The translations under genes were made by a program, and so were the position numbers. A stretch of DNA of 64,000 nt, from the NCBI GenBank assembly GCA_900188465.1, contig FZPE01000001.1, forward strand, positions 1,302,001 through 1,366,000. Reading direction: 5' to 3'. Numbering within the stretch: the stretch's first letter is position 1; each line of letters opens with the position of its first letter. This DNA is from Micrococcales bacterium KH10. GTDB lineage: Bacteria > Actinomycetota > Actinomycetes > Actinomycetales > Cellulomonadaceae. The notes below the pieces were generated by a model. It was not told the DNA's origin. It was given only the letters and a program-made list of their open reading frames with translations, and searched no databases. Below are positions 1-64,000 of the stretch, piece after piece.

Positions 1-435
1 CTTCGGGATGATCGCCAACGACGGGTATCCGAAACGGAGGCTTCCGGCCTTGAAGGGCACCACGATGAGTTCTTGCTGCGAGAGCCATTCGAGGGTCTCG
101 GCCTTGACCGGAGCGAAGTCGGAGCCGTGACGGTCCTTGTACCGCGGTTTGTCTGTCGGGAGGTCATCTGCGATCCGCATGCAGTCTGGGTCGCGGCGCC
201 GAATGTAGTCCTCCGGGTAGTTCACCGCGATGCCGTTGGTGCAGCGCACCACATCGGCCTCTTTGATCGGACCTTGACCGGGCACGTCGTAGACGACATC
301 GAATTGGTCTGCGTCTGGGGAACCGAGGGTGAGTTCGTACAGTTCTTGCCGCGTTGCCGGGATGGTGATGCTCTGACATGCCGCGAGTGCTGCGGCAACG
401 TCCGGGGGCAGCACAACTTGGTCAAGTAAATCCAT
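1..435 (-). CDS. DUF4914 family protein, N-terminal part (cut by window edge)
   Basis: An open frame of 145 codons runs from an ATG at 435 to the left edge without a stop, so only the N-terminus is visible. The start is supported by an AAGGAG ribosome site 9 nt upstream. The protein begins MDLLDQVVLPPDVAAAL and contains YDVPGQGPIKEADVVRCTNG and YIRRRDPDCMRIAD. These resemble the start of the DUF4914 family, long cytoplasmic proteins of unproven function; the family call is from memory. There is no signal peptide. It follows the L,D-transpeptidase gene on the same strand after a 230-nt gap, so it probably has its own promoter. Confidence 0.6.
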   Translation of the reverse strand, partial: MDLLDQVVLPPDVAAALAACQSITIPATRQELYELTLGSPDADQFDVVYDVPGQGPIKEADVVRCTNGIAVNYPEDYIRRRDPDCMRIADDLPTDKPRYKDRHGSDFAPVKAETLEWLSQQELIVVPFKAGSLRFGYPSLAIIPK

Positions 436-665
436 TGTGGTGACTCCTTGCTGGCGACCTCGTGGGCCACTCCTATCCAGTTGCAACCTGAGATGGTCGC
501 CGGTTCAGTCACGGTCGGCGCATCCTCACCGCATAGACCTGCGAGGCGCAATCCTGACCGCTTCTTTACCTAAAGACTAGGATAGGTGCCCGTTTTAGCA
601 TAGGACTTTTGACTTCATTTGGCTTGATGTCAATGTTGCCCGAATTGTGCGGAGTCTGTTTACGG
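436..665. other. Intergenic region upstream of the DUF4914 gene
   Basis: No credible gene is visible here. On the minus strand there is a TTGACA at 633-628 followed by an AT-rich stretch (AAAAGT, then TATGCT), which could be the promoter of the DUF4914 gene, though the spacing is not ideal. No clear hairpin terminator for the transpeptidase gene is seen. Confidence 0.3.
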
Positions 666-1586
666 TTACTTGCGGATGACGATTTCGGATCCGATTCCCA
701 TGCCGCCCTTACCCCACAGGTAGTCCATCGCGGGGTTGGCAATACGGATGCAACCGTGGGAGGCCGGATAGTTAGGGATGTTCGGAGAACCGTGGATTGC
801 CCACCCGCCCGACAGGTAGTACTGCGGACGATACATCGGCCCGAGTTCCGCTTTGTGCAGGTAATCCCGCTTCATGTAGACCTTGAAGCTGCCCGTGGGG
901 GTGTGCGCATAGATGCGGCGACCCTTGTGGGTGTAATAGCTGTTCGATCCGGACGAGATATTGAAGGTCGTACGGACCTTGCCGTTGCGCACGATCGACA
1001 TGATCTGGCGCGACAGGTCGATTTCGAAGACTGCCCGCTTCTTCGACTGTGCCTTGGTGATTGAGGTCGGAGGTTTGGTTCCGAGGAAGAGCTCGTACCA
1101 CACGCCCTGGGTCGCACGACCCGTGCGGGCTCGTCCCGTCGACTTCTGTACCGCCATGACCGCCTGCTGCGTGGAGTGGCCATATTTGCCGTCCGCGCTA
1201 GAAATCCAGTACCCGTTCTTCCGCAGTAGTTTCTGCAGCCGAGTAACCTGCTCACCGCGGCTGCCACTCGACAGCACCGGAGCCTTACGGGATTTGGCGC
1301 GCGCCTTTTTCTTCGCCGCCCGCAGCGCTTTCTTGGCCTTAGCCGCCTTCTTCTTTTTGGCTGCTTTCTTCTGCTTGGCAGTCTTCTTCTTGGACGAGTT
1401 CTTCCCCGGCTTCTTTGCTTCCGCGCCGCTATCGCCAGGTGAGTTCGCCACGACAGCCGAGTTGACCCCATCGGTCGAGCTTGTCGCGGCCACTGCGACA
1501 GCGGGGTTCACCCCGGTCACGCCTACCGCTATGGCGACGACCGTCGCCACCAGACCAGCAAAGATTCGTTGGCACTGCCTCTTCAT
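666..1586 (-). CDS. L,D-transpeptidase with peptidoglycan-binding domain (YkuD family)
   Basis: Secreted cell-wall cross-linking enzyme that forms 3-3 (L,D) links in peptidoglycan. Residues 1 to about 34 are a signal peptide. About 57-104 is a Lys/Ala-rich linker, 108-165 a PG_binding_1 repeat (GEQVTRLQKLLRKNGY), and 185-306 the YkuD catalytic domain. The catalytic signature is visible as HGSPNIPNYPASHGCIRI, with the Cys about 28 residues from the C-terminus and the conserved His just before it. The ATG at 1586 is preferred because AAGGGA lies 5 nt upstream; an in-frame TTG lies one codon earlier. The polybasic linker should bind anionic wall polymers (inference). The S4-domain gene lies upstream on the same strand. 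Confidence 0.93.
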   Translation of the reverse strand: MKRQCQRIFAGLVATVVAIAVGVTGVNPAVAVAATSSTDGVNSAVVANSPGDSGAEAKKPGKNSSKKKTAKQKKAAKKKKAAKAKKALRAAKKKARAKSRKAPVLSSGSRGEQVTRLQKLLRKNGYWISSADGKYGHSTQQAVMAVQKSTGRARTGRATQGVWYELFLGTKPPTSITKAQSKKRAVFEIDLSRQIMSIVRNGKVRTTFNISSGSNSYYTHKGRRIYAHTPTGSFKVYMKRDYLHKAELGPMYRPQYYLSGGWAIHGSPNIPNYPASHGCIRIANPAMDYLWGKGGMGIGSEIVIRK

Positions 1587-1658
1587 CAATGTCCCTTGTC
1601 ATGTCGTTATTAGCGCACGCACGGGTCAGTGCGTCGCGCATGAGTCAGTGGGTGCCCG

Positions 1659-2045
1659 TTACCGATTCTCCCGGCCGCGCAACCGATCAAGTTGGCGGCG
1701 TTCACGTTTCGTGGGCCGACCGGTTCCGCTGTCGCGGACGGCCGTCGGGATCAGTCTTTCACGCGGAGGCGGCGGCGGGCTGTGATCCTCGTAACATTCA
1801 ACGGCAACAGGTGCTCCGACACGTTTACTGATCACACGGGTGACCACAACGACGCGATGTCGATCCAGACCCGTGATTTCCACGGTCATGCCAGGACGCA
1901 CTGCAGTGGCAGGCTTGGCTCGGGTCCCCTCGACGGTGACATGACCGCCTCGGCAGGCCGCGGCAGCCGCCGCCCTCGTCTTCAGCAATCGGACCGCCCA
2001 AAGCCAGGCGTCGACTCGTCCTGACTTCGCTTCAGCAGCATCCAC
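1659..2045 (-). CDS. S4-domain RNA-binding protein, HslR/Hsp15-like
   Basis: Small cytoplasmic RNA-binding protein of 128 residues. The S4 domain fills the N-terminal half (RVDAWLWAVRLLKTRAAAAAA, then GGHVTVEG, a typical S4 RNA-contact segment), followed by a proline run and a basic C-terminal tail (RPTKRERRQLDRLRG). In the family, Hsp15 rescues 50S subunits carrying stalled peptidyl-tRNA; the precise role here is inferred. The start is a GTG just behind a GAGGTGAGGTGA purine-rich site. It is divergent from the DDAH gene, so the roughly 100-bp gap should hold both promoters. Confidence 0.85.
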   Translation of the reverse strand: MDAAEAKSGRVDAWLWAVRLLKTRAAAAAACRGGHVTVEGTRAKPATAVRPGMTVEITGLDRHRVVVVTRVISKRVGAPVAVECYEDHSPPPPPRERLIPTAVRDSGTGRPTKRERRQLDRLRGRENR

Positions 2046-2144
2046 GTCACCTCACCTCTTTCGACGGTTTCGGGCACTCTACCTGCCAAGTAGGCGTAGC
2101 GTTGTCCTCGGAGAATTTCGACCACAAATCCTTCAGGAGAAAAT

Positions 2145-2990
2145 GTGACCACACCATCGTCGCAGACCCCCATCCGTCCGGTCTCACCGCGCCACTACCT
2201 GATGGCCCGCCCGACGTACTACACCGTCAACTACCAGATCAATCCGTGGATGCATCCCGAAATCGCCACGGATGGCTCATTGGCCATGCAGCAGTGGCAG
2301 GAGTTGCACGACCTGTACGTCCGGATCGGACACCACGTCGAGGTTATCGAAGGCGCGCCCGGTTTGCCGGATATGGTCTATGCCGCCAATGGCGGGCTCG
2401 TCGTCGACGGCATCGCCGTGGCCGCGAATTTCACCTACCCGGAGCGGCAGGGGGAGACCGAACTGTATGCCGACTGGTTCCGCAGCGCTGGTTTTGAGGT
2501 GCATTACACCGACGAGGTCAACGAGGGCGAGGGCGATATTCTCACCGTGGGCGACGTTATCTTGGCGGGTACTGGGTTCCGCACGAGCACCAAGGCCCAT
2601 GAGCAGATCGCCAAGGTCACAGGCCGCGAGGTCATCTCGTTGGAACTCGTCGATCCGCGTTATTACCACCTGGACACGGCGCTTTCGGTACTCGGCCCAG
2701 ACCTGATCGCGTACTACCCACCGGCGTTCTCGCCTGCTTCGCGCGAGGTGCTTTCCCAGCGCTTCCCGGACGCATTGATCGCCACGGATGCTGACGCCGC
2801 GGCGTTGGGCCTGAACCTGGTGTGCGACGGGGTGCACGCCATGATGGCGCCGCGCGCGGTGGATCTGATCGAGAAGGTGCGCGGTCGCGGTTTCACCGTG
2901 CATACAGTCGACACCTCGGAACTGCTCAAGGGCGGTGGCGGGATCAAGTGCTGCACGCTGGAGCTTCGCTCCGCGTTCGCCACCAGCTAG
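2145..2990 (+). CDS. ddaH: Dimethylarginine dimethylaminohydrolase-type amidinohydrolase
   Basis: Pentein-fold guanidino-group hydrolase: Nw,Nw-dimethyl-L-arginine to citrulline plus dimethylamine, or a related arginine derivative. At 281 residues it has the normal family length. The catalytic His is in RYYHLDTAL (His175) and the nucleophile in KCCTLELR (Cys269 or Cys270). The ANGG loop and the MVYAANGG segment near residue 80 fit the substrate pocket. The GTG start has AGGAG 6-7 nt upstream. In actinobacteria this gene often sits beside rocD or an Lrp regulator; neither is here. Its stop codon directly touches the first copy of a 65-bp hairpin repeat. Confidence 0.88.
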   Translation: MTTPSSQTPIRPVSPRHYLMARPTYYTVNYQINPWMHPEIATDGSLAMQQWQELHDLYVRIGHHVEVIEGAPGLPDMVYAANGGLVVDGIAVAANFTYPERQGETELYADWFRSAGFEVHYTDEVNEGEGDILTVGDVILAGTGFRTSTKAHEQIAKVTGREVISLELVDPRYYHLDTALSVLGPDLIAYYPPAFSPASREVLSQRFPDALIATDADAAALGLNLVCDGVHAMMAPRAVDLIEKVRGRGFTVHTVDTSELLKGGGGIKCCTLELRSAFATS

Positions 2991-3055
2991 TTGCTGCAGG
3001 TTTTCTTTTATGTTGACGGTAAGTTTCCGGTCAACAAGAAAACTTTCCTGCGGCA
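2991..3055. repeat. 65-bp hairpin repeat, copy A
   Basis: This is one of two near-identical 65-bp direct repeats (the other at 3899-3963), with 60 of 65 positions identical. Each is an imperfect palindrome with outer arms GCAGG/CCTGC, inner arms GTTGAC/GTCAAC (TTGAC/GTCAA in copy B), a TTTCTT-type tract opposite AAGAAAA, and a 12-nt loop. Copy A starts at the base after the ddaH stop codon and lies 64 nt beyond the end of vapC1. I recognise no named element. Confidence 0.85.
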
Positions 3056-3118
3056 ATATCTGATCTGTGACGTGTCGGATCTGACCTCGCCATCAGTTCG
3101 CGTGCATGGAGGTCATGA

Positions 3119-3514
3119 CTATCCGGCCAGGACGAGACGCAGCCCGGGGATGTCGGCCCCCGCAAGTCGTTTATCTGAGGTGAGCAATGTTGCGTCCATT
3201 GCGAGCGCAAGCACGACGTAATGTGCGTCTGCGATGCGCACACGGTGGCGCAGTCTCCATACCTCTTCATTGAGCGCACCTGTTGCGATTCGCGCACATG
3301 CTAGATCTTGCCAGTTGGCAATCGCCGCATCGCACGCGTCTGCTGAGATCGCCCCCTGCCGTTCGAGACGCGCAAATGCCGAGAGCACCTCTGTATCGAT
3401 GAGGGTCGGCGCCATCAGGTCGCCACCGTGTAACTCCGCGAGCACAGCGCGATCCCCCAACAGCGCGTTTACTGCCGCACTCGCATCCACTACGAGCTTT
3501 CGTCGAGCGATCAC
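3119..3514 (-). CDS. vapC: PIN-domain ribonuclease toxin (VapC)
   Basis: Toxin of a type II toxin-antitoxin module; PIN-domain proteins are Mg-dependent endoribonucleases that usually cut tRNA or rRNA. The acidic centre is visible: LVVDASAAVNALLG at the N-terminus, DTEVLSAFARLE in the middle, and RIADAHYVVLALA with LLTSDKRLA near the C-terminus. The length of 131 residues is normal. Its start overlaps the antitoxin stop by 4 nt (ATGA), so the two are translationally coupled. The module sits between two copies of the 65-bp repeat. Confidence 0.9.
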   Translation of the reverse strand: MIARRKLVVDASAAVNALLGDRAVLAELHGGDLMAPTLIDTEVLSAFARLERQGAISADACDAAIANWQDLACARIATGALNEEVWRLRHRVRIADAHYVVLALAMDATLLTSDKRLAGADIPGLRLVLAG

Positions 3515-3807
3515 CGCCGGCGGCTCCGGTCGACAGCAACGTCTGACACCGCAGTAACGACACTCTCCGAACCTGAGGGAATGTCAAACTCGACGCGTAC
3601 CTCATCGATAAGTCGTACGGCATCAATGCCTTTGACCGGCGCTGACTCCTGCCGCGCAGCAACCCATTCCTCAACAGTGGGACGCGATAAGTCCTGACTC
3701 AGCAACCGAATCACGTAGTCCGACATGCTGAGCCCTTGGGTTTTCGCGCGCGCAGCCAACGCCGAGTGGAGTTCCGGCGGCACATTCTTCACCTGTAGCA
3801 TGCCCAT
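3511..3807 (-). CDS. vapB: Ribbon-helix-helix antitoxin (VapB/FitA-like)
   Basis: Antitoxin partner of the downstream VapC. Residues 3-40 (MLQVKNVPPELHSALAARA, then GLSMSDYVIRLL) are a ribbon-helix-helix DNA-binding domain of the FitA type. The C-terminal half should be the toxin-neutralising tail. The first ATG is at 3807 and a second in-frame ATG lies two codons later. Neither has a good ribosome site, so a leaderless or weakly initiated message is possible. GCATGC-type repeats before the start are likely autoregulatory sites. Confidence 0.85.
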   Translation of the reverse strand: MGMLQVKNVPPELHSALAARAKTQGLSMSDYVIRLLSQDLSRPTVEEWVAARQESAPVKGIDAVRLIDEVRVEFDIPSGSESVVTAVSDVAVDRSRRR

Positions 3808-3837
3808 AACATCACGCTAGCATGCTATGGACATGCT
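3795..3837. promoter_or_regulatory. Probable VapBC autoregulatory operator
   Basis: A perfect 10-bp palindrome TAGCATGCTA lies at 3818-3827, just upstream of the vapB start, flanked by related ATGC-containing sites (GTAGCATGCC at 3795-3804 and ACATGCTC at 3831-3838). Ribbon-helix-helix antitoxins of this family bind short palindromes over their own promoter; assignment here is inference from position and symmetry. Confidence 0.5.
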
Positions 3838-3898
3838 CTTGACTTCGATGACGGCATCGCGGACGCAAGATTTGTGCCACGCATTGGCCGCCCACCAG

Positions 3899-3963
3899 TT
3901 GCTGCAGGTTTCCTTTCTTATTGACGGTAAGTGTCCGGTCAACAAGAAAACTTTCCTGCGGCA
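3899..3963. repeat. 65-bp hairpin repeat, copy B
   Basis: Second copy of the hairpin repeat, in the same orientation as copy A and 908 bp away. It begins 22 nt beyond the end of the broken vapC2 and about 90 nt upstream of vapB1. The match to copy A may extend left into the bases CACCAG, interrupted by a 4-nt CTAG present only in copy A. It has the same outer GCAGG/CCTGC arms. Confidence 0.85.
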
Positions 3964-3985
3964 TTTTCTTCGTGTCGCGACGACC

Positions 3986-4408
3986 CTAGGCGCGCAGCGC
4001 TAACGTTTCGACGGGTTGCCCGGTTATCTCCGCAATGAGGTCAAAATCTTCATCGACGGCCAGGACAGTGAGTCCGGCCTTCTCGTCCGTGGCTGTAATC
4101 AACAGGTCCCGGATCGATGGCGCACGGTGCTGACTACGATCCACTAAGAGCATTTGCACCTCGAAAGCGCGGCCATCCATTGCGGGAGTAATGTACTCAA
4201 CTGGCATGAGAAAAATTGGTGGCATTTCAAAGGCTTCTCGACCCGCAATCCCGGATCGAACTGAATAGCCAAGTTCTAACTTTGTCAGCGCGGATATTCG
4301 CACCAAACCTCGTCAAATGCGCTCGTTCCACTCATCAAGATGCAATGATTCGCCCATCTGCATCCGGGCGTACGCCGACTTGTCGACGAGCCACCCGGTC
4401 ACTGCCAT
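3986..4408 (-). pseudogene. vapC: VapC toxin interrupted by an in-frame TGA
   Basis: The gene would start at the ATG at 4408, overlapping the vapB2 stop by 10 nt. It reads MAVTGWLVDKSAYARMQMGE and reaches WNERI, then hits TGA at 4315-4313 (codon 32) and continues in the same frame as RGLVRISALTKLELGYS to a natural end. The full 140-codon frame is otherwise a normal PIN toxin: first Asp in LVDKSA, Glu in LTKLELGYS, and Asp residues in APSIRDLLI and AVDEDFDLIAE. As no base is gained or lost, this is a nonsense mutation, not a frameshift. A shorter product from an internal TTG or GTG would lack the first catalytic Asp. Confidence 0.85.
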
Positions 4409-4623
4409 GCTGTTCCCATCACGGACGGATCCCCTAAATCTTGGAATACTTCCGCCGACCGGTTCCAGTCTTCGGCCGTGACCGTCACTGAGGATCTCGG
4501 AACATCGCCACCTTCGAGTTTGCGGCGCAGAAATTCATGACGGGACAGGCCCAATTCCGCCGCTTCCGCATCGATACGCTCGACGGCCTTGTCACTAAGC
4601 CCACGGATCAGCACGTTCGTCAT
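4399..4623 (-). CDS. vapB: VapB antitoxin (ribbon-helix-helix), partner toxin broken
   Basis: Antitoxin of 74 residues, intact. It begins MTNVLIRGLSDKAVERID and has the typical AAELGLSRHEFLRRKLEGG helix, resembling mycobacterial VapB proteins. The start at 4623 is chosen over an upstream in-frame ATG because GGAGGTGG lies just before it and the family begins with MTN. The C-terminal part (EDWNRSAEVFQDLGDP) should wrap the toxin. A 14-bp palindrome lies upstream. With its toxin interrupted it may act as an orphan autorepressor or protect against related toxins. Confidence 0.85.
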   Translation of the reverse strand: MTNVLIRGLSDKAVERIDAEAAELGLSRHEFLRRKLEGGDVPRSSVTVTAEDWNRSAEVFQDLGDPSVMGTAWQ

Positions 4624-4645
4624 AAACACCACCTCCACTGCTGAC

Positions 4646-4659
4646 GATATCGCGATATC
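4646..4659. promoter_or_regulatory. Palindromic operator upstream of vapB2
   Basis: GATATCGCGATATC is a perfect 14-bp palindrome made of two GATATC half-sites, centred about 30 nt upstream of the vapB2 start. Its position and symmetry fit the site bound by the VapB(C) complex for autorepression. This is inference. Confidence 0.6.
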
Positions 4660-4758
4660 AGCCAACGTACGCGGGGTTGGTGCAGTGGGCGCGGAGCGCC
4701 GGGCTCGGTACGGGGCGGGTTCGTTCTCGGGGACGAGTGAGCCTCCTGGGGTGGCGGG

Positions 4759-5442
4759 CTAAGTAGTGGGGACGAGTTGGCCCTCGGACATGGTGAGCAC
4801 TCGCTCCGCGACGACACTGGCTTCACCATGATCGTGGGTCACATACAGGGCCGTCGTCCCGGTCGAGCGCAGAATGTTGCGCAAATCGTGTGAGAGCCGT
4901 TCGCGTAAGTCACGATCAAGCGCACTGAGCGGCTCGTCCAATAGCAGCAAACGAGGTCGCGGCGCGAGCGCCCGTGCAAGTGCCACCCGCTGCCGCTGCC
5001 CACCGGACAGTGTCGCCACCGACCGCGACTCGTAACCTTCCAGGCCGACGAGCCGCAACAATTCCGTGACACGCTGAACCCGCTCAGCGCGCGGCACATG
5101 GTGCATGACCAGGCCGTAGTCGATATTGCCCGCCACATCACGGTGCGCGAAGAGCTGCCCGTCTTGAAAAACGAGGCCAAAGTCGCGGCGATGGACCGGT
5201 ACGTCGGCCAGATCCTGTCCGTCGAAGCGGATCAGGCCGCCAGCCAGCGATTCAAGTCCGGTGACGGCTCGCAGCAACGTCGACTTGCCACAACCGGACG
5301 GGCCGAGCAGCGCAACCGTGCTGCCTTGCGGCACATGCAGGCTGACTCCACGCACGGCCGCCACAGGCTGCGCGCCGCGCTCACCCGGATAGGTCACCGA
5401 GACGTCGATGACCTCAAGCCCCTTGGGCGTTGATCTGCTCAA
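4759..5442 (-). CDS. ABC transporter ATP-binding protein, thiamine-type uptake system
   Basis: Cytoplasmic ATPase energising the importer encoded just upstream. Visible motifs are Walker A GPSGCGKST (about residues 47-55), Q-loop LVFQDGQLFAH, signature LSGGQRQRVALARA, Walker B LLLLDEPLSALD and the H-loop YVTHDHGEA. Length (227 residues) and motifs fit the ThiQ/FbpC-like group without a long C-terminal regulatory domain. The start overlaps the permease stop by 4 nt. As last gene of a TPP-riboswitch-controlled operon its substrate is most likely thiamine or a precursor (inference from context). Confidence 0.9.
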   Translation of the reverse strand: MSRSTPKGLEVIDVSVTYPGERGAQPVAAVRGVSLHVPQGSTVALLGPSGCGKSTLLRAVTGLESLAGGLIRFDGQDLADVPVHRRDFGLVFQDGQLFAHRDVAGNIDYGLVMHHVPRAERVQRVTELLRLVGLEGYESRSVATLSGGQRQRVALARALAPRPRLLLLDEPLSALDRDLRERLSHDLRNILRSTGTTALYVTHDHGEASVVAERVLTMSEGQLVPTT

Positions 5443-7121
5443 AATTCCCCCGCTCCTGCATCGCGCAGCCTCTCGGCGGCCATGATGATGATCGTAGTGA
5501 CCAGCCCCAACACCACGGCGGCAGCCAGCGCCATGCCATAGTTTTGGGCGCCTTGGCGGCCGATGAGTTGGAAGATGATCACCGGCATGGTGACGCTGTC
5601 GGGTCTGACCAAGAACGATGTCGCACCGAATTCACCGAGTGAGGCGGCCATCGCGAACCCGGTGGCCAACCCTACGGATCTGGCAGCGATCGGCCAGTCG
5701 ACAGTGGCCAGTACCCGAACCGGCGATGCCCCCAGCACGGCAGCAGCGTGCCGCAGGCGCGGGTCGATGGCCCGCACCACCGGCAGCACCAGGCGGATCA
5801 CCAGTGGCACAGCAACCACAGCCTGCGCAATGGGGATCAGCACTCCCGAACTGCGCAGGTCGATATCCCAGCCAAAGGGCTGGTACATGGTCAGTAACAG
5901 GCCGAAGCCGACCGTGACCGCGGACACCCCCAGCGGCAACATCACGAAGCCGTCGATAGTTGCGATCCCGCGTCGCGCGAGCGGCTTGCCCGGACGGCGC
6001 GATAACACGGTGACCAGCAACAGTCCGATGATCATTGCGATGACGGTGGCGGCCAGTGCCAACCGCACCGACGTGGCCAGCGCCTCCCACACAGTCGACG
6101 TCAGCGCATCGCGACTGCCCTGTGTGGCGAGCGCCGTGTAGTTTCCGAAACCCCAGCCTTGCGCGTCGCGCAGCGAGCGAGCAACAAGCGAAGCCAGCGG
6201 CAGCACGTGAAGCACGGTGATCGTCGCCCCCGTCACGATCACGGCCGGTAGGTCAGCGCGCTGAATCCGCCGAGAGGTGGTTGCGACCGCGGCGAGATTC
6301 AGTGCGGTTTCACGCCTAGTGCGCAATCGACTCGAAACGTACAGCGCGATGGAGACGATGACCAGTTGGGCGATGGACAGCACCGCGGCGGCCCGGAGGT
6401 CGAGCAACTGCGTGGTCTGCCGATAGATCTCAGCTTCCAGATTCGCGAATCTGCGCCCGCCCAGGACCATCACGATCCCGAATGCCGTCGAACAGAACAA
6501 GAAGACTAGGGAGGCGGCCGCGGCTATCGCGGGCCGCAGTTGCGGCAGCGTCACTGTGACGAAAGCGCGCAGGGGTGAGGCACCGAGGACCCGTGCGGCT
6601 TGCACGGGACGCGGATCGAGTCGTTCCCACAGTGCCCCCACGGTGCGCACGACGACGGCATAGTTGAAGAAGACGAGCGCCCACACCACCGCTGGCAATG
6701 TCTGGTCCCAGTCCAGAAACGCCAACGGTCCGCCTTCGCCCAGCAGTGACCGGAAAGCCACTCCCACCACCACGGTGGGCAGTACGAAGGGCACAGTGAT
6801 CCAGGCCCGAAGCGCTGCTCGTCCGCGAAACCGCAACCGTGAAACCACGTAGGCGCCTGGCAGACCCAAGATCACCGCACCAACGGTTCCCAACGTGGCC
6901 TGCAGCAGAGTCTGACCGATCACCCGCCAAGTACTGGTGCGGGAGAAGACATCGGCGAATCCGGTCAGATCGACCGCACCGTCGGCGGTGAATCCGCGCA
7001 CGATCAGGGTGACAACGGGCCAGGCGAAGAAAATGCCGATGAAGGCAAGCGGAATGAGCACAGTCGAGGTCCATCCGAGTACCGGAAGCACTCGGATGGA
7101 CCTCGACTGTTGACGGCTCAT
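5439..7121 (-). CDS. Fused two-domain ABC permease, thiamine-type
   Basis: Integral membrane protein of 560 residues that looks like two permease halves in one chain, as in ThiP and FbpB. Each half has about six membrane segments and an EAA-type coupling loop: ARVLGASPLRAFVTVTLPQL near residue 180 and AAVLGASPVRVLATVDWPIA near residue 460. A hydrophilic stretch (SSRLRTRRETALN) separates the halves. It forms the channel for the ligand delivered by the downstream-of-riboswitch lipoprotein and couples to the overlapping ATPase gene. Confidence 0.9.
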   Translation of the reverse strand: MSRQQSRSIRVLPVLGWTSTVLIPLAFIGIFFAWPVVTLIVRGFTADGAVDLTGFADVFSRTSTWRVIGQTLLQATLGTVGAVILGLPGAYVVSRLRFRGRAALRAWITVPFVLPTVVVGVAFRSLLGEGGPLAFLDWDQTLPAVVWALVFFNYAVVVRTVGALWERLDPRPVQAARVLGASPLRAFVTVTLPQLRPAIAAAASLVFLFCSTAFGIVMVLGGRRFANLEAEIYRQTTQLLDLRAAAVLSIAQLVIVSIALYVSSRLRTRRETALNLAAVATTSRRIQRADLPAVIVTGATITVLHVLPLASLVARSLRDAQGWGFGNYTALATQGSRDALTSTVWEALATSVRLALAATVIAMIIGLLLVTVLSRRPGKPLARRGIATIDGFVMLPLGVSAVTVGFGLLLTMYQPFGWDIDLRSSGVLIPIAQAVVAVPLVIRLVLPVVRAIDPRLRHAAAVLGASPVRVLATVDWPIAARSVGLATGFAMAASLGEFGATSFLVRPDSVTMPVIIFQLIGRQGAQNYGMALAAAVVLGLVTTIIIMAAERLRDAGAGEF

Positions 7122-7153
7122 ATCTGTGTGATTTCTAGCGCAGGTTCGCTAAG

Positions 7154-8263
7154 TCAGCCCGCTAGCTGTGACCATTCGTCGAGCCAGGCGGCACGGTTCG
7201 CCGTGATCTGGTCGGGTGCGAGGTCAAGGCTGTGCTGTGGCACAGGAGCCCAGTTCTGCCATTCGTCGGGAACTGCGCCACTGGGCAGCACGGGGTACAT
7301 ATACATCGTCTCGGCAACGGTGTCCTGGAAGTCTTGTGAGACCAGGTAGTCGATGACGGCACGAGCACCAGCGGGGTTCTTGGCTCCGGCCAGCACACCG
7401 GCATACTCAACCTGCCGGGTGCAGGTATCCAGCAGCACTGAGGTGGTCGACTCGTCCGACCCTTCCGCAACGGTATATGCCGGTGAGGTGTTGTAGGACA
7501 CCACAATGGGGTACTGCCCGTCCTCGCCACCGCCGGAAAAGTCAACGTAATAGGCATCCGACCAGCCCTGGACGACCTTGGTGTCATTCGCGAGCAGTTT
7601 CGTCCAGTAATCGCGGTAGCCGTCCTCGCCGAACTTCGCGACAGTGGCGAAGAGCATCGCGGCTCCGGGAGACGAGGCCGTGGGGTCCATGACAACGGTC
7701 AGGCCACGGTAGGCCTCGTCGGTCAGATCGTCGAGGGTCTCGGGCGCTGCGAGGCCGTTTTCTTCAAACCAAGCGTCATCGGCGTTGAAACAGACATAGC
7801 CATGGTCAACGGGGGTCACCGACCCTGCATCGTCCGCGGCAAACTCGGTGGCTGACTCGCCCAAGCTCTCCGGGGTGTACGGGTCGACCGCACCCGCCTC
7901 GATCAGGCCGGTCACAAAGGAGTTGTCCACTCCGAAGAACGCGTCAGCAAGCGGCGCATCTTTGGTCAAGACGAGTTGGTTGGCGAGCTGGCCGCCGTCA
8001 CCAGTGGTGGTCACGTTGAGTGTGAGGCCGGTCTTTTCCTCGAAGTCAGCGATTAACTCGTCCGGGAAAGTGAACGAGTCATGTGCGATGAGGGTGACCT
8101 CGCCGCTGAGTTCTTCGCTCTGGCCCTCCGTATTGGTGGCCACGTCATTCGGGGTCGGGCTGTCAGTCCCGCCACCACATGCAGTCAGGACGAGCGCCAG
8201 GCCCGTCGCGATGCTGGCGGTGGCGACTCGATTGACGGAAAACGGATTCTTGATCCGCGACAT
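7154..8263 (-). CDS. Thiamine-type ABC transporter substrate-binding lipoprotein
   Basis: Lipid-anchored binding protein that captures the substrate outside the membrane. The N-terminus MSRIKNPFSVNRVATASIAT leads to a lipobox LVLTAC with the modified Cys at residue 29, then a Gly/Thr/Ser-rich linker. The mature part (VTLIAHDSFTFPDELIADF near the start, DGQYPIVVSYNTSPAYT later) resembles TbpA/ThiB proteins. The ATG at 8263 has GGAGG 7 nt upstream and gives a normal signal peptide. It is the first gene of the thi operon. Confidence 0.9.
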   Translation of the reverse strand: MSRIKNPFSVNRVATASIATGLALVLTACGGGTDSPTPNDVATNTEGQSEELSGEVTLIAHDSFTFPDELIADFEEKTGLTLNVTTTGDGGQLANQLVLTKDAPLADAFFGVDNSFVTGLIEAGAVDPYTPESLGESATEFAADDAGSVTPVDHGYVCFNADDAWFEENGLAAPETLDDLTDEAYRGLTVVMDPTASSPGAAMLFATVAKFGEDGYRDYWTKLLANDTKVVQGWSDAYYVDFSGGGEDGQYPIVVSYNTSPAYTVAEGSDESTTSVLLDTCTRQVEYAGVLAGAKNPAGARAVIDYLVSQDFQDTVAETMYMYPVLPSGAVPDEWQNWAPVPQHSLDLAPDQITANRAAWLDEWSQLAG

Positions 8264-8308
8264 GTAACTTCCTCCAGGTTTCATCCGCGCATGCGGAACA
8301 TGGGAGGG

Positions 8309-8351
8309 ACACCACAGATCGCCCGCTCATGCGGAACGACGGTTGTGGTGT
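8309..8351 (-). promoter_or_regulatory. Expression-platform hairpin between TPP riboswitch and start codon
   Basis: ACACCACA (8351-8344 as read on the minus strand) pairs with TGTGGTGT (8316-8309), with an inner CCGC/GCGG stem. No U-tract follows, so control of translation or Rho access is more likely than intrinsic termination. The role is inference from position. Confidence 0.45.
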
Positions 8352-8357
8352 GAGCTC

Positions 8358-8442
8358 GACTTCCTCCACCGGTGCTAACCGGATCAGGTTCGAGGGTCTG
8401 CGATTCCAATCGCACTCTCAGCGCCTCTTGCGCTCCCCTGTC
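8358..8442 (-). promoter_or_regulatory. TPP (thi-box) riboswitch
   Basis: Read on the minus strand, the leader contains GGGGAGCG, the conserved GCTGAGAGT, then ACCCTCGAACCTGATC, CGGTTAGCACCGG and TGGAGGAAG, in the order and spacing of the thi-box aptamer. It lies about 95 nt upstream of the lipoprotein start. Thiamine diphosphate binding normally switches the downstream genes off, which identifies the transporter as part of thiamine supply. Confidence 0.95.
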
Positions 8443-8544
8443 GTGCTGTCCACATTACCGTATCGACAAAGCCGTTTGGGCTGTACGGTGGAGACAGTGG
8501 ATTGATCCGCACATTCGCGACGGAAAGCGATGAGAGGGGCATTG

Positions 8545-8820
8545 ATGAGCGACAACGAAGAGATGACAGACTCCTTCGGGTACAAGATCGTCACCGCGGT
8601 AACTGCGTTGGCTGCCGGATGGCTTGCCCAAAAAGTGCTGGTCGCGGGATGGAAAGCGATCACTGGCAATGATGCACCGGAAAATCCTGATGACGAGAGT
8701 GCCAACATCGTCGGGGTAGTCGGATTCGCGGCTGCCACGGGTGCTGTGGCTGCGTTGGCTCGCGCCGCGGCAACACGCGGAGTGCGCAAGGCGGCTGCTA
8801 AGGCTGCTGCTCGCCGCTAG
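8545..8820 (+). CDS. DUF4235 family small membrane protein
   Basis: A 91-residue protein with hydrophobic stretches near residues 14-35 (IVTAVTALAAGWLAQKVLVAG) and 55-75, a conserved GWKAITGNDAPENPDD loop between them, and an Ala/Lys/Arg-rich C-terminus. This matches DUF4235, a small actinobacterial membrane family of unknown function. The ATG at 8545 is preferred over one five codons earlier because AGAGGGG lies 6 nt before it. It is divergent from the thi operon and followed at 38 nt by an MFS gene. Confidence 0.85.
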   Translation: MSDNEEMTDSFGYKIVTAVTALAAGWLAQKVLVAGWKAITGNDAPENPDDESANIVGVVGFAAATGAVAALARAAATRGVRKAAAKAAARR

Positions 8821-8858
8821 CCCCTCATCCCGAACGACAGGTGCGCTAGAGTATCGCG

Positions 8859-10184
8859 GTGCGCTTCCTGGCCGATATCACCCCGCTTCGCGAGTCCGCG
8901 GATTTCCGTCGCCTGTGGTGGGGACAGGGCGTCGCAAGTATCGGCCATCAGATCACCGTCATCACGGTGAGTCTTGAGGCTTATCACCTGACCGGCTCAA
9001 CCTGGGCGGTTGGGATGATCGGCCTGTGCGAGCTCGTCCCCCTGATTGTTTTCGGACTGTACGGCGGGGCCATCGTGGACCGCGTCGACCGGCGCAAGGC
9101 CGCGCTACTCGCCACCGTGGTGCTTTGGCTGACAACTGTGGCACTGGCGCTGCATGCCTGGCTCGACGCCGAGAAGATCGGCATTCTGTACGGTCTGGTT
9201 GCTATCCAAGCCGCCGCCTATGCCGTGAACTCCCCGGCGCGAACAGCCATTACTCCGCGGCTGGTGCGCGCTGAACTTCTTCCCGCAGCCAACGCGCTCC
9301 AGGGTGCGGTCGGCAACCTGGCGATGACGGTCGGTCCGATGTTGGGTGCGCTACTCGTCGCTATGGCCAGCTTTGCGGCGGCATACGGTCTCGATGCGAT
9401 TTTGATGACGGCTGCCATGTGGGCGATTTGGCGGCTGCCGCCAATTTTGCCTCTTACCGAGGACGAGGCCGCGTCGCCCGAGATCGCCTCGCAAGAACAG
9501 ACCGCGCGCCGCGTTCGATTGCCGCGCGGGATCGCCAGTGTGTGGGAAGGGCTGCGGTACCTGGGCACTCGTCCCAATGTTCGCATGACCTTCTTAGTGG
9601 ATCTGTGCGCCATGATCTTTGCCATGCCTCGAGTCGTCTTCCCGGCAGCCGGCGTGCTGTACCTGGGCGGCGGCGAGATGACAAGTGGCGCCTTGATCAC
9701 AGCGATTGCCGTCGGTGGCATTGTCGCCATGGTGTTCTCAGGGCCGGTGTCACGAATTCACTTCCACGGACGAGCGATCGTGTGGGCCATCGTCGGTTGG
9801 GCATTGGCGATCCTGGCATTCGGTTTTGTGCTGGTCGCTGCCGGAGATACACGGCCGTCAGGTCCAGTGTGGTGGGCGATCACCGCTGCCGCGGTGGCGT
9901 TGGCTGTGGCTGGAGCGTGTGACTCAATCAGCGCTATCTTCCGTCAGTCGGTGTTACAGACCGCTACCCCGGATTCAATGCGCGGCCGACTGCAGGGCGT
10001 CTTCATCGTGGTGGTTGCTGGTGGACCACGAGTGGGCGATATGACGCTCGGCGGCGGTGCTGAGCTGCTGTCTGAAGGCTGGGTCGTCGTGGTCGGCGCG
10101 TTGCTGTGCTTGATCTGCTTGGGGTTGCTCGTCAATGCCAATCGCGGATTTCTGGCGTACGACGCCCGCAATCCGGTTCCCTAA
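8859..10184 (+). CDS. MFS transporter (EntS/MFS_3-like exporter)
   Basis: Integral membrane protein of 441 residues with about 12 predicted membrane segments. The N-terminus (RESADFRRLWWGQGVASIG) and the loop GGAIVDRVDRRKAALL match the MFS_3 group, which includes enterobactin exporters and macrolide pumps. A second copy of the pattern appears near TPDSMRGRLQGVFIVVVAGG. Start is GTG. The substrate cannot be read from sequence; no siderophore or drug-resistance gene lies nearby. Confidence 0.85.
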   Translation: MRFLADITPLRESADFRRLWWGQGVASIGHQITVITVSLEAYHLTGSTWAVGMIGLCELVPLIVFGLYGGAIVDRVDRRKAALLATVVLWLTTVALALHAWLDAEKIGILYGLVAIQAAAYAVNSPARTAITPRLVRAELLPAANALQGAVGNLAMTVGPMLGALLVAMASFAAAYGLDAILMTAAMWAIWRLPPILPLTEDEAASPEIASQEQTARRVRLPRGIASVWEGLRYLGTRPNVRMTFLVDLCAMIFAMPRVVFPAAGVLYLGGGEMTSGALITAIAVGGIVAMVFSGPVSRIHFHGRAIVWAIVGWALAILAFGFVLVAAGDTRPSGPVWWAITAAAVALAVAGACDSISAIFRQSVLQTATPDSMRGRLQGVFIVVVAGGPRVGDMTLGGGAELLSEGWVVVVGALLCLICLGLLVNANRGFLAYDARNPVP

Positions 10185-10356
10185 AGGTTCCTCTTGGTCC
10201 AATAGCCGGACAAACCGTGGTCGGTTTGCCCCAATTGCACTTAAAATGGCAGCGCTGCTCACAATCTGATCTCCTGTTCCATCCCTAGCCTGTGAGCAGA
10301 GCAGGCCAACTTCCCATTTTCGCCAACGCATCGTGCCCTTCATCGAAGGAACTCCT

Positions 10357-11812
10357 ATGAAAAGCGCCCGCTCAGCCACGCCAAGTACCAACCGGTTTGT
10401 CCCATTCATCGCAACGACGGCGCTCGTGATCGGAACAGTCGTCACTGCAACACGTGGCGCCACCGCAGATGGCGGTACCGCACCACCGTCGAGCGGCGGA
10501 CGAGTCGTCGCCTTCGGTGAACACCCTGATGCGCTGCGCACCGGAACCTTCACCGCTGTGGCAGGCGGTTGGGCCCACAATCTGGCACTGTCTGATGACG
10601 GTCAAGTCATTGCCTGGGGAACCCGGTGGAACGACGCCCCGTTCCCACAACCAGACTGATATCCCCGAAGGACTCAACGACAAGTTCGTTGTGAAAGTTG
10701 CCGCAGACGGTTCCCACTCCTTGGCACTGACTTCTGCTGGCGAAGTGGTGGCGTGGGGAACCGACCGAGTCGGCGCGGCGTCTGTTCCTGCTTCGTTGCA
10801 AGGCAAGAACGTCATCGCGATCGCAGCTGGAGAAAACTACTCCCTCGCGTTGACTGCTGACGGCGAGATCACGGGCTGGGGATCGAATTTCTATGGTCCG
10901 TTGGATGTGCCAGCTTCACTGAACAATAAGCGGGTCACTCAGATCGCTGCCGGAGCCGGGCATGTGGTGGCACTGACGGCTGACGGTGAGATCGTCACAT
11001 GGGGCCGCGATTCCCACGACCTGCACCATCAGGTTCCCGCATCGTTGAACGATAAAACCGTCGTTGTCATTTCCGCAGGCCTTTGGCATTCGATGGCGCT
11101 CACCGACGAGGGCAAGGTCTATGCCTGGGGAGCTGACCGACTGGGGCAATCAACCATTCCCGAATCGGTCGAGGACGAGATCGTCGTGGATATCGTCGCT
11201 AGCGATGAAAGATCGTCTGTGCTGACAGCCGAAGGCGAAATCATCTCGTGGGGATACAACGCCTATGGGCAGAACAACGTTCCATCATCCCTCGACGACA
11301 AGATTGCGTTTGCTATCTCAACGAAGTCCTATTGCGCCGGTCATCGCACCGTCGTCACCGCACCGGGGCATTCCCGGCACGTCCTATATGCACAAGTTAC
11401 GGATCGGCGGAGTTCCGTTCGCGACGATGACCGTGACTGACGGATTGCTGCCCGCCGGGTTGACGCTGTCGCCAACCGGGGTGCTGTACGGCACGCCAGT
11501 TCAGGGCGGCGCGTACTCATTCACCGTGACGGCGACCAACTCTGCTGGATCTTCAAGCCGGACTTTCACCGTTCAAGTCGGTGACGAACCGAACACCCCC
11601 GGACCGGGCGGACAGACCCCGGGACCGAACGGCCCTGTCACCACCCCGCCGACCAAAACAGCGAAGGCGAACTCGTGCATCAAGGTGAGACTGGCCAAGA
11701 AGAAGATCCGCGCGGCAAGCACAAGGTGCGGGCCAACTACAAGGGATCGAAGACCGTCAAGAAATCCAAGACCAAGAAGGCGGTCACCCTTCGGGTGTTG
11801 CGCGCGAAGTAG
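10357..11812 (+). pseudogene. Secreted RCC1-repeat protein with Ig-like domain, frameshifted
   Basis: The coding signal moves between frames three times. The first part starts at the ATG at 10357 (AAGGA upstream) with a signal peptide and the first RCC1 repeat. It ends at a TGA near 10659, while the repeats continue in another frame from about 10640 (QTDIPEGLNDKFVV). Six further repeats of about 50 residues follow, each with LALTADGEI-WG and VPASLNDK. Around 11330 the frame changes again into an Ig-like domain (DGLLPAGLTLSPTGVLYGTP). Near 11712 it changes once more into a basic tail (HKVRANYKGSKTVKKSKTKK) ending at TAG 11810-11812. Either a decayed gene or several sequencing indels. RCC1 repeats form a beta-propeller. 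Confidence 0.8.
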
Positions 11813-11836
11813 TCGATGACGGATCGACGAGGGCTC

Positions 11837-13225
11837 TCAAGCGCTTGTCGACCCATCAGCGCTGGCGATGTCATCGGTTTGAGCAACATCGTCCGTCTCG
11901 GCTGCACTGGCCGCGTTGCCAGTGCCGTCTGGCTCCCGGTCCCCGTGCAACCGTACCGGTCTGATCTCGCCGATGATGGGGTTGGGGTGAACCCGCCAAA
12001 ACTGGCCGTACCGGGTCGCCAAGTTGGCGAAGGTCGCCACCCTATTGCGACCGCCAAGCAGTTGGAACACATGCACCACGGCCCACATGTACCAGGCGAT
12101 AGGACCTGTCATCGCGGGTAATCCACGGATCTGCGCGACCGCAGCGCGACGACCGATGGTCGCCATCGTTCCTTTGTCCGTGTACTTGAACGGTTCCGTT
12201 GGTCTGCCACGCAGGTCGTTGGCAATGGCACGCGCGACATATTTGCCGCCCTGCAGCGCAGGCTGCGCCAGTTGCGGCAGGTCATCACCGCTGATGGCGA
12301 CGTCTCCAACAGCGAAGATGCGCTGGTGCCCGAGCACGCGCATATCCGGTCCGACTTTGACTCGTCCGCCCCACTCCTGTTCAAAACCCCATTCGGCGAC
12401 TTCGTCATGGGCCCGAACTCCTGCCGCCCAAATCACCAAGTCGGCTGGCACCTGGGTACCGTCAGCAAGTTCCACACAGTCAGCGTGAACCTCCTTCACA
12501 CCCGAACCCAGCCGCAGGTCGACGCCGCGTTTCTCCAGAGACCGTCGCGCATAGGCGCGCAAGCGCGGTTTGAAAGGCTTGAGCAGTTCAGCGCTTCGCT
12601 GCACCACGGTGATCTGAATATGATCCTGCGCAATCTCCGGATACGCGAAGTACAGACCCTGGTTGCGCAGTTCCGCGAGCGCACCAGCCATTTCAACACC
12701 CGTTGCACCGCCGCCGACGATGACGATGTTGAGTCCTTGGCTGTGCGACGGGTCCGCAGCGGCCGCTTCGAGCCGACGGAAGACCTCGTCTCGAATCTTT
12801 AGCGCCTGACTGCGGGTGTAAATCGCCTTCGCGCGCTCTTTGGCGCCAGGAGTTCCCATGTAATTGGTGGTGACACCGTTGGCCAAGATCAAGTAGTCAT
12901 AGTCGAGTTCTTCGCCGTCTTTGAGCGTGATCACCCTCTGGTCCGCATCGACTTTCCACAACAGGCCCTGCCGGTAATTGACATTGTTCTGGCGATAACG
13001 CAATGCACGCAGGAAGTATGTGACGTCACCCGGATTCAGACCAGCAGTAGCCACCTGGTAGAGCAGCGGCTGGAACATGTTGTAGATATGCCGGTCGACG
13101 AGCACGATGTCGACATCAACTCGTTTGAGCGACCGCACCGCAGCAATCCCCGCGAAGCCACCACCTACGACAACGACCCGAGGTCGACCGCTGGCACCAG
13201 AACGAGCAGTGGCGTCACTAGTCAT
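11837..13225 (-). CDS. ndh: Type II NADH dehydrogenase / FAD-dependent oxidoreductase
   Basis: Peripheral membrane flavoprotein transferring electrons from NADH to quinone without proton pumping. An FAD dinucleotide-binding motif is at the start (VVVVGGGFAGIAAVRSL), an NAD-binding motif in the middle (IVIVGGGATGVEMAGALAEL), and RIFAVGDVA near the second FAD contact. The quinone-site region LAQPALQGGKYVA is present. The C-terminal amphipathic part and an acidic tail follow. Family members usually start close to the first glycine motif, so I chose the ATG at 13225; an ATG at 13237 is also possible, and a longer in-frame extension to 13417 looks non-coding. Convergent with the RCC1 pseudogene. 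Confidence 0.9.
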   Translation of the reverse strand: MTSDATARSGASGRPRVVVVGGGFAGIAAVRSLKRVDVDIVLVDRHIYNMFQPLLYQVATAGLNPGDVTYFLRALRYRQNNVNYRQGLLWKVDADQRVITLKDGEELDYDYLILANGVTTNYMGTPGAKERAKAIYTRSQALKIRDEVFRRLEAAAADPSHSQGLNIVIVGGGATGVEMAGALAELRNQGLYFAYPEIAQDHIQITVVQRSAELLKPFKPRLRAYARRSLEKRGVDLRLGSGVKEVHADCVELADGTQVPADLVIWAAGVRAHDEVAEWGFEQEWGGRVKVGPDMRVLGHQRIFAVGDVAISGDDLPQLAQPALQGGKYVARAIANDLRGRPTEPFKYTDKGTMATIGRRAAVAQIRGLPAMTGPIAWYMWAVVHVFQLLGGRNRVATFANLATRYGQFWRVHPNPIIGEIRPVRLHGDREPDGTGNAASAAETDDVAQTDDIASADGSTSA

Positions 13226-13580
13226 AACATCCCGCATATCTGTAGAAGGTCGGACGTCTCCTACTCTACAAATGGTTTTGTCCTGTTTTGTCCGATGCCC
13301 CTTCATCGGCATGCGACGGCTTCTCCGCCAGCCCGGGAAGTACCCCTCACCGCTCCCAACAGCATGAAAGACACCGATCCAGGACGAGTTCCCACATGTT
13401 GTACATCCCTCTGGCAATAGCGTGGATCGACTACTACTCTAGGATTCGTAGTTGCAGTGCCTCGCACGTCCACTCCGGCTCCGGTCGGCTTGATCCCTAT
13501 CAAGAGCTGGCGAACGAACACCGTGACGAGCAGCCCCGAAGTGCGGGGCTGTCCGACCACTCTTGAGGGAGTAAGTAAAC
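13226..13580. other. Divergent intergenic region between ndh and the cold-shock gene
   Basis: No credible gene is visible in this 355-bp stretch. Near its right end, CAGCCCCG (13531-13538) and CGGGGCTG (13544-13551) form an 8-bp hairpin with a 5-nt loop. It sits about 12 nt before the GAGGGAG ribosome site of the cold-shock gene, so it lies in that gene's 5' leader. Cold-shock mRNA leaders are often structured; a thermosensing role is only a guess. Confidence 0.55.
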
Positions 13581-13784
13581 ATGGCAGTAGGAACCGTTAA
13601 GTGGTTCAGCCCTGAAAAGGGATTCGGCTTCATCGCACCGGACGACGGTGGCGACGACGTCTTCGCGCACTTCAGCGCCATCCAGAGCTCGGGTTACCGC
13701 ACCCTGGAAAACGACCAGCGTGTCGAGTTCGAAATCACTCAGGGCGACAAGGGTCTGCAGGCGGAGAACATCCGCCCCCTCTGA
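13581..13784 (+). CDS. Cold-shock protein (CspA family)
   Basis: Single-domain nucleic-acid chaperone of 67 residues. RNP1 is KGFGFIAP and RNP2 VFAHFSA, both in the normal places; the N-terminus [14 protein letters not shown] and the end [10 protein letters not shown] are typical of actinobacterial CspA. GAGGGAG lies about 11 nt before the ATG. The gene is monocistronic, with a structured leader and a strong hairpin terminator. Confidence 0.97.
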
Positions 13785-13798
13785 TCTTGTAGCACCAG

Positions 13799-13837
13799 CA
13801 GTGGGCCCCGACGTATCCAATACGGCGGGGCCCACTG
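13799..13837 (+). terminator. Terminator of the cold-shock gene
   Basis: CAGTGGGCCCCG and CGGGGCCCACTG form a perfect 12-bp stem with a 15-nt loop, 15 nt after the stop codon, followed by TGTTTC. It lies 38 bp before the end of the convergent ppdK gene, so it may serve both strands. Confidence 0.85.
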
Positions 13838-13875
13838 TGTTTCAGGACAGCGCGAATTTGACCAGAGAAGCGAGG

Positions 13876-16599
13876 TTACCGCGAATCGGAGCCTGTGGAC
13901 TCGATGGCGGCGCGGCCTGCCTCTAGGCGTGCCACCGGCACCCTAAATGGCGAGCAGGAGACGTAGTCCAGTCCGACCTCGTTAAAGAACCGGATCGATT
14001 CTGGGTCACCACCGTGCTCACCACAGACACCGAAGGTCATGTCGGGCCGGGTGGCTCGTCCTTCCTCCACCGCGATCCGCACCAGCCTGCCGACTCCGCG
14101 AGCGTCAATGGTCTCGAACGGGGAGACCGCCAATACACCGTTGTCGGTGTATTCAGCGAAGAACGCGCCCTCCACATCGTCGCGCGAGAAGCCCCACGTC
14201 GTCTGCGTCAGGTCGTTGGTGCCGAATGAGAAGAACTCAGCGGCTTCAGCGATGCGCCCCGCAGTCAGCGCGGCACGCGGCAACTCAATCATGCAGCCCA
14301 CCGGAATATTCAGCTCAATACCCTGCGTGGCAGAAACCTCCGCCATGATGGTCTCCGCCTCGTCCCGAATCAGGTAAAGCTCCTGTACGGAACCAACGAG
14401 CGGCACCATAATCTCCGGGCGCGGTTTGCCACCGGCCGCCAAGCGCGCTGCCGTAGCCTCGCAAATCGCCCGGATCTGCAAGCCGAATAGCCCCGGCACC
14501 ACTAGACCTAGTCGCACACCGCGCAGACCCAGCATCGGGTTTGCCTCATGCATCCGCCGTACTGCGGCAAGCAACATAACATCGCGCTCGTCCACCTCGC
14601 CACGCTCTTCATCGAGCGCGACTTTGACGGAGAGTTCCGTCAGGTCGGGCAAGAACTCGTGCAGTGGCGGGTCGATCAACCGAATCGTGGTTGGCAGCCC
14701 GTCCATCGTCTCCAGCAATGCCTCGAAATCAGCTCGTTGCAACGGCAACAGCTCGTCCAATGCCTTTTGCCGGTCAGTATCGGATTCCGCCAAGATGACG
14801 TGCTCGATCAGCACTCGTCTGTCACCGAGGAACATGTGCTCGGTCCGGCACAAGCCGATACCTTCAGCACCCAAGGACCTCGCCCGGGCGGCATCCTCTG
14901 CTGTGTCCGCATTCGCTTCGACCCGCAACCGACGTGCGTTGTCCGCGTGGGTCAGCAACCGGTCGACGGCCTCGACCAGGGCACGAGTCTCCTCGTCGTC
15001 GCCCGCCTGGTCAAGCGCAGCGTCAAGTCCAGATTCCAGGTAGGTCGTAGCCGGGGATGGCACCACCTTGACATCGCCAAGGAAGACCTCACCGGTGGAA
15101 CCGTCGATGGCGATCACGTCGCCTTCTTTGACCACCGCGTCGCCCACCGCGAATTGCCGTGCCACTGGATCAACGTCCAGTTTGTCGGCACCTACCACAC
15201 AGGTTCGGCCCATGCCGCGCGCAACCACAGCCGCGTGCGAGGTCTTACCGCCGCGGGCCGTCAAAATCCCCGCCGATGCGATCATGCCGCCCAGGTCATC
15301 AGGATTGGTTTCGCGCCGCACCAAGATCACTGCTTCACCCTTGGCCGCCCACTCTTCAGCGGCAGCTGAATCGAAAACAGCCTTACCGACGGCCGCGCCT
15401 GGCGATGCCGCCATCGCTTTGGTCAGTAGGACCCGTGACGCTTGCGATTCCTCTGACGAATCGAACCGCGGGAACATCAATTGGCTCAGTTGATCGCCGG
15501 TCACGCGCGTCAGTGCCTCATCCATCGTGATGAGGTGTTCGTCGACGAGTTCACACGCAATCCTGAAAGCCGCTGGCGCAGTACGCTTGCCCACTCGTGT
15601 TTGCAGCATCCACAACTTGCCGCGTTCCACGGTGAACTCCACATCGCACAGGTCGCGGTAGTGAGTCTCCAACCTGCGCATGGCGGCTCGTAGTTCGGCG
15701 TGACTCTCGGGGTCGATCTGTTCCATCTCGTCCAAGGACAAGGTGTTGCGGATGCCTGCGACGACGTCCTCGCCCTGCGCGTTGACGAGGTAGTCGCCGT
15801 AGGAACCGGGTTTACCGCTTGCCGGGTCGCGGGTGAACGCCACACCGGTTCCGGATGTCTCACCAAGGTTGCCGAACACCATGGTGCAGATGTTGACTGC
15901 GGTGCCCAGATCGTTGGGGATGCGTTCCTTACGGCGGTACAGCCGTGCCCGGTCGGTGTTCCAGGAGTCGAACACGGCGACGATCGACATGTCTAGTTGC
16001 TCGCGCGGGTGCTGCGGGAATGGGATCCCGGTCTCTTCGAGCACGATGTCTTTGAACTCGGTGACGAGTTCGCGCAGGTCCTCAGCGGTCAGGTCAGTAT
16101 CTTGTTCAGCGCCGCAGGCTTCCTTCTTCGCGTCCAGCGCTTCCGCAAAGACATCGCCATCAATGTCCAGCACAGTCTTGCCGAACATCTGGATAAGCCG
16201 TCGGTACGAGTCCCAGGCGAAGCGCTCGTCCCCGCTGATGGCGGAAAGGCCTTTGACCGAAGCATCGTTGAGACCGATGTTGAGCACTGTCTCCATCATT
16301 CCGGGCATCGAGAACTTTGCCCCGGAACGCACCGAAACCAGCAACGGGTCGTAAGGGTCACCCAACTGGCGACCGACCGCATCCTCCAGTCGGCGTAGCG
16401 CCATGGTCACCTCGACTCGCAGTTCCGGTGGAACTTCACCTGTGGTCATATAACTGCGACAGGCTGTTGTCGTGATGGTGAAACCAGGCGGCACGGGCAG
16501 CCCCAGTCTCGTCATCTCGGCCAGGTTGGCTCCTTTGCCACCCAGCAGGTCCTTTTGATCCTTGTCGCCCTCTGAGAAATCCTGCACGTACATCGCCAT
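13876..16599 (-). CDS. ppdK: Pyruvate, phosphate dikinase
   Basis: Cytoplasmic enzyme interconverting pyruvate + ATP + phosphate and phosphoenolpyruvate + AMP + pyrophosphate. At 907 residues it has the full three-domain length. The N-terminal ATP-grasp part begins DLLGGKGANLAEMTRLGLPV. The swinging phosphohistidine domain carries GGKTSHAAVVARGMGRTCVVG-type sequence near residue 460. The C-terminal TIM barrel has the catalytic Cys in FGVCGEHGGDP near residue 859. GGAGG sits 7 nt before the ATG. It is divergent from a membrane pyrophosphatase, so both neighbours handle pyrophosphate. Confidence 0.97.
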   Translation of the reverse strand: MAMYVQDFSEGDKDQKDLLGGKGANLAEMTRLGLPVPPGFTITTTACRSYMTTGEVPPELRVEVTMALRRLEDAVGRQLGDPYDPLLVSVRSGAKFSMPGMMETVLNIGLNDASVKGLSAISGDERFAWDSYRRLIQMFGKTVLDIDGDVFAEALDAKKEACGAEQDTDLTAEDLRELVTEFKDIVLEETGIPFPQHPREQLDMSIVAVFDSWNTDRARLYRRKERIPNDLGTAVNICTMVFGNLGETSGTGVAFTRDPASGKPGSYGDYLVNAQGEDVVAGIRNTLSLDEMEQIDPESHAELRAAMRRLETHYRDLCDVEFTVERGKLWMLQTRVGKRTAPAAFRIACELVDEHLITMDEALTRVTGDQLSQLMFPRFDSSEESQASRVLLTKAMAASPGAAVGKAVFDSAAAEEWAAKGEAVILVRRETNPDDLGGMIASAGILTARGGKTSHAAVVARGMGRTCVVGADKLDVDPVARQFAVGDAVVKEGDVIAIDGSTGEVFLGDVKVVPSPATTYLESGLDAALDQAGDDEETRALVEAVDRLLTHADNARRLRVEANADTAEDAARARSLGAEGIGLCRTEHMFLGDRRVLIEHVILAESDTDRQKALDELLPLQRADFEALLETMDGLPTTIRLIDPPLHEFLPDLTELSVKVALDEERGEVDERDVMLLAAVRRMHEANPMLGLRGVRLGLVVPGLFGLQIRAICEATAARLAAGGKPRPEIMVPLVGSVQELYLIRDEAETIMAEVSATQGIELNIPVGCMIELPRAALTAGRIAEAAEFFSFGTNDLTQTTWGFSRDDVEGAFFAEYTDNGVLAVSPFETIDARGVGRLVRIAVEEGRATRPDMTFGVCGEHGGDPESIRFFNEVGLDYVSCSPFRVPVARLEAGRAAIESTGSDSR

Positions 16600-16892
16600 A
16601 GCGGCACCTCCGTCGCTGCCGTAGTCACGTTTCGATACGTAACTCCCTCCCCCTCAAGTGTGCTCTAGGTCACACTTAACCGAAAGGGGACCTATGGCCC
16701 TCGCTTGACCAGCGGGTCTTATGCGGCACATCAAACCAGCCGCCGGAGTATCGTGAACAGAGAGTTGAGGTCCCCATGCGGCGCCTTAGCGACGTGCGTC
16801 AGTTCGGGACGAACGGCCCGACATTGTGATTCCAATCACGCCTAGCGTCAGAGATGAAGGCGACGAAGCCGATCATTTCCGAGGTGATTCTC
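16600..16892. other. Divergent promoter region between ppdK and the pyrophosphatase
   Basis: This stretch of about 290 bp should hold promoters for two oppositely directed pyrophosphate genes. No clear hairpin, long repeat or small gene is seen. Two other in-frame starts for the pyrophosphatase lie around here: an ATG at 16854 without a good ribosome site, and an ATG at 16932. Confidence 0.4.
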
Positions 16893-19514
16893 TTGCACAC
16901 TTCTTCTGCGCACACTCGACGAGCACGTGCCATGAAGCGCTGGTTACTAGCTGCCATCGTGGCACTGCTCCCCCTTTCTACCGCTCCTGTGGCCCACGCC
17001 GACCACGAACTAGGCGGCGAAGCAAACCTGCAGCTGCCCGACCTCAACGCGATGTCAGCGGGAGGTCTCAGCGGGCACACACTGCTGTTCATCTCTCTAG
17101 GCATCTGCATACTTGGACTGGCATTCGGTGTCGTTGCCTACGGACAACTGCAACGTATGCCGGTGCACGCCTCCATGCGTGAGATCTCCGAGCTCATCTA
17201 CGCCACCTGTAAGGAATACCTGATCAAACAGGGCAAGTTCCTCATGGTTCTGTGGGCGTTCATCGCCACGGTCATCTTGCTGTACTACAAGGTTCTGGTC
17301 GGATTCGGCTGGGGCAAGGTCGCGATCATCTTGGCATTCTCCCTGATCGGCATGGCCGGCTCCTTCGCTGTCGCCTGGTATGGCATCCGACTCAATACCT
17401 TCGCGAACTCGCGGGCAGCCTTCGCTTCCCTTGACGGCAAGCCGCTCGCCCAGCACCGCATCCCGATGAAGTCTGGGATGTCCATCGGTATGGTGCTGAT
17501 CAGCGTGGAGTTGTTCTTGATGCTGATCATCCTGCTGTTCCTGCCCGGCGACATCGCCGGTTCCTGCTTCATCGGATTCGCCATCGGCGAGTCGCTTGGC
17601 GCGGCAGCGCTACGTATCGCCGGCGGTATCTTCACCAAGATCGCTGACATCGGCGCCGACCTGATGAAGATCGTGTTCAAGATCAAAGAGGACGATCCGC
17701 GCAACCCCGGTGTGATCGCCGACTGCACCGGCGACAACGCTGGCGACTCGGTTGGCCCGAGCGCCGACGGCTTCGAGACTTACGGCGTCACTGGCGTAGC
17801 GCTGGTGACATTCATCCTGCTCGCCGTGCAAGAACCCACCGTCCAAGCCACCTTGCTGGTCTGGTTGTTCGTGGTTCGCGCGGTGATGCTGATCGCGTCG
17901 GGGATCTCGTACTTCGTCAACGATGCCATCACCGTGAGCCGCTATCGCAACGCGTCACGGATGAACTTCGAAGAGCCCCTCACCGTCCTGGTCTGGCTCA
18001 CATCGATCGTGTCCATCGCACTGACCTACCTGACCTCCTACCTGTTGTTGGGACACCTGGACGTCACCGGCGGCCTGTGGTGGAAGATGGCCACCATCGT
18101 CACCTGCGGCACCCTGGCAGGCGCCCTGATCCCAGAACTGGTCAAGGTCTTCACCTCGACGAAGGCGCGTCACACCCAGGAAGTGGTCAAGAGTTCCCGC
18201 GAGGGCGGACCGTCACTGAACATCCTGTCTGGACTCGTCGCCGGAAACTTCTCCGCCTACTGGCTGGGATTGGCGATCGTCGCGCTGATGTCCGGTGCCT
18301 ACCTGATCTCGAATCTGGGGCTGGATCAGGTCATGCTCGCCCCGGCGGTCTTCGCCTTCGGTCTGGTGGCCTTCGGGTTCCTCGGTATGGGACCGGTCAC
18401 GATCGCAGTCGACTCGTACGGCCCAGTCACCGACAACGCGCAAAGCGTGTACGAGCTCTCCCAGATCGAGCAGATCGAGAACATCGACGAGGACCTGCGC
18501 AAGAACTTCGGCATCGAACCGCAATGGAATGACGCCAAGCGGATGCTGGAAGAGAACGACGGCGCCGGTAACACCTTCAAGGCAACGGCAAAACCCGTGC
18601 TGATCGGTACCGCGGTCGTCGGTGCCACCACCATGATCTTCTCGATCATCGTGTTGCTCACCAACGGACTCACCACGGGCCTGGAGAACCTGTCGATGCT
18701 GCACGCGCCGTTCTTGCTCGGTCTGATCACCGGTGGAGCCATCATCTACTGGTTCACCGGAGCCTCAACACAGGCCGTGACCACGGGTGCCTATCGAGCC
18801 GTGGAGTTCATCAAGGACCACATCAAACTCGACGATGAGAACACCGAACGCGCTTCAGTGGAGGATTCTCGCCGCGTGGTCGGGATCTGCACCCAATATG
18901 CGCAACAAGGTATGTTGACGATCTTCCTAGCAGTGTTCTTCGCGACACTCAGCTTCGCGTTCGTCGAACCGTTCTTCTTCATCGGATACCTGGTCTCGAT
19001 CGCGATCTTCGGCCTGTACCAGGCGATCTTCATGGCAAATGCCGGTGGCGCTTGGGACAACGCCAAGAAGATCGTCGAGGTCGACCTGCACGCCAAGGGG
19101 ACCGCACTGCACGATGCCTCAGTGGTCGGTGACACCGTCGGCGACCCGTTCAAGGACACCTCGTCGGTGGCGCTGAACCCGATCATCAAATTCACCACGC
19201 TGTTCGGGTTGCTAGCCGTTGAACTCAGCGTCAGTTTGACGGCCCGAGGAAGCAGCACACTCGTCCATATCCTCGCCGCCGTCTTCTTCGCGATTTCCGC
19301 CTACTTCGTCTACCGGTCCTTCTACGGCATGCGGATCGACACGTCGCTGGACGACATCGAGGATCTACGCGTACCAGAATCAGCATCGCCGGTCAGCGGT
19401 GTGAAGCAACCTGGTGAGGCTAGCCAAGCAGTCGTACCGCCCGCGGCAGGACCCGAGGACGAGGTCTCCCCGGTCGTTCCCGTGCCCGCAGCATCGAAGG
19501 AATCAGGTGAATAG
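16893..19514 (+). CDS. Membrane-bound proton-pumping pyrophosphatase, divergent subfamily
   Basis: Integral membrane enzyme coupling pyrophosphate hydrolysis to cation export. Conserved parts are IADIGADLMK, EDDPRNPGVIAD, GDNAGDSVGPSADGFETYG (about residue 280; canonical enzymes have GDNVGDCAGMAADLFE), GPVTDNAQ, NAGGAWDNAKK and GDTVGDPFKDTSSVALNP. In GNTFKATAKP (about residue 560) a Lys occupies the position that makes such enzymes K+-independent. These changes fit the divergent Na+-regulated H+-PPase subfamily described from Cellulomonas and Chlorobium. There is an N-terminal signal-like segment, about 16 membrane helices and a Pro/Val-rich C-terminal tail. The TTG start is chosen for GAGGTGA 5 nt upstream; ATGs at 16854 and 16932 are alternatives. 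Confidence 0.88.
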   Translation: MHTSSAHTRRARAMKRWLLAAIVALLPLSTAPVAHADHELGGEANLQLPDLNAMSAGGLSGHTLLFISLGICILGLAFGVVAYGQLQRMPVHASMREISELIYATCKEYLIKQGKFLMVLWAFIATVILLYYKVLVGFGWGKVAIILAFSLIGMAGSFAVAWYGIRLNTFANSRAAFASLDGKPLAQHRIPMKSGMSIGMVLISVELFLMLIILLFLPGDIAGSCFIGFAIGESLGAAALRIAGGIFTKIADIGADLMKIVFKIKEDDPRNPGVIADCTGDNAGDSVGPSADGFETYGVTGVALVTFILLAVQEPTVQATLLVWLFVVRAVMLIASGISYFVNDAITVSRYRNASRMNFEEPLTVLVWLTSIVSIALTYLTSYLLLGHLDVTGGLWWKMATIVTCGTLAGALIPELVKVFTSTKARHTQEVVKSSREGGPSLNILSGLVAGNFSAYWLGLAIVALMSGAYLISNLGLDQVMLAPAVFAFGLVAFGFLGMGPVTIAVDSYGPVTDNAQSVYELSQIEQIENIDEDLRKNFGIEPQWNDAKRMLEENDGAGNTFKATAKPVLIGTAVVGATTMIFSIIVLLTNGLTTGLENLSMLHAPFLLGLITGGAIIYWFTGASTQAVTTGAYRAVEFIKDHIKLDDENTERASVEDSRRVVGICTQYAQQGMLTIFLAVFFATLSFAFVEPFFFIGYLVSIAIFGLYQAIFMANAGGAWDNAKKIVEVDLHAKGTALHDASVVGDTVGDPFKDTSSVALNPIIKFTTLFGLLAVELSVSLTARGSSTLVHILAAVFFAISAYFVYRSFYGMRIDTSLDDIEDLRVPESASPVSGVKQPGEASQAVVPPAAGPEDEVSPVVPVPAASKESGE

Positions 19515-19516
19515 TG

Positions 19517-20596
19517 ATGAGAATTGCAATCAAATACGACAATGTCTTTGTCGACGCTGAGGGCAAGATCGGCGGTCACGAAACCGGTGACACGCTAGTA
19601 CGACGCCTGATTCGCCTGTTCCCCAACAGCATCGTGATCGGCCCCGGCCCGCGCAAGGGGCAGGGCTTCGATGTGATGCCCCTGGAGTTCATCCAGGGCG
19701 GCGATACCATCGTGATCAATATGGACGTGATCGACTCGGTCGAAGTGTGGCGCACCCTGCATGAGACCACCGAGCACCCCATGGTGATGAACTTCCTGTG
19801 GTGGCCGGTGGCCCGGTACAACACCCAGGTCGAGAAGGCGACGCTCGCACTGTCGTGCGCGTTGTTCCCCACCTTCGCGAACTCGGAGCGCACCGCTGGT
19901 GAGGCCCGCGAGATCGTCGCCAAGTGGGATACTCAACCACTCGCAGAGCGGGCAACCATCGCCTGGGTGAACCTGGGCTTCAGGCACGAGCACGTGCAGG
20001 AACGGCGTAACACCCCGGAACCCGTGGTGCTTTACCCGGCGATTTATCTCACCTCCCAGAAGCGGCCACAGTTGTTCTTCGATGTGGTGGAGAAGGTGCA
20101 CGAGCGCACCCACATCCAGGTGGAGGCTCGCTTGCACGAGTCCCAGTTGGTTACGGCCATGGCGATGCGGCAATCTCGCAAAGACTGGATCTGGGTCGGC
20201 CCGCTGACCGCTGGACGAGACAGTTACTGGGAGGCCTTGAGTCGCACAACCGCGTTCCTGGCTACTGCCGAGGTTGAGTCCTACGGTCTGATGTATGTCG
20301 AGGCCCTGGCTGCAGGCGCCATTGGCGTGTTCCCGAATCTACCGTGGGCTCATGCACTGGTACCGGATCGGTACCCGTTCTTCTACGACACTCAGCAGCA
20401 GGCGGAAGCTCTGCTCTACCGGGCGGTGACTGAGCCTGAGGCGTGCCTGGAAGAGATGGATGCCGCAGCGGGCACTGGGTTCCAGAACTGGCTGCGGTCC
20501 CGTCACGATGACGACATTTTCGAACGAGTCATCATGGCCCGCGTCAACCAGTGGTTCAACACCACATTCGAGTTGCCCGAAGGGCTGGGTTCGTAG
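19517..20596 (+). CDS. GT-B-fold glycosyltransferase-like protein
   Basis: Cytoplasmic protein of 359 residues. The C-terminal half ends in a pattern typical of nucleotide-sugar glycosyltransferases of the GT4 type, TAEVESYGLMYVEALAAGAIGVFP, in which two Glu residues frame the donor site. An internal PVVLYPAIYLTSQKRPQLFFD resembles the domain linker. The N-terminus (IAIKYDNVFVDAEGKIGGHETG) is unfamiliar, so acceptor and product are unknown. It follows the pyrophosphatase stop by 2 nt, with AGGTGA inside the end of that gene, so the two are co-transcribed and probably translationally coupled. Confidence 0.65.
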   Translation: MRIAIKYDNVFVDAEGKIGGHETGDTLVRRLIRLFPNSIVIGPGPRKGQGFDVMPLEFIQGGDTIVINMDVIDSVEVWRTLHETTEHPMVMNFLWWPVARYNTQVEKATLALSCALFPTFANSERTAGEAREIVAKWDTQPLAERATIAWVNLGFRHEHVQERRNTPEPVVLYPAIYLTSQKRPQLFFDVVEKVHERTHIQVEARLHESQLVTAMAMRQSRKDWIWVGPLTAGRDSYWEALSRTTAFLATAEVESYGLMYVEALAAGAIGVFPNLPWAHALVPDRYPFFYDTQQQAEALLYRAVTEPEACLEEMDAAAGTGFQNWLRSRHDDDIFERVIMARVNQWFNTTFELPEGLGS

Positions 20597-20606
20597 GAGA
20601 AGGCGT

Positions 20607-20644
20607 GCTCGTCCCCCTCGTGATGATGGACGAGGGGGACGAGC
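20607..20644. terminator. Bidirectional terminator between convergent genes
   Basis: GCTCGTCCCCCTCG and CGAGGGGGACGAGC form a perfect 14-bp stem with a 10-nt loop. It lies 10 nt beyond the glycosyltransferase stop and just before the end of the opposing gene, so it can serve both. Confidence 0.85.
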
Positions 20645-20655
20645 GCGTCCTTTCG

Positions 20656-22779
20656 TTAGTTTGTCCAGTGCAGGAATGCAGAGGCACGGCTACGTTGATG
20701 CCAAGAGGTACCTGATTCATCGACGCTGCCCCACGCCACCAACTCACCGTCTACGGCCCAGGCACCAAGGAGTTCGAGCACCGGATCCTCCAGGTCCTCA
20801 AACCCTGATAAGTGCGGATCCAACTGCCACACCTGGTCAGTCTTTCCTGGTTGCGCCAGATAGGTGGCCCGAGTCTCTTCGCTGAATTCCTGCCAGACCA
20901 TATGACCGGCTGCGGTCAAGATGGGAGGAATGCCAGCCTTGGGCGAGATCACCCACACCACATTGTCGTCATCGAGTGGCACGACAAAAGTATCTGACCC
21001 GAGATAGACCGCAATGCGATCCCCTGCAACTTGCACGGTGACCTGGTCCCCTGTTGCAGGTACCCGATTGAAGCGCAGAAACGACTCACTCTCGACACCT
21101 GTGATGCGCACTACTCCGATCCGGTCACCTACATGCTCTCCAACCTCGGTGGCGAATACGCCTGCCGGACCCGCCACCGGATCGATAGCATCGACTGCAA
21201 CAGTCCTGATCGGCTCTACCCCGGCTACATCACGTGATTTGAGCTCATTTTGTCCCGCCACCTGTTGTGACCAATAGATCCGGCCGTCAAAGATTGCGAC
21301 CCCTGGCCGCTCTAGGGTGTTGCCAGCGGTCTCCTCACTCGAAACAACGAGTCGTGGCACACCAGTCGCTGTATCGGCTGCGAAGATCCAGAACTCATCA
21401 GTGCCTGATTCTAATGGAAGGCGTTCCACCCAGGCGACTGTTCCAGCACCGTTAGGGTCTATAGCAACGTTGGGAGTCCAGCGCGCATCAGCATCAGGCA
21501 CGAGCGTCGCAGTTGAGGGCCATCCCTGGTAACCCGTCGCGGCGGAAAAGAGTCCAAGGCGAGTCGAATCGTGTCCGGCGAAGGACTGGTAGGTCGCCAC
21601 AACCCACTGACCAAGCTCTTGCGCTGGGCCGATGAGCCGAAGACCCAGCAAGTCCGGCTGAAGACCACCAAGGGTTGGGACCTTTTCGACTGTAAACGAC
21701 CCCGGGCTACTAACAGCGGTTGCTTCGCCTTGCTGCCAGTCGCGATGATCGAAAGCCAATTCCGTGCCATCGACACGAGAGATATCGCCGACTTTGATCA
21801 AGTCCTGGTCAGGTACCTCATCCTGGTCCGGCTCGGTATCGACCTCAGCATCAGGATCAATCAGCGAGCGCAGTTCCGTGCGTGCCACCTCAGTGATACG
21901 CCCATCCGCAACAGAGACGAGCAACGCCTCATGTGCATAAAGATATTGCTCCTGGGCGTCGATGAATTCACCGTTTCCCACAGAGGTCGTGTTGCTGTCG
22001 TAGACCGGCAAGTAGCCAATCACCACATAGGATCCGTCGGCTGGCGCGGCTTCAGCCGTCTGCGATTCCTGCGCACAATCCCTCGCTGCACGAAGTGCCG
22101 GACCGGTGACCGACCACTGCAAACCAGATCGCGACAAGTAGAGCGAGCCACCAAGCAACTCACCATTCAGTTGTGTCAGTGTGCCGTACGTCATTGAGAC
22201 GCTATCTCCACCAGCGACGGTGTCCGGTTCCACCGCCGGAAACCACATCGTGCCCAATGTGTCATTCTCAAACCACAGCGAGTCTGGGGGCAGATCATCA
22301 GTCCATGCCTCCGGATCGCGTCCGAACTCGTCCGATTCTGGTCCGGCAATCACGGCTGCGGGAGCATTCGGCTCGTCCACCGAAAGCTCAATAACGGTAT
22401 GACCCAGGATGTCAACCGGGCCGCGAACAGCCTGGTCCAAGGTGACTCCACACCCCGGCCGCCCCTCCCACGCCAGGTTCGGATCAGCGGCCACTGTGGG
22501 AAACTCTTTGACCGGCGGCAGCCCGCCGCCATCGCGCAGACCTCCCACAACCTGCCACCCCACCGCGCCAACACCAAGCAGCAGCGCAAGGCTCATCGTT
22601 GTCGCCGTCACAGCCCGAGCGGTTCGTCGTCGTCTGACCTGCACGAACATGTCTTGGTAGCCATGGGCTGGATCTTGAGCAGCGGCCATTTCGGCGTCCA
22701 AGCCATCGTGTACGTGTTGCCGGAACGCAGCGGAGAACTCGTCCGAAGAAGGATCAAAACTGTCGAAATTCTTAGCCAT
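20656..22779 (-). CDS. Single-pass membrane protein coupled to an ECF sigma factor (anti-sigma-like)
   Basis: A 707-residue protein: a short cytoplasmic N-terminus (MAKNFDSFDPSSDEFSAAFR), a basic RRRRTARA, one membrane helix at about residues 57-80 (MSLALLLGVGAVGWQVVGG), then about 620 residues outside the cell. The exterior part has recurring short beta-strand patterns such as TAVVS-PGSFTVEKVPTLGG and AGPAGVFATEVGEHVGDRIG, which may be a beta-propeller. I recognise no catalytic family. The start at 22779 overlaps the sigma gene by 8 nt, and GGGGAGAAG lies upstream; a longer frame to 22896 is unlikely. Gene order suggests it controls the sigma factor, though no zinc-binding anti-sigma motif is visible. 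Confidence 0.6.
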   Translation of the reverse strand: MAKNFDSFDPSSDEFSAAFRQHVHDGLDAEMAAAQDPAHGYQDMFVQVRRRRTARAVTATTMSLALLLGVGAVGWQVVGGLRDGGGLPPVKEFPTVAADPNLAWEGRPGCGVTLDQAVRGPVDILGHTVIELSVDEPNAPAAVIAGPESDEFGRDPEAWTDDLPPDSLWFENDTLGTMWFPAVEPDTVAGGDSVSMTYGTLTQLNGELLGGSLYLSRSGLQWSVTGPALRAARDCAQESQTAEAAPADGSYVVIGYLPVYDSNTTSVGNGEFIDAQEQYLYAHEALLVSVADGRITEVARTELRSLIDPDAEVDTEPDQDEVPDQDLIKVGDISRVDGTELAFDHRDWQQGEATAVSSPGSFTVEKVPTLGGLQPDLLGLRLIGPAQELGQWVVATYQSFAGHDSTRLGLFSAATGYQGWPSTATLVPDADARWTPNVAIDPNGAGTVAWVERLPLESGTDEFWIFAADTATGVPRLVVSSEETAGNTLERPGVAIFDGRIYWSQQVAGQNELKSRDVAGVEPIRTVAVDAIDPVAGPAGVFATEVGEHVGDRIGVVRITGVESESFLRFNRVPATGDQVTVQVAGDRIAVYLGSDTFVVPLDDDNVVWVISPKAGIPPILTAAGHMVWQEFSEETRATYLAQPGKTDQVWQLDPHLSGFEDLEDPVLELLGAWAVDGELVAWGSVDESGTSWHQRSRASAFLHWTN

Positions 22780-23350
22780 GGGACTTCTCCCCTGCATTGG
22801 TCGGGATAGCAGCGTCGTGCGGGACGAGTTCTCCCTCGCGCAATCGTGCGAGTGCGTCGTGAAGGTGCCGTCGCACGGTGCCGTGTGCCAGGCCAAGTTC
22901 GTCGGCGACCTGAGCGCTGGTGAGGTCCTCGTAGTAATAGAACAGAATGCAGGCCCGCTGCATGGGTGTCAGATGGGCCAGAGCACGCGACATGACGCCG
23001 CGGGCTGCCACAGCGTCGGCATGATCGGGAACTTCTTCTGGCAGTGATGCGCGAAATCCGATAGATCGCCATCGTTGTTTGCGACGGGCACCGTCAATGT
23101 AGATCGTCAACATGGTGCGACGCAGGTAGGCAGCAACCGTAGAAGGAAGTGCTGTTGAGGACAGCCGTCGCCCTGTTCGCCCTTTGGGCGCACCGGTACG
23201 GCTCGTCATCCGGGAAAAGACCCTGACGACCGCGTCATGCACCAGGTCTTCGGCTTCAGCCTTGTTTCCTGTGACGGCCCGCCCGTATGCGTAAAGCGAT
23301 GCGCCATACTGCGTGAGGACTTGGGTCATCACTTCATCCCACGCGGCCAT
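22772..23350 (-). CDS. ECF RNA polymerase sigma factor, SigE-like (SIG3x group)
   Basis: Sigma-70 family regulator of 192 residues. Region 2 is seen as SLYAYGRAVTGNKAEAEDLVHDAVVRVF and the linker into PSTVAAYLRRTMLTIYID. Region 4 appears as LAHLTPMQRACILFYYYEDLTSAQVADELGLAHGTVRRHL, a helix-turn-helix for the -35 element. Overlap with the downstream membrane gene indicates joint expression. The regulon cannot be read from this window. Confidence 0.92.
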   Translation of the reverse strand: MAAWDEVMTQVLTQYGASLYAYGRAVTGNKAEAEDLVHDAVVRVFSRMTSRTGAPKGRTGRRLSSTALPSTVAAYLRRTMLTIYIDGARRKQRWRSIGFRASLPEEVPDHADAVAARGVMSRALAHLTPMQRACILFYYYEDLTSAQVADELGLAHGTVRRHLHDALARLREGELVPHDAAIPTNAGEKSHG

Positions 23351-23415
23351 AAGCCCGCCCTTTCGGTGCGCCCTCGGCGATTAGCGCCGCAGCAGATCTT
23401 CTCCTTGTGAGATTA

Positions 23416-23456
23416 GACGAATGGGCACCCCAGAATTGTTGGGGTGCCCATTCGTC
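23416..23456. terminator. Strong hairpin terminator after the GH130 gene
   Basis: GACGAATGGGCACCCC and GGGGTGCCCATTCGTC form a perfect 16-bp stem with a 9-nt loop. It lies about 40 nt beyond the end of the GH130 gene (minus strand) and upstream of the sigma gene, separating the two transcription units. Confidence 0.85.
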
Positions 23457-23494
23457 GTTCCGTGGAGCGTGCGTCTAGTCGCTCACCGCCTGTG

Positions 23495-24592
23495 TCATAC
23501 GCGATCGAGACGCGCCACACCGATCTTCGAGTCAGCCATACCGTAGAACACGTAGTACGTACCTTCGATCTGCTCAATGGCCGTCGGGAAGACCACGTTC
23601 GACACCGTGCCCTGGGTTTCTTCCACAGTCGCAGGTTCCAGCACCGGCTGTGCACCACGAGCCAGCACCTTGGAGGGATCGCTCGGATCCAACAGCATCA
23701 CCCCGGCGACGTAATGCACGTTTTGCTGGGGCGTGAACCCACCGGACACGATCTCTCCCGTGACACCATGGTGGATCAGCAACCAGCCCTCATCGACGCG
23801 CAGCGGTGCGGGGCCGCCGCCAATCTTGAGAGCCTCCCATGGAAACTCCGGACCCGCGAGGAACCGATGACCACGGAGCCGGGTCAGCTCGCTGATGTCC
23901 TTCTTCACCTCTTCCGCGTCGATGTAGGAAATCCATACGCTCGCACGGTCGTCAATGATTCCTGCCGGCAACGGCGCGGGCTCGCCTGGTCGCACGAAGG
24001 AGAAGTCCCACATCGGGCGGTGCAATACCGCGAAACTCGGCCGCCCATCAGGGTCGGGCACGATCTCAGGAAAGTAGACCACGTCCTTGTTTGGAAACAG
24101 GTTCAAGTCGGTGTCCAGCTCGTCGTCAAAGCCGAACAGCAACGGTCCGAGACGGTCCCAGGTCTCACCGCCGTCCTTCGACACCGCCAACGCGGGCCGT
24201 GGGCCGAGCGGGCCGTATGCAACATAGGTCATGATATGAGCGTCGAGCACGGGCACCCAGGTAATACGGGGGTCCTCCACGCCGCCATGCTGCGCCCCGT
24301 GTTCCCAACCACGGTCCGGTTCCAACACCACACCGGCACGTTCGACACCGACTGGCACACCGTCTTCGACGATGACGCGCGCCTTGCCGACCCGGGACAC
24401 ATTGCCCTCGGATACAAGCCGCGGATACAAGTAGAGATCTCCGTTGGCATCCCACGCTGTGGCGGGGTTGAGCACACCTTCGACTTCGAGCGCGTTGCCG
24501 GGCTCGGGACTCATGATCACACCCAGCCGTGTCAGCGTATAAGGCACATCGCCCAGCGCTGTGGGGCTTGGTGTCACTGAGACCGAGGTCAT
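23495..24592 (-). CDS. GH130-family glycosidase or phosphorylase (mannoside-active type)
   Basis: Cytoplasmic five-bladed beta-propeller enzyme of 365 residues. GH130 members phosphorolyse or hydrolyse beta-mannosides such as mannosyl-glucose or mannobiose. Family segments seen are NPATAWDANGDLYLYPRL, GVEDPRITWV with the likely catalytic Asp, KIGGGPAPLRVDEGWLLIHHG and FPTAIEQIEGTYYVFYG. No signal peptide. AGGAG lies 5 nt before the ATG. It is the last gene of an operon with a sugar ABC importer, which indicates that an imported oligosaccharide is its substrate. Whether it is a phosphorylase or hydrolase is not decided by what I can see. Confidence 0.85.
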   Translation of the reverse strand: MTSVSVTPSPTALGDVPYTLTRLGVIMSPEPGNALEVEGVLNPATAWDANGDLYLYPRLVSEGNVSRVGKARVIVEDGVPVGVERAGVVLEPDRGWEHGAQHGGVEDPRITWVPVLDAHIMTYVAYGPLGPRPALAVSKDGGETWDRLGPLLFGFDDELDTDLNLFPNKDVVYFPEIVPDPDGRPSFAVLHRPMWDFSFVRPGEPAPLPAGIIDDRASVWISYIDAEEVKKDISELTRLRGHRFLAGPEFPWEALKIGGGPAPLRVDEGWLLIHHGVTGEIVSGGFTPQQNVHYVAGVMLLDPSDPSKVLARGAQPVLEPATVEETQGTVSNVVFPTAIEQIEGTYYVFYGMADSKIGVARLDRV

Positions 24593-24641
24593 ATTTACTC
24601 CTGTAAGACTTGAACTGTTAGGGACCGCAGGCGGATCGAGG

Positions 24642-25580
24642 TCAGCCCTTGACTGCGCCGACGACTCCGTTGACTAGGTATTTCTGGATGAAGATGTAGC
24701 CGATGATCAATGGCGTCGCGACGATGAGTGTCGCTGCGGCGAGCAACGTCCAGTTATTCGAGTAGGTGCCCTTGAAGGCATTGAGCCCGGTCGCAATCGG
24801 CCAAAGCTTGGAGTTGGAGAACAGCACCGTCGCCAAGATGATCTCGTTCCAGATCCACACGGCTTGGAGAATAAAGATCGTCGCGAGCGCGGGACGGGCC
24901 AACGGGAAGATGAAGCGGAACAAATACCGCCAGTACCCGATACCGTCCAGGGCGGCGGCCTCGTCCAACTCCTTCGGAATCGATTTGACGAATCCGCTGA
25001 ATAGCAGCGGACCGATCCCGACACCGACTGCCACCATCAGGATGTAGCCCAACCGCGTGTTGTACAGATCCAAGCGCAGTAGCAGTTGGAATTGCGTCAT
25101 CAGAGCATTCGGCAGGAAGAGGACGAGCACAAACAACGCCGTCCACAGTTTGCCGCCGCGGATGTAGCCGCGCGACACCGGGAAGCCCATCACCAGTGCG
25201 ATGAAGGTACCGATGGATGCCCCTGCGATGGTGTACAGCGCGGTGTTGAGGATGTAGTCGCCGAAGTTGCCCCGCTGCCAGGCCTCGGCGAAGTTACCCC
25301 ATTGCGGACTTGAGACGATGCCCACCGGGTTCGCGATGTACTCCTGCGGCGACTTCAGTGCCGTGTTCACCAGATACAGCAGTGGGAACACGAACATCAG
25401 CATCAAGAAGCCCACAGCGAAGTAGGCTCCCACCGGTCGACGTTTCCGGCTGAGTTTACGAGTGCTGAAGTCCTCGCGTTCGGCCCGCGGAGTCAATCCC
25501 GTTCCGTTGCTCGGCACAGCGCTTCCACCCGGTTCGGTGAACTTGTCCGTGGTCACTGGTTTCGTCGTTGAGTCGCTCAC
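24642..25580 (-). CDS. Carbohydrate ABC transporter permease (MalG/UgpE-like)
   Basis: Second permease of the sugar importer, 312 residues with six membrane segments. After a hydrophilic N-terminus comes FLMLMFVFPLLYLVNTALKSP, and the coupling loop is ELDEAAALDGIGYWRYLFRFIFPLA. The GTG at 25580 is the start: GGGAGG lies 8 nt upstream, and it overlaps the preceding permease stop by 4 nt. A longer frame to 25883 is only overlap with that gene. No ATPase is encoded nearby, so a shared ATPase (MsiK type) from elsewhere in the genome probably powers it. Confidence 0.92.
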   Translation of the reverse strand: MSDSTTKPVTTDKFTEPGGSAVPSNGTGLTPRAEREDFSTRKLSRKRRPVGAYFAVGFLMLMFVFPLLYLVNTALKSPQEYIANPVGIVSSPQWGNFAEAWQRGNFGDYILNTALYTIAGASIGTFIALVMGFPVSRGYIRGGKLWTALFVLVLFLPNALMTQFQLLLRLDLYNTRLGYILMVAVGVGIGPLLFSGFVKSIPKELDEAAALDGIGYWRYLFRFIFPLARPALATIFILQAVWIWNEIILATVLFSNSKLWPIATGLNAFKGTYSNNWTLLAAATLIVATPLIIGYIFIQKYLVNGVVGAVKG

Positions 25581-26491
25581 AGTTTCGCCTCCCTGCGACG
25601 TAGCCACCACAGTGTCAAGAACGTAATAGTGCCAACGAAGAAGAACTGGACCATGGAGATAGCCGCCGCATAACCCTGGGACTGCGCGAGGGTGGTACCA
25701 GATCTTCCGCCGAACGCCTGCTCGTAGACCTGCAGCGAAAGCACCTGCGTGGCTCGGTTGCTTTGTCCGGTCAACACGTAGGTGAGTTGGTAGGACTGCA
25801 TGGCGTTGACGACGCCCAACAGCACATTCGCGGTGATCGAAGGGGCAAGCATCGGGATCGTGACGAACCTGAACCGTTGCCATGGGCTCGCTCCATCAAT
25901 GGCCGCCACCTCGTACAGGTCTGCCGGGATTGCCTGCAGGCCCGACAGGAAGATGATCACGGTGACGCCGAGTTGCATCCACACCTGGCAGAAGATCACC
26001 AGGTACAGCGCAATATTCGGATCGCCGAAGAACGCCGAGTCGGTTCCAAAGGCATTCAGAATGCTCTGAATCGGACCACCCGAGGTGTTGAACATCAGCG
26101 ACCAGATCAACGCTGTCACCGTCACACCGAGCACCGTCGGCATGAACACCACGGATCGGTAGAAGTTGCGGCCGCGCAGCGGACGATTGAGCAGCATGGC
26201 GATCGCAAGACCGATACTGATCTGCAGCACGGTGGCCAACGATGCGAAGACAATGGTGTTCCGGAACGCGTTGACGTTGTCAGCGCGGTGACCTGGCCCG
26301 AAGTAACTGCGGTAGTTGTCGAATCCGATCCACTCGACCGGCAGGCCCGGCAGGCCCTTGAGGTTGGTGAAGGAAACGAAGACCACTGCAATGGCCGGCA
26401 CGAACGCGAACAGGATCAGAATGATCGTCCCCATGGAGAACGACGTGCGCACTGGCGACCGCCTGGGGAACGGGAAGGAAGATGTTGCCAT
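25577..26491 (-). CDS. Carbohydrate ABC transporter permease (MalF/UgpA-like)
   Basis: First permease of the importer, 304 residues with six membrane segments (SMGTIILILFAFVPAIAVVF first). The coupling loop is DLYEVAAIDGASPWQRFRFVTIPML. It is separated from the upstream binding-protein gene by about 200 nt containing a strong hairpin, which probably lowers permease expression relative to the binding protein. No clear ribosome site is visible before the ATG. Confidence 0.92.
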   Translation of the reverse strand: MATSSFPFPRRSPVRTSFSMGTIILILFAFVPAIAVVFVSFTNLKGLPGLPVEWIGFDNYRSYFGPGHRADNVNAFRNTIVFASLATVLQISIGLAIAMLLNRPLRGRNFYRSVVFMPTVLGVTVTALIWSLMFNTSGGPIQSILNAFGTDSAFFGDPNIALYLVIFCQVWMQLGVTVIIFLSGLQAIPADLYEVAAIDGASPWQRFRFVTIPMLAPSITANVLLGVVNAMQSYQLTYVLTGQSNRATQVLSLQVYEQAFGGRSGTTLAQSQGYAAAISMVQFFFVGTITFLTLWWLRRREAKL

Positions 26492-26613
26492 CGAAAAATT
26501 CTTTCACTGAGGCTTGCTGCGCGGCGACTTTGACTTTCCTCGAGTCAGCTCTGCGGACGGTGCCGCATGTGCTGAACAAAGTACCGTCCCGGACCGAGAG
26601 ACCAGCCATGGCG

Positions 26614-26657
26614 TTCCGTCGGGCCGGGCCGGAAAGTACCCGCCCGGCCCGACGGAA
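26614..26657 (-). terminator. Intra-operon hairpin between binding-protein and permease genes
   Basis: TTCCGTCGGGCCGGG and CCCGGCCCGACGGAA form a perfect 15-bp stem with a 14-nt loop. There is no T-run. Such hairpins after the binding-protein gene act as partial terminators or RNA stabilisers in sugar ABC operons; that function is inferred here. Confidence 0.7.
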
Positions 26658-26689
26658 TGAGGAAGTGATGAATGGTTTTCAGCGGTGAG

Positions 26690-28048
26690 CTAGAACGCTG
26701 CTGTCCACGCCTGGTTGGCTGCCGCCGCGGCATCGGCTGCGCTCTGCGCGCCTAACGGTGCCAGAGCCGGGTAGTTGAACGGGTAGACCGCGTCTTGACC
26801 TGCATCGTTGTTAGCGATCCACAGTTCTTCCCAGACCGGCTCGAACTGCTCGGTGATGTCAGTGATCGAGTTCAGGAAATCACTCTGGTCGATGTCAGGC
26901 TGAGTGGTGGTGAACCCCGAGGTCGCAACGAACTTGGTGTAGACATCCTTCTGGGAGAAGAAGTCCAAGAATGCCACGGCGACGTCTGGGTCCTTGGCAC
27001 CAGCTGATGCCGCAAGCTGAAGCTCGATCTTACCGTTCAGGTAGGCGTTGTCCGCAGCGTTGTCGCTGGCAGGGAACGGGAAGTAGCCGTATTCGAAAGC
27101 ACCGTCAACAGCGGAGTTGATGGTCGGCTCGTTCCAGGTTCCGTCCGGCAGCATCGCGAAGTCGCCACGACTGAAGGCCGCTGGCATGTCGTCGTAGCCA
27201 GCACCGGAGAAGTTGCGCTGCGCATGCTCGAATACCCACTGGGTCTTCTCAAGAACCTCAAGCTGCGTGCCGTCGTTCAACGCGATCGAGTTGTCCCACA
27301 GACCGTCAACGGCTGCCTGCTTGTCAGCTGCGGTTGGGTAGAGACTGCCGACTACACCGTTCATGACGAGTCCAGCTGGCCAGGTGTCCTGGCCACCAAT
27401 TCCAAATGCCGTGACTCCGGCGGCTTCGAGAGTCGCGACCGCGCTTTGCAGTTCACTCCAGGTCGTGGGGACCTCAAGGCCGTTGTCCTCGAAGATCGAC
27501 TTGTTGTAGTACACGCCGGTCACGAAACTGAGGCCTGTCGGCACCGCGTACTGGCGGCCACCGATGGCTTGCGATTCGAGCACGGACTCGGAGTAGTTCG
27601 CCATGAATGGCTCGTCCGTCAAGTCGATGAGGCCCCCGCCTTCCGCAAGCAGCACGTCATCGGACTTCGAAGCCTCGGCGTATTCCGGGATTTCACGGAA
27701 AGTCTTGACCACAAAGACATCGACTTCACCTGCGGTCAGCTGTGCTGCCTTGGCCGAGGGGAAGGTGTCGTTAGGTACTGAGGTGAGGGATGCCTTGGCG
27801 TTGGGGTACTTCGCGTTGAACGCCTCAACGACCTCGTTGAATGCTGCGTCGGATGCGTCTGCACTGGAAACCAGAATGCGCACTTCACCGCTGAGCTCAT
27901 CTGCCGATGCGGTGTTGCCGCCGCCAGGTGCCTGGGTTGTCTCGTCACCGCCACCGCATGCTGCCATTGTGGCGACGAGGCCAAGGCTCGCCACAGCCGC
28001 GATGACGCGGCCAAACTTGCGAGGGGAACGCAACTTCGTCGTTGCCAT
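26690..28048 (-). CDS. Sugar ABC transporter substrate-binding lipoprotein
   Basis: Lipid-anchored family 1 (MalE/UgpB-like) solute-binding protein of 452 residues. The signal ends in LVATMAAC with the lipidated Cys at 31, followed by a Gly/Ala linker. Typical parts are VVEAFNAKYPNAKASLTSV, TFREIPEYAE, YAVPTGLSFVTGVYYNKSIFE and FSRGDFAMLPDGTWNEPT. The ATG at 28048 has AGGAG 5 nt upstream. A LacI-type palindrome lies in the leader. It is first in an operon with two permeases and a GH130 enzyme, so the ligand is probably a mannose-containing oligosaccharide (inference). Confidence 0.93.
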   Translation of the reverse strand: MATTKLRSPRKFGRVIAAVASLGLVATMAACGGGDETTQAPGGGNTASADELSGEVRILVSSADASDAAFNEVVEAFNAKYPNAKASLTSVPNDTFPSAKAAQLTAGEVDVFVVKTFREIPEYAEASKSDDVLLAEGGGLIDLTDEPFMANYSESVLESQAIGGRQYAVPTGLSFVTGVYYNKSIFEDNGLEVPTTWSELQSAVATLEAAGVTAFGIGGQDTWPAGLVMNGVVGSLYPTAADKQAAVDGLWDNSIALNDGTQLEVLEKTQWVFEHAQRNFSGAGYDDMPAAFSRGDFAMLPDGTWNEPTINSAVDGAFEYGYFPFPASDNAADNAYLNGKIELQLAASAGAKDPDVAVAFLDFFSQKDVYTKFVATSGFTTTQPDIDQSDFLNSITDITEQFEPVWEELWIANNDAGQDAVYPFNYPALAPLGAQSAADAAAAANQAWTAAF

Positions 28049-28070
28049 GATCACTCCTGATAATTGTCGG

Positions 28071-28086
28071 ACCGAAACGTTTCGGT
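28071..28086. promoter_or_regulatory. LacI-type operator before the sugar importer operon
   Basis: ACCGAAACGTTTCGGT is a perfect 16-bp palindrome with the central CG typical of LacI-family operators, 23 nt upstream of the binding-protein start. The same core (AAACGTTTCG) appears between the two LacI genes. The likely ligand is the upstream LacI regulator; pairing is inferred. Confidence 0.8.
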
Positions 28087-28205
28087 TGCATAGACACTAC
28101 CACCGCGAAAGCCATGCCCTCGACTTCACAATTAAGTTCGTTACCAACTTGTTACCCGAATCTTGCTGCGGACGAGCTAGATAGGTCGCTCAGAAACAGT
28201 GAGAT

Positions 28206-29237
28206 TCAGCGGGGCACCGGGCCGGTGGACTTGCGCAGCACAACCTCGGCAGCGGGTAACTGGATTACCTCGTTTTCGCGTGCCTGCGCATCATCAATCA
28301 CATCGAGTAGTAGCGCTGCGGCCGCCGAGCCCACCTGCCGCGGCGTTGCCTGCACACTGGTCAGGGCAGGTCGCACATAGGTTCCCAGCGCGATCCCGTC
28401 ATAACCCGTCACTGACAGATCCCCGGGTATCTTGATGCCGAGTTCCTGTGCTCGCATGATCAACCCAACCGCACACAGGTCGTTCACGCACACCACAGCG
28501 GTGGGCTTGTCGTCGAGTTCCGCGATCCTGTCAGCAGCCGATCGCCCGCCCTCGTATGTGAAATCGCCGTCTAGACGCGGGCCGGGCTCCAGGCCTGCCG
28601 CAACTAGCGCCTCCCGCCACGCCCGATCACGCTCGCGCGAGTGCACATAACCTTCCGGACCAGCGACGTGCGCGATACGGGTATGCCCGAGTGAGACCAG
28701 GTGCTCAACGAGTTGGGTGACGCCTACAGTGGCGCTCTGCCGCACATAGGGCAATGGGAAGGAGTCCAGATCCGGGCTGATGCCGACTGCCGGAAGCCCG
28801 AGTTCTTTCACGAGTGATACCCGTGGGTCATCCACCCGCAATTCGTTGAGCAGCACACCGTCCACTCGCCGATTAGCCGCAAGTTCCCGGTAGCGATTCT
28901 CCGTGTCCTGCTGGTCAAATCCCATCTGAAGCACCAACGCATAGCCCCGGTGCGAGATCGCTTGCTCGATACCACCGATAAAGGCACCGAAGAACGGGTC
29001 AGATTCGAGCACATCCCAACTGCGCTGCAACACTAAACCGATCGTGAACGCGCGCTGGGTCGACAGGCTTCTGCCACGCAACGACGGGACATAACCCAAC
29101 TCACGCGCGGCTTCTTGAACTCGCTGTCGCGTGGCCTCAGAGACACCCGGCCGACCATTCAAAGCGCTGGAGGCAGAACTAATCGCCACCCCAGCCCGAG
29201 CAGCAACATCGACGATCGTGACTCGACTCGACCCCAC
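28206..29237 (-). CDS. LacI-family transcriptional regulator (importer operon)
   Basis: DNA-binding repressor of 343 residues. The helix-turn-helix is TIVDVAARAGVAISSASSAL and the hinge helix VSEATRQRVQEAARELGYVP; the rest is a periplasmic-binding-protein-like ligand domain (SVTGYDGIALGTYVRPALTSV near the end). The GTG at 29237 is chosen because CAGGAGG lies 6 nt upstream and it leaves a short tail before the helix-turn-helix; an ATG at 29255 is an alternative. It sits directly upstream of the sugar importer operon on the same strand and is a paralogue of the divergent LacI gene (shared SDPFF-FI-G-E and NRRVDG blocks). Confidence 0.92.
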   Translation of the reverse strand: MGSSRVTIVDVAARAGVAISSASSALNGRPGVSEATRQRVQEAARELGYVPSLRGRSLSTQRAFTIGLVLQRSWDVLESDPFFGAFIGGIEQAISHRGYALVLQMGFDQQDTENRYRELAANRRVDGVLLNELRVDDPRVSLVKELGLPAVGISPDLDSFPLPYVRQSATVGVTQLVEHLVSLGHTRIAHVAGPEGYVHSRERDRAWREALVAAGLEPGPRLDGDFTYEGGRSAADRIAELDDKPTAVVCVNDLCAVGLIMRAQELGIKIPGDLSVTGYDGIALGTYVRPALTSVQATPRQVGSAAAALLLDVIDDAQARENEVIQLPAAEVVLRKSTGPVPR

Positions 29238-29382
29238 AATTTCCTCCTGTGCCATGTCTTGCGGCACTGCCAGACATCGCGATGGGGTAACCACAATGAG
29301 GCGCACCCACGCATGACAATCTTGCCACTTTCCCGCAACGGCATCTCAGCCGCAGGTCCCGACAAATCATCTCATTTTTCTA

Positions 29383-29392
29383 AAACGTTTCG
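29383..29392. promoter_or_regulatory. LacI operator-like site between the two LacI genes
   Basis: AAACGTTTCG repeats ten bases of the operator in front of the importer operon and has the same central CG, but its outer arms are not symmetric. It lies about 145 bp upstream of each LacI start and could mediate autoregulation or cross-regulation. Low certainty. Confidence 0.45.
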
Positions 29393-29533
29393 TTTTTGCC
29401 ATCGAGATCTCGCTTTGCCAAAGATCACGGCGTAGCATGAGAACGTTCGCATCCCGCTAGCGCACACATTGTAGTGAACACTCGATGAACTCTCTCGAGT
29501 CTCAGTCGGCACCCGGAATGGAGTCACTCACTC

Positions 29534-30586
29534 ATGGCCCCACGTGACACTGTCGAGTCGCCAATGCGACGACCGACGATTGCCGATGTGGCGGAACTTG
29601 CGCAAACCTCGCGTGGCACAGTGTCATTCGTCATCAACAATCGACCCGGCGTTGCCACGGCCACGCGCGAACGGGTGCTGCGCGCAATGCGCGAACTTAA
29701 CTGGACACCCAACCGCACCGCTCGCGCGCTGTCGACATCGCGCGCTTACGCCATCGGGTTCATTCTGGCTCGCGACGCCATGGCCTTGAGTTCCGATCCA
29801 TTCTTCGCACCGTTCATCGCTGGGATGGAGACCCGGTTGGATGAGTCCGGGCATTTTTTGATGTTGCGGTTCGCGAACAGCCACGAATCGGAGCGCGCCG
29901 CTTACCTGCGTTTGATGGAGCAGCGGCGAGTCGATGGTTTCGTACTCAGCGACTTGACCCAGGACGACTACCGTTTCGACCTGCTGGCCGAGCATTCTTT
30001 CCCGGCAGTGACCCTCAATGTCGCAGATCGGTCTACTCGCCTGCCGTCGGTCTCTCGTTCTGATGAGCCAGGTGTGGCAGCCACCGTGCAGCACTTGATC
30101 GAGTTGGGTCATCGCCGGATTGCTTATGTGGGTGGGCCTTTCCATTACCTGCACGTCGCTAGGCGCCGCGCCACCTGGGAGGCGACTCTGCGGGATAGTG
30201 GCATCGAACCAGGCCCTGCCATCGCCTCCGACTTCACCGCAAGCGGAGGTTCCGCAGCGACCGCGCAACTGCTCGATCTTCCCAAGAATGAGCGACCCAC
30301 TGCGATCGTATTCGCCAATGATCTGATGGCCGCCAGCGGCATGTCCTACGCACTCAACCGAGGGTTGCGCGTTCCAGAAGACCTGTCTATCACGGGATAC
30401 GACGACTTCGAGTTGGCCGCATTCTTGTCACCGTCCTTGACCACAGTGCGCACCGATCCCACCGCTTGGGGTGCCGCTGCGGTGGATCATCTTCTTGCTC
30501 TGATCAATGGGGACGATCCCTCCGACTTGGCGCTGCCGCCACCGACGCTGATCACCCGCGACTCGACGGGTCCTGCCCCGCAATAG
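29534..30586 (+). CDS. LacI-family transcriptional regulator (second, divergent)
   Basis: Repressor of 350 residues with helix-turn-helix TIADVAELAQTSRGTVSFVI, hinge VATATRERVLRAMRELNWTP and a ligand domain ending SITGYDDFELAAFLSPSLTTV. It is paralogous to the neighbouring LacI protein across the ligand domain (SSDPFFAPFIAGMET, QRRVDGFVLSDL). It stands just upstream of the secreted glycosidase, whose promoter overlaps a different palindrome, so it may be that gene's repressor (inference from position). The ATG used gives a 14-residue tail before the helix-turn-helix; an ATG 10 codons later is also possible. Confidence 0.92.
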   Translation: MAPRDTVESPMRRPTIADVAELAQTSRGTVSFVINNRPGVATATRERVLRAMRELNWTPNRTARALSTSRAYAIGFILARDAMALSSDPFFAPFIAGMETRLDESGHFLMLRFANSHESERAAYLRLMEQRRVDGFVLSDLTQDDYRFDLLAEHSFPAVTLNVADRSTRLPSVSRSDEPGVAATVQHLIELGHRRIAYVGGPFHYLHVARRRATWEATLRDSGIEPGPAIASDFTASGGSAATAQLLDLPKNERPTAIVFANDLMAASGMSYALNRGLRVPEDLSITGYDDFELAAFLSPSLTTVRTDPTAWGAAAVDHLLALINGDDPSDLALPPPTLITRDSTGPAPQ

Positions 30587-30635
30587 GGACGAGCGCACCC
30601 TAGCTCAGACGGTCAGAGGCTGTGATGAACCGCAG

Positions 30636-30664
30636 TTGACCGACTCGTCTATACCGGTTTAAAT
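30636..30664 (+). promoter_or_regulatory. Promoter with overlapping ACCGGT operator before the secreted glycosidase
   Basis: TTGACC and TTAAAT are spaced by 17 nt, a good sigma-A-type promoter, ending 50 nt before the glycosidase start. TATACCGGTTTA (30650-30661) is an 11-of-12 palindrome lying over the spacer and -10, so a bound repressor would block polymerase. The same core, ACCGGT in an A/T frame, occurs before manA. Confidence 0.6.
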
Positions 30665-30714
30665 GGTGGAAACAAATGGACGAAGACGTCCGCCCACCAT
30701 TCAAAGGTTGATGA

Positions 30715-33700
30715 ATGCGCACCACACATAGACTGACCGCCCTAGCAGCGTGCGCCGCATTGGCAGCAAGTGCCACAACACCTGCCATAGCGAACGCTGC
30801 TCCCCTGCCACCCGCCGCCACCGCGGCTGTGACCACCGATAGTCTGCGGGAAACCGCCCCGGAGCAGCAACGCTGGCTTTCAGTGCCTGAATCACGCGTT
30901 GTGCTGAACCCGTACGACTTCGGCAACGCTGGCTCCGAACTGGACCAGAACTCCGGTGGCGATCTGCCGCTGTCGAATGGCTACTACGCACACGATCATG
31001 CGATTCGCACCGCGAATGTGCTGAATACCTACGTTGACGGACTCGAGGCTCCAGAACACCTCATCAATTCGGATTTCACCTCCCAGTCGACCACGGAAGC
31101 GGAAGGATGGACGACTGCGAACGTCACTGCCGATTACTCCGACGGCAAGGTAACCATCACCAACTCCGGCGGAGCTGAGTGGGGCAACATACGCTCGGCC
31201 GCCGTCATGCTTGATCCGAGCGTGTATTCCACCATGACCGTCAAGGTCGACTCGGTCGTCCCGGCAGACGCTAGTTGGGCGATCAAACTAGTTAAACCAG
31301 GAGAGTCTGACGACTTCGTCGTTATCCAAGACGACACCAGCCAGACCGGAACCTTCACATACGACGTTGAGCAGATCATGGCTGACGCTGGCCAAAGCCA
31401 GCCTCAACTCGTCCATGTTCGACTCTGGACATCAACTTGGGGTATCGATAGTTCCACAGCGGCTTCCACCTTCGACTCAATCTCGCTCTCTCGCGACCCA
31501 GGTGCCGGTGGTACCGTGCGCGGAACGGCTGAGTCGGTGGCCTACTCCTCGACCGCAGCAGAACTCAACATGGTCGGCACGTACTCGAATGGATCCGTTG
31601 AGACGAGCGAGTACTTCACAGCATCGGATCCGAACGCATATGTGCGCGTCATCGACGCCGATGTCGACAGCAATGTCCTCGTCGCTGGCGCCTACGAGGG
31701 CAACGGCACCACGTATGACCAAGCAAGCAATGTCATCACGATCCGCGGCCAATATGCGACTCGCTCCATTGCGCTGCCGATCGGGGCTACAGCACAGTTC
31801 TACTCGTCCAAATCGGCAATGGTCGCAAACCTCAATCCAACATCGGCTCCCACCGGAAACAATGGATTCTGGGCCGCTTCCCTGCCCGGGGATGAGGTGT
31901 CCGTCGTCGGTGTGGGGTGGGCGGTGAACGCAGGCACCTTCGACTACCCGGACGTGAACTACGTGGCCGATCAAGTAGCCGAGTCGCGCACCAGTGCACT
32001 GCTGGCAGCGGACCCCGCACTTGCGGCAGCTGCGCTAGCCCACTGGCAGCAGTTCTGGGATGCCTATCTTGCGTCGGTGCCAGTGATTGAAGACTTCTCC
32101 GTGCAACGAGTGCCGACCGGCGGTGTTACCGCTGACCAGATGGAACGGTTCTACTACAAGGCGTGGGTCGGACTGGAGATGAACGTCCTGCCGGCCACAC
32201 CTGAGACCGGCAACGAGCACACGCAACTGGGAACCGGTAAGCCGTCGATGTGGATGAGCGGTACGCCCCGGACCAAGAATGTGGCCTCGTGGGACTCTCT
32301 GCTGGGAATGCAACAGCTGGTCTATACCGACCCGGCCAACGCCTGGGACTCGTTCATCGGCATGATCAAGCAGGTCAAACTCGATGGCGATGAGCCAACC
32401 GATACGAATGCCTTGGACGGCAAGGGCGCACTCGGCGGTGAATCGTTGCCGAGTCGCAAGGCGCAGACCGCGTGGATCCTGCACCAGGTCACCGGCGACA
32501 CCGAGAAACTCGAGTCCATCTACGAGGCACTACGGCTCAACCTGATCTGGTCCACTCACAACATGCGGTGGATCTATGGGGCGAATAACTACGTCGACGA
32601 GCGAGACAGTGAGTTCGTCGCTTCGGTGATCTATGACCTGAAGTTCGGCGCGAAGATCGCGCGTGAACTGGGACACGAGGATCACGCTGCGGACTTCGAG
32701 CAGCGCGCCACGTCACTGACCCGCGACTACGAATCCTGGTTCTTCCCGACAACGTGGACTACCGACCGCGACGGCAACCCGGTCCAGTGGTCGACGGTGC
32801 AGAAGATCTATCTTGATCGCTACCAGGGCGGACTGGGCTGCCCCTGGTCAGACGATTCTGAAGGCGCTGACTACTACAACGCGGACGGGCAGTGTGTGAA
32901 GGCCGGATGGTCGTTCTACACGACAACAGCGCTCGTCGCCCATGAGCTCGAAGACGAGTACAAGACCAAGGTCATGCAGCGTTTCATGCGTGACTACGAC
33001 GACACCGAGCAGCTTGCCGGGCTGGGACACTTCGCGGTGAAGGCACCGGACATGCAGTTGATCACCTACGGGCTGTTGGATGATCCGGGCTGGTCGGACT
33101 ACTCCCGCACGCAGCTCATTGACTATGCCACGGTGATCGTGAACTCATTCAACCGGGACATGGTCAAGTCCGGCTGGTTTGCGGAGGTCTACTACTCCAC
33201 CGGTGATCACAAGGCGGGCGGGACCCCCGGAGCGCGCGGAGTACGTCCGTCGCTGTTCGGAATCTCCAACTATCTGGACAACATCTTCATCGCGAATGGC
33301 TACCGCATCGATGAGGGTGATCCGGCTGTCCTGCGGCTGGCAGGAGCCACCGGCGGCATCAAGAATCTGACCTACCTGGGCAAGAAGTTCGACCTGGATC
33401 TGCAAGGTGACAAAGCCCTGCTGACCGGCGAAGCCATAGATGAGCGACTGCTGCCGGCGACCGTCGACCTGAGTCAGCCCGGTGTCACGACATTCCCCGA
33501 GGCTCCCGGCCCGGACGACGGTGGCGATGACGGAGCGCAGCCAGTCGAGCCAAGTCCACAGCCAGTTGCGTCACAGATCGTCGTCTCACCACAGCTCAGC
33601 ACCCGCTACGGAACGCCAGTCCGAATGTCAGTGGCAGTCAATGCCACAGGACGAGTGCCCACCGGACGAGTCGAAGTGCGCCACGGCCAGCAGCTACTAG

Positions 33701-34185
33701 GCCAGGCGAATCTGAGCGCGGGACGCGCATCGATAGCGTTGCCCACCACGCTTACAGCGAGTACCCGCGCACTGGATGTCACGTATGTCCCCACAGCCAA
33801 TAGCGGAGTGCTCGGGTCCACCGCCCGCACCAGTCTGGTGATTCGCAAGGCTCAGGTGAAGTTGCGCAATGCGAAGGTCACCAAGCCGAAGAAGTCCAGC
33901 AAACAGATCAAGCGAGGCAAGAAGGCTGTGGTACGGGTCGTTATCGTCACCCCGAGCACAGCCGTGCTCAAGGGACGAGTCACCCTGAAGGCTGGGAAGA
34001 AGATTCTTGGCCGTGCCAAGGTGAAGGCCGACAAGAAGGGCACACGCTATGTTGCCAAGATTACGGTCGGGAAGAAGAAGACTCGTTCGATCAAGAAGAA
34101 GCGAGTTGCCGTCAAAGCGATCTATGCGGGCAACAACAACTTCGCCAAGAAGACCTTGAAGACCCCGATCAAGGTACGACGGTAG
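30715..34185 (+). CDS. Large secreted glycosidase-like protein with Ig-like domain and polybasic tail
   Basis: Secreted protein of 1156 residues with a signal peptide (MRTTHRLTALAACAALAASA). Residues about 60-450 are beta-rich with a jelly-roll-like segment (LINSDFTSQSTTEAEGW). About 460-900 look like an (alpha/alpha)6-barrel glycosidase of the GH63/GH37 kind, with FYYKAWVGLEMNVLPATPE, VASWDSLLGMQQLV and GARGVRPSLFGISNYLDN. I cannot assign the exact GH family. About 945-1045 is an Ig-like domain (GTPVRMSVAVNATGRVPTGR), and the last 110 residues are very rich in Lys and Arg, probably binding the anionic wall. Its place beside a mannoside importer and manA suggests it trims an extracellular glycan. 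Confidence 0.75.
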   Translation: MRTTHRLTALAACAALAASATTPAIANAAPLPPAATAAVTTDSLRETAPEQQRWLSVPESRVVLNPYDFGNAGSELDQNSGGDLPLSNGYYAHDHAIRTANVLNTYVDGLEAPEHLINSDFTSQSTTEAEGWTTANVTADYSDGKVTITNSGGAEWGNIRSAAVMLDPSVYSTMTVKVDSVVPADASWAIKLVKPGESDDFVVIQDDTSQTGTFTYDVEQIMADAGQSQPQLVHVRLWTSTWGIDSSTAASTFDSISLSRDPGAGGTVRGTAESVAYSSTAAELNMVGTYSNGSVETSEYFTASDPNAYVRVIDADVDSNVLVAGAYEGNGTTYDQASNVITIRGQYATRSIALPIGATAQFYSSKSAMVANLNPTSAPTGNNGFWAASLPGDEVSVVGVGWAVNAGTFDYPDVNYVADQVAESRTSALLAADPALAAAALAHWQQFWDAYLASVPVIEDFSVQRVPTGGVTADQMERFYYKAWVGLEMNVLPATPETGNEHTQLGTGKPSMWMSGTPRTKNVASWDSLLGMQQLVYTDPANAWDSFIGMIKQVKLDGDEPTDTNALDGKGALGGESLPSRKAQTAWILHQVTGDTEKLESIYEALRLNLIWSTHNMRWIYGANNYVDERDSEFVASVIYDLKFGAKIARELGHEDHAADFEQRATSLTRDYESWFFPTTWTTDRDGNPVQWSTVQKIYLDRYQGGLGCPWSDDSEGADYYNADGQCVKAGWSFYTTTALVAHELEDEYKTKVMQRFMRDYDDTEQLAGLGHFAVKAPDMQLITYGLLDDPGWSDYSRTQLIDYATVIVNSFNRDMVKSGWFAEVYYSTGDHKAGGTPGARGVRPSLFGISNYLDNIFIANGYRIDEGDPAVLRLAGATGGIKNLTYLGKKFDLDLQGDKALLTGEAIDERLLPATVDLSQPGVTTFPEAPGPDDGGDDGAQPVEPSPQPVASQIVVSPQLSTRYGTPVRMSVAVNATGRVPTGRVEVRHGQQLLGQANLSAGRASIALPTTLTASTRALDVTYVPTANSGVLGSTARTSLVIRKAQVKLRNAKVTKPKKSSKQIKRGKKAVVRVVIVTPSTAVLKGRVTLKAGKKILGRAKVKADKKGTRYVAKITVGKKKTRSIKKKRVAVKAIYAGNNNFAKKTLKTPIKVRR

Positions 34186-34200
34186 TCACCATCGGGCAGT

Positions 34201-34245
34201 AACGGAGGGCGGGTGGTTCCTAGTTGGAACCACCCGCCCTCCGTT
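34201..34245. terminator. Bidirectional terminator, 20-bp perfect stem
   Basis: AACGGAGGGCGGGTGGTTCC and its exact complement arm form a 20-bp stem with a 5-nt loop (TAGTT), flanked by short A/T runs. It lies between the convergent glycosidase and manA genes and can stop both. Confidence 0.9.
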
Positions 34246-34257
34246 ATTCGATAGCAC

Positions 34258-35511
34258 TCACGGGACTCGAACGATTGCCACGCTGCCCTGCCCGGTCAAC
34301 CTCAATGCTTCACCGTCGATGCCAAGGACTGCATCCCCCGCGGTAAGCGCCATGCGCGACTGTTGCGATGACACGACAGTGGCACCATCGAGTCCGACGA
34401 CAATGCGCGGACCCGCAGTGTCGGTGACCTCCACCGGGTAAGTGCCGCCGTTGATCTCATAGATCTTCACCGCGTATTCCGCCGCGGGCGTCTTGTAATT
34501 GCGCACGGTCGACGGCGTGCCCGGAATGCGTTGCCGCTCCGGTCCGCTGACGAGCGCTCCACCCGGTTTGAAATCGAGGATGCGCACGAGTTCATCGAAG
34601 TCGACCCGCTTCTTGGTGAGTCCTGCGCGCAGCACGTTGTCAGAATTGGCCATGACTTCTAAGCCCAGCCCAGAGACATAACAGTGCACCACGCCAGCAC
34701 CCACGCTCAGCGCTTCACCGGGCTCTAGTTCGAGGGCATTCAAGAAGATGGCTGCTAACACGCCGACATCGCCCGGATAGTGTACGAGCAGTTCCGCCGC
34801 CACGGCGAGGGAATCGGAACCCCACAGGTGTTCCTCGGCGGGCTGCACCATACGGGCTGCGATAGCGGCAAGAGCTTCATCGACCGCGGACTGCTCCAAC
34901 CGCAGCACGGTGTCGAATCCGGATCGGAGCGCCTCCTCGTCGTTATCCGACTGCGCCATCGCTTCAATGGCTTTCCCCAGTCCGACTACGTCTAGTCGAC
35001 GCAGGTCAGCAAGAATTGCGGCTGGCGTCCGGAATCCGGCGAGCGCTCGCGTCGGAAGTAGGGCGAAGAGCGTTTCAGGCTTGTGGCGACCATCCGCATA
35101 GTTGCACTCCGTTGGCGAAGTACCGACTTGCCGCTCATGCGCATATCCGGCAGCGGCCTGGTCTGCATCGGGATGCGCTTGGAGCGACAGGGGCCGACCA
35201 GCAGCAAGCAACTTGACCAGATACGGCAGCACACTCGTGGGTGCGGCATCCGGCCCGAGTACGGCGGTCGGATCTGCGGCGATAATCTCGTTCAAGGTGT
35301 GCGACGCCGCTGGATCTGCAACCTCATTCTGCGCCTGAGAAGGAACCGGAAACCACGGTGTCGTACTCGTCACGACTGCTGGCGCCGAAGGGTGGGATCC
35401 ATACCAGATCTCAGCCCAAGGCAGACCGTCTGCGGGCAGTCCGACGAAATCGGGGAGTGCATGATGCGAGCCCCAGGCGTAGTGCTGAATCCGCCCCTGC
35501 AATCTGAACAT
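34258..35511 (-). CDS. manA: Mannose-6-phosphate isomerase, class I
   Basis: Cytoplasmic Zn-dependent enzyme interconverting mannose 6-phosphate and fructose 6-phosphate. It opens with RLQGRIQHYAWGSHHALPDF and has LPYLVKLLAAGRPLSLQAHPD, which carries metal ligands, KPETLFALLPTRALAGFRT, and the VHCYVSGLGLEVMANSDNV block, all standard for type I enzymes. The ATG at 35511 fits the family start and has AGGGATGG upstream; an upstream in-frame ATG adds 12 unconserved residues. It lies downstream of a ROK gene and an ACCGGT-type palindrome, so it is likely sugar-inducible here. Confidence 0.95.
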   Translation of the reverse strand: MFRLQGRIQHYAWGSHHALPDFVGLPADGLPWAEIWYGSHPSAPAVVTSTTPWFPVPSQAQNEVADPAASHTLNEIIAADPTAVLGPDAAPTSVLPYLVKLLAAGRPLSLQAHPDADQAAAGYAHERQVGTSPTECNYADGRHKPETLFALLPTRALAGFRTPAAILADLRRLDVVGLGKAIEAMAQSDNDEEALRSGFDTVLRLEQSAVDEALAAIAARMVQPAEEHLWGSDSLAVAAELLVHYPGDVGVLAAIFLNALELEPGEALSVGAGVVHCYVSGLGLEVMANSDNVLRAGLTKKRVDFDELVRILDFKPGGALVSGPERQRIPGTPSTVRNYKTPAAEYAVKIYEINGGTYPVEVTDTAGPRIVVGLDGATVVSSQQSRMALTAGDAVLGIDGEALRLTGQGSVAIVRVP

Positions 35512-35551
35512 GAAGCCATCCCTAGGTGTGCGCGGCAACAGCACCACGCAT

Positions 35552-35569
35552 TATTAAACCGGTTTAATA
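35552..35569. promoter_or_regulatory. 18-bp perfect palindrome before manA
   Basis: TATTAAACCGGTTTAATA is perfectly symmetric and lies about 40 nt upstream of the manA start. Its centre matches the operator before the secreted glycosidase, so one regulator may control both. The central CG suits a LacI-type protein; the adjacent ROK regulator is an alternative. Confidence 0.8.
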
Positions 35570-35647
35570 GAACCGTATCCGGTACAGACCTCGTGCGTCA
35601 ATTCTCTCGCCTCGCTGCCCAGGCAACTGCTCTCGCACCGGACCCGC

Positions 35648-36838
35648 CTAAGCGTTGACCCGTTCACTTCCCGTGGATGCCGCTTGCACCGCACGTTCGG
35701 CAGCAAGCATCACCGCACCCACGATTTCACTGCGAGTACCCAACTCTGAGACGCACACTGTGACATCCTCGGAGATCGCGGGCTGCGCAAATCGAGTCAC
35801 CGCTGACTCAACTCCTTCAAGGAACGTCTGCGAGTACGCACCGAGCGCGCCACCGAGGATCAGGCGCTGCGGATTGAGACAGTTGCAAGACTCGGCCAAC
35901 AGTCGACCCAGCGTCCAACCGGCTTCGGACAGAATGCGTACGCCAGCGACGTCAGTGATCTCGCGCACGTCGAACTCGTCGGCCTCGTAGGTCTTACCTG
36001 CGGCAAAACCCAATTGACGACGCAGTGTATCCATCGACACGACCGACTCGACACAGCCCCGGTTACCGCACCGGCAGAGTTCAGAGGTGCCTGGAATGGC
36101 CGTGTGGCCGATTTCTCCAGCGAGGCCGCTCGTCCCTCGATACCCGCGGCCGCCCAGCACCATAGCAGCGCCCACCCCGCCGGATACCTTGACGTACAGC
36201 AGATTGTCGCAACCGCGACCGGCACCGCGCGTGAACTCGCCGTAGACCCCCAAGAAGGCGTCATGTTCAAGAGTGACCGGGACCTCGAAGGAATCCTGGA
36301 ACAGTTCAAACGTCTGAACGTCGCGCCATCCGGCGAGCACTGTGGGAGTGCGCATCTTGCCGGTACGCGCGTCTAGCGGTCCGGGGATGCCCGCGACAAT
36401 GTGTTGCACAACGGGGTTCTCCGCCTGCTCCAGAAGGCCATCGAGAAGGGTTCGAGCAAGTTTTACCGTGCCGACGGGGTCATGGTCCACGTCGAAGCGC
36501 TCAGTGGCCTCGGCATGAATGTTGCCGTTGAGGTCGGCCAGGGCCACTGTCACGTGACCGTGTCCGAGGTCAACACCCGCAACGTAACCCCGCGAACCGT
36601 TGTATTGCAGATAGGTGGAAGGGCGACCTCGACGACCGCGGCTTCCTTGACCATCCGAGCTCGACTCGATGATGCCTTCCTCAAGAAGCGCACTGACAAG
36701 GTGGTTCACGCCACTGCGCGACAAACCCAGCTCACGCATCAAATCACTGCGGGAACAACCTCCTGTGCGCCGGATAAATGCCAGTGCCGCTTGCCTGTTA
36801 CGTAGCCGCGACTGTATTGCTTCACCGTCAGAGATCAT
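35648..36838 (-). CDS. ROK-family transcriptional regulator or sugar kinase
   Basis: Protein of 396 residues with an N-terminal winged helix (RRTGGCSRSDLMRELGLSRSGVNHLVSALLEEG) and a ROK sugar-kinase-fold domain. The phosphate-loop region is GYVAGVDLGHGHVTVALAD; the zinc motif GHTAIPGTSELCRCGNRGCVE is complete; GGALGAYSQTFLEGVE is near the end. Members with the helix-turn-helix are NagC/Mlc/XylR-type regulators, some keeping kinase activity. It lies about 80 nt upstream of the manA operator on the same strand. Confidence 0.9.
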   Translation of the reverse strand: MISDGEAIQSRLRNRQAALAFIRRTGGCSRSDLMRELGLSRSGVNHLVSALLEEGIIESSSDGQGSRGRRGRPSTYLQYNGSRGYVAGVDLGHGHVTVALADLNGNIHAEATERFDVDHDPVGTVKLARTLLDGLLEQAENPVVQHIVAGIPGPLDARTGKMRTPTVLAGWRDVQTFELFQDSFEVPVTLEHDAFLGVYGEFTRGAGRGCDNLLYVKVSGGVGAAMVLGGRGYRGTSGLAGEIGHTAIPGTSELCRCGNRGCVESVVSMDTLRRQLGFAAGKTYEADEFDVREITDVAGVRILSEAGWTLGRLLAESCNCLNPQRLILGGALGAYSQTFLEGVESAVTRFAQPAISEDVTVCVSELGTRSEIVGAVMLAAERAVQAASTGSERVNA

Positions 36839-37050
36839 GCTTCATGCTATCCCTTTTTTGGCGGTGACGACACTATATTGAACGTGTCTATTGCGAGAAT
36901 TACGACAGATTACGGTCTGCGGAGATGAGAGCCGGCCGCAACCCACACGATTTCGGCACTGTCATCGCGTTAGACGTGCGCCTAACACGGCAACTTCCGT
37001 CAGGCCCGGGCGTGCAGCACGGTACGCAAAGGTGACCTCACCTGGGAACC

Positions 37051-37080
37051 AAAAAGCCCGTACTATCGAAATAGCACGGG
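37051..37080 (-). terminator. Intrinsic terminator after tRNA-Arg
   Basis: On the minus strand CCCGTGCTAT and ATAGTACGGG form a stem around a TTCG tetraloop, with one G-T mismatch, followed by CTTTTT. It begins 7 nt beyond the encoded CCA of the tRNA, a classical Rho-independent terminator. Confidence 0.9.
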
Positions 37081-37087
37081 ACCGGTA

Positions 37088-37163
37088 TGGTGCGCCCGGA
37101 GGGATTCGAACCCCCAACCTTCTGATCCGTAGTCAGATGCTCTATCCGTTGAGCTACGGGCGC
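37088..37163 (-). tRNA. tRNA-Arg (ACG)
   Basis: A full cloverleaf can be folded on the minus strand. Acceptor arms are GCGCCCG and CGGGCGC, the D-arm TAGCTCAACGGATAGAGCA, the anticodon arm TCTGA-CTACGGA-TCAGA with anticodon ACG, and the T-loop GGTTCGAATCC. The 3' CCA is encoded (TGG on the plus strand). It reads CGN Arg codons after A34 deamination. Confidence 0.97.
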
Positions 37164-37315
37164 ATGGCCACTGAATGAGTGCTCATTGTTTGAGGCCATC
37201 GGAGACTCTACCCTAATTCGGACTGAATCCCCAAACTCAATGACTCCGCCGCGCACTGGGAGAACTCGTCACTGACATGCTAGCGCACCAGAACGGCCTA
37301 ATGAAGCCAATTGCG

Positions 37316-37404
37316 CGGAGACGGAGGGATTCGAACCCTCGAACGGGTTGCCCCGTTACCACCTTAGCAGGGTGGCGCACTAGACCAGACTATGCGACGT
37401 CTCC
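37316..37404 (-). tRNA. tRNA-Ser (GCT)
   Basis: Class II tRNA of 89 nt. The acceptor stem is GGAGACG/CGTCTCC, the anticodon arm CCACC-CTGCTAA-GGTGG gives anticodon GCT, a long variable arm contains ACGGGGCAACCCGT, and the T-loop is GGTTCGAATCC. No CCA is encoded. It lies 152 nt upstream of tRNA-Arg on the same strand and may share its transcript. Confidence 0.97.
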
Positions 37405-37477
37405 TTGTTCCCGACGGGAACTGCAATAGCCTATCGGTACAACGTCGCTGGTTACAAACTGGCGGCTAGTTTCTTCG

Positions 37478-38758
37478 CTACTTGCGCAGCACGCCGACTC
37501 GCAACCATTGATGATCGGTCACCATGCGGGCAAGCATGAGACCAATCGCCAGTGCCAAGACGACGAATGTCGCCTGCACTCCCCAGGCCAGCGCCTCAAT
37601 CGTCTGGCCGTCGTTGAGGTAGTAGATCGCGCGATATACGGCGGCACCCGGCACCATGATCACGACAGCCGGAACGCACAACGTCAGGCGCGGCATCGAG
37701 ATTCGCGGCGCGATGATATTCGCCAGCAGTCCCACCAGGAGCCCGCCAACCGCCGCGGCGCCCTGCGCGATCATTCCAGCGTCATACAGTTCGATGCGCA
37801 CCACATTCGCAATCGCCCCAATGATCGCCGCGGAGAACGCCAAGACCAGCGGGCTGTTGAACAAGATGGCGAAGCCGAACGCGGCAAGGGCTGAGGCGAC
37901 CAAACGCAGCGCGAGGAGCAACTGCCACGGCATCGTCGGCAACTCGGTTTCCGACGGGGTCAGCCCGAACAACGCCGAAACCACCCAGACGCTGATAGCG
38001 GCGCAGGTGAGGAGCATCACCGCGTAGGCGAGCCTGGAAATACCTGCGGTGAAGTCCATGCGGGACAGATCCAAGGCCGCCGTGATCAGAGGGAATCCCG
38101 GGACGAGGAACAGCACCGCCGAAACGTAGCCACTGGCGTGCACATCATCCAGTGCGCCTGCGGCATAGAGTCCCTGTGCGACGACCAGATAAGAGGTAGC
38201 AGCGACGAGCCCAGCCAACAACGTCACCGCGAACTGGTTGAAGTCTCGGTGCAGCAGTGATCGGCGCACCAGCTGACCGAGCATCGCTGCGATGAACACA
38301 ATGGCGCATTCGATCGGTCCGCCATTGTTCAAGAAGGCAAAGGCCGCACATGCCAGCCCAGAGAACACTCCGCCGATCAACAGGCTGTACAGCGGCGGAG
38401 TCTTTGCAACGGCATCCAGGACGCTGTCGACCTGTTCGACTGTCGTGCCTTCCGGCAACGAGCGGGTGTAGTTCTCCAGTTTCGCGATACGGTCCGAATT
38501 GACGCCGATGGTGCGGCTTTCGACCACCTCAGTCCGAAAGATCGGCCCTTTCCAGGCCGTTGCCGTAATCGAGGTCACGGACACCTGAGACTCAACCGCA
38601 TCGAGACCTAGCGCTCGTGCCACGTTGTTCATGGATGAGCGCACCCGATAGCTGCCGCATCCCGACGCTAGTAGCATTCGTCCAGTACGCAGCACGGTGC
38701 TGGCTTGCCTGATCAGGTGAATGGGCTCGAGGCTGTGTTCGCGTGAGGGATGGGACAT
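37478..38758 (-). CDS. Threonine/serine exporter, ThrE family
   Basis: Integral membrane amino-acid exporter of 426 residues. The cytoplasmic N-terminal half has the ThrE motifs RTGRMLLASGCGSYRVRSSM and SVTSITATAWKGP; about ten membrane segments follow, and the C-terminal half includes CVPAVVIMVPGAAVYRAIYY, typical of the ThrE_2 domain. Single-chain ThrE exporters are characteristic of corynebacteria and relatives. The ATG at 38758 has GAGGATGAGG upstream; a GTG at 38803 would add 15 residues. Confidence 0.9.
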   Translation of the reverse strand: MSHPSREHSLEPIHLIRQASTVLRTGRMLLASGCGSYRVRSSMNNVARALGLDAVESQVSVTSITATAWKGPIFRTEVVESRTIGVNSDRIAKLENYTRSLPEGTTVEQVDSVLDAVAKTPPLYSLLIGGVFSGLACAAFAFLNNGGPIECAIVFIAAMLGQLVRRSLLHRDFNQFAVTLLAGLVAATSYLVVAQGLYAAGALDDVHASGYVSAVLFLVPGFPLITAALDLSRMDFTAGISRLAYAVMLLTCAAISVWVVSALFGLTPSETELPTMPWQLLLALRLVASALAAFGFAILFNSPLVLAFSAAIIGAIANVVRIELYDAGMIAQGAAAVGGLLVGLLANIIAPRISMPRLTLCVPAVVIMVPGAAVYRAIYYLNDGQTIEALAWGVQATFVVLALAIGLMLARMVTDHQWLRVGVLRK

Positions 38759-39145
38759 CGCCTCATCCTCGCCGGGATCGCTGCATGGGTTCTCAGTCGT
38801 CACACCATGATTCTCTCCGATACCCGAACCACATTTCTCGGTCGAGAGTCCTGGCAGGACTCCGGTCCGTGGCGTACCGCATGACGTTTGACGGGCGACC
38901 CGTCAGTTGAGTGCGCTTTCGGGCATTGGGTGCACCTTTATCACGCGCAAAAGGGCACCCTCATGCCCGAAACACTCACTGAGCACTTACGAGGTTGGGG
39001 AAGCAATATTCGGGTTGGGTGTCGCATATAAGGATGGGACAACCCGAATATGACGCCCTCAGCCAGAGATGACGCCCCAGGCGACAACACCATAGCGGCC
39101 AGCACAACCCCCGCCACGGGCAATTCCACAACCTCCAGGGACGAG
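38759..39145. other. Noncoding region with two long inverted repeats
   Basis: I see no supportable gene here; short frames overlap the tRNA or repeats. Repeat 1 has arms TTTCGGGCAT (38917-38926) and ATGCCCGAAA (38963-38972), with inner arms GGGTGC and GCACCC. Repeat 2 has perfect 12-bp arms ATATTCGGGTTG (39006-39017) and CAACCCGAATAT (39040-39051), 22 nt apart. They could be extra terminators for the ThrE leader side, structured RNA or protein-binding sites. Confidence 0.7.
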
Positions 39146-39178
39146 AAAACCCCGGCGAACTTGCGTTCACCGGGGGTT
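39146..39178 (-). terminator. Intrinsic terminator after tRNA-Ser (TGA)
   Basis: On the minus strand AACCCCCGGTGAAC pairs with GTTCGCCGGGGTTTT around a GCAA loop (one G-U pair and one unpaired base), ending in a T-run. It starts 18 nt beyond the tRNA. Confidence 0.85.
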
Positions 39179-39196
39179 CCAACGTGACTAACTTGG

Positions 39197-39284
39197 CGGT
39201 GGGTGTGGGATTTGAACCCACGGTACGGGGTCACCGTACACCAGTTTTCAAGACTGGCTCATTCGGCCGCTCTGACAACCCACC
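39197..39284 (-). tRNA. tRNA-Ser (TGA)
   Basis: Class II tRNA of 88 nt. Acceptor arms are GGTGGGT/ACCCACC, the anticodon arm CCAGT-CTTGAAA-ACTGG gives anticodon TGA, the long variable arm contains TACGGTGACCCCGTA, and the T-loop is GGTTCAAATCC. No CCA is encoded. Confidence 0.97.
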
Positions 39285-39294
39285 TCAGGCTCAA

Positions 39295-39331
39295 CGATTC
39301 GAACCCGCATAGCATCTTACGCTACGAATCG
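39295..39331. terminator. Possible terminator at the end of the cvn operon
   Basis: CGATTCG and CGAATCG form a 7-bp stem with inner TAGC/GCTA pairing, placed 20 nt past the last cvn gene. No T-run follows. Weak evidence. Confidence 0.4.
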
Positions 39332-39350
39332 ACCTCGGCGGGACACCGTG

Positions 39351-39968
39351 TCAGGCTGCAGGCTTACGAAGCCGTGCCATCGCGTGCTGCACCAGTGCGA
39401 TCAGTGTCTGCTTGGTGGCAGCACGCGACCGCGCGTCCGTGTACATCATCGGAACGTCCGCCGGAACCTGCAAAGCTTCACGCACATCTTCGATACGGTG
39501 CTTGGCGATTCCGTCGAAGCAGTTGACTCCCACGACGAATGGAATACGACGGCTTTCGAAGTAGTCCACAGCCGGGAAGCACTGGTCAAGTCGATCGGTG
39601 TCAACGAGCACAACGCCACCAATGGCACCGCGCACCAGGTCATCCCACATGAACAAGAAGCGGTCTTGTCCTGGCGTACCAAACAGGTAGAGCCACAATG
39701 ATCCCGGCAATTCGATGCGACCGAAATCCATCGCGACCGTCGTCGTGGTCTTTCGGTCTGAGACGCCACCCGCGTCATCGACTCCCACCGAGTGCTCGGT
39801 CATCGCAGCTTCGGTGTTCAGCGGCTCGATGTCGGAAATGGATCCGATGAAGGTCGTCTTGCCGACAGCGAAGCCACCTGCCACCACAATCTTGACGACG
39901 GTGGGGGCTGGCACTTGCTGTGCGGCTGCCGGGGCGGTTGTCACGTTGTCAGAGGGCGGAAATGCCAT
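39351..39968 (-). CDS. cvnD: Conservon GTP-binding protein (CvnD-like)
   Basis: Small Ras-like GTPase of 205 residues, last member of a conservon. Walker A is GGFAVGKTT (residues 31-39) after a Pro/Ala-rich N-terminus. The switch II region reads LFGTPGQDRFLFMWDDL and the guanine-specificity segment is replaced by VGVNCFDG rather than NKxD, as is usual in this family. In Streptomyces, CvnD proteins act with CvnA-C in a membrane-associated signalling complex. The ATG at 39968 has GGAGAG upstream and lies inside the end of cvnC, so expression is coupled. Confidence 0.92.
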   Translation of the reverse strand: MAFPPSDNVTTAPAAAQQVPAPTVVKIVVAGGFAVGKTTFIGSISDIEPLNTEAAMTEHSVGVDDAGGVSDRKTTTTVAMDFGRIELPGSLWLYLFGTPGQDRFLFMWDDLVRGAIGGVVLVDTDRLDQCFPAVDYFESRRIPFVVGVNCFDGIAKHRIEDVREALQVPADVPMMYTDARSRAATKQTLIALVQHAMARLRKPAA

Positions 39969-40365
39969 TGAGAACACTCTCCAGAACGCTCAGGGACAAT
40001 GCTGGGCTATTAGCGCCACCATGACCGGTGTGGACATCAACGGGGGTGTTGGAATGGATAGTCAACAATCCTGCGTCACTGAGGTCAGAGACGAGGATTC
40101 TTACCACGCCAAGCGGCAACTTCAGTAACGCTGAGAACTCCGCGATGGACACGTAGTTCTCAGCGGCACTTGCCAAGATTGTGCGCTTCTCGGGAGGTAG
40201 ACCTCCCGCGCTGGCTGCCTCCGGACGCGCCGAGACAAGAGTCTCGAGTGGAAGATCCGACGTTGCGGACTTCACTCGCCCTCCAGTGACGGCATACGGA
40301 CGAACCGTGCGAGCCACGGTCTCCTCCCCCAGTCCGGGGGGCCCTTGGTTCGGATTCTGTGTCAT
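39949..40365 (-). CDS. cvnC: DUF742 protein (CvnC-like)
   Basis: Cytoplasmic protein of 138 residues with the DUF742 pattern: RTVRPYAVTGGRVKS near the N-terminus and YVSIAEFSALLKLPLGVVRILVSDL, a winged-helix-like segment. In conservons it bridges the roadblock protein and the GTPase. The ATG at 40365 has GAGGT just upstream; an upstream in-frame GTG or ATG is less likely. It starts 8 nt after the cvnB stop. Confidence 0.9.
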   Translation of the reverse strand: MTQNPNQGPPGLGEETVARTVRPYAVTGGRVKSATSDLPLETLVSARPEAASAGGLPPEKRTILASAAENYVSIAEFSALLKLPLGVVRILVSDLSDAGLLTIHSNTPVDVHTGHGGANSPALSLSVLESVLNGISAL

Positions 40366-40372
40366 GGCTACC

Positions 40373-40825
40373 TCATTGAGCGGACGAAGATCGGGTCTCA
40401 CCATCCACCGGCAGGTTTCCTCGCATTTCAGTGATCAGTTGCGGGGTCAGTGTCTGCTCGGTACGAGTTACAAGCATGGCCATCTCATACCCGATTTGCC
40501 CGACGTCAGCGGTCTCTTCAGCAACGACTGCCAAGACCGATCCGTTGGAAACGCTCATCAGGAACAAGAAGCCTTTGTCCATTTCGACGATGGACTGACG
40601 GACTGCTCCGGTACCGAGTTGACGTGCAGCACCGCGCGTCAGACTCGACATTCCCGAAACAATTGCAGCCATCTGGTCACCGCTCGTGCGGTCTAGGTTC
40701 TCGGACATCGCCATTAGCAAACCGTCAGCGGAGACCACCAGCGTGTGGCGTGTTCCCGGTACGGTCTTGACGAAGTTATCCAGCAACCATCCAAAATTGG
40801 TTGCTTCACTGCTCAGGGCACTCAT
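40373..40825 (-). CDS. cvnB: Roadblock/LC7-domain protein (CvnB-like)
   Basis: Protein of 150 residues, almost entirely one roadblock/LC7 domain: NFGWLLDNFVKTVPGTRHTLVVSADGLLMA and SIVEMDKGFLFLMSVSNGSVLAVVA. Such proteins regulate Ras-like GTPases, here CvnD. AAGGAGG sits 4 nt before the ATG. The gene follows the kinase gene by 55 nt. Confidence 0.95.
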   Translation of the reverse strand: MSALSSEATNFGWLLDNFVKTVPGTRHTLVVSADGLLMAMSENLDRTSGDQMAAIVSGMSSLTRGAARQLGTGAVRQSIVEMDKGFLFLMSVSNGSVLAVVAEETADVGQIGYEMAMLVTRTEQTLTPQLITEMRGNLPVDGETRSSSAQ

Positions 40826-40880
40826 ATTGCCTCCTTGGCCGGAGTGTTGCGTGTCACACGCAGAGTAGGGCTAATGTGCA

Positions 40881-43800
40881 TCAATGTGAATCTCCTTCCG
40901 AAGAAGGATCGCTATTATCACCTGGCTCCACACCGGCCTCGCGGCCGCGCGAAGTACCACTTTGGAAGGCTGCCAGTCGAGTCCTCAGCACCGCAGCGTC
41001 GCGGGTGATGCGCTGCTTGGTGGGGTCGTCTTCGGCAGGACCGGCCTCTACTGGGGCCGCCTTCTTGCGCTTTACTAGCCCTGAACCTCCGTCAACCGTC
41101 ATCTCCTGTGGTCGATAACTCGACAACTGACTCAGCTCAGCAAGGGCCTGATCCTGCAAATCTGCACGCGATGCGAGCGTCGCCGCGAGTTCTGGGGACA
41201 TAGAACGAGGCGTGTCGGGCGAATCGAAGTTGAACGCGTCCGGCGACCACTCGTTCTGCTGCGCGCCAGCAGGCTTAGGTGTGAATGAGCCCTGCCCGCC
41301 GAAGTGCGGGAATCCGGAGTCGAAGTCCTGCGATGACGCTGACGCGGCTGGTTGTGAGGCCTCCGCACCATCGGCGCTCCAACTCGATTCCGCAACTGGC
41401 TGCGGTGCTGGTGTCACAGAAGGCGGCTCATAGGCCGTTGGCGCTGGTGTCTCGGGTTGCGCGGGGGGCGACTGGGTCCCGTCCGGCCGATACCCGGTAG
41501 GCGGCGCTGTCGGGCTAGACCACGCCTGCCCGGCAGTGCCGGCGTCAGCAGGAGCTGAATCAGCAGCTGGTTGTTCTTCAGCCGACTTCTTCTTGCCGAA
41601 CAGCTTGCCGAAGATGCCGCGCTTTTCAGGCTTCGCTTCTTTTGCGGCGCCATCGTCGGTCGGGGATCCGGCCACCACATCTCCGAAGCTCGGCGGCGGT
41701 GTGGGTGTCTGTGGCGCATATGGCTGGGCTGGCGCTGCCTCAGCCTGCTGCGCGTACTGCTCAGCGATCTGAGGTTGCGGAGCGTCTTGTGCCGCATAAC
41801 CGTTTGCATCGGTGCCTGCGGCCTCATACGGCGCTGGTTCCGGTTGTGGATCAGCAGGGAACTGTTCCGCATAATCGGCCTGGGGCTGCTCGAACGATTC
41901 TGGTTCGTCCGGCTCCAGCATCGGGACCGCACCATACGATGCCTGCTCACTGTTGTCCCAAGTTGGCTGTGCCAGATCAGCGCTCTCGCTGAAGTCAGCT
42001 GCCGGAGCATAGGCCTGCTGATCTTCCGCGAACTGCAAGTCTGGTTGAACTGAGTTGTCGTCCGGTCGAACCGAATCGTCAGACACCAGCGCGTCAGTGT
42101 CATGGATTGCGGGTTCTGGCGCTGATTCCTCAACGTGGGCCGACTGCTCAGGCACTACTGAACTCTCAGGCACCGCCGGGATCGGTCCGGTGATCGCTGC
42201 CGAAACCCCCTCTGGCCCGCCGTACTCACGCATGAGCCGTTCCAGGTCCTCAGGGCTCGCATGCCGCGGCAACACGATCTTGTGCTCGCTTGGCGCAGCA
42301 CCGTCGACACCGGTCTCAGCAACCGCCGCAACCTGCTGCGGGAAGTCAGCTACAGCCGGATCAGACGCCTCGGGCTGCTCGAAGGCCGGCACTTCGGTCG
42401 CCGGTTCTGACGTGCCAGGTTGCACTTCTTCAGCGACCGGTGCCGACTCGGCAGGCGCAGATTCGCCAAGTTGCGGTGTCCACTCTGGTTCTGCGCTGGG
42501 TGCGCTCGGAGCAGCGGCAGGCTGTTCCAGCGGCAGGTCGGAACTCGTCCTGAACTGTGAGAAGACTGCAGCACGATCCGGCAATCCAGCGGATTCGTGA
42601 CCAGTCGGTTCCGGCTCCGCAATGGTGGGCTCGTATCGTGCAGGGTCTTCAACTGGAGCCGCGCCCGTCTGGTCGGCGCTTCCAGCGACTTCAGCCAAAT
42701 CGCTCGATGCCCGGAACTGCGAGAACATCGAAGCGCGTCGTTCGGTGTTAACAATCGGCGTTTCTTCGAAGGGCTCTTCGACCACCGGAGTCGAGCCGGT
42801 GGCTGTGCCACGGGTGGGCAGTCCGGCGCCACGTGACGGCAAACCGCCGGGTTCGAAACTGGCCTGTTGTAGCGGCTGCCAGTCCGAGGCTTCAGCGTCC
42901 GGGGTCACCCCGATCGCGGAAACATCTGGTGCGGCGATCTCAGGCAAAACGATGGCGTTCTCGTCGTAGTCCGGCCCGGTCATGGTGCCACCCACCGGGG
43001 CCGCACTAGTGATCGGAGCTGGTTCTGCAGGCGCGTCACCATCGCCTGCGCCCCTACGACGTGGCATTCCAGTCGCGGTCATACCGTCAGTCAACGACGC
43101 CAGGTCGACCTCTTGGACGGGCGCTGGCGGCACCCATTCCTCTGAATCTTGGATCTCTGCCGCGCTGCGCTGGACCGGCGCGAGCGGTTCAATCGGTTCT
43201 TGAACGTCCGCAGCGGTGGCGGCGAACAACTTCGCCGGGAACGCCACGATAACGAGCGTTCCGCCGTCGGGAGCGGCTTCGAAGTTGACGTGAGCCTCAA
43301 GACGCTCTGCCAGACGACCGACCACGAGCAGACCCAGTCGCTGAGCACCCACGACATCGGTAGCGGAGCGAGATGACACCTTGAGGTTCGCTTCAGCGAT
43401 TTCCTCTTGCGTCATACCGAGACCGAAGTCGCGAATCGCGACAGAAACGTAGTCCTGGTCGGCGTTCGTCGTCACTTCGACCTGCTCCGAGGGATCGGAG
43501 AACATCGTCGCGTTTTCAAGCAGCTCCGCCAGCAGGTGCGCCGCGTGCAGCGCGTTGTGGCCGAGCATCATCGGGTCCTGCAGCAGCGTCAATGAAACGC
43601 GATCATACGCCTCGATCTCAGACGACGCGGTACGGACCACGTCGGAGAGAGCCATCGGCTCACGAACACGACGACCAGAGTCAATACCCGCGAGCACCAG
43701 CAGTGATTCAGAGTTTCGACGCATTCGGGTAGCGAGGTGGTCGAGTCGGAACAGGTTCGACAGGACTGTCGGATCTTCTTCGGCTCGTTCCAACTCATCG

Positions 43801-45101
43801 AGGAAGGACAGCTGCCTGTTCAGCAGCGTGTGGTCACGACGCGCCACGTTGACGAACATCTCAGCAATCGAGCCACGCAGCGCTGCCTGCTCCTGAGCCA
43901 CCTCGATGGTGGTCTCGTTCATATCGTTGAGAACTGTCGCCAGTTGACCGATCTCATCCTTGGACTTCACTTCGATCGGATCAATCGTCATGGTCGGTGC
44001 CACACCGGGAACAGCAACCTGTTCAACCAGGGTCGGCAACTCGTCACGGACCTTGGTAGCCGCAGCGGTCAGACGTGACAGCGGAACCACAATACGACGT
44101 GCGATCAGCAGCGCGAGGAGCAGCGAAAGAATAACCGACGCCAAAGCGATGCTGGCCGTCACGATAGCTTGAGTACGTGCTTCGTTAGCTGCGGCAGTAA
44201 CCGTGTCGACCAGACGGTTGCGAATACCACCCTGGAAGATCGCGACTTGGTTCTCGAAGAAGGTTGTGTCCGCGGTCCACGCGTCAGCCTGTTCCGTGGT
44301 GATCGCGTTCGGCCTGTTCGCGAGGATCACGGCACGTAGCGCACGGTGCTGCGTAGCCATATCGGTAATGGGAATCTCACGGATTTCCAGGTCCGCCAAC
44401 GCATTAACTGTCTGAGAGATCAGCAAGTCAGTGTTCTGGATTGCCGACATGGCGTTACGCACAGTGGGGTCGTCCGGGCTGGCCGTGGCACGGTTCTCCA
44501 CGATGTTGCCGACAACGCGCACTTCATTGGAGTACGCCGCACGCAGTTGGAACGTGTTGGCGTACAGCGAGAAATACGCGGCGACATGCCGGTCCGACAT
44601 CGCGTCGGTCACGACGTTGTAGAAGTCTTCTTGGCTACGGATCACCGAGGAATAGACCGCAACGACCATCGGTTCGGCATTGATCTCGTCCTTGTCAACC
44701 AGCGAGGCATCGAGGAGATCGCGATCTAGACCGCGCAGACCCGCTCTTGCGTTCGCCCATGCAGTTTCCACTGTGGCGGAGAAGCGGCCGAAGTCAATCT
44801 GGGAGGTTTGTTCGTTGTAAACCTTGAGGGCACGGTCTGTGTTGGCTCGCCGCGACTCGAGCATCACATCGGATACATCGGCGCCGTTGGCGATCTGCAG
44901 GGTAAGGGTGTACTCCTCTTGCAACGCAGACATCAAAATGTCGTGCGCCGGAGTCGACTCAGCCAGCAACTGCGATTCACGTCCCACCAACGCGGTCGTC
45001 ACTGATTGCACGGCGATGATCGCGGCAGCGGCAATCAAGACGACGATAGGGACTGCCAGGGTAGCGAGGATCTTTCCTCGCACACTCAGTCGGCGGAGCA
45101 T
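40881..45101 (-). CDS. cvnA: Conservon sensor histidine-kinase-like protein with long disordered tail (CvnA-like)
   Basis: Membrane sensor of 1406 residues. The first membrane helix is near residues 12-33; an extracellular nitrate/nitrite-sensor-like helical domain covers about 40-310; the second helix is at 312-335, followed by HAMP to about 400. The dimerisation segment is LDHLATRMRRNSESLLVLAG (450-470). The ATPase domain shows LLAELLENATMFSDPSEQ (N-box, about 522-540) and DFGLGMTQEE (G1). From about 630 to the end lies a Pro/Ala/Glu/Gln-rich tail of some 775 residues, with FGKLFGKKKSAEEQ and two copies of FSQFR-SSDL. GGAGGG precedes the ATG. It heads the cvnABCD operon. Confidence 0.9.
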   Translation of the reverse strand: MLRRLSVRGKILATLAVPIVVLIAAAAIIAVQSVTTALVGRESQLLAESTPAHDILMSALQEEYTLTLQIANGADVSDVMLESRRANTDRALKVYNEQTSQIDFGRFSATVETAWANARAGLRGLDRDLLDASLVDKDEINAEPMVVAVYSSVIRSQEDFYNVVTDAMSDRHVAAYFSLYANTFQLRAAYSNEVRVVGNIVENRATASPDDPTVRNAMSAIQNTDLLISQTVNALADLEIREIPITDMATQHRALRAVILANRPNAITTEQADAWTADTTFFENQVAIFQGGIRNRLVDTVTAAANEARTQAIVTASIALASVILSLLLALLIARRIVVPLSRLTAAATKVRDELPTLVEQVAVPGVAPTMTIDPIEVKSKDEIGQLATVLNDMNETTIEVAQEQAALRGSIAEMFVNVARRDHTLLNRQLSFLDELERAEEDPTVLSNLFRLDHLATRMRRNSESLLVLAGIDSGRRVREPMALSDVVRTASSEIEAYDRVSLTLLQDPMMLGHNALHAAHLLAELLENATMFSDPSEQVEVTTNADQDYVSVAIRDFGLGMTQEEIAEANLKVSSRSATDVVGAQRLGLLVVGRLAERLEAHVNFEAAPDGGTLVIVAFPAKLFAATAADVQEPIEPLAPVQRSAAEIQDSEEWVPPAPVQEVDLASLTDGMTATGMPRRRGAGDGDAPAEPAPITSAAPVGGTMTGPDYDENAIVLPEIAAPDVSAIGVTPDAEASDWQPLQQASFEPGGLPSRGAGLPTRGTATGSTPVVEEPFEETPIVNTERRASMFSQFRASSDLAEVAGSADQTGAAPVEDPARYEPTIAEPEPTGHESAGLPDRAAVFSQFRTSSDLPLEQPAAAPSAPSAEPEWTPQLGESAPAESAPVAEEVQPGTSEPATEVPAFEQPEASDPAVADFPQQVAAVAETGVDGAAPSEHKIVLPRHASPEDLERLMREYGGPEGVSAAITGPIPAVPESSVVPEQSAHVEESAPEPAIHDTDALVSDDSVRPDDNSVQPDLQFAEDQQAYAPAADFSESADLAQPTWDNSEQASYGAVPMLEPDEPESFEQPQADYAEQFPADPQPEPAPYEAAGTDANGYAAQDAPQPQIAEQYAQQAEAAPAQPYAPQTPTPPPSFGDVVAGSPTDDGAAKEAKPEKRGIFGKLFGKKKSAEEQPAADSAPADAGTAGQAWSSPTAPPTGYRPDGTQSPPAQPETPAPTAYEPPSVTPAPQPVAESSWSADGAEASQPAASASSQDFDSGFPHFGGQGSFTPKPAGAQQNEWSPDAFNFDSPDTPRSMSPELAATLASRADLQDQALAELSQLSSYRPQEMTVDGGSGLVKRKKAAPVEAGPAEDDPTKQRITRDAAVLRTRLAAFQSGTSRGREAGVEPGDNSDPSSEGDSH

Positions 45102-45143
45102 CGCACCCTCCAGTCAATTGACCATCCACGAACAAGTAAGGAA

Positions 45144-45161
45144 TTTTACGAAGTTGTAAAA
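45144..45161. promoter_or_regulatory. Inverted repeat in the cvn operon leader
   Basis: TTTTAC and GTAAAA are separated by 6 nt, in an A/T-rich stretch about 45 nt upstream of the cvnA start. It looks like a regulator-binding site or promoter-associated dyad; no regulator can be named. The rest of the 287-bp gap to the HAD gene shows no gene. Confidence 0.35.
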
Positions 45162-45388
45162 AACCTCCTGATAGATACTTTCGGCGCGTCCCACGTGCAC
45201 CATAAGTACCAAGAGTGACTTTAGCTTGCTGACAACGCTGACCCATAACTTCTAGATGATTCAGGCCGCGTCGGCACCATTGCCGAAGCACTTCAACTTG
45301 CAACTATCGGCGCAAGCCTACCCGGCACTGAAGCAACCTTGAAACCCCGTTCAACAAACGAAATTTCATGACACCTCTCAACGCTGGG

Positions 45389-46285
45389 CTAATCGTTAGT
45401 GTCGATGAGCCATTCGAGGACTACGGCCAGCCCATCGTTCTCTACCGCAAGAGTGACCACCTGTGCGGCTGCGCGCACAGGTTCGTCGGCATGCCCCATC
45501 GCCACCGACACTGTCGCCCAGTCCAACATTTCGATGTCGTTAGAGCCGTCGCCGATGGTCAGGGAGTGCTCGTACGGAGCCAGATGTGTACGCGACAGCT
45601 GTTCTAGTGCGCTGGCTTTCGTCACACCGGGGGCGACGATGTCCATCCAGGCGGTCCAGCCGATGTAGTAGGAAACCTCGTCGAGCCCCAACCGGCTTGC
45701 CATTTCAACGAAGTGCGCCGAGTCATGGTCGGGGCTGCGCAGCACAATACGGGTTGCGGGACGAGCGCACAGCTCCTCCAACCCAGCGACGATCTGATCG
45801 CCGCCGAGTTCACCGTCCGGGAACTCCCGGGATACTCGTGAAGCCATGCCGATTTCTTCGACTGCGACGAGGACATCGGGCTGCTCGCGTTGCACCATCC
45901 GCAGTATTGGTTCGGGATCGAAAGTCACCGCCGCAACGATTTCATAACCATCGGCATGGTCGAGGTCTAGGCGAGCCGTCACTGCCCCGTTGGAACAGAC
46001 CAGCCATCCGCTTTCGATACCGAGGTCGGCAGCGATCGGCAACGTTGCCGCCAGGGAGCGACCGGTCGCCAAGACAACCTCATGACCCGCTTGGCGTACG
46101 TCCGAAATAGCCCGCGCAACCCTAGGTGACAATTCACCAGCGTGCGTCACGATCGTGCCGTCGATATCCAATCCGACCAGATAGCGGCCCGGTTTCGCGG
46201 GCTGTCCAGTCCATGAAGGCAGCACAGATTCTGCGATACTCGCATGATCTTTCAGTTGTGCCTGCGTATTGACCTGCGCACACAT
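45389..46285 (-). CDS. HAD-superfamily hydrolase, Cof-type
   Basis: Cytoplasmic phosphatase of 298 residues. The nucleophile motif is LVGLDIDGTIVTHAGE (about residues 36-50), motif II VVLATGRSLAAT, a lysine in PGVTKASALEQL, and motif IV LTIGDGSNDIEMLDWA. These define the Cof/HAD-IIB group acting on sugar phosphates or cofactor phosphates. The start codon directly abuts the serS stop codon, so it is translated from the serS message. Substrate unknown. Confidence 0.9.
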   Translation of the reverse strand: MCAQVNTQAQLKDHASIAESVLPSWTGQPAKPGRYLVGLDIDGTIVTHAGELSPRVARAISDVRQAGHEVVLATGRSLAATLPIAADLGIESGWLVCSNGAVTARLDLDHADGYEIVAAVTFDPEPILRMVQREQPDVLVAVEEIGMASRVSREFPDGELGGDQIVAGLEELCARPATRIVLRSPDHDSAHFVEMASRLGLDEVSYYIGWTAWMDIVAPGVTKASALEQLSRTHLAPYEHSLTIGDGSNDIEMLDWATVSVAMGHADEPVRAAAQVVTLAVENDGLAVVLEWLIDTND

Positions 46286-47557
46286 CTATCTCACCGGCTC
46301 AAGAACCTCTAGGCCGCCCAGGTAAGGGCGTAGCCCTTCCGGAACTCGCACTGAGCCATCTGCCTGTTGGTGGTTCTCAAGTATCGCAACGATCCACCGT
46401 GTGGTGCCGAGCGTGCCATTCAGCGTGGCTACTGTCTGCGTGGGACCCGAATCGACCCGTTCGCGCACCCCGAGACGACGCGCCTGATAGGTGGTGCAGT
46501 TCGAAGTCGAGGTCAGTTCCAAGTAGCGCTGCTGGGTGGGAAGCCATGCTTCACAGTCGAATTTACGAGCCGCTGAAGACCCCAGATCGCCTGCGGCGGT
46601 GTCGATGACCCGGTAGGGCAGATCGACGAGCGCCAGCATCTTTTCTTCCAACTCAAGCAACCGGCGGTGCTCGTCCGCAGCATCCGCCACGCGCGTGTAA
46701 CTGAACATCTCCACCTTGTGGAACTGATGAACACGGATGATTCCCCGCACGTCTTTACCGTGCGAACCAGCCTCACGGCGGTAGCACGCAGACCATCCGG
46801 CATAACGCAATGGACCGTCGGACAGGTCGACGATCTCGTCCGAATGGAAGCCGGCCAGCGCGACTTCACTGGTGCCGACCAGGTACAGGTCGTCGGTGCC
46901 GAGGTGGTAGATCTCGTCCGCGTGACGCCCCAGGAATCCGGTCCCGGCCATGATCTCGGGCTTGACGAGGGTAGGGGTGATCACGGGGTTGAAGCCCGCT
47001 GCGAGCGCGGTGTCCATCGCGGCGTTCAGCAGCGCCAGCTCCAGCCGGGCACCGACGCCGGTCAGGTAGTAGAACCGCGAACCAGAGACCTTCGCACCCC
47101 GTGCCGTATCGATAGCACCCAGTCTTTCACCGATGGCGAGATGGTCGGCGGGCTCGAAGCCCTCAGCAGCGAAGTCTCGGGCTTGACCGACGTGCTTGAC
47201 GACGATGTAGTCGTCTTCACCGCCGGGAGGCGCACCTTCGACCACGTTCTGGATCTGGGCGAGGACCTCGTCTAGTTCTGCGGCGGCGGCATTGGAATCA
47301 GCTTGGAAGGCCTTGACCTGTTCGGCAAGCTGCTTGGTCTGGGCAAGGAGCGCCGGGCGCTCGTCAGCACTGGCTTGAGCCACTTGCTTGCCCAAGGACT
47401 TCTGTTCTGCCCTGGCAGTCTCGAACTCCGCCAGCGCGCTGCGACGGCGCGCATCGGCGTCGAGCGCCTGGTCAACGAGGCCAGGGTCCTCACCACGTAG
47501 CCGCTGTGAGTCGCGGATCGATTCGGGGTCTTCACGGAGCAGATTCAGGTCAATCAC
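46286..47557 (-). CDS. serS: Seryl-tRNA synthetase
   Basis: Class II aminoacyl-tRNA synthetase of 423 residues that charges tRNA-Ser, two of whose genes lie in this window. The N-terminal coiled-coil arm (about 30-100, [20 protein letters not shown]) contacts the long variable arm of tRNA-Ser. Motif 2 is [22 protein letters not shown] and motif 3 ends in [17 protein letters not shown]. Start is GTG. The gap to the divergent lipid kinase is only 37 bp. Confidence 0.97.
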
Positions 47558-47594
47558 TCAGCCAGATTAGCGGTTCTGCGTCTAACGTGGGGGT

Positions 47595-48689
47595 ATGGAT
47601 GGCAAAGATTGGGTGATGCTAAGCACAGTCATCGTGGCTGTGGTTGCGTTGGTGGCGGCGATTTCAGCCCTACGCGCGGTGCGTAAATCGGCAGGACATG
47701 CCGGGACGAGCCCCTCGGGCCTCACGCCAGCTGACCGCTATGCGTTTGTGATCAATCCCTCGAAACAGGGTGCTGCAGAAATGCGCCAAGCAGTGTTGAA
47801 GTACTTCGAACGCTACGGTCTGGACGAGCCCGCATTCTTCGAAACCACCGAAGTCGACCCTGGTTATGGCCAGTCCCTGCACGCACTACGCGACGGTGCA
47901 ACAGTTGTCGTCGCCGCCGGTGGCGATGGAACCGTGCGCGCCGTCGCCTCGGCGCTGGCTGGCAAGGACGCGACAATGGGATTGCTGCCGCTGGGTACTG
48001 GAAACCTGTTGGCGCGCAATATTGATATCGATGTCACCAGCGTGGAACGAGCGCTGACGACCCTCACGACGCCCGTAAGCCGCACTATCGATATCGGCCG
48101 TCTCAAGATCCTCGAGGTTCCTGACCGTGATGATGCCGCCACCGTGGATTCCGAGCATGTGTTCTTGGTGATCGGAGGCATCGGATTTGACGCGGCGATG
48201 GTGGCGGCGACCTCTGCGGAGTTGAAGAAGCGGGTCGGGTGGATCGCCTACTTCATGGGTGGCATCAAACATCTGCACACCCGTCGTAGCACGGTGCGTA
48301 TCAGTTTGGACGACACCAAACGCTTCCAGACCACGTTGCGCACGTTGCTCATCGGCAACTGCGGCAAGCTGCCCGGTGGCTTGAGTCTGATCCCCGACGC
48401 GGTGATCGACGACGGACGGCTGGACATCGCTGCAGTCGACACCCGTGCGGGATTGGCTGGCTGGCTCCAGCTCTTCGGCGAAGTAGTGATGCAAGGATTT
48501 GGCATTCGTTCCAATGCCGCCAAGAAGGTTGGTCGCATCGACCACACCACGGCCGAGAAAGTTACTGTGGACGTCATTTCTGGAAGTCAGCAGGTGCAGG
48601 TCGATGGTGATGTGCTGGGCCACGCCCACTCCATTGAGGCCTGGGTGGAGCCTTCAGTGTTGCGAGTTCGAGCACCCATTCAACCGTGA
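47595..48689 (+). CDS. Diacylglycerol-kinase-like lipid kinase
   Basis: Protein of 364 residues with an N-terminal membrane anchor (VMLSTVIVAVVALVAAISAL) and a DAGK catalytic domain. Nucleotide-binding parts are AFVINPSKQGAAEM, VVVAAGGDGTVRAVASAL and MGLLPLGTGNLLARNIDID; the C-terminal domain contains PGGLSLIPDAVIDDGRLDI. Such enzymes phosphorylate diacylglycerol, undecaprenol-like or sphingoid lipids. The next gene overlaps its stop codon, which suggests a joint role at the membrane. Confidence 0.92.
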   Translation: MDGKDWVMLSTVIVAVVALVAAISALRAVRKSAGHAGTSPSGLTPADRYAFVINPSKQGAAEMRQAVLKYFERYGLDEPAFFETTEVDPGYGQSLHALRDGATVVVAAGGDGTVRAVASALAGKDATMGLLPLGTGNLLARNIDIDVTSVERALTTLTTPVSRTIDIGRLKILEVPDRDDAATVDSEHVFLVIGGIGFDAAMVAATSAELKKRVGWIAYFMGGIKHLHTRRSTVRISLDDTKRFQTTLRTLLIGNCGKLPGGLSLIPDAVIDDGRLDIAAVDTRAGLAGWLQLFGEVVMQGFGIRSNAAKKVGRIDHTTAEKVTVDVISGSQQVQVDGDVLGHAHSIEAWVEPSVLRVRAPIQP

Positions 48690-50923
48690 TGCGACCTGTG
48701 GCGTTACGACGCGCATTATTGCTTCTGGGAACGTTGCTGTGCCTGTTTCTTCCAGCTGCTACCGGCGCGATTGCGGCCCAGTCTCCTGGTACGACGGACT
48801 CGTCCGTCACCGATCCAGAATTGCCGCGTCATCTTCTGATCGGCACGCACGGTGTGACCTGGGATGATGTGCTCACCGCGGGCAATGATGCTGGAATATT
48901 GCGGCAGTTTGCGACGAATGCCACCATCGCACAGGCCATTGCCACCACCGGAACTGACAGACGATGCGCGATGGACGGCTGGCTCACGCTCAATACCGGC
49001 ACTCGCATCACAGATCGGGTGGGCGATGTCTGCCGTCCGGTTGCGGTTGACCTGCTGTCTCACAACCCGGTTGACGTGAGTCACGGCGCCAACCGTATTG
49101 AGGTTTGGCCCGAAATCGTTCAGCAGACCGCTGGCCAGTCGTATCGACCGCTGTTGGGGCTGTTTGCTGAACGGCTTGACGCCTTGGGTGTCGCTGCAGC
49201 AGCCATCGGTCCTGGTGCCGCTGTCGCCCTTGCCGATGCCGATGGCGCAGTTTCCAGCCCGGTGACGATGCCGACGAGTGCTCACGACATCGAAAGCACT
49301 GTCGCTCACGCTGTCACTAACTCGCAGTTGGTGGTCGTCGATGCGGCATCTCTTGGGACACGTGCCCTTGGTTCTGCTCCTCCTGCGCAAAGTACAACGC
49401 CAGAGCAGGTGCGCGGACTCGATGCCGTACTGGAACGAGTGATTGCGGGGCTCTATGCATCGTCGATCGACGTGAACCATGTGAGCATCACAGTGGTCTC
49501 GTTGACCGATGATGGGGCGCATGACGCGGCGGGAACCATGCAGTTTTTCGCGAGTACCACCGTCGACCTTCACGGCTCCGCCGGTGACCATGGCCCTGCT
49601 GCCAGTGGCGACTCAGCCGATGGTGGCGGGCTGGCTCGTTCTAGCGCTACTCGTCAAGATGGCCTCGTCCTCACTACCGATATCGCCGCCACTGTGCTTG
49701 CCCAACTGGGGGCGCCTGCCGACCAGGCGGCGGGTATCGGCACGGTCATCTCACGCGCGGCGGGCGGTCCGGCCACTGCGGATGGTCGCTTTGATGTACT
49801 GCGGGATTCCGCGCAGCGGGCTGCGGCCGGCAGTGCCGCCCAGGTGCCCGTTTTGGTGGTGTTAGGCTGCTACGTCCTGCTGGTCGCGATCGCAGCAACC
49901 TGGGTGCGACGCTGGCGGCAGTCCTCACGTGCGCGTTTTGTAGTGCAGTGCGCGGCTTTGGGGCTGGCCTGCGCACCCGCGAGCGTGTTGTTGGCAAGCG
50001 GAACCGGATGGTGGCGGACGAGTTCGCCTGCGGCCGCTTTGATTGCATTCTCCACGCTGTTCGCCGCCGCGTTGACGATCGTTATTCGCTTGATAGCCCG
50101 GCAACGAACCTGGGGACTGCCCCGCCGGCCTGTGGCCGTCATCCTGGTCAGCGCGACAACCTGGCTGATGATCACCGTTGATGTTGTGCGCGGCGCCGTG
50201 TGGTCCAGCGGCTCACCACTGGGTACCCAGCCCTTACAGGCGGGGCGGTTCTATGGAATGAACAACACCGCTTTTTCGTTCTTCGCGGTGGCCACGCTAG
50301 TGCTGGTGGGTGTGGTCGGAACGCTTCTCGTCAAGCGGTTTCGAGGCCGTGGTCTAGCTGGCGTGGTGGTGTTCTCGGCGGTGGCTGTCGCCATCGACGT
50401 TGCCCCTGGAATCGGTGCTGACTTCGGTGGCGGACTGGCACTGGTACCTGGGCTGGTGATTGCGGTTCTCGCTGTGGCAGGGGTCAAACTGACGTGGCGC
50501 CGGGTTGCCGTCGGGGTGCTTGGCGCGGCCGTGCTTGTTCTTGCGGTGGGGGCTGTCGATGCGCTGCGGCCGGTGACAGTACGGACACATTTGGGGACCT
50601 TCGTAGGTGACCTGTGGTCGGAGCAGACCGTGGTCACGGTGCAACGCAAGTTCAACGGTGCCTTTGGTGTGCTGATTGAGCAGCCTCTGGTGGGGCTGGC
50701 GGTCATTGTTGCGGCGGTGGGGGCCGCAGCGATCGTGTGGCTCTGGCACGGTTTTATCCGATTGCCGGTGTGGAGTTGGGCCGTCGTGGTGACCTGTGTC
50801 GCGGGTTCGCTACTCAATGATTCTGGCTTGGCTATTGCCGCCTGGATGGCGATGTTCAGCGGTGCGCTGGTGGTGGTGCGGTACGGCACTCGGCCAGCTG
50901 TTGTGCGGCAGAGTGTGGCCTGA
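48689..50923 (+). CDS. Large membrane protein of unknown function coupled to the lipid kinase
   Basis: A protein of about 744 residues: signal peptide (LLLLGTLLCLFLPAATGAIA), an extracytoplasmic domain to about residue 385, then about nine or ten membrane helices. The outer domain has an alkaline-phosphatase-like flavour (LLIGTHGVTWDDVLTAGN at the start, TTDIAATVLAQLGAPAD near the end), suggestive but lacking clear metal ligands. The membrane half contains QAGRFYGMNNTAFSFFAVATL and PGIGADFGGGLALVPGL, a pattern I have seen in actinobacterial membrane proteins without known function. A GTG lies one codon before the ATG; the start overlaps the lipid-kinase stop. Confidence 0.75.
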   Translation: MRPVALRRALLLLGTLLCLFLPAATGAIAAQSPGTTDSSVTDPELPRHLLIGTHGVTWDDVLTAGNDAGILRQFATNATIAQAIATTGTDRRCAMDGWLTLNTGTRITDRVGDVCRPVAVDLLSHNPVDVSHGANRIEVWPEIVQQTAGQSYRPLLGLFAERLDALGVAAAAIGPGAAVALADADGAVSSPVTMPTSAHDIESTVAHAVTNSQLVVVDAASLGTRALGSAPPAQSTTPEQVRGLDAVLERVIAGLYASSIDVNHVSITVVSLTDDGAHDAAGTMQFFASTTVDLHGSAGDHGPAASGDSADGGGLARSSATRQDGLVLTTDIAATVLAQLGAPADQAAGIGTVISRAAGGPATADGRFDVLRDSAQRAAAGSAAQVPVLVVLGCYVLLVAIAATWVRRWRQSSRARFVVQCAALGLACAPASVLLASGTGWWRTSSPAAALIAFSTLFAAALTIVIRLIARQRTWGLPRRPVAVILVSATTWLMITVDVVRGAVWSSGSPLGTQPLQAGRFYGMNNTAFSFFAVATLVLVGVVGTLLVKRFRGRGLAGVVVFSAVAVAIDVAPGIGADFGGGLALVPGLVIAVLAVAGVKLTWRRVAVGVLGAAVLVLAVGAVDALRPVTVRTHLGTFVGDLWSEQTVVTVQRKFNGAFGVLIEQPLVGLAVIVAAVGAAAIVWLWHGFIRLPVWSWAVVVTCVAGSLLNDSGLAIAAWMAMFSGALVVVRYGTRPAVVRQSVA

Positions 50924-50990
50924 CGAATCATTAAACCTGCTGGGCAGCCTCGGCGACGATCTAGCCTTGTGCCGGTTAGCGGACCGCGGC

Positions 50991-51722
50991 CTAGCGGCGC
51001 ACCAGACGGCGGACTTTGCCCAGGCCGGCGCGGACTCGCCTGGCGTTGATGGCCAATATGACGTCGCGGTACTGGCTGGCACGGTGCGCTTGACCGGAAA
51101 GGGAGTTGTCTGAGACCCGGTGGCGTAGGTCACAGGGCACTTCGACGACTTTGTAGCCTGCCCGAAGCAGGTCGATGGTCAGGCCGACTTCAACACCCCA
51201 ACCGTGTGCGAGCGGTGAAGCTGCTTCATAGGCTTCACGAGTTAGGCAACGGATGCCCGAAAGCGGCTGCACCGGCGACCAGCCGGTCAGCGCGGCGACG
51301 GCACGGCGCGCCGTCCGCACCACTATTCCCCTGCCCCCTGCACCGGGTTGTGGTGGCAGCAGGGCAATGGACATGTCGGCTTCACCGTCGACGATTGGTG
51401 TCACCAGGGGGGAAGCATTCACTGCGGTTTCGGCTAGGTCTCCGTCCAGGAACAGCAGTAGCCGAGCCGGGTATCCGTCGGGGTCGCGCATTGCGACGAC
51501 TGCCGCACCGGTTTCGAGGGCCGCTGATTTGCCGCGGTTGCGTGAGTGCCGGACGACGACTGCGCCCGCTGCGCGGGCGACATCCTGGGTATCATCCTCT
51601 GAACCGTCATCGACGACGAGTACGAGATCGACAAATGGAATCGCGCGCGCCGAACGGACGGTTGCTGCGATACGACGTGCCTCATCCTTGGCAGGGATGA
51701 CCACGGCAACGCGCCGTCGCAT
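50991..51722 (-). CDS. GT2-family glycosyltransferase
   Basis: GT-A-fold enzyme of 243 residues. The N-terminus is VAVVIPAKDEARRIAATV; the nucleotide-binding VLVVDDGSEDDT and the metal-binding LLLFLDGDLAET follow. The acceptor side has LSGIRCLTREAY and GWGVEVGLTIDLL, like DPMS- or glucosyl-3-phosphoglycerate-synthase-like proteins. No membrane helix is present. The ATG at 51722 has AAGGAG 6 nt upstream. It lies downstream of DUF5926, a common pairing in actinobacteria. Confidence 0.88.
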   Translation of the reverse strand: MRRRVAVVIPAKDEARRIAATVRSARAIPFVDLVLVVDDGSEDDTQDVARAAGAVVVRHSRNRGKSAALETGAAVVAMRDPDGYPARLLLFLDGDLAETAVNASPLVTPIVDGEADMSIALLPPQPGAGGRGIVVRTARRAVAALTGWSPVQPLSGIRCLTREAYEAASPLAHGWGVEVGLTIDLLRAGYKVVEVPCDLRHRVSDNSLSGQAHRASQYRDVILAINARRVRAGLGKVRRLVRR

Positions 51723-51932
51723 TGTCACTCCTTCATCTGCCTGCTTCACACTTCTTATCGTAGTCGTAATGATTAGGTTTGCGAATCGTCACGTACTGAT
51801 CAAGACGCGCGGGGCGGTGGTGGTCCTTTTCGGGATGGTTTCATCCAGTTCCAGTTGGGCGAGCCGGGGTCTGCGATCTGGTGACCCGGGAAGTGGATCG
51901 ATGAGGACCCTTGGGTCCGCCACTGGCCCAGA

Positions 51933-52772
51933 TCAGCGCAGGGTCTTTTGACGCGCGACGATGCCCGCGCGGGCGCGGCGTTCGTTGCTGTCGAGGTCGG
52001 ACTTGTCTGCGATAGCGGCCTGGAACCGTGGCAGGAATTCCGCGGCGGGCGCTTCGAGTTCTTCCGCTTCGGATCCACGAGGAAGTTCCCACACCGGGAT
52101 TGAAATACCGCAACTGCGGAAGGCCCCGATGAACTTGCCACCACCGAGCGATGACTCACGCTTGGCGTGGAGTCGTGCAATGGCGTCAAGGATGGCGTCT
52201 TCGTCTTCCGCGAAGGACCAGCGCAAGTATTCGCGAGCGCCCATGCGGCACCAGTATGCGTGTGGCACGGATTCGAGTTTGACGGTGTCGATGATGGCAT
52301 CGGCCGCTTCCTGCAGGGAACGGTCCAGTTCTGTACTGCGCTCGGCGGTCGGGTCGAGCCAGAATTCGAAGTTGTCGTGGACGGTCACTTCGAAGGGGAC
52401 GGCGAGGTCGAGCACGTCTTGGAGTCGTGGTCCGGGGCCAGGTAGCGTCTGGGTGATGATCGGGGTGCCAGGTTCGGTGTCGATCGCTTGCAGCAGTGTT
52501 GCGGCGAGGTCGCGGCTGATGTCGCCGGAGCCTGCGTGAGTTTGCAGGGCGAGCAAGATCACGCCATCTGCCCGGTGCAGGGCGGGCCAGGATTCTGGCA
52601 GCGAGGTCACAATGGTGACGTCTTTGGCGCCGTATTCCTTGGTGGTCCGTGCCGTGGCGGTTGCTGCCGGGATGATCTCGCGCATGGCGACGAGGTCGGC
52701 TTCACCTGGTAGGCCTTCAAACGGGCGCGGGACGAATTCGATTCCTGAGTCAGCAGACATGGTCGCAATCAT
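51933..52772 (-). CDS. DUF5926 family protein
   Basis: Cytoplasmic protein of 279 residues: FVPRPFEGLPGEADLVAMRE, DGVILLALQTHAGSGDISRDL, FEVTVHDNFEFWLDP and PVWELPRGSEAEELE. These match the actinobacterial family DUF5926, function unknown. Some relatives carry an N-terminal SEC-C zinc motif, missing here. The ATG at 52760 is an alternative start. It ends 12 bp before the surface-protein genes' region but is transcribed with the GT2 gene. Confidence 0.8.
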   Translation of the reverse strand: MIATMSADSGIEFVPRPFEGLPGEADLVAMREIIPAATATARTTKEYGAKDVTIVTSLPESWPALHRADGVILLALQTHAGSGDISRDLAATLLQAIDTEPGTPIITQTLPGPGPRLQDVLDLAVPFEVTVHDNFEFWLDPTAERSTELDRSLQEAADAIIDTVKLESVPHAYWCRMGAREYLRWSFAEDEDAILDAIARLHAKRESSLGGGKFIGAFRSCGISIPVWELPRGSEAEELEAPAAEFLPRFQAAIADKSDLDSNERRARAGIVARQKTLR

Positions 52773-52784
52773 ATCCGGGATCGG

Positions 52785-54572
52785 CTAGTAGCCGCCCGGT
52801 TGATGGTGAGGGTCGCCTGGGAGAGTGTGGTAGCGGAAGTCAGTGCCCGTGAATTCTGAGACAAGGCACTCACTCAAGATGACCCAACCACGTCCGTTGG
52901 GCCAGCGTTTGCCTCCCACAGTCATGTAATAGGGACCCTGGTAGCCACGTGACTTGTAGTTGGTAACATTACTGCGCAGCCCGTTGTAGTGGGCACTGTC
53001 GAGGAAACTCATGGTGGTGGTGAGGTCACCGCCGACGCTCCACGTCTGCTCTCCACAGGACCAGTTGTAGTTGGGATTGCCGATGGGTGCAACGACCTCC
53101 ATTCGGTTGTCACGCCACGCACCTTGCATTGCTGCTATTTGTGACGGCGAATGTCGGCCAATAGTGGATGGTAGTTGAGTGAAGTTCATGTCAACATCGA
53201 CTTTGCCATCACCGGACGAATAACGTGGTGTGCCTCCATCGGCGTTCATCCAAAGCTTGGCATGGGTGCGATCGGTCGCGACTATGTCTACCCATTGCTG
53301 TGCGGGGCCGCCCTGCCCGGGAACTAAGCCGTGGCCTGGCGCAGTCATGGATGGAAACCCCGTCCACGTGCCGCTCGCTTCTGGAAGGTGACGATATGGT
53401 GGCCCGTACTGGTCAATCTCCGCTTGGGTGATCCAGCCCTCGTCGACCGCGAACATGTTGAGTTCGTCAACTAAGGTCGGGACATACATGGTCTCGGAAT
53501 CCGTCGACAGCCAATGCGTTTCCGCTACGGCGGGTGGCGGGGACCACTGCTGGAGTGTGTTCGGCCAACCGCGTTCGAGTTCTGCTGGCGTGGGATCACG
53601 CCAGCAGGTGATAGTCACACCACACTGGTCATTCGGGGTTTTCACGCCCATGATCGTTGAGACTGTTGAAACCGTGGCAGGGCCATAATCTCTGCATCCC
53701 GGGATACGTGCTGGCGGATAGGTTGGGGCAACTACTTCACCGTTGATCACTCCGTTTGTGAAACCTGTTCTGTCGAAGCAGTTCCGTTGACCCGGCTGCC
53801 ATGAGATAGGCGGAGTGCTTCCGTTGCCCTCGTTTCCTCCTGGGTTGTTTCCGTTCGGACCTCCACGGTTGTTGTTTTGTTGTGGTGTGACGGTGACAGT
53901 GGTCAAGGTCAGGGCTTTCATAGTGACGGTGGAGGATGCTCGCACTCGCCAGACCGCTGTTCCCGCGGTCGCGGGAAATGTCGCAGACCATGTCACTTTT
54001 CGTGCGTTCGAGGTACGTAAGACGGCCTGTGTCGACCATGTGCTCCCTTGACGTCGCTGCACCAGGAGCCGCCGCCCGAACGCAGGGCGCAGGGTTCCCG
54101 AAAGCCTGACAGGTGCGCCTGTGGCCGGTATGGCAACCGCAATTCTTTTCCCACGACGAGTGGCGCTGCCGTCACTGACCGAGCGGATCCGCAGGGTTGA
54201 TTTGGTCCGCACTTTGGCAATGCGCTTGGTTTTCTTCATTCCAAGCACTCTCACGACAACTTTTTTGGGTTTCTTCGCTGTCACCTTGGTCTTTACTTGC
54301 CAGGACTCACCTCTCATCTCTGCCCGCACCCGTTTGACTTTCTTTCCGATCTTGATGCGGACAGTGATAGGCACCGCGGTGTGTGCTCGTGGATTTACCT
54401 TGAATCGAACTGTCACAGCGACTCGAGATTTCTGCTTAGCAACGACTACAGACTTGGCAGCAACACGAAATTTCGTCACTGGGTTGGGAGTCGCATCGCT
54501 CGGAGCGGCAGCGGCACCCACAAACAGCAGTGCCAGGAGCGTTGCGGCCACCGTCCCGGATCGAAACATCAT
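52785..54572 (-). CDS. Secreted protein of unknown function with basic Ig-like N-terminal part
   Basis: Protein of 595 residues with a signal peptide (SGTVAATLLALLFVGAAAA). Residues 30-235 are strongly basic (VVVAKQKSRVAVTVRFKVN, VTAKKPKKVVVRVLGMKKTK) and look like two beta-sandwich units. After a Gly/Asn linker (NNNRGGPNGNNPGG) comes a 340-residue C-terminal domain with several Cys (QRNCFDRTGF, PGCRDYGP, QCGVTITCWRD, YNWSCGEQTW), which I do not recognise. It follows the FN3-repeat gene on the same strand. Confidence 0.75.
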   Translation of the reverse strand: MMFRSGTVAATLLALLFVGAAAAPSDATPNPVTKFRVAAKSVVVAKQKSRVAVTVRFKVNPRAHTAVPITVRIKIGKKVKRVRAEMRGESWQVKTKVTAKKPKKVVVRVLGMKKTKRIAKVRTKSTLRIRSVSDGSATRRGKRIAVAIPATGAPVRLSGTLRPAFGRRLLVQRRQGSTWSTQAVLRTSNARKVTWSATFPATAGTAVWRVRASSTVTMKALTLTTVTVTPQQNNNRGGPNGNNPGGNEGNGSTPPISWQPGQRNCFDRTGFTNGVINGEVVAPTYPPARIPGCRDYGPATVSTVSTIMGVKTPNDQCGVTITCWRDPTPAELERGWPNTLQQWSPPPAVAETHWLSTDSETMYVPTLVDELNMFAVDEGWITQAEIDQYGPPYRHLPEASGTWTGFPSMTAPGHGLVPGQGGPAQQWVDIVATDRTHAKLWMNADGGTPRYSSGDGKVDVDMNFTQLPSTIGRHSPSQIAAMQGAWRDNRMEVVAPIGNPNYNWSCGEQTWSVGGDLTTTMSFLDSAHYNGLRSNVTNYKSRGYQGPYYMTVGGKRWPNGRGWVILSECLVSEFTGTDFRYHTLPGDPHHQPGGY

Positions 54573-54698
54573 TCAGCCATCCTTGCGCAAAACCAGCCAC
54601 CTGTCTTATTAAGGTGCAATGTCTAGATGGTCATGCCGAGCCATCCTGGGGCATCCGGTCGCTGCATCAGGGCAGGATAGCCGAGTCAACACAGTCGT

Positions 54699-56861
54699 TC
54701 ATCTCACCACCCGTTTGGTCTGCCGCGTTGACGGCGTGGCTGCGACTACAACACGAAGTCGTGCTGATTTCGCGATAGTTACCGAAAGTTGCAGTTTGTT
54801 CCGTACCGCGCGCTTGCGTCTGATGGTTTGCCAAACGCCTGCCTTTTTCCGCTGGACTTTCACCCGTGCGCTCGGTGCCCGGGTGACCTTGATCCGGGTT
54901 TTCCTGGTGTTGCGTCTCACTGTGATTTTTGCCTTGGTCTTTTTGGCCGTTCGCACGGTGAGTGCGGGTGACCAGCCAGAGGTTCCTTCAGCGTTCGCCG
55001 CCTGAACCGAGATTCTGTACGACTTATTCGCCTTCAATCCTGTGATCGTGACCGCGGAGTCCCTCGTAGTGATGGTCCTGCTATGGTTGCCGACAACTTT
55101 GACCGTGTAGCGGGTGCCCGGTGACCCGGACCTCCAGGACAGACCCAACGAGGTCGGAGTCGTCGTGGTTACTTTGATGCCGTTGGCGACAGAGGGGATG
55201 GTGGTGAATGTGAACCTGCTGCTCGATGGTGTCTCGCCATGCGCTAGTGCAATCAGCGTTCCGGTGTAGGTTCGACCTTGAGTCAATCCGGTCAATACTG
55301 CCGTCGTGGTGGCAGACCGCCACTCACCGTGATGGCCATCAATAGTGAGTTGATAGTGAGTAGCACCCGGCACATTCGTCCAGGACACGACGGTCGAATG
55401 TGAGCCTTTGCGGATGACAGCGACTTTTCCAGGTTCCGGGAGTGTCGTGCGGGCTTCTACGGTGACCACACCGCCACGAGCAGGAAGGTTCAGGGCCTGC
55501 ACACTCACGGGATAGGTCGTGGCTGGTTGGAGCCCGGTGATCTGAGTTGTTGTTCCTGCCACTGTTCGACTGGACGACCCGACAGTTACCTCATAACCGG
55601 TGGCTCCTGGGGCAGGTTGCCAGGACAGTGCGAGGTTTGTAGGTCCTGCCGTGGTACGCGGGTTCGTGGGAGCTACCGGGCCAGTGGTAAACGTTGATTC
55701 GTGTCCAATGACGTATCCGTCAAGATCTGCCACAGTCAGTTCATAAGTCGTGTTAGGCGTTAACCCCGTCATGGTCACAGGTGCCGTGCTGCTGGTTGAC
55801 CAGGTCCGTTCAACGGGTGGCAGGCCTGAGCCTGGTGAGGGTAGGGCTACCGCACGAAGCGTATTTGAGCCGGTCAGCCACGGCTGATACCCCGTCACAT
55901 TCAATATGAGCGATGTGGCGCCGATGGTCTTGGTGACCGTCAACTCGTCTTTCGGCACCTGGAGTGTGACGGTTTTGCTCACCGTGTTGGTATTGCCCGG
56001 GTATATCTGGTCGCTCATGTGGTTGGCCCGCAGCAAGTGCAGCCGTGGCGATGGGATTTTGGTGTGCAGTGTGAGAGTGACTGGCCCGGGACGTGCTGCG
56101 TAGAACGAGCGTTCCACGTTGATCGTGTTATTCGCCACGACCACTACACTGCGGGAGTTGGCAGGTGTCTGCGGATCGAAACTTGCGTCGTTGACGTTGA
56201 GTTCCACTTGGAGTCCGTGCCCGGTCTGGGCGCTGCCATACGAGAAATCAGAACCGCGATCACGCACGTCGACGTCAGTCAACGTGAAAGAGTGGGTATC
56301 GCGGTCATAACTGGTGATGACGGGAAGAATCTCCGCTTCGCCGGTTTCGTCGCCAGTGAGCATCGTCGTCTCCGCCACCATTTGCGCTGCCGCCCTAGTG
56401 GTCGCGGGGCCATGGCAGGCATATCGTGGCGCGTCCATGATCGAACGGATCGCATAGTTCGTTGCAAAAGTTGTAGGACTGGGTGATGATCCGGAGATGC
56501 CGTGACGGTTGAGTAGGTATGCAATCTGGGCACGCTGTCTGACTGTGGTTCTCGTGCCGTTCATCATGACTTGCTCGTTAGCTTCGGGCACGTACTCGAT
56601 CCATGAGATTCGCTCCGCCTGAGAATAGTGATCATGGTAGTTGGCCGCCGCAGTTCCAGTGCCGCTCATGGCGTCGTACCACAGCATCGTCTCGTCGCCT
56701 TGAACGAGGGTGATTTGTCCCCCGAAGGTCGTTGGATTGCATGAGACGTCAATATAGGCCGAAGCTGAGATAGGGCTGGCGGTGGCGGCAGGTGCTATCA
56801 CGAACCCGGTGACGAGCGCACAACCCAGAGCGAGTGTTCGGAGATAGGAAGTTTTCATCAT
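54699..56861 (-). CDS. Secreted FN3-repeat protein with basic C-terminal tail
   Basis: Protein of 720 residues with a signal peptide. The N-terminal 230 residues (VSCNPTTFGGQITLVQGDE, TTVRQRAQIAYLLNRHG) resemble the front part of the neighbouring LPXTG protein and may be a thioester-type adhesion domain. A beta-sandwich region follows, then four FN3 units of about 85 residues (for example TNLALSWQPAPGATGYEVTV, SLGLSWRSGSPGTRYTVKVV). The tail is Lys/Arg-rich (KTKAKITVRRNTRKTRIKVT). No sortase signal, so attachment may be by charge. It is 41 nt downstream of the LPXTG gene. Confidence 0.82.
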   Translation of the reverse strand: MMKTSYLRTLALGCALVTGFVIAPAATASPISASAYIDVSCNPTTFGGQITLVQGDETMLWYDAMSGTGTAAANYHDHYSQAERISWIEYVPEANEQVMMNGTRTTVRQRAQIAYLLNRHGISGSSPSPTTFATNYAIRSIMDAPRYACHGPATTRAAAQMVAETTMLTGDETGEAEILPVITSYDRDTHSFTLTDVDVRDRGSDFSYGSAQTGHGLQVELNVNDASFDPQTPANSRSVVVVANNTINVERSFYAARPGPVTLTLHTKIPSPRLHLLRANHMSDQIYPGNTNTVSKTVTLQVPKDELTVTKTIGATSLILNVTGYQPWLTGSNTLRAVALPSPGSGLPPVERTWSTSSTAPVTMTGLTPNTTYELTVADLDGYVIGHESTFTTGPVAPTNPRTTAGPTNLALSWQPAPGATGYEVTVGSSSRTVAGTTTQITGLQPATTYPVSVQALNLPARGGVVTVEARTTLPEPGKVAVIRKGSHSTVVSWTNVPGATHYQLTIDGHHGEWRSATTTAVLTGLTQGRTYTGTLIALAHGETPSSSRFTFTTIPSVANGIKVTTTTPTSLGLSWRSGSPGTRYTVKVVGNHSRTITTRDSAVTITGLKANKSYRISVQAANAEGTSGWSPALTVRTAKKTKAKITVRRNTRKTRIKVTRAPSARVKVQRKKAGVWQTIRRKRAVRNKLQLSVTIAKSARLRVVVAATPSTRQTKRVVR

Positions 56862-56902
56862 AGCGATGTCCTTACTTCATAAAAGAGGGAGCAGATGGGG
56901 AC

Positions 56903-59900
56903 TTATGCCGTGACAGTGGGACGCGTCCGGAGCAGGAAGATTCCAGTTCCTGTGACGATCAGTGCCAACCCTGCGAGTCCGAGGTAAAAAGCGAGTGTTC
57001 CGCCGGTTTCGGGCAGCCCAGGTTCATCGGTGATCTCTGGTGTCGGGTCGTCAGTAATCCGCGTGGTTTCCGACTTGAGCCGGTACCCACCCATGGCTAT
57101 CGGAGCTACGCGGCCTGGAACGTAGAGTGCTTCGACCCAGTGCACCGTGGTGTCACGATCCACCTTCTGCTTGGGGGCCCGGTAGTCGCCTGAGGCATTG
57201 ACTGTGATTGGCTTCGTGGTCGTCAACAATGTGTCGCCCTCGTAGCCGGTTTCGGTGAGAATCGCGTTCTTCTTCCCCGTGTTCTCCATGACCTGCCAGG
57301 TCAGATACGCACCTTCGGGCAGCTCTCCACCCAGATCAACGTGCACGGTGTCAGAGAACGCCGCACCTACCTTGGCGGTTTTATCGGCCGTCGATGAGAC
57401 ATCGACGATGATCGTCGTCTCATCCGGTAGCCGTGGTAGCCCGTGGATCAGTGGCGGGGAGTCGAGGTCGATCTGCCCTTCCGCGTCCGGGGTGTAGAGG
57501 CGTTCGCGGAAGTATTCCTTGCCCGGTGTGTCTGAAACATCGACAGTTGGCGACAGATAGTCACCCGGTCCGTTGACTGCTACCGGACCAAGGGTGGCCA
57601 GCAATTCGTCATTGGCGGGATCGTCGGAGTCGACTTCCCGGTAATAGTCGAAATACAGCATCGACCCAGCTGGCACTGGACCGGAAACAGTCGCCACGTC
57701 ATAGGTCGTCGTACCGGCCTGGGCGTATGGGTTTGCTTTCGTGGTCACTGAAACAACGCGGGTGACTTCCGAAGCAATACCGTACGGACTGGTCCATTCC
57801 TCATGGAATGGGCCTTCTGGAATGTGCTCGGTCCACACGAAGTACGGGCACACGGTTGGTGCCACGATATGTGGTGAGGTTCGAACCCCAACTTCACCAT
57901 TCTGGCCGGAGGTCACCCTTGAGGTCACCGTTCCGGCAAGCACCGCACCCGCAGGCACATCATCCTGCAGGGTTGGTTCGACCTGGGAGCACCAACCTGA
58001 GTGCGTCACCGTCACCGTCGTGTGAGGTGGTAAAGACTCCACAGTGAACTGGTCCGTGAGCAAATCGCCTGCGATGGCTGTTTGGTGCGATGCCATCGTC
58101 GTGACAGTGGGTTGGAACCTAATCAATGCCAGTTCACTGGGAATGCCGTAGTCAGATTCAACGCCGATGCCGTCAGTGCCCGGGTCGGCCTCGATCAGTG
58201 TGTCGGTCCATGGGTAGAAGCCGGGTTGTTCGGCCTCGAAACCTGGCACATTACCGGTGCCTTCACCGGCAGCGTTCAGGCGGATGGTCACATCATCGCT
58301 GTACACCGAAGCGGGACGCCGTGAGATGTTTGTCCACGCAGTACGAGTTGGCTGCTGCCCTGTCGGTTCGTAAGCGGTCAGGCGGATAGTCACGTCGCTG
58401 CCCGGCTTACCACCAGTAACACGCACAGTGTCAGCAACGGTGTCACCGATCACACCCGCATCCGAAACTGCAGGGCTCGCCACAGTCGTGATCGTGGGAT
58501 TCCACGGCACAAACGCCGTCTCATTCACGTACACGGTCGTATCGCACTTGCCAGCATATCCGTTGATACGGTCTGGTTCAGGTGTTCCATCAGCCCAATC
58601 ACCGGTGGCCGCGAAACAGTTCGTATAGACCCACCAACCACCAGCAAGAGTAGAATCACCGGGGAGCGTGAATGGATGCTGGCCGGGGACGATGAAGCTA
58701 TCTCGCGTGTCACTAATAGGCTCAAGCTGACGGGTATCAACTAACCGAGGGCTACCTGGTTGGTCAGTGATGTCAGTATTGAATACCGGCTTGTCAGTCA
58801 AATGCCACAAGTTAGAGGTCACCACAAGCGGATAGTTGCGGGTAACTGCCTGAAGTTGATTGATGATCAGGGTGTCCGTAATCGTCTTACCAGGGACGGC
58901 GTCTTGATCAGAGACCTGAGTGGTAATAACCGGCTCAACTGAGTCACCACCTTCCACAAAGACACTTTCCTCGGCAAGACCATAGCGAGATGTCTCTCCC
59001 GGCCAACCGGGCATCGAGTCGGTAGTGACTACCCAGGTGTAATGCGTGCCCACTGCACGCTGCATCACGGTTTGCACCACCGTGGCGTTCGCTTGGCCCT
59101 GTGTATTCGCGGTAACTGTAGCGACGATCGGTACTCCAACCGGCGCAGCACCCGCAGGAATGGTCGCCACACCACCTGGACCAGGCATGGTGGCCCCGTC
59201 TGGGTGGCGATAGAGCGTGGCGCGGTGGGTGACTAGTTGCCCTGCTGGGAAACCCGAGCCGAATATCTCGTCAGTGATGGTCACCGAACGGTCGGTGGCG
59301 ACCGCGGACCGAGAAGCCCGTGTTGCCACCGTCGGATCCAATGACCATAGTCGGGTCTCCGCTGGGATGCCGTAATCGGAAGTAAACCGGGCCAGCAGCC
59401 CGTTGGCGGCGGGATCCGAAGTGACCACCCACGTGTAGTAGCCGGGTTGCTGCGCAGTGCGCACCTTCGGAGTCACCCAGGTCGCATTACCGCTCGCATT
59501 CAACGTCACGGTGGTCCATACCTCACCACGCGGCGAACCAGGAATGAATGCGGTCGACGAAACCGGAACCTGTGTGGGCACGGTGCCGCCCGCATAGCGC
59601 AAGTACGCAGTGACGTTGACTCTTTCGCCCGCGAAGCGCGCCGGAGCGCTAATCGTCACGGTGTCCTGGTGAGCAAGCTCGTTACCCACGGCTTCGACAG
59701 CAGAAGCAACCGTGGAGATAGTCAGGTTCTGCGGGCTGGGGTTGATCGAATCAGAAGCCGACCGATTCAACCTCAGCGGAGTGATCATGTCCTGGACAGT
59801 CCCAGAACTGCCGAATTTGTTATCTTGCCCCGACCACACAGTCACGTTCTGCGCTGGCAGGTTCTCAATCACGATATCCGCGGCAATCTGTCCAGGGCCG

Positions 59901-60712
59901 GTGATTTTGATATCAGACCAGGACAGTCCCGACGTAGTGGTCGTGAAGTTCTTCGACCGGTCACCGTTTTTGAACGTAGCCGGTCCAGACAATGACACCG
60001 AGCCTTTGAAACCCGGCACGAAGTTCACCGATGAAGTGCGCACCCCGACTCCAGCCAGGTCAGCAGTGATCGCACCGGTGCGGGTGAGACTGAGCCGTGC
60101 CGTGTAGTTACCGGCGTACCTGGTGGCCTCAGTCCACATGCTGTTGGCGATGTTCTTGATCTTCATCGGTGTTTTCGACACATACGCACTGCGCCGCGAG
60201 GTGGCAGAAACCTTACCGAATCCGGTGTCGTACTTCGAGTGAACCAGGTACGACAGCGCCGCATGAGTTTCACTCTTGGTGCTGTTTCCGAAGTTAGTCC
60301 CAGACCAAGCCACCAGCGCATAGGACAGCGCGGGAGCATCCATCGTCTTGGACACCCCTCGTCCCGAAGGCGCCGTCGCCCCGCCCTGCACACACCATGC
60401 ATAGGTGGTGCCCATGGCCGATCCGGCACGGTAGGAGCCCAACCAAGTTTCCCCCTTGGCCAGCACACCCGTGAGTGCCTGCCCATACTGCCGCGAAAAG
60501 GCAACATCGGACTTGGCTGCCACAGCCTGTGGGCTCACGATCGACGATATCGGTACGAGTGTCAATAACAGACTGAGCAGCACGGCAGCGGCCAACAGCC
60601 ACCGAATTCGACTCGAGGTGAACCCCATCCCTCCCATTCCAGTCGTGTCAAAACGTCCTGCCCACGGAGTCCGGGAGCGCTCGTCAATGGGTATGGAGAA
60701 AAAGCGTGACAT
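56903..60712 (-). CDS. Large LPXTG-anchored repeat surface protein
   Basis: Protein of 1269 residues. After an N-terminal signal region (RIRWLLAAAVLLSLLLTLVP) comes a Cys-containing TYAWCVQGG segment (Cys107), as in Cys-Gln thioester surface domains, then ALSYLVHSKYD. The body consists of four to six beta-rich units of about 140 residues, each ending in a YxWV-T-SDP and SDYGIP-E pattern. The C-terminus has DEPGLPETGGT, a hydrophobic helix and RTRPT, a standard sortase signal. No sortase gene is in the window. An internal ATG near residue 29 could be the true start. First gene of the surface cluster. Confidence 0.88.
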   Translation of the reverse strand: MSRFFSIPIDERSRTPWAGRFDTTGMGGMGFTSSRIRWLLAAAVLLSLLLTLVPISSIVSPQAVAAKSDVAFSRQYGQALTGVLAKGETWLGSYRAGSAMGTTYAWCVQGGATAPSGRGVSKTMDAPALSYALVAWSGTNFGNSTKSETHAALSYLVHSKYDTGFGKVSATSRRSAYVSKTPMKIKNIANSMWTEATRYAGNYTARLSLTRTGAITADLAGVGVRTSSVNFVPGFKGSVSLSGPATFKNGDRSKNFTTTTSGLSWSDIKITGPGQIAADIVIENLPAQNVTVWSGQDNKFGSSGTVQDMITPLRLNRSASDSINPSPQNLTISTVASAVEAVGNELAHQDTVTISAPARFAGERVNVTAYLRYAGGTVPTQVPVSSTAFIPGSPRGEVWTTVTLNASGNATWVTPKVRTAQQPGYYTWVVTSDPAANGLLARFTSDYGIPAETRLWSLDPTVATRASRSAVATDRSVTITDEIFGSGFPAGQLVTHRATLYRHPDGATMPGPGGVATIPAGAAPVGVPIVATVTANTQGQANATVVQTVMQRAVGTHYTWVVTTDSMPGWPGETSRYGLAEESVFVEGGDSVEPVITTQVSDQDAVPGKTITDTLIINQLQAVTRNYPLVVTSNLWHLTDKPVFNTDITDQPGSPRLVDTRQLEPISDTRDSFIVPGQHPFTLPGDSTLAGGWWVYTNCFAATGDWADGTPEPDRINGYAGKCDTTVYVNETAFVPWNPTITTVASPAVSDAGVIGDTVADTVRVTGGKPGSDVTIRLTAYEPTGQQPTRTAWTNISRRPASVYSDDVTIRLNAAGEGTGNVPGFEAEQPGFYPWTDTLIEADPGTDGIGVESDYGIPSELALIRFQPTVTTMASHQTAIAGDLLTDQFTVESLPPHTTVTVTHSGWCSQVEPTLQDDVPAGAVLAGTVTSRVTSGQNGEVGVRTSPHIVAPTVCPYFVWTEHIPEGPFHEEWTSPYGIASEVTRVVSVTTKANPYAQAGTTTYDVATVSGPVPAGSMLYFDYYREVDSDDPANDELLATLGPVAVNGPGDYLSPTVDVSDTPGKEYFRERLYTPDAEGQIDLDSPPLIHGLPRLPDETTIIVDVSSTADKTAKVGAAFSDTVHVDLGGELPEGAYLTWQVMENTGKKNAILTETGYEGDTLLTTTKPITVNASGDYRAPKQKVDRDTTVHWVEALYVPGRVAPIAMGGYRLKSETTRITDDPTPEITDEPGLPETGGTLAFYLGLAGLALIVTGTGIFLLRTRPTVTA

Positions 60713-60795
60713 GGGTTCAGGCCTTTGCGTTGTCGAACGAGGTACCTCACCACTTTGTCCTTATCGCGTGCTGACAGGTCGGCAAAAACAGGCCC

Positions 60796-60821
60796 TGTGG
60801 ATAACTCTTCGCGTATCCACA
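60796..60821. promoter_or_regulatory. Inverted pair of DnaA-box-like 9-mers upstream of pgm
   Basis: TGTGGATAA (60796-60804) is the exact complement of the DnaA-box consensus TTATCCACA, and GTATCCACA (60813-60821) matches 8 of 9 in the other orientation, 8 nt apart. They lie 52 nt upstream of the phosphoglucomutase start, between divergent genes. No origin-like AT-rich unwinding region is seen, so a role in transcription is likelier. Confidence 0.45.
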
Positions 60822-60873
60822 ACTCACGCGGTACCGGTTCCCTGATGGCAGATAGTCGTGGCAGGATCGTCCT

Positions 60874-62550
60874 ATGGACCCACGAGCTGGCAAAGTCGCC
60901 GAACCCAGTGACCTGATCGATGTCGATGCGCTGCTCGGCGCGTACTACGATCGCCGTCCCGATGTTGAGGATCCAACGCAGAAAGTTGTCTTCGGCACCT
61001 CCGGACACCGCGGATCGTCCCTCGATGCGGCCTTCAACGAGGCGCACATCGTCGCGATCACCGCCGCCATCGTCGAATACCGCGCAATGCAGGGCACCAA
61101 CGGTCCGTTGTTCATCGGACGAGACACCCATGCGCTCTCCGAGCCAGCGACCAATACCGCCCTTGAGGTGCTTGCTGCAGCCGGTGTCGAAGTGCGAATC
61201 GACTCTCGTAACTCGTGGACCCCCACCCCGGCGGTGTCTCACGCGATTTTGCGGGCGAATGGAGTGGGTTCGGCAACCGGATTAAGGACGAGCGGCACTG
61301 GCCTCGCCGACGGCATCGTTGTCACACCGTCGCACAACCCACCACGAGATGGGGGGTTCAAGTACAACCCACCCCACGGTGGTCCAGCCGACTCGGACGC
61401 GACAGGGTGGATCGCCAACCGCGCGAATCAGTGGTTGCGAGATGGCATCGGAGACATCCCCCGTGTCTCGCTGCGCGACGCGCTTGCCGCCGACACGACC
61501 CAAACATACGATTTCATGGGCAACTACGTCGACGATTTGCCCTCGGTCATCAACTTTGACTTGATCCGCACCGCGGGCGTGCGCATCGGAGCCGACCCGT
61601 TGGGCGGCGCAGCCGTTGAATACTGGGCCGCCATCGCCGAGCGCCACAACATCGACCTGACCGTGGTGAACCCCAACGTTGACCCGCAATGGTCCTTCAT
61701 GACCTTGGACTGGGACGGCAAGATTCGGATGGATTGTTCATCCCCGTATTCAATGGCCTCCCTGGTCGGGCGGATGAGCGGATCGGGGACGAATTTTGAC
61801 ATCGCCACCGGCAACGACGCCGACTCTGACCGACACGGTATTGTCACGCCTGACGCAGGTTTGATGAACCCCAACCACTACTTGGCCACTGCTATCTCGT
61901 ATCTGTATTCCGGGGCTCGTCCGGGATGGCGACCCGATGCCGCCATCGGGAAAACCCTGGTGTCCTCGTCATTGATCGACCGTCTCGCGGCGGGGATTGA
62001 TCGCAGGCTGATCGAGGTTCCCGTTGGTTTCAAATGGTTCGTGCCCGGACTTCTCGATGGCTCAGTCGGATTCGGTGGCGAAGAATCCGCCGGCGCTTCG
62101 TTCCTACGATTTAACGGTGACGTATGGACCACCGACAAGGACGGTCTGATTCTGGCACTACTCGGCTCAGAGATCATCGCAACCACCGGAAAGTCACCGT
62201 CACAGTTGCACCGTGAGCTCGTCGAGAAGTATGGCGAGTCCTGGTACGCCCGCGTCGACGCGCCCGCAAGCCTGGAAGAAAAGGCGAAGCTGAGCGCTCT
62301 CACCCCTGCTCAAGTGACTTCAACGACCCTTGCGGGCGAGGCAATCACGGCGGCACTGACCGAAGCTCCCGGAAACGGTGCGAAGATCGGCGGGCTGAAG
62401 GTCACAACCGACAACGCCTGGTTCGCAGCGCGACCCTCCGGCACGGAGAACGTGTACAAGATCTATGCGGAGTCATTCGTGTCAGCCGATCACCTGGCAC
62501 AGGTGCAAAGCGAAGCGCGCGAGGTCGTCGCGGCAGCGCTCAACTCGTAG
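60874..62550 (+). CDS. pgm: Phosphoglucomutase, alpha-D-glucose phosphate-specific
   Basis: Cytoplasmic enzyme interconverting glucose 1-phosphate and glucose 6-phosphate, 558 residues, the length of the type found in Escherichia coli Pgm. The N-terminal [14 protein letters not shown] is diagnostic. The active-site phosphoserine is in [15 protein letters not shown], the metal loop in [14 protein letters not shown], the sugar loop in [12 protein letters not shown] and the phosphate-binding loop in [15 protein letters not shown]. It supplies glucose 1-phosphate for glycogen, trehalose and wall sugars. Its last 11 bp overlap the convergent FAD oxidoreductase gene. Confidence 0.97.
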
Positions 62551-63916
62551 CGGCGGGCCGCTGCGGGTCGCGGTTGGAGTGAATGATGCCATCAGGGTTG
62601 ACCTGGTCGCGTACCGCGAACCAACGTTCTAGCGCTGCATCATCGTAGGCATCGCGATAAGTCTGCCCCCGTGACAGGAACGAGGCGACTGTACGCGGTT
62701 TGCCCTCGCATCGCACAATCTCGTCAAGCCGGTCATAGGATCGGCGCACCCGATCATCCCCGGCAATATCCGGTCCCGCAGCCAGCACCAGATGCGGATC
62801 GTGAATTGCACCGGCGATCCCATCAGGAGTAGGCGGTTCCGTCAGCACACCGCCGAGCAGCCGCACCTGAACAGTGCGGACGACCTGTCCGTCATCGGAT
62901 GCGAACAAATCGACCAGATCATCGATCATGGGCCGGTCCACACTGGTCAACCGTGAAAAATCAGCCGCCCGCGACGGCCTTGTCGGCTCATTGATGGCCT
63001 TATGAATGCTCGACACCGCCAGGTGCCCGAGTGCGTCATCCACAATCGGCGGGATGGCAGCCCGGATCGCGTCGAGAGTACGCATGTGGCTGGCCTCGTC
63101 ATCGAATCCGAAAGCATCCAGCGACACCACCCGCTGACCCTGCAACATGTCCGAGACATCGTCCGTGCTGGGCAACTGTGCCAGGGTGACCGACATATTC
63201 AGTGCCGGATCGGCATCGACGCCGTGGGCCAAAACAGCATCCAGGACATCGCCCGCCTCTTCAAGGGCGAAGATCATCTTGCCGCCATAAATGTCGAGAG
63301 CCTCATACAGGTCGAGCTCAACCGCCGTGACGATCCCCAGCGAACCGCCTGCGCCACGCAACGCCCACATCAGCATTCCATCATCGTCGGTCACCCAACG
63401 ATGCTGACCATCGGCCGTCAGCAACTCGACCCCTCGCAACGCCCGAACGCCCAATCCAGTGGCGCGGCTAAATAGCGAAACACCGCCAGCTAGAAGGTAA
63501 CCCACGACGCCAACGGACGGATTCGAACCGAAAGCTGCAACCAACCCGGTGCCGTCCAGCGCTGCAGTAACCTGCCCCCACCGCACACCGGCACCGATGC
63601 GTGCGACCTTACGCCTGGCGTCGATTTCCAGTAGGTCGAAACCTGCCGGGCGGATGACGATTGAACCTTCCAAGGACAGATTCGCGCCGTGTCCGGTCAG
63701 CTGGGTGGTGACCCCTACGCCAAAGTCGCTGGCGACCTCCAACACCGCGCGTAGATCGGCCACATCGGAAGCGGCCACAACCGCAACAGGGTGCTGTGTG
63801 ATCGCCACGTTCCAAGGTTGCGCCACCTCGGCCCAGTCAGCACTGACCGAGGATGAGACTTTCTCCCCGAGTCGCGCTCTGAGCGCTGCAATGGCCGGGT
63901 CGAAACTTGAGGTCAT
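62540..63916 (-). CDS. FAD-binding oxidoreductase, PCMH/BBE type
   Basis: Flavoprotein of 458 residues. The PCMH-type FAD domain starts at [20 protein letters not shown] and contains [10 protein letters not shown], where the His is a candidate for covalent flavin attachment, then [18 protein letters not shown] and [16 protein letters not shown]. The C-terminus ends in the short BBE segment ([13 protein letters not shown]). Members oxidise sugars, lactones or aromatic alcohols; the substrate is unknown. The ATG at 63916 has AAAGGAG 6 nt upstream and a 12-bp palindrome further upstream. Confidence 0.88.
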
Positions 63917-63931
63917 GACGGCTCCTTTGGC

Positions 63932-63943
63932 TGACACGTGTCA
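63932..63943. promoter_or_regulatory. Palindrome before the FAD oxidoreductase start
   Basis: TGACACGTGTCA is a perfect 12-bp palindrome about 16 nt upstream of the start codon, in a position suited to an operator. The bound regulator is not in the window. The last 57 bp of the window show no recognisable gene. Confidence 0.4.
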
Positions 63944-64000
63944 CGCCCCAGCCTATCGCCCACCAGGAAGGACCGGATCCAACGTTCGTCCCATAGCCCG

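Follow-up and report, generated by a model that had tools for sequence, protein, structure and literature searches.

What has placed two copies of a hairpin-forming sequence on either side of a toxin–antitoxin module, immediately behind the ddaH gene, and have these repeats anything to do with the genes they enclose? The question is raised by one locus of the window, as we call the whole 64,000-nucleotide stretch of DNA analysed here, and it touches on a broader one. The spread of short palindromic repeats in bacteria is understood mainly for REPs with their RAYTs, and many repeat families, the CGTC REPs included, have to our knowledge no known partner enzyme. An earlier note on this DNA reported the two repeats, and they are real: the copies, A and B, are 66 bp long, point the same way and are 908 bp apart (Table 1). 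As had been stated, ddaH ends (2990) on the base just before copy A begins. The stop of vapC2, a toxin gene that is indeed broken by an in-frame TGA, is followed after 21 bp by copy B. Both copies fold well beyond shuffled sequences (z −2.5 to −5.0), in keeping with the hairpins that had been read from them. An Rfam scan of the window matched nothing at either copy, and the element, for which the earlier note knew no name, is absent from the libraries and open papers searched.

Table 1. Features of the window discussed in the text (positions are those of the window)
Feature	Position	Strand	Evidence or remark
ddaH; left border of the segment missing in congeners	2145..2990	+	NF045659
Segment comprising A, vapBC1, B and vapBC2	2991..4758		missing in Rarobacter faecitabidus (G001) and in G002; tblastn
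F1 palindrome copy A	2991..3056	−	66 bp; element orientation is the minus strand
vapC1, PIN-domain toxin gene, between A and B	3119..3514	−	PF01850, E 1.9e-6
vapB1, ribbon-helix-helix antitoxin gene, between A and B	3511..3807	−	PF22513, E 4.3e-7
F1 palindrome copy B	3899..3964	−	60/66 identical to A
vapC2, reading frame broken by an in-frame TGA	3986..4402	−	
vapB2 antitoxin gene	4399..4665	−	NF050181, E 2.5e-30
Partial F5 copy	39010..39058	−	blastn, 80%, E 6e-7

The match between A and B is not a chance one, because the repeat belongs to a family found throughout the genome. When the genome and its relatives were searched, more than two copies appeared: BLAST and a covariance model together find about 27 copies of this family, termed F1, in the 2.8-Mb genome, 14 of them on contig C5. 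No convincing copy was found in 58 relatives, three congeners among them, the single borderline match having an E-value of 1e-3; on the genomes compared, F1 is a palindrome specific to its own species. The viral contigs searched for the F1 core pattern held none. The consensus reads (TA)TTGCCGCAGG-N4-CTTTCCTGTTGCCGGGAAACAAACCGTCGACAGGAAAG-N4-CCTGCGGCAA(TA). A search of the rest of the genome that allowed one mismatch at most found neither half copies nor larger elements with F1 ends, nor does any autonomous IS share these ends: TTGCYGCAGG-N4-CTTYC (≤1 mismatch) occurs only in the dispersed copies.

F1 copies lie 3′ of genes, mostly singly, behind ordinary genes and often between convergent ones. 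Among spacers defined by our own gene calling, on stretches chosen around the copies plus the window, 16 of the 26 that bear F1 are convergent, against 10 of 114 others (Fisher p = 3e-8), and 1 of 26 is divergent, against 35 of 114. At nine F1 sites the flanking genes are adjacent, and F1 is missing, in R. faecitabidus or G002. TA dinucleotides are frequent beside F1 ends, often on one side and in a few copies on both; no consistent target duplication was seen at F1 copies. In one copy (L163 5025-5116; C4:199824) the loop is split by GGTTGAGCCTGTCGAAACC, itself a dispersed repeat of the same genome. Genes for an HNH endonuclease and a DUF4143 protein (L150 5339-6229, L157 5796-6659) occur near two copies.

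At the locus itself, the segment that holds both repeats and both modules is missing from two congeners. In R. faecitabidus, whose ddaH protein is the nearest to that of the window (73% identity; the genome is Rarobacter-like), and in G002, ddaH and the thi ABC gene stand end to end, their stops adjacent (tblastn). The empty site to be expected of a mobile unit is thus present and clean, but it is empty of both modules and both repeats, and for this reason it does not single out vapBC1 as a mobile cassette. Copy B is the nearest kin of copy A among the 27 F1 copies, and vice versa; since the two are mutually closest, local duplication is as likely an origin for the pair as two insertions. No unit of vapBC plus hairpin was duplicated, because the proteins of vapBC1 and vapBC2 are unrelated, and tandem duplication of such a unit is ruled out on the same ground. 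The bracketing of vapBC1 by F1 copies occurs once only. Two further features were recorded near this segment. One is a TPP riboswitch (Rfam, 58.2 bits) at window 8344-8449, upstream of the operon for thi transport. The other is an imperfect 69-bp palindrome at window 4714-4782, beside the stop of that operon; part of it resembles sequence flanking another palindrome family, F3, and among the matches listed it has no second copy.

Outside the window, another pair of F1 copies encloses a lone gene, C5:48970-49962. The copies, at C5:48897 and 50083, are inverted and 65/66 identical, the most similar of the 351 copy pairs, and the gene product combines an AbiEi_4 winged-helix domain with a PD-(D/E)XK-like C-terminus. 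The genome has five such AbiEi-like paralogs, and the family-wide search that yielded them gave matches in 181 of 221 genomes. When left flanks were compared with right flanks, paired palindromes of 60–90 bp were found around all five paralogs and around both of those in R. faecitabidus (scores 79–154; shuffle maxima 25–36), and each of these seven genes has a different palindrome family. Flank pairs scoring at least 45 occur in 14 of 26 other relatives and around none of 244 control genes (control maximum 43); at this threshold no pair was found in 12 of the 26 relatives or around the single homolog of G002. In the clear pairs one palindrome often lies 2–40 bp from the stop codon, and one copy lies upstream of each AbiEi-like gene.

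The other palindromes are dispersed as well. Four families besides F1 recur elsewhere in the genome, F3 and F5 in few copies; F5, of which a partial copy lies in the window, flanks another of the AbiEi-like genes, C6:1287059. The families of relatives recur in their own genomes, at no fewer than 17 places in G137 and 23 in G036. R. faecitabidus has a family of its own, with 21 to 22 clear copies (covariance model), several of them following genes that are followed by F1 in the genome of the window. One pair of this family flanks a 40%-identical homolog of the C5 gene. Another palindrome pair in this species (C1:621194/622044) flanks a gene that is presumably the core methyltransferase rsmD from the way it reads, so ordinary genes are bracketed too. 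In G036, inverted palindrome pairs 200–560 bp apart (C2:22241/22658, C8:79351/79912, C2:456475/456687) are reminiscent of REPINs.

The C-terminal half of the AbiEi-like proteins resembles a nuclease. Residues E222, D254, E265 and K271, together with others in this half, are invariant in 16 of 16 homologs, a set that we take to be the pattern of PD-(D/E)XK nucleases, and the E, D and ExDxxxK residues conserved in that group are present in the 16 members. Pfam DUF559 gives a weak match to only 2 of the 16 (best E 0.016), and no solved structure matched the protein. From the residue pattern, then, the C-terminus is a putative nuclease domain of the PD-(D/E)XK (Vsr/DUF559-like) kind.

The genes recur at particular chromosomal sites, with palindromes that change from species to species. 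Of 28 loci from other genomes, 16 have the AbiEi-like gene next to tuf, to rpsJ or to the two together. In G036 and G137 it lies between the two, and the palindromes on both sides are unrelated between these genomes; at this site the gene is kept and the palindromes differ between species. Sites near rpsD (G002 and the genome of the window, G000) and near dnaK (G000, G001) are shared as well. The two genes at the dnaK site may not be orthologs, because their proteins have no more than 48% identity and resemble paralogs of their own genomes more closely than each other. Protein similarity and repeat similarity are correlated (r 0.49, p 0.0002), a relation that comes largely from two close pairs and is confounded by taxon and base composition. 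The gene was found in 1 of 72,556 plasmid records and in none of the viral contigs, a scarcity that recalls the RAYTs.

We consider it probable that F1 is a dispersed, non-autonomous palindromic element, comparable to the REPs of RAYTs, that its partner is the C5 gene, and that vapBC is a bystander. We infer that the AbiEi-like protein would bind, cleave and mobilize the palindrome: the winged helix would recognize the palindrome that belongs to its gene, and nicks or cuts made by the nuclease domain would allow that palindrome to be copied, or inserted, at other places. Copies would persist mainly in 3′ and convergent spacers. Every paralog has a palindrome family to itself. A and B may have landed, or been duplicated locally, in an accessory toxin–antitoxin segment between ddaH and thi.

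The palindromes might instead be the operators of an AbiEi-like repressor, the upstream copy serving self-control and the dispersed copies a regulon of other genes. AbiEi-family antitoxins do repress their own promoter, to which they bind at paired inverted repeats of 23 bp (PMC7319586), and the palindrome upstream of each gene is where such an operator would be. The second copy, just behind the stop codon, is not, and the dispersed copies shun the divergent promoter spacers (1/26). Nor does repression need a conserved nuclease-like active site, and on these points we regard control by a repressor as unlikely. Less likely again, in our view, is a classical transposon, with the AbiEi/nuclease gene and its long palindromic ends as the autonomous element and the dispersed copies as its MITEs. 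The arrangement of a gene between matched ends, with many short copies lacking the gene, invites this comparison, as do the TA dinucleotides beside F1 ends. A transposon, however, would hardly be represented by one gene per family, keep to conserved chromosomal sites (tuf-rpsJ, rpsD, dnaK), or be so nearly absent from plasmids and missing from the viral contigs; nor was target duplication at F1 copies consistent.

It is improbable that selection maintains the hairpins as terminators acting in both directions, or as 3′ structures that stabilize RNA. Their strength and their place behind genes, mostly convergent ones, would suit such a role, but compensatory changes are not in excess: in 22 aligned F1 copies, paired cells and covariation both fall below the shuffled mean. 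Selection for RNA pairing in F1 was rejected on the covariation result. Furthermore, F1 has no T run, several of its spacers contain a separate hairpin, and it is absent from the same spacers in congeners. Variability among F1 columns is very uneven (mean 2.9, variance 15.1), the arms being near invariant and two inner quartets hypervariable, and the constraint looks like that on half-sites in DNA, not like that on a hairpin in RNA. Most doubtful of all is the proposal of the earlier note, which suggested either cassettes, each toxin–antitoxin unit being followed by a recombination or transposition site, or a non-autonomous element that carries vapBC: A and B do bracket vapBC1 in a segment missing from congeners, but they are the only 2 of 27 copies to touch toxin–antitoxin genes, vapBC1 is unrelated to vapBC2, neither module and neither repeat is present at the empty site, and the supposed extension of the match into the ddaH end (CACCAG) is at chance level, the A–B flank alignments ranking 56th and 87th of 702 flank pairs.

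The reading we favor, of F1 as a dispersed palindrome with the C5 gene as its partner, leads to a more general proposition, on which our judgment is evenly balanced: that actinobacteria have a novel class of mobile palindrome systems, in which chromosomal AbiEi-type winged-helix/PD-(D/E)XK nucleases each recognize and spread a 60–90 bp palindrome family of their own, and in which enzymes unrelated to RAYT have come independently to a like arrangement. If so, a second gene family, unrelated to RAYT, would be associated one-to-one with palindromes and would be a candidate enzyme for orphan repeats. A role would also be suggested for lone ‘AbiEi antitoxin’ genes, and recognition and spread would become testable with a few purified proteins and 66-bp DNAs. 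No description of AbiEi or DUF559 proteins with repeats or palindromes was found in open papers.

Among known systems, REPtrons are similar in that a chromosomal gene is flanked by copies of a palindrome that is also scattered through its genome (PMC3733652, PMC8266576, PMC3116915). They are similar, too, in having repeat-specific families where several exist, species-specific turnover, dispersed copies behind genes and between convergent genes (for F1, 16/26 versus 10/114) and dimer-like inverted pairs, seen here in one relative (G036). The enzyme differs. RAYT (TnpA_REP) is an HuH tyrosine transposase, whereas the protein here joins a winged helix of the AbiEi type to a PD-(D/E)XK-like domain; the Y1 transposase domain (PF01797) has no match in the genome, and 5 of 14 controls match it. 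Because of this difference we do not count the system as a REPtron, despite the shared anatomy, location and turnover. REPs also carry a GTAG tag at the foot of the palindrome and number in the hundreds, whereas the F1 consensus and flanks lack GTAG, the ends being CTATTGCCG...CGGCAATAG-like, and the copies here number in the tens, as palindromes of 60–90 bp. TIRtrons, in which a transposase gene is flanked by long repeats, some self-complementary and some in dispersed families (PMC3733652), are likewise comparable in having a gene between long repeats of dispersed families, but their TIRYTs are HuH tyrosine transposases and the AbiEi-like proteins are not. Integron cassettes, in which many movable genes each have their own recombination site, served by a cognate tyrosine integrase, differ in that F1 copies are single, behind genes whose neighbors adjoin in congeners (nine sites).

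AbiEi and Rv2827c, of the Type IV toxin–antitoxin system AbiE, share the N-terminal AbiEi-type winged helix (PF13338; PMC7319586), and since AbiEi-family proteins bind paired inverted repeats, recognition of the palindrome by the AbiEi-like protein is plausible. AbiE has an adjacent DUF1814 toxin gene; the C5 unit is a single gene between its repeats, and no toxin gene was seen next to it. The AbiE antitoxin differs from the protein here, in which a nuclease-like motif is conserved in the C-terminal domain and whose palindromes lie also behind the gene and dispersed. The CGTC-tagged REPs, finally, are also dispersed palindromes with no tyrosine transposase alongside, and have no known partner gene (PMC3733652). 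The palindromes described here differ from them in having a candidate.

Follow-up and report, generated by a model that had tools for sequence, protein, structure and literature searches.

Conserved short motifs in the long disordered tail of CvnA, the conservon kinase of Micrococcales bacterium KH10

CvnA is the sensor histidine kinase-like component of the conservon, or actinobacterial G protein system, a G-protein-like signalling system of bacteria. The window analyzed here is a 64,000-nucleotide stretch of Micrococcales bacterium KH10 DNA (contig FZPE01000001.1, positions 1,302,001 to 1,366,000). It contains a conservon operon in which cvnB, cvnC, and cvnD lie directly downstream of cvnA and which includes no response regulator gene. 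The operon and the parts of CvnA are as follows:

40881..45101, minus strand: cvnA open reading frame, 1406 aa
44112..45014, minus strand: all-helical, NIT-type sensor region, residues about 30-330
43920..44108, minus strand: HAMP domain, residues 332-394
43737..43739, minus strand: candidate phospho-acceptor His455 (LFRLDHLATRMRR), invariant in 39 aligned sequences (H125 of A1)
43233..43550, minus strand: HATPase_c domain, residues 518-623, whose fold matches solved histidine kinases
40884..43226, minus strand: long disordered tail after the HATPase domain, residues 626-1406, 781 aa
40373..40825, minus strand: cvnB, Roadblock/LC7 protein (PF03259, 5.7e-24)
39949..40404, minus strand: cvnC, DUF742 protein (PF05331, 5.4e-25)
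39351..39977, minus strand: cvnD, small GTPase (PF03029, 9.8e-27)

The HAMP and HATPase domains identify CvnA as histidine kinase-like, and residues 1-410 are modelled by AlphaFold with a mean pLDDT of 93.2. The top PDB match of the sensor part by fold comparison is NasR (4akk, E 1.1e-5), which has a NIT domain but is an antiterminator rather than a membrane kinase. A Pfam search with the window CvnA as a single protein gives no NIT match, and Pfam NIT is present in 42 of 51 aligned sequences; together with the NasR match, this places the sensor in the NIT-type extracytoplasmic class of the majority of CvnAs. The window CvnA shares with other conservon CvnAs, such as CvnA8 of Streptomyces coelicolor and MfpE of mycobacteria, the NIT-type sensor, HAMP, HATPase, an invariant His, and an operon that also encodes Roadblock, DUF742, and small GTPase proteins. 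By analogy with H183 of CvnA8, as described in the available text of PMC13343842, His455 is the candidate phospho-acceptor. Family conservation is counted over 81 aligned sequences, whose named relatives point to Cellulomonas, Oerskovia, Promicromonospora, and their kin. The cvnBCD genes are directly 3' of cvnA in 75 of 80 family loci, and the remaining five lie at contig ends.

The tail is longer than the sensor and kinase parts together (residues 1-625), as a sequence-only reading had proposed. That reading also called the tail disordered, which its composition (P 13.6%, A 16.9%, E 9.3%) and a pLDDT below 50 in 650 of 1076 modelled residues bear out. Its length had been taken as exceptional but is ordinary for the family, in which 77 complete tails span 531-1040 aa with a median of 722. 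Most of the tail hardly aligns across the family outside about eight ordered islands, of which the FSQFR motif is one. Helices are modelled at the first FSQFR copy and at islands 5, 7, and 9, and two short strands at island 1 (block pLDDT 60-69), in an otherwise unstructured tail. The conserved segments are, in order:

43053..43112, minus strand: island 1, EVDLASLTDGMTATGMPRRR, residues 664-683
42807..42881, minus strand: island 3, W741-x-P followed by LPSR and LPTR copies, residues 741-765
42702..42743, minus strand: first FSQFR motif, conserved family-wide, residues 787-800
42540..42581, minus strand: second FSQFR motif, a genus-level extra copy, residues 841-854
42183..42281, minus strand: island 5, KIVLPRHASPEDLERLMREYGGPEGVSAAITGP, residues 941-973
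41586..41627, minus strand: basic/aromatic patch EKRGIFGKLFGKKK, residues 1159-1172
41109..41201, minus strand: island 7, helix with LQDQALAELSQLSSYRP, residues 1301-1331
41061..41084, minus strand: island 8, GLxRR-type motif SGLVKRKK, residues 1340-1347
40938..41006, minus strand: island 9, C-terminal amphipathic helix TRDAAVLRTRLAAFQSGTSRGRE, residues 1366-1388

The alignment of orthologous tails proposed by the sequence-only reading retains the core of the FSQFR motif throughout the family, contrary to the lack of conservation that the reading had named as one half of its refutation. The pattern R...F..FR (R789, F793, F796, R797) is invariant in 81/81 family sequences and occurs in 0.2 of 81 shuffled tails; by profile, FSQFR is found in 81/81 family tails. 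Positions 789, 792, 793, 796, and 797 share one helix face. A helix is modelled over residues 787-797 with low confidence (block pLDDT 46-50, versus 35-40 alongside), and the second copy has none. The FSQFR half of the proposed FSQFR-SSDL motif thus stands, whereas SSDL is not part of what the family conserves. Ser794 phosphorylation is unlikely to be a conserved function, as Ser is found in only 70/81 sequences and Arg, Asn, Ala, or Thr in the others.

The two near-identical motifs reported about 50 residues apart are present as ERRASMFSQFRASSDL (residues 787-802) and PDRAAVFSQFRTSSDL (residues 841-856), 54 residues apart. The top 14-residue self-match within the tail has 11 identities, whereas 12 shuffled tails reach 7-9. 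Repetition is confined to the window CvnA, L036, and L037, three of the four species of the genus. Of the 11 residues that the copies share, seven are encoded by different codons, one of them a Ser (TCG versus AGT), and nucleotide identity is 28/60 over a 20-codon stretch. The likeness is therefore kept at the protein level, and these many synonymous differences rule out a recent DNA duplication. The SSDLPLE of the second copy resembles SDLPLE in CvnC (ATSDLPLETLV), a likeness taken as coincidence because orthologous copies lack SDLPLE.

The other islands differ in how far they reach. Island 1 exceeds the shuffle threshold in 81/81 family tails; its pattern T..G[LM]P[RK]R occurs in 81/81 family and 9/22 other-order tails. 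In island 3, W741 and P743 are conserved in 81/81 and L761 in 80/80, and LP.R averages 3.11 copies in family tails and 0.33 in shuffled ones, an enrichment of about tenfold; all other groups show an excess too. Island 5 is read directly in each of the genus's four species (the window CvnA, L036, L037, and L038), with helices modelled at 950-960 and 963-971 (block pLDDT 66-75). The basic patch noticed earlier (KRGIFGKLFGKKK) is indeed present at residues 1159-1172; it passes the shuffle threshold in 79/81 family tails, 2/18 elsewhere in the order, and 2/22 outside it.

Islands 7-9 form a C-terminal module that, like the LPxR repeats, is spread more widely than FSQFR. Island 7 is found in 78/81 family tails (helix 1303-1328, block pLDDT 63-80); L1342 and R1345 of island 8 and R1367, D1368, and R1373 of island 9 are each conserved in 78/78, and the modelled helix 1369-1389 of island 9 has a block pLDDT of 82. 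By profile, the composite is found in 78/81 family sequences, the other three being cut by contig ends, and in 18/18 tails elsewhere in the order and 21/22 of other orders. In a held-out set, 49/49 tails of the Streptomyces lineage carry it, compared with 0.0 after shuffling, as do 26/27 nearer tails, some of which come from genomes also present in the training set.

The distribution of FSQFR is narrower: by profile, it is found in 13/18 orthologues from other families within the order, in 2/22 from beyond it, and in 1/40 paralogues. Its absence from five of the 18 means that it is dispensable there. The repeated motif had been suggested to bind CvnB, CvnC, or CvnD, but no such tie emerges, as FSxFR is missing in three same-family short-tailed paralogues and in 18 more distant ones that have their own cvnBCD. 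The short-tailed paralogues with cvnBCD retain the C-terminal module, which makes this module the better candidate for docking CvnB-D; FSxFR is instead a candidate for binding a partner specific to this lineage, the membrane, or CvnA itself. In a set of 152 loci, from which eight more had been left out because they lie at contig ends, cvnBCD and the module occur together in 143; four loci have cvnBCD only, one the module without full BCD, and four neither. The comparison is weak: the patterns that define the module were chosen once the tails had been read, kinship between loci makes them non-independent, and only three loci lack any BCD, two of which (L194 and L195, at 28-32% identity) are perhaps ordinary kinases.

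Since the tail keeps a fixed series of short motifs although it is mostly variable, it probably serves partner proteins as a docking strip rather than being filler. It has about an even chance of being a flexible cytoplasmic docking strip in which an old part is joined by the newer FSxFR. The motifs, whose conservation, order, distribution, and modelled helices are observed, would fold on binding, separated by disordered P/A/E-rich spacer. Also in favour of docking, the RRVRGAxLxxL...MSxLQ module occurs in three tandem copies in L166 and in two in L164. Counting against it are the low confidence of the FSQFR helix, the lack of a modelled helix at the second copy, and the absence of FSxFR from five of the 18 orthologues elsewhere in the order. 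The old part (LPxR repeats, GLxRR, and amphipathic helix) would most likely keep the operon's CvnB, CvnC, or CvnD close to the kinase. FSxFR, together with the Arg before it, would be an amphipathic helical motif specific to the lineage, most likely binding a further partner or a lineage-specific surface of the CvnA-D complex; we infer these partners. Doubling of the motif in this genus would raise avidity.

A less probable arrangement, at perhaps half the likelihood of docking, has FSxFR and the KRGxF patch pinning the tail flat to the inner membrane face beside the kinase. The conserved patch is both basic and aromatic and is similar to segments that target proteins to the membrane, FtsY's for example, but no helix is modelled there. 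Arg flanks the hydrophobic helix face of FSxFR, yet the exact F..FR spacing and an Arg invariant in 81/81 are stricter than lipid binding usually needs. It is somewhat more doubtful that the near islands (LTDGxTxxGMPRRR, perhaps FSxFR) fold back on CvnA's own HATPase or DHp to regulate the kinase. Island 1 lies about 40 residues past the HATPase, is universal in the family, and has its two modelled strands, and CvnF8 is modelled as acting at the CvnA8 HATPase (PMC13343842, available text); against this, the pLDDT of island 1 is moderate, and FSxFR, itself modelled with low confidence, lies 64-180 residues from it. A passive low-complexity spacer with a chance repeat is very improbable: most of the tail is unalignable, variable in length, and low in pLDDT, but shuffled tails do not give invariant islands in a fixed order, and shuffles and conservation rule out that the motifs arose by chance or from low complexity.

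The proposed docking strip resembles WalK of Streptococcus mutans, a histidine kinase that is followed by a disordered tail with a short motif for binding the downstream protein (PMC9087282). The WalK tail, however, binds a response regulator via one Trp motif (W-acidic), whereas the CvnA operon has no response regulator and the 781-aa tail has about eight islands, among them the invariant W741-x-P (81/81). Long tails are ordinary for this CvnA family; no description of conserved tail motifs was found in the literature searched. There, as far as the available texts go, the tail is treated as unconserved or left unmentioned; the words tail, disordered, C-terminal, and C-terminus are absent from the available part of PMC13343842. 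That paper states the target of CvnA8 phosphorylation as unknown, and signal transfer from CvnA to CvnB, CvnC, and CvnD is an open question in the recent literature. Motifs pinpointed at 9-25 residues open this coupling step to direct tests by peptides and point mutations.

More tentatively, CvnA tails across the class Actinomycetes may share a hidden docking code in which multivalent LPxR motifs and the C-terminal GLxRR/helix module assemble Roadblock, DUF742, and GTPase proteins and in which FSxFR and other lineage-specific motifs recruit extra effectors, making the kinase a G-protein-receptor-like scaffold. CvnA would then signal by recruitment and not by phosphotransfer only.

The CvnA sensor kinase is the first gene product of a conservon, recognized by the three genes that come after the kinase gene on the same strand: cvnB (Roadblock), cvnC (DUF742) and cvnD (small GTPase). 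Its features and the tRNA genes just downstream of the operon are as follows.

40881-45101, minus strand, cvnA, 1406 residues
cvnA residues 332-394, HAMP domain match
cvnA residues 518-623, HATPase_c domain match
cvnA residues 626-1406, tail of 781 aa, rich in Pro, Ala and Glu
37088-37163, same strand as the cvn operon, tRNA Arg-ACG
37315-37404, same strand, tRNA Ser-GCT
39194-39284, same strand, tRNA Ser-TGA

The nearest of the three tRNA genes lies 66 bases past the end of cvnD. The cvnBCD genes are 3′ of cvnA in 75 of 80 family loci, and the remaining five are truncated at contig ends. The sensor part of CvnA is confidently folded in the model (mean pLDDT 93.2), and its top match among solved structures is NasR, a NIT-domain protein. 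Pfam NIT is matched by 42 of 51 aligned sequences; the window protein alone has no Pfam NIT match.

The kinase part was matched in 117 of 121 sampled genomes of the family, with Cellulomonas, Oerskovia, Promicromonospora, Sanguibacter, Jonesia and kin as its named relatives. Orthologue-grade matches (E < 1e-100) were found in 114, the window's own included, and 80 of the 113 others were retrieved for a family alignment of the window plus 80 (n = 81). The tail is mostly unstructured in the model, with pLDDT < 50 in 650 of 1076 modelled residues. Its length is ordinary for the family: the 77 complete tails range from 531 to 1040 aa with a median of 722, and 46 of them are shorter than the window's. 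FSQFR is one member of a fixed series of islands along family tails, the others being:

LTDGxTxxGMPRRR island, 81/81 family tails
W-x-P island, W741 in 81/81 and P743 in 81/81
LPxR repeats, between W-x-P and FSxFR
helical pair, residues 941-973, genus-level
KRGxF patch, 79/81 family tails
C-terminal block, ALAELSxLSxYRP + GLxRR + RDAxxLRxRLxxFxSGTxRGR

LP.R and the C-terminal block range far wider than the other islands. Family tails average 3.11 copies of LP.R, versus 0.33 in shuffles, and LP.R exceeds shuffles in all other groups (3.56 v 0.32, 2.59 v 0.25, 1.35 v 0.19 and 1.25 v 0.06).

Of the FSQFR-SSDL motif noticed by the sequence-only reading, the first half is conserved among orthologous tails: R789, F793, F796 and R797 are present in 81/81 and Ser794 in 70/81, whereas the SSDL positions vary, with the commonest residue in only 21-29/81. 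The pattern occurs in 0.2/81 shuffled tails; the scan paired with these shuffles gave 80/81 because one tail start (L105) was misplaced, and the alignment gives 81/81. The motif is doubled in just three sequences, each from a different one of the genus's four species: the window (54 residues apart), L036 (59) and L037 (56). Copy 1 is modelled as a helix (787-797, pLDDT 46-50 vs 35-40 around it), and copy 2 is not helical in the model. By profile, FSQFR is found in 13/18 orthologues from other families of the order, 2/22 outside the order and 1/40 paralogues. F..FR is kept in 11 of these 18, with F..FT in L130 and L133; neither expression occurs in the 22 or the 40. FSxFR is the best candidate for contact with something lineage-specific. 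ATSDLPLETLV, a stretch of the window CvnC (39949-40404), resembles the SSDLPLEQP that follows the second FSQFR copy (42540-42581); the likeness is probably coincidental because orthologous copies lack SDLPLE.

When scored by profile, the C-terminal block is above threshold in 18/18 tails from other families of the order, one pass (L127) being probably chance since a contig end precedes its C-terminus, and in 21/22 of other orders, where L135 is likewise cut. It passes in 16/20 nearer paralogues versus 2/20 distant ones; 18 distant paralogues with cvnBCD carry LPQRRSRR-like and AEEAGxWxGAFF-type segments in its place. In a held-out set not used for profile building (4/80 loci omitted as incomplete), it is present in 49/49 Streptomyces-lineage tails and in 26/27 nearer tails, which share some genomes with the training set. 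Streptomyces-lineage tails end in GGVTTSGLPRRVPRANLVPG...RAPDDVRGRLTNLRRGIAQGR, resembling window islands 1, 8 and 9. The one miss among the nearer tails is L219 from Demequina sediminis. Past FSxFR, its tail looks like Pro/Arg-rich nonsense unlike its relatives, and it appears to be frame-shifted there.

Same-family paralogues with their own cvnBCD (L157-L159) have tails of 216-327 aa with the C-terminal block and without FSxFR; L156, a CvnA without cvnBCD, lacks the block. Among 152 of 160 loci (8 excluded for contig ends), 143 have both module and cvnBCD, 4 cvnBCD only, 1 the module without full cvnBCD, and 4 neither. This association (Fisher p 1.6e-5) weighs lightly because patterns were chosen after the tails were inspected, related loci are non-independent, and just three loci entirely lack cvnBCD, two of them (L194, L195) doubtful as they may be ordinary kinases. 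In a fourth locus, L142, cvnB and cvnC are present and cvnD was not found by search. L165, tallied as cvnBCD only, may reflect a frameshift or assembly error; its ORF ends 53 aa past the kinase domain, ~970 bases short of cvnB, and its close homologue L167 has a 388-aa tail.

No description of a CvnA tail motif array was found in searches of an open-access library. PMC13343842, which states the phosphorylation target of CvnA8 as unknown, uses none of the terms tail, disordered, C-terminal or C-terminus, and a term search of PMC8510531 gave no match. For the longer C-terminal part of MfpE, a preprint (PMC13015309) reports no notable conservation.

Conserved in this way, the islands are consistent with a docking strip of short linear motifs, each of which would fold upon binding; membrane contact of the motifs and their folding back onto the kinase are possible alternatives. 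Within such a docking strip, CvnB, C or D would most plausibly be held by the C-terminal module, the most widespread one. At the C-termini of two CvnA-like ORFs, the GLxRR/helix module occurs in tandem, three times in L166 and twice in L164, with the unit RRVRGAxLxxL...MSxLQSGVxxARR, which suggests a multivalent docking unit.
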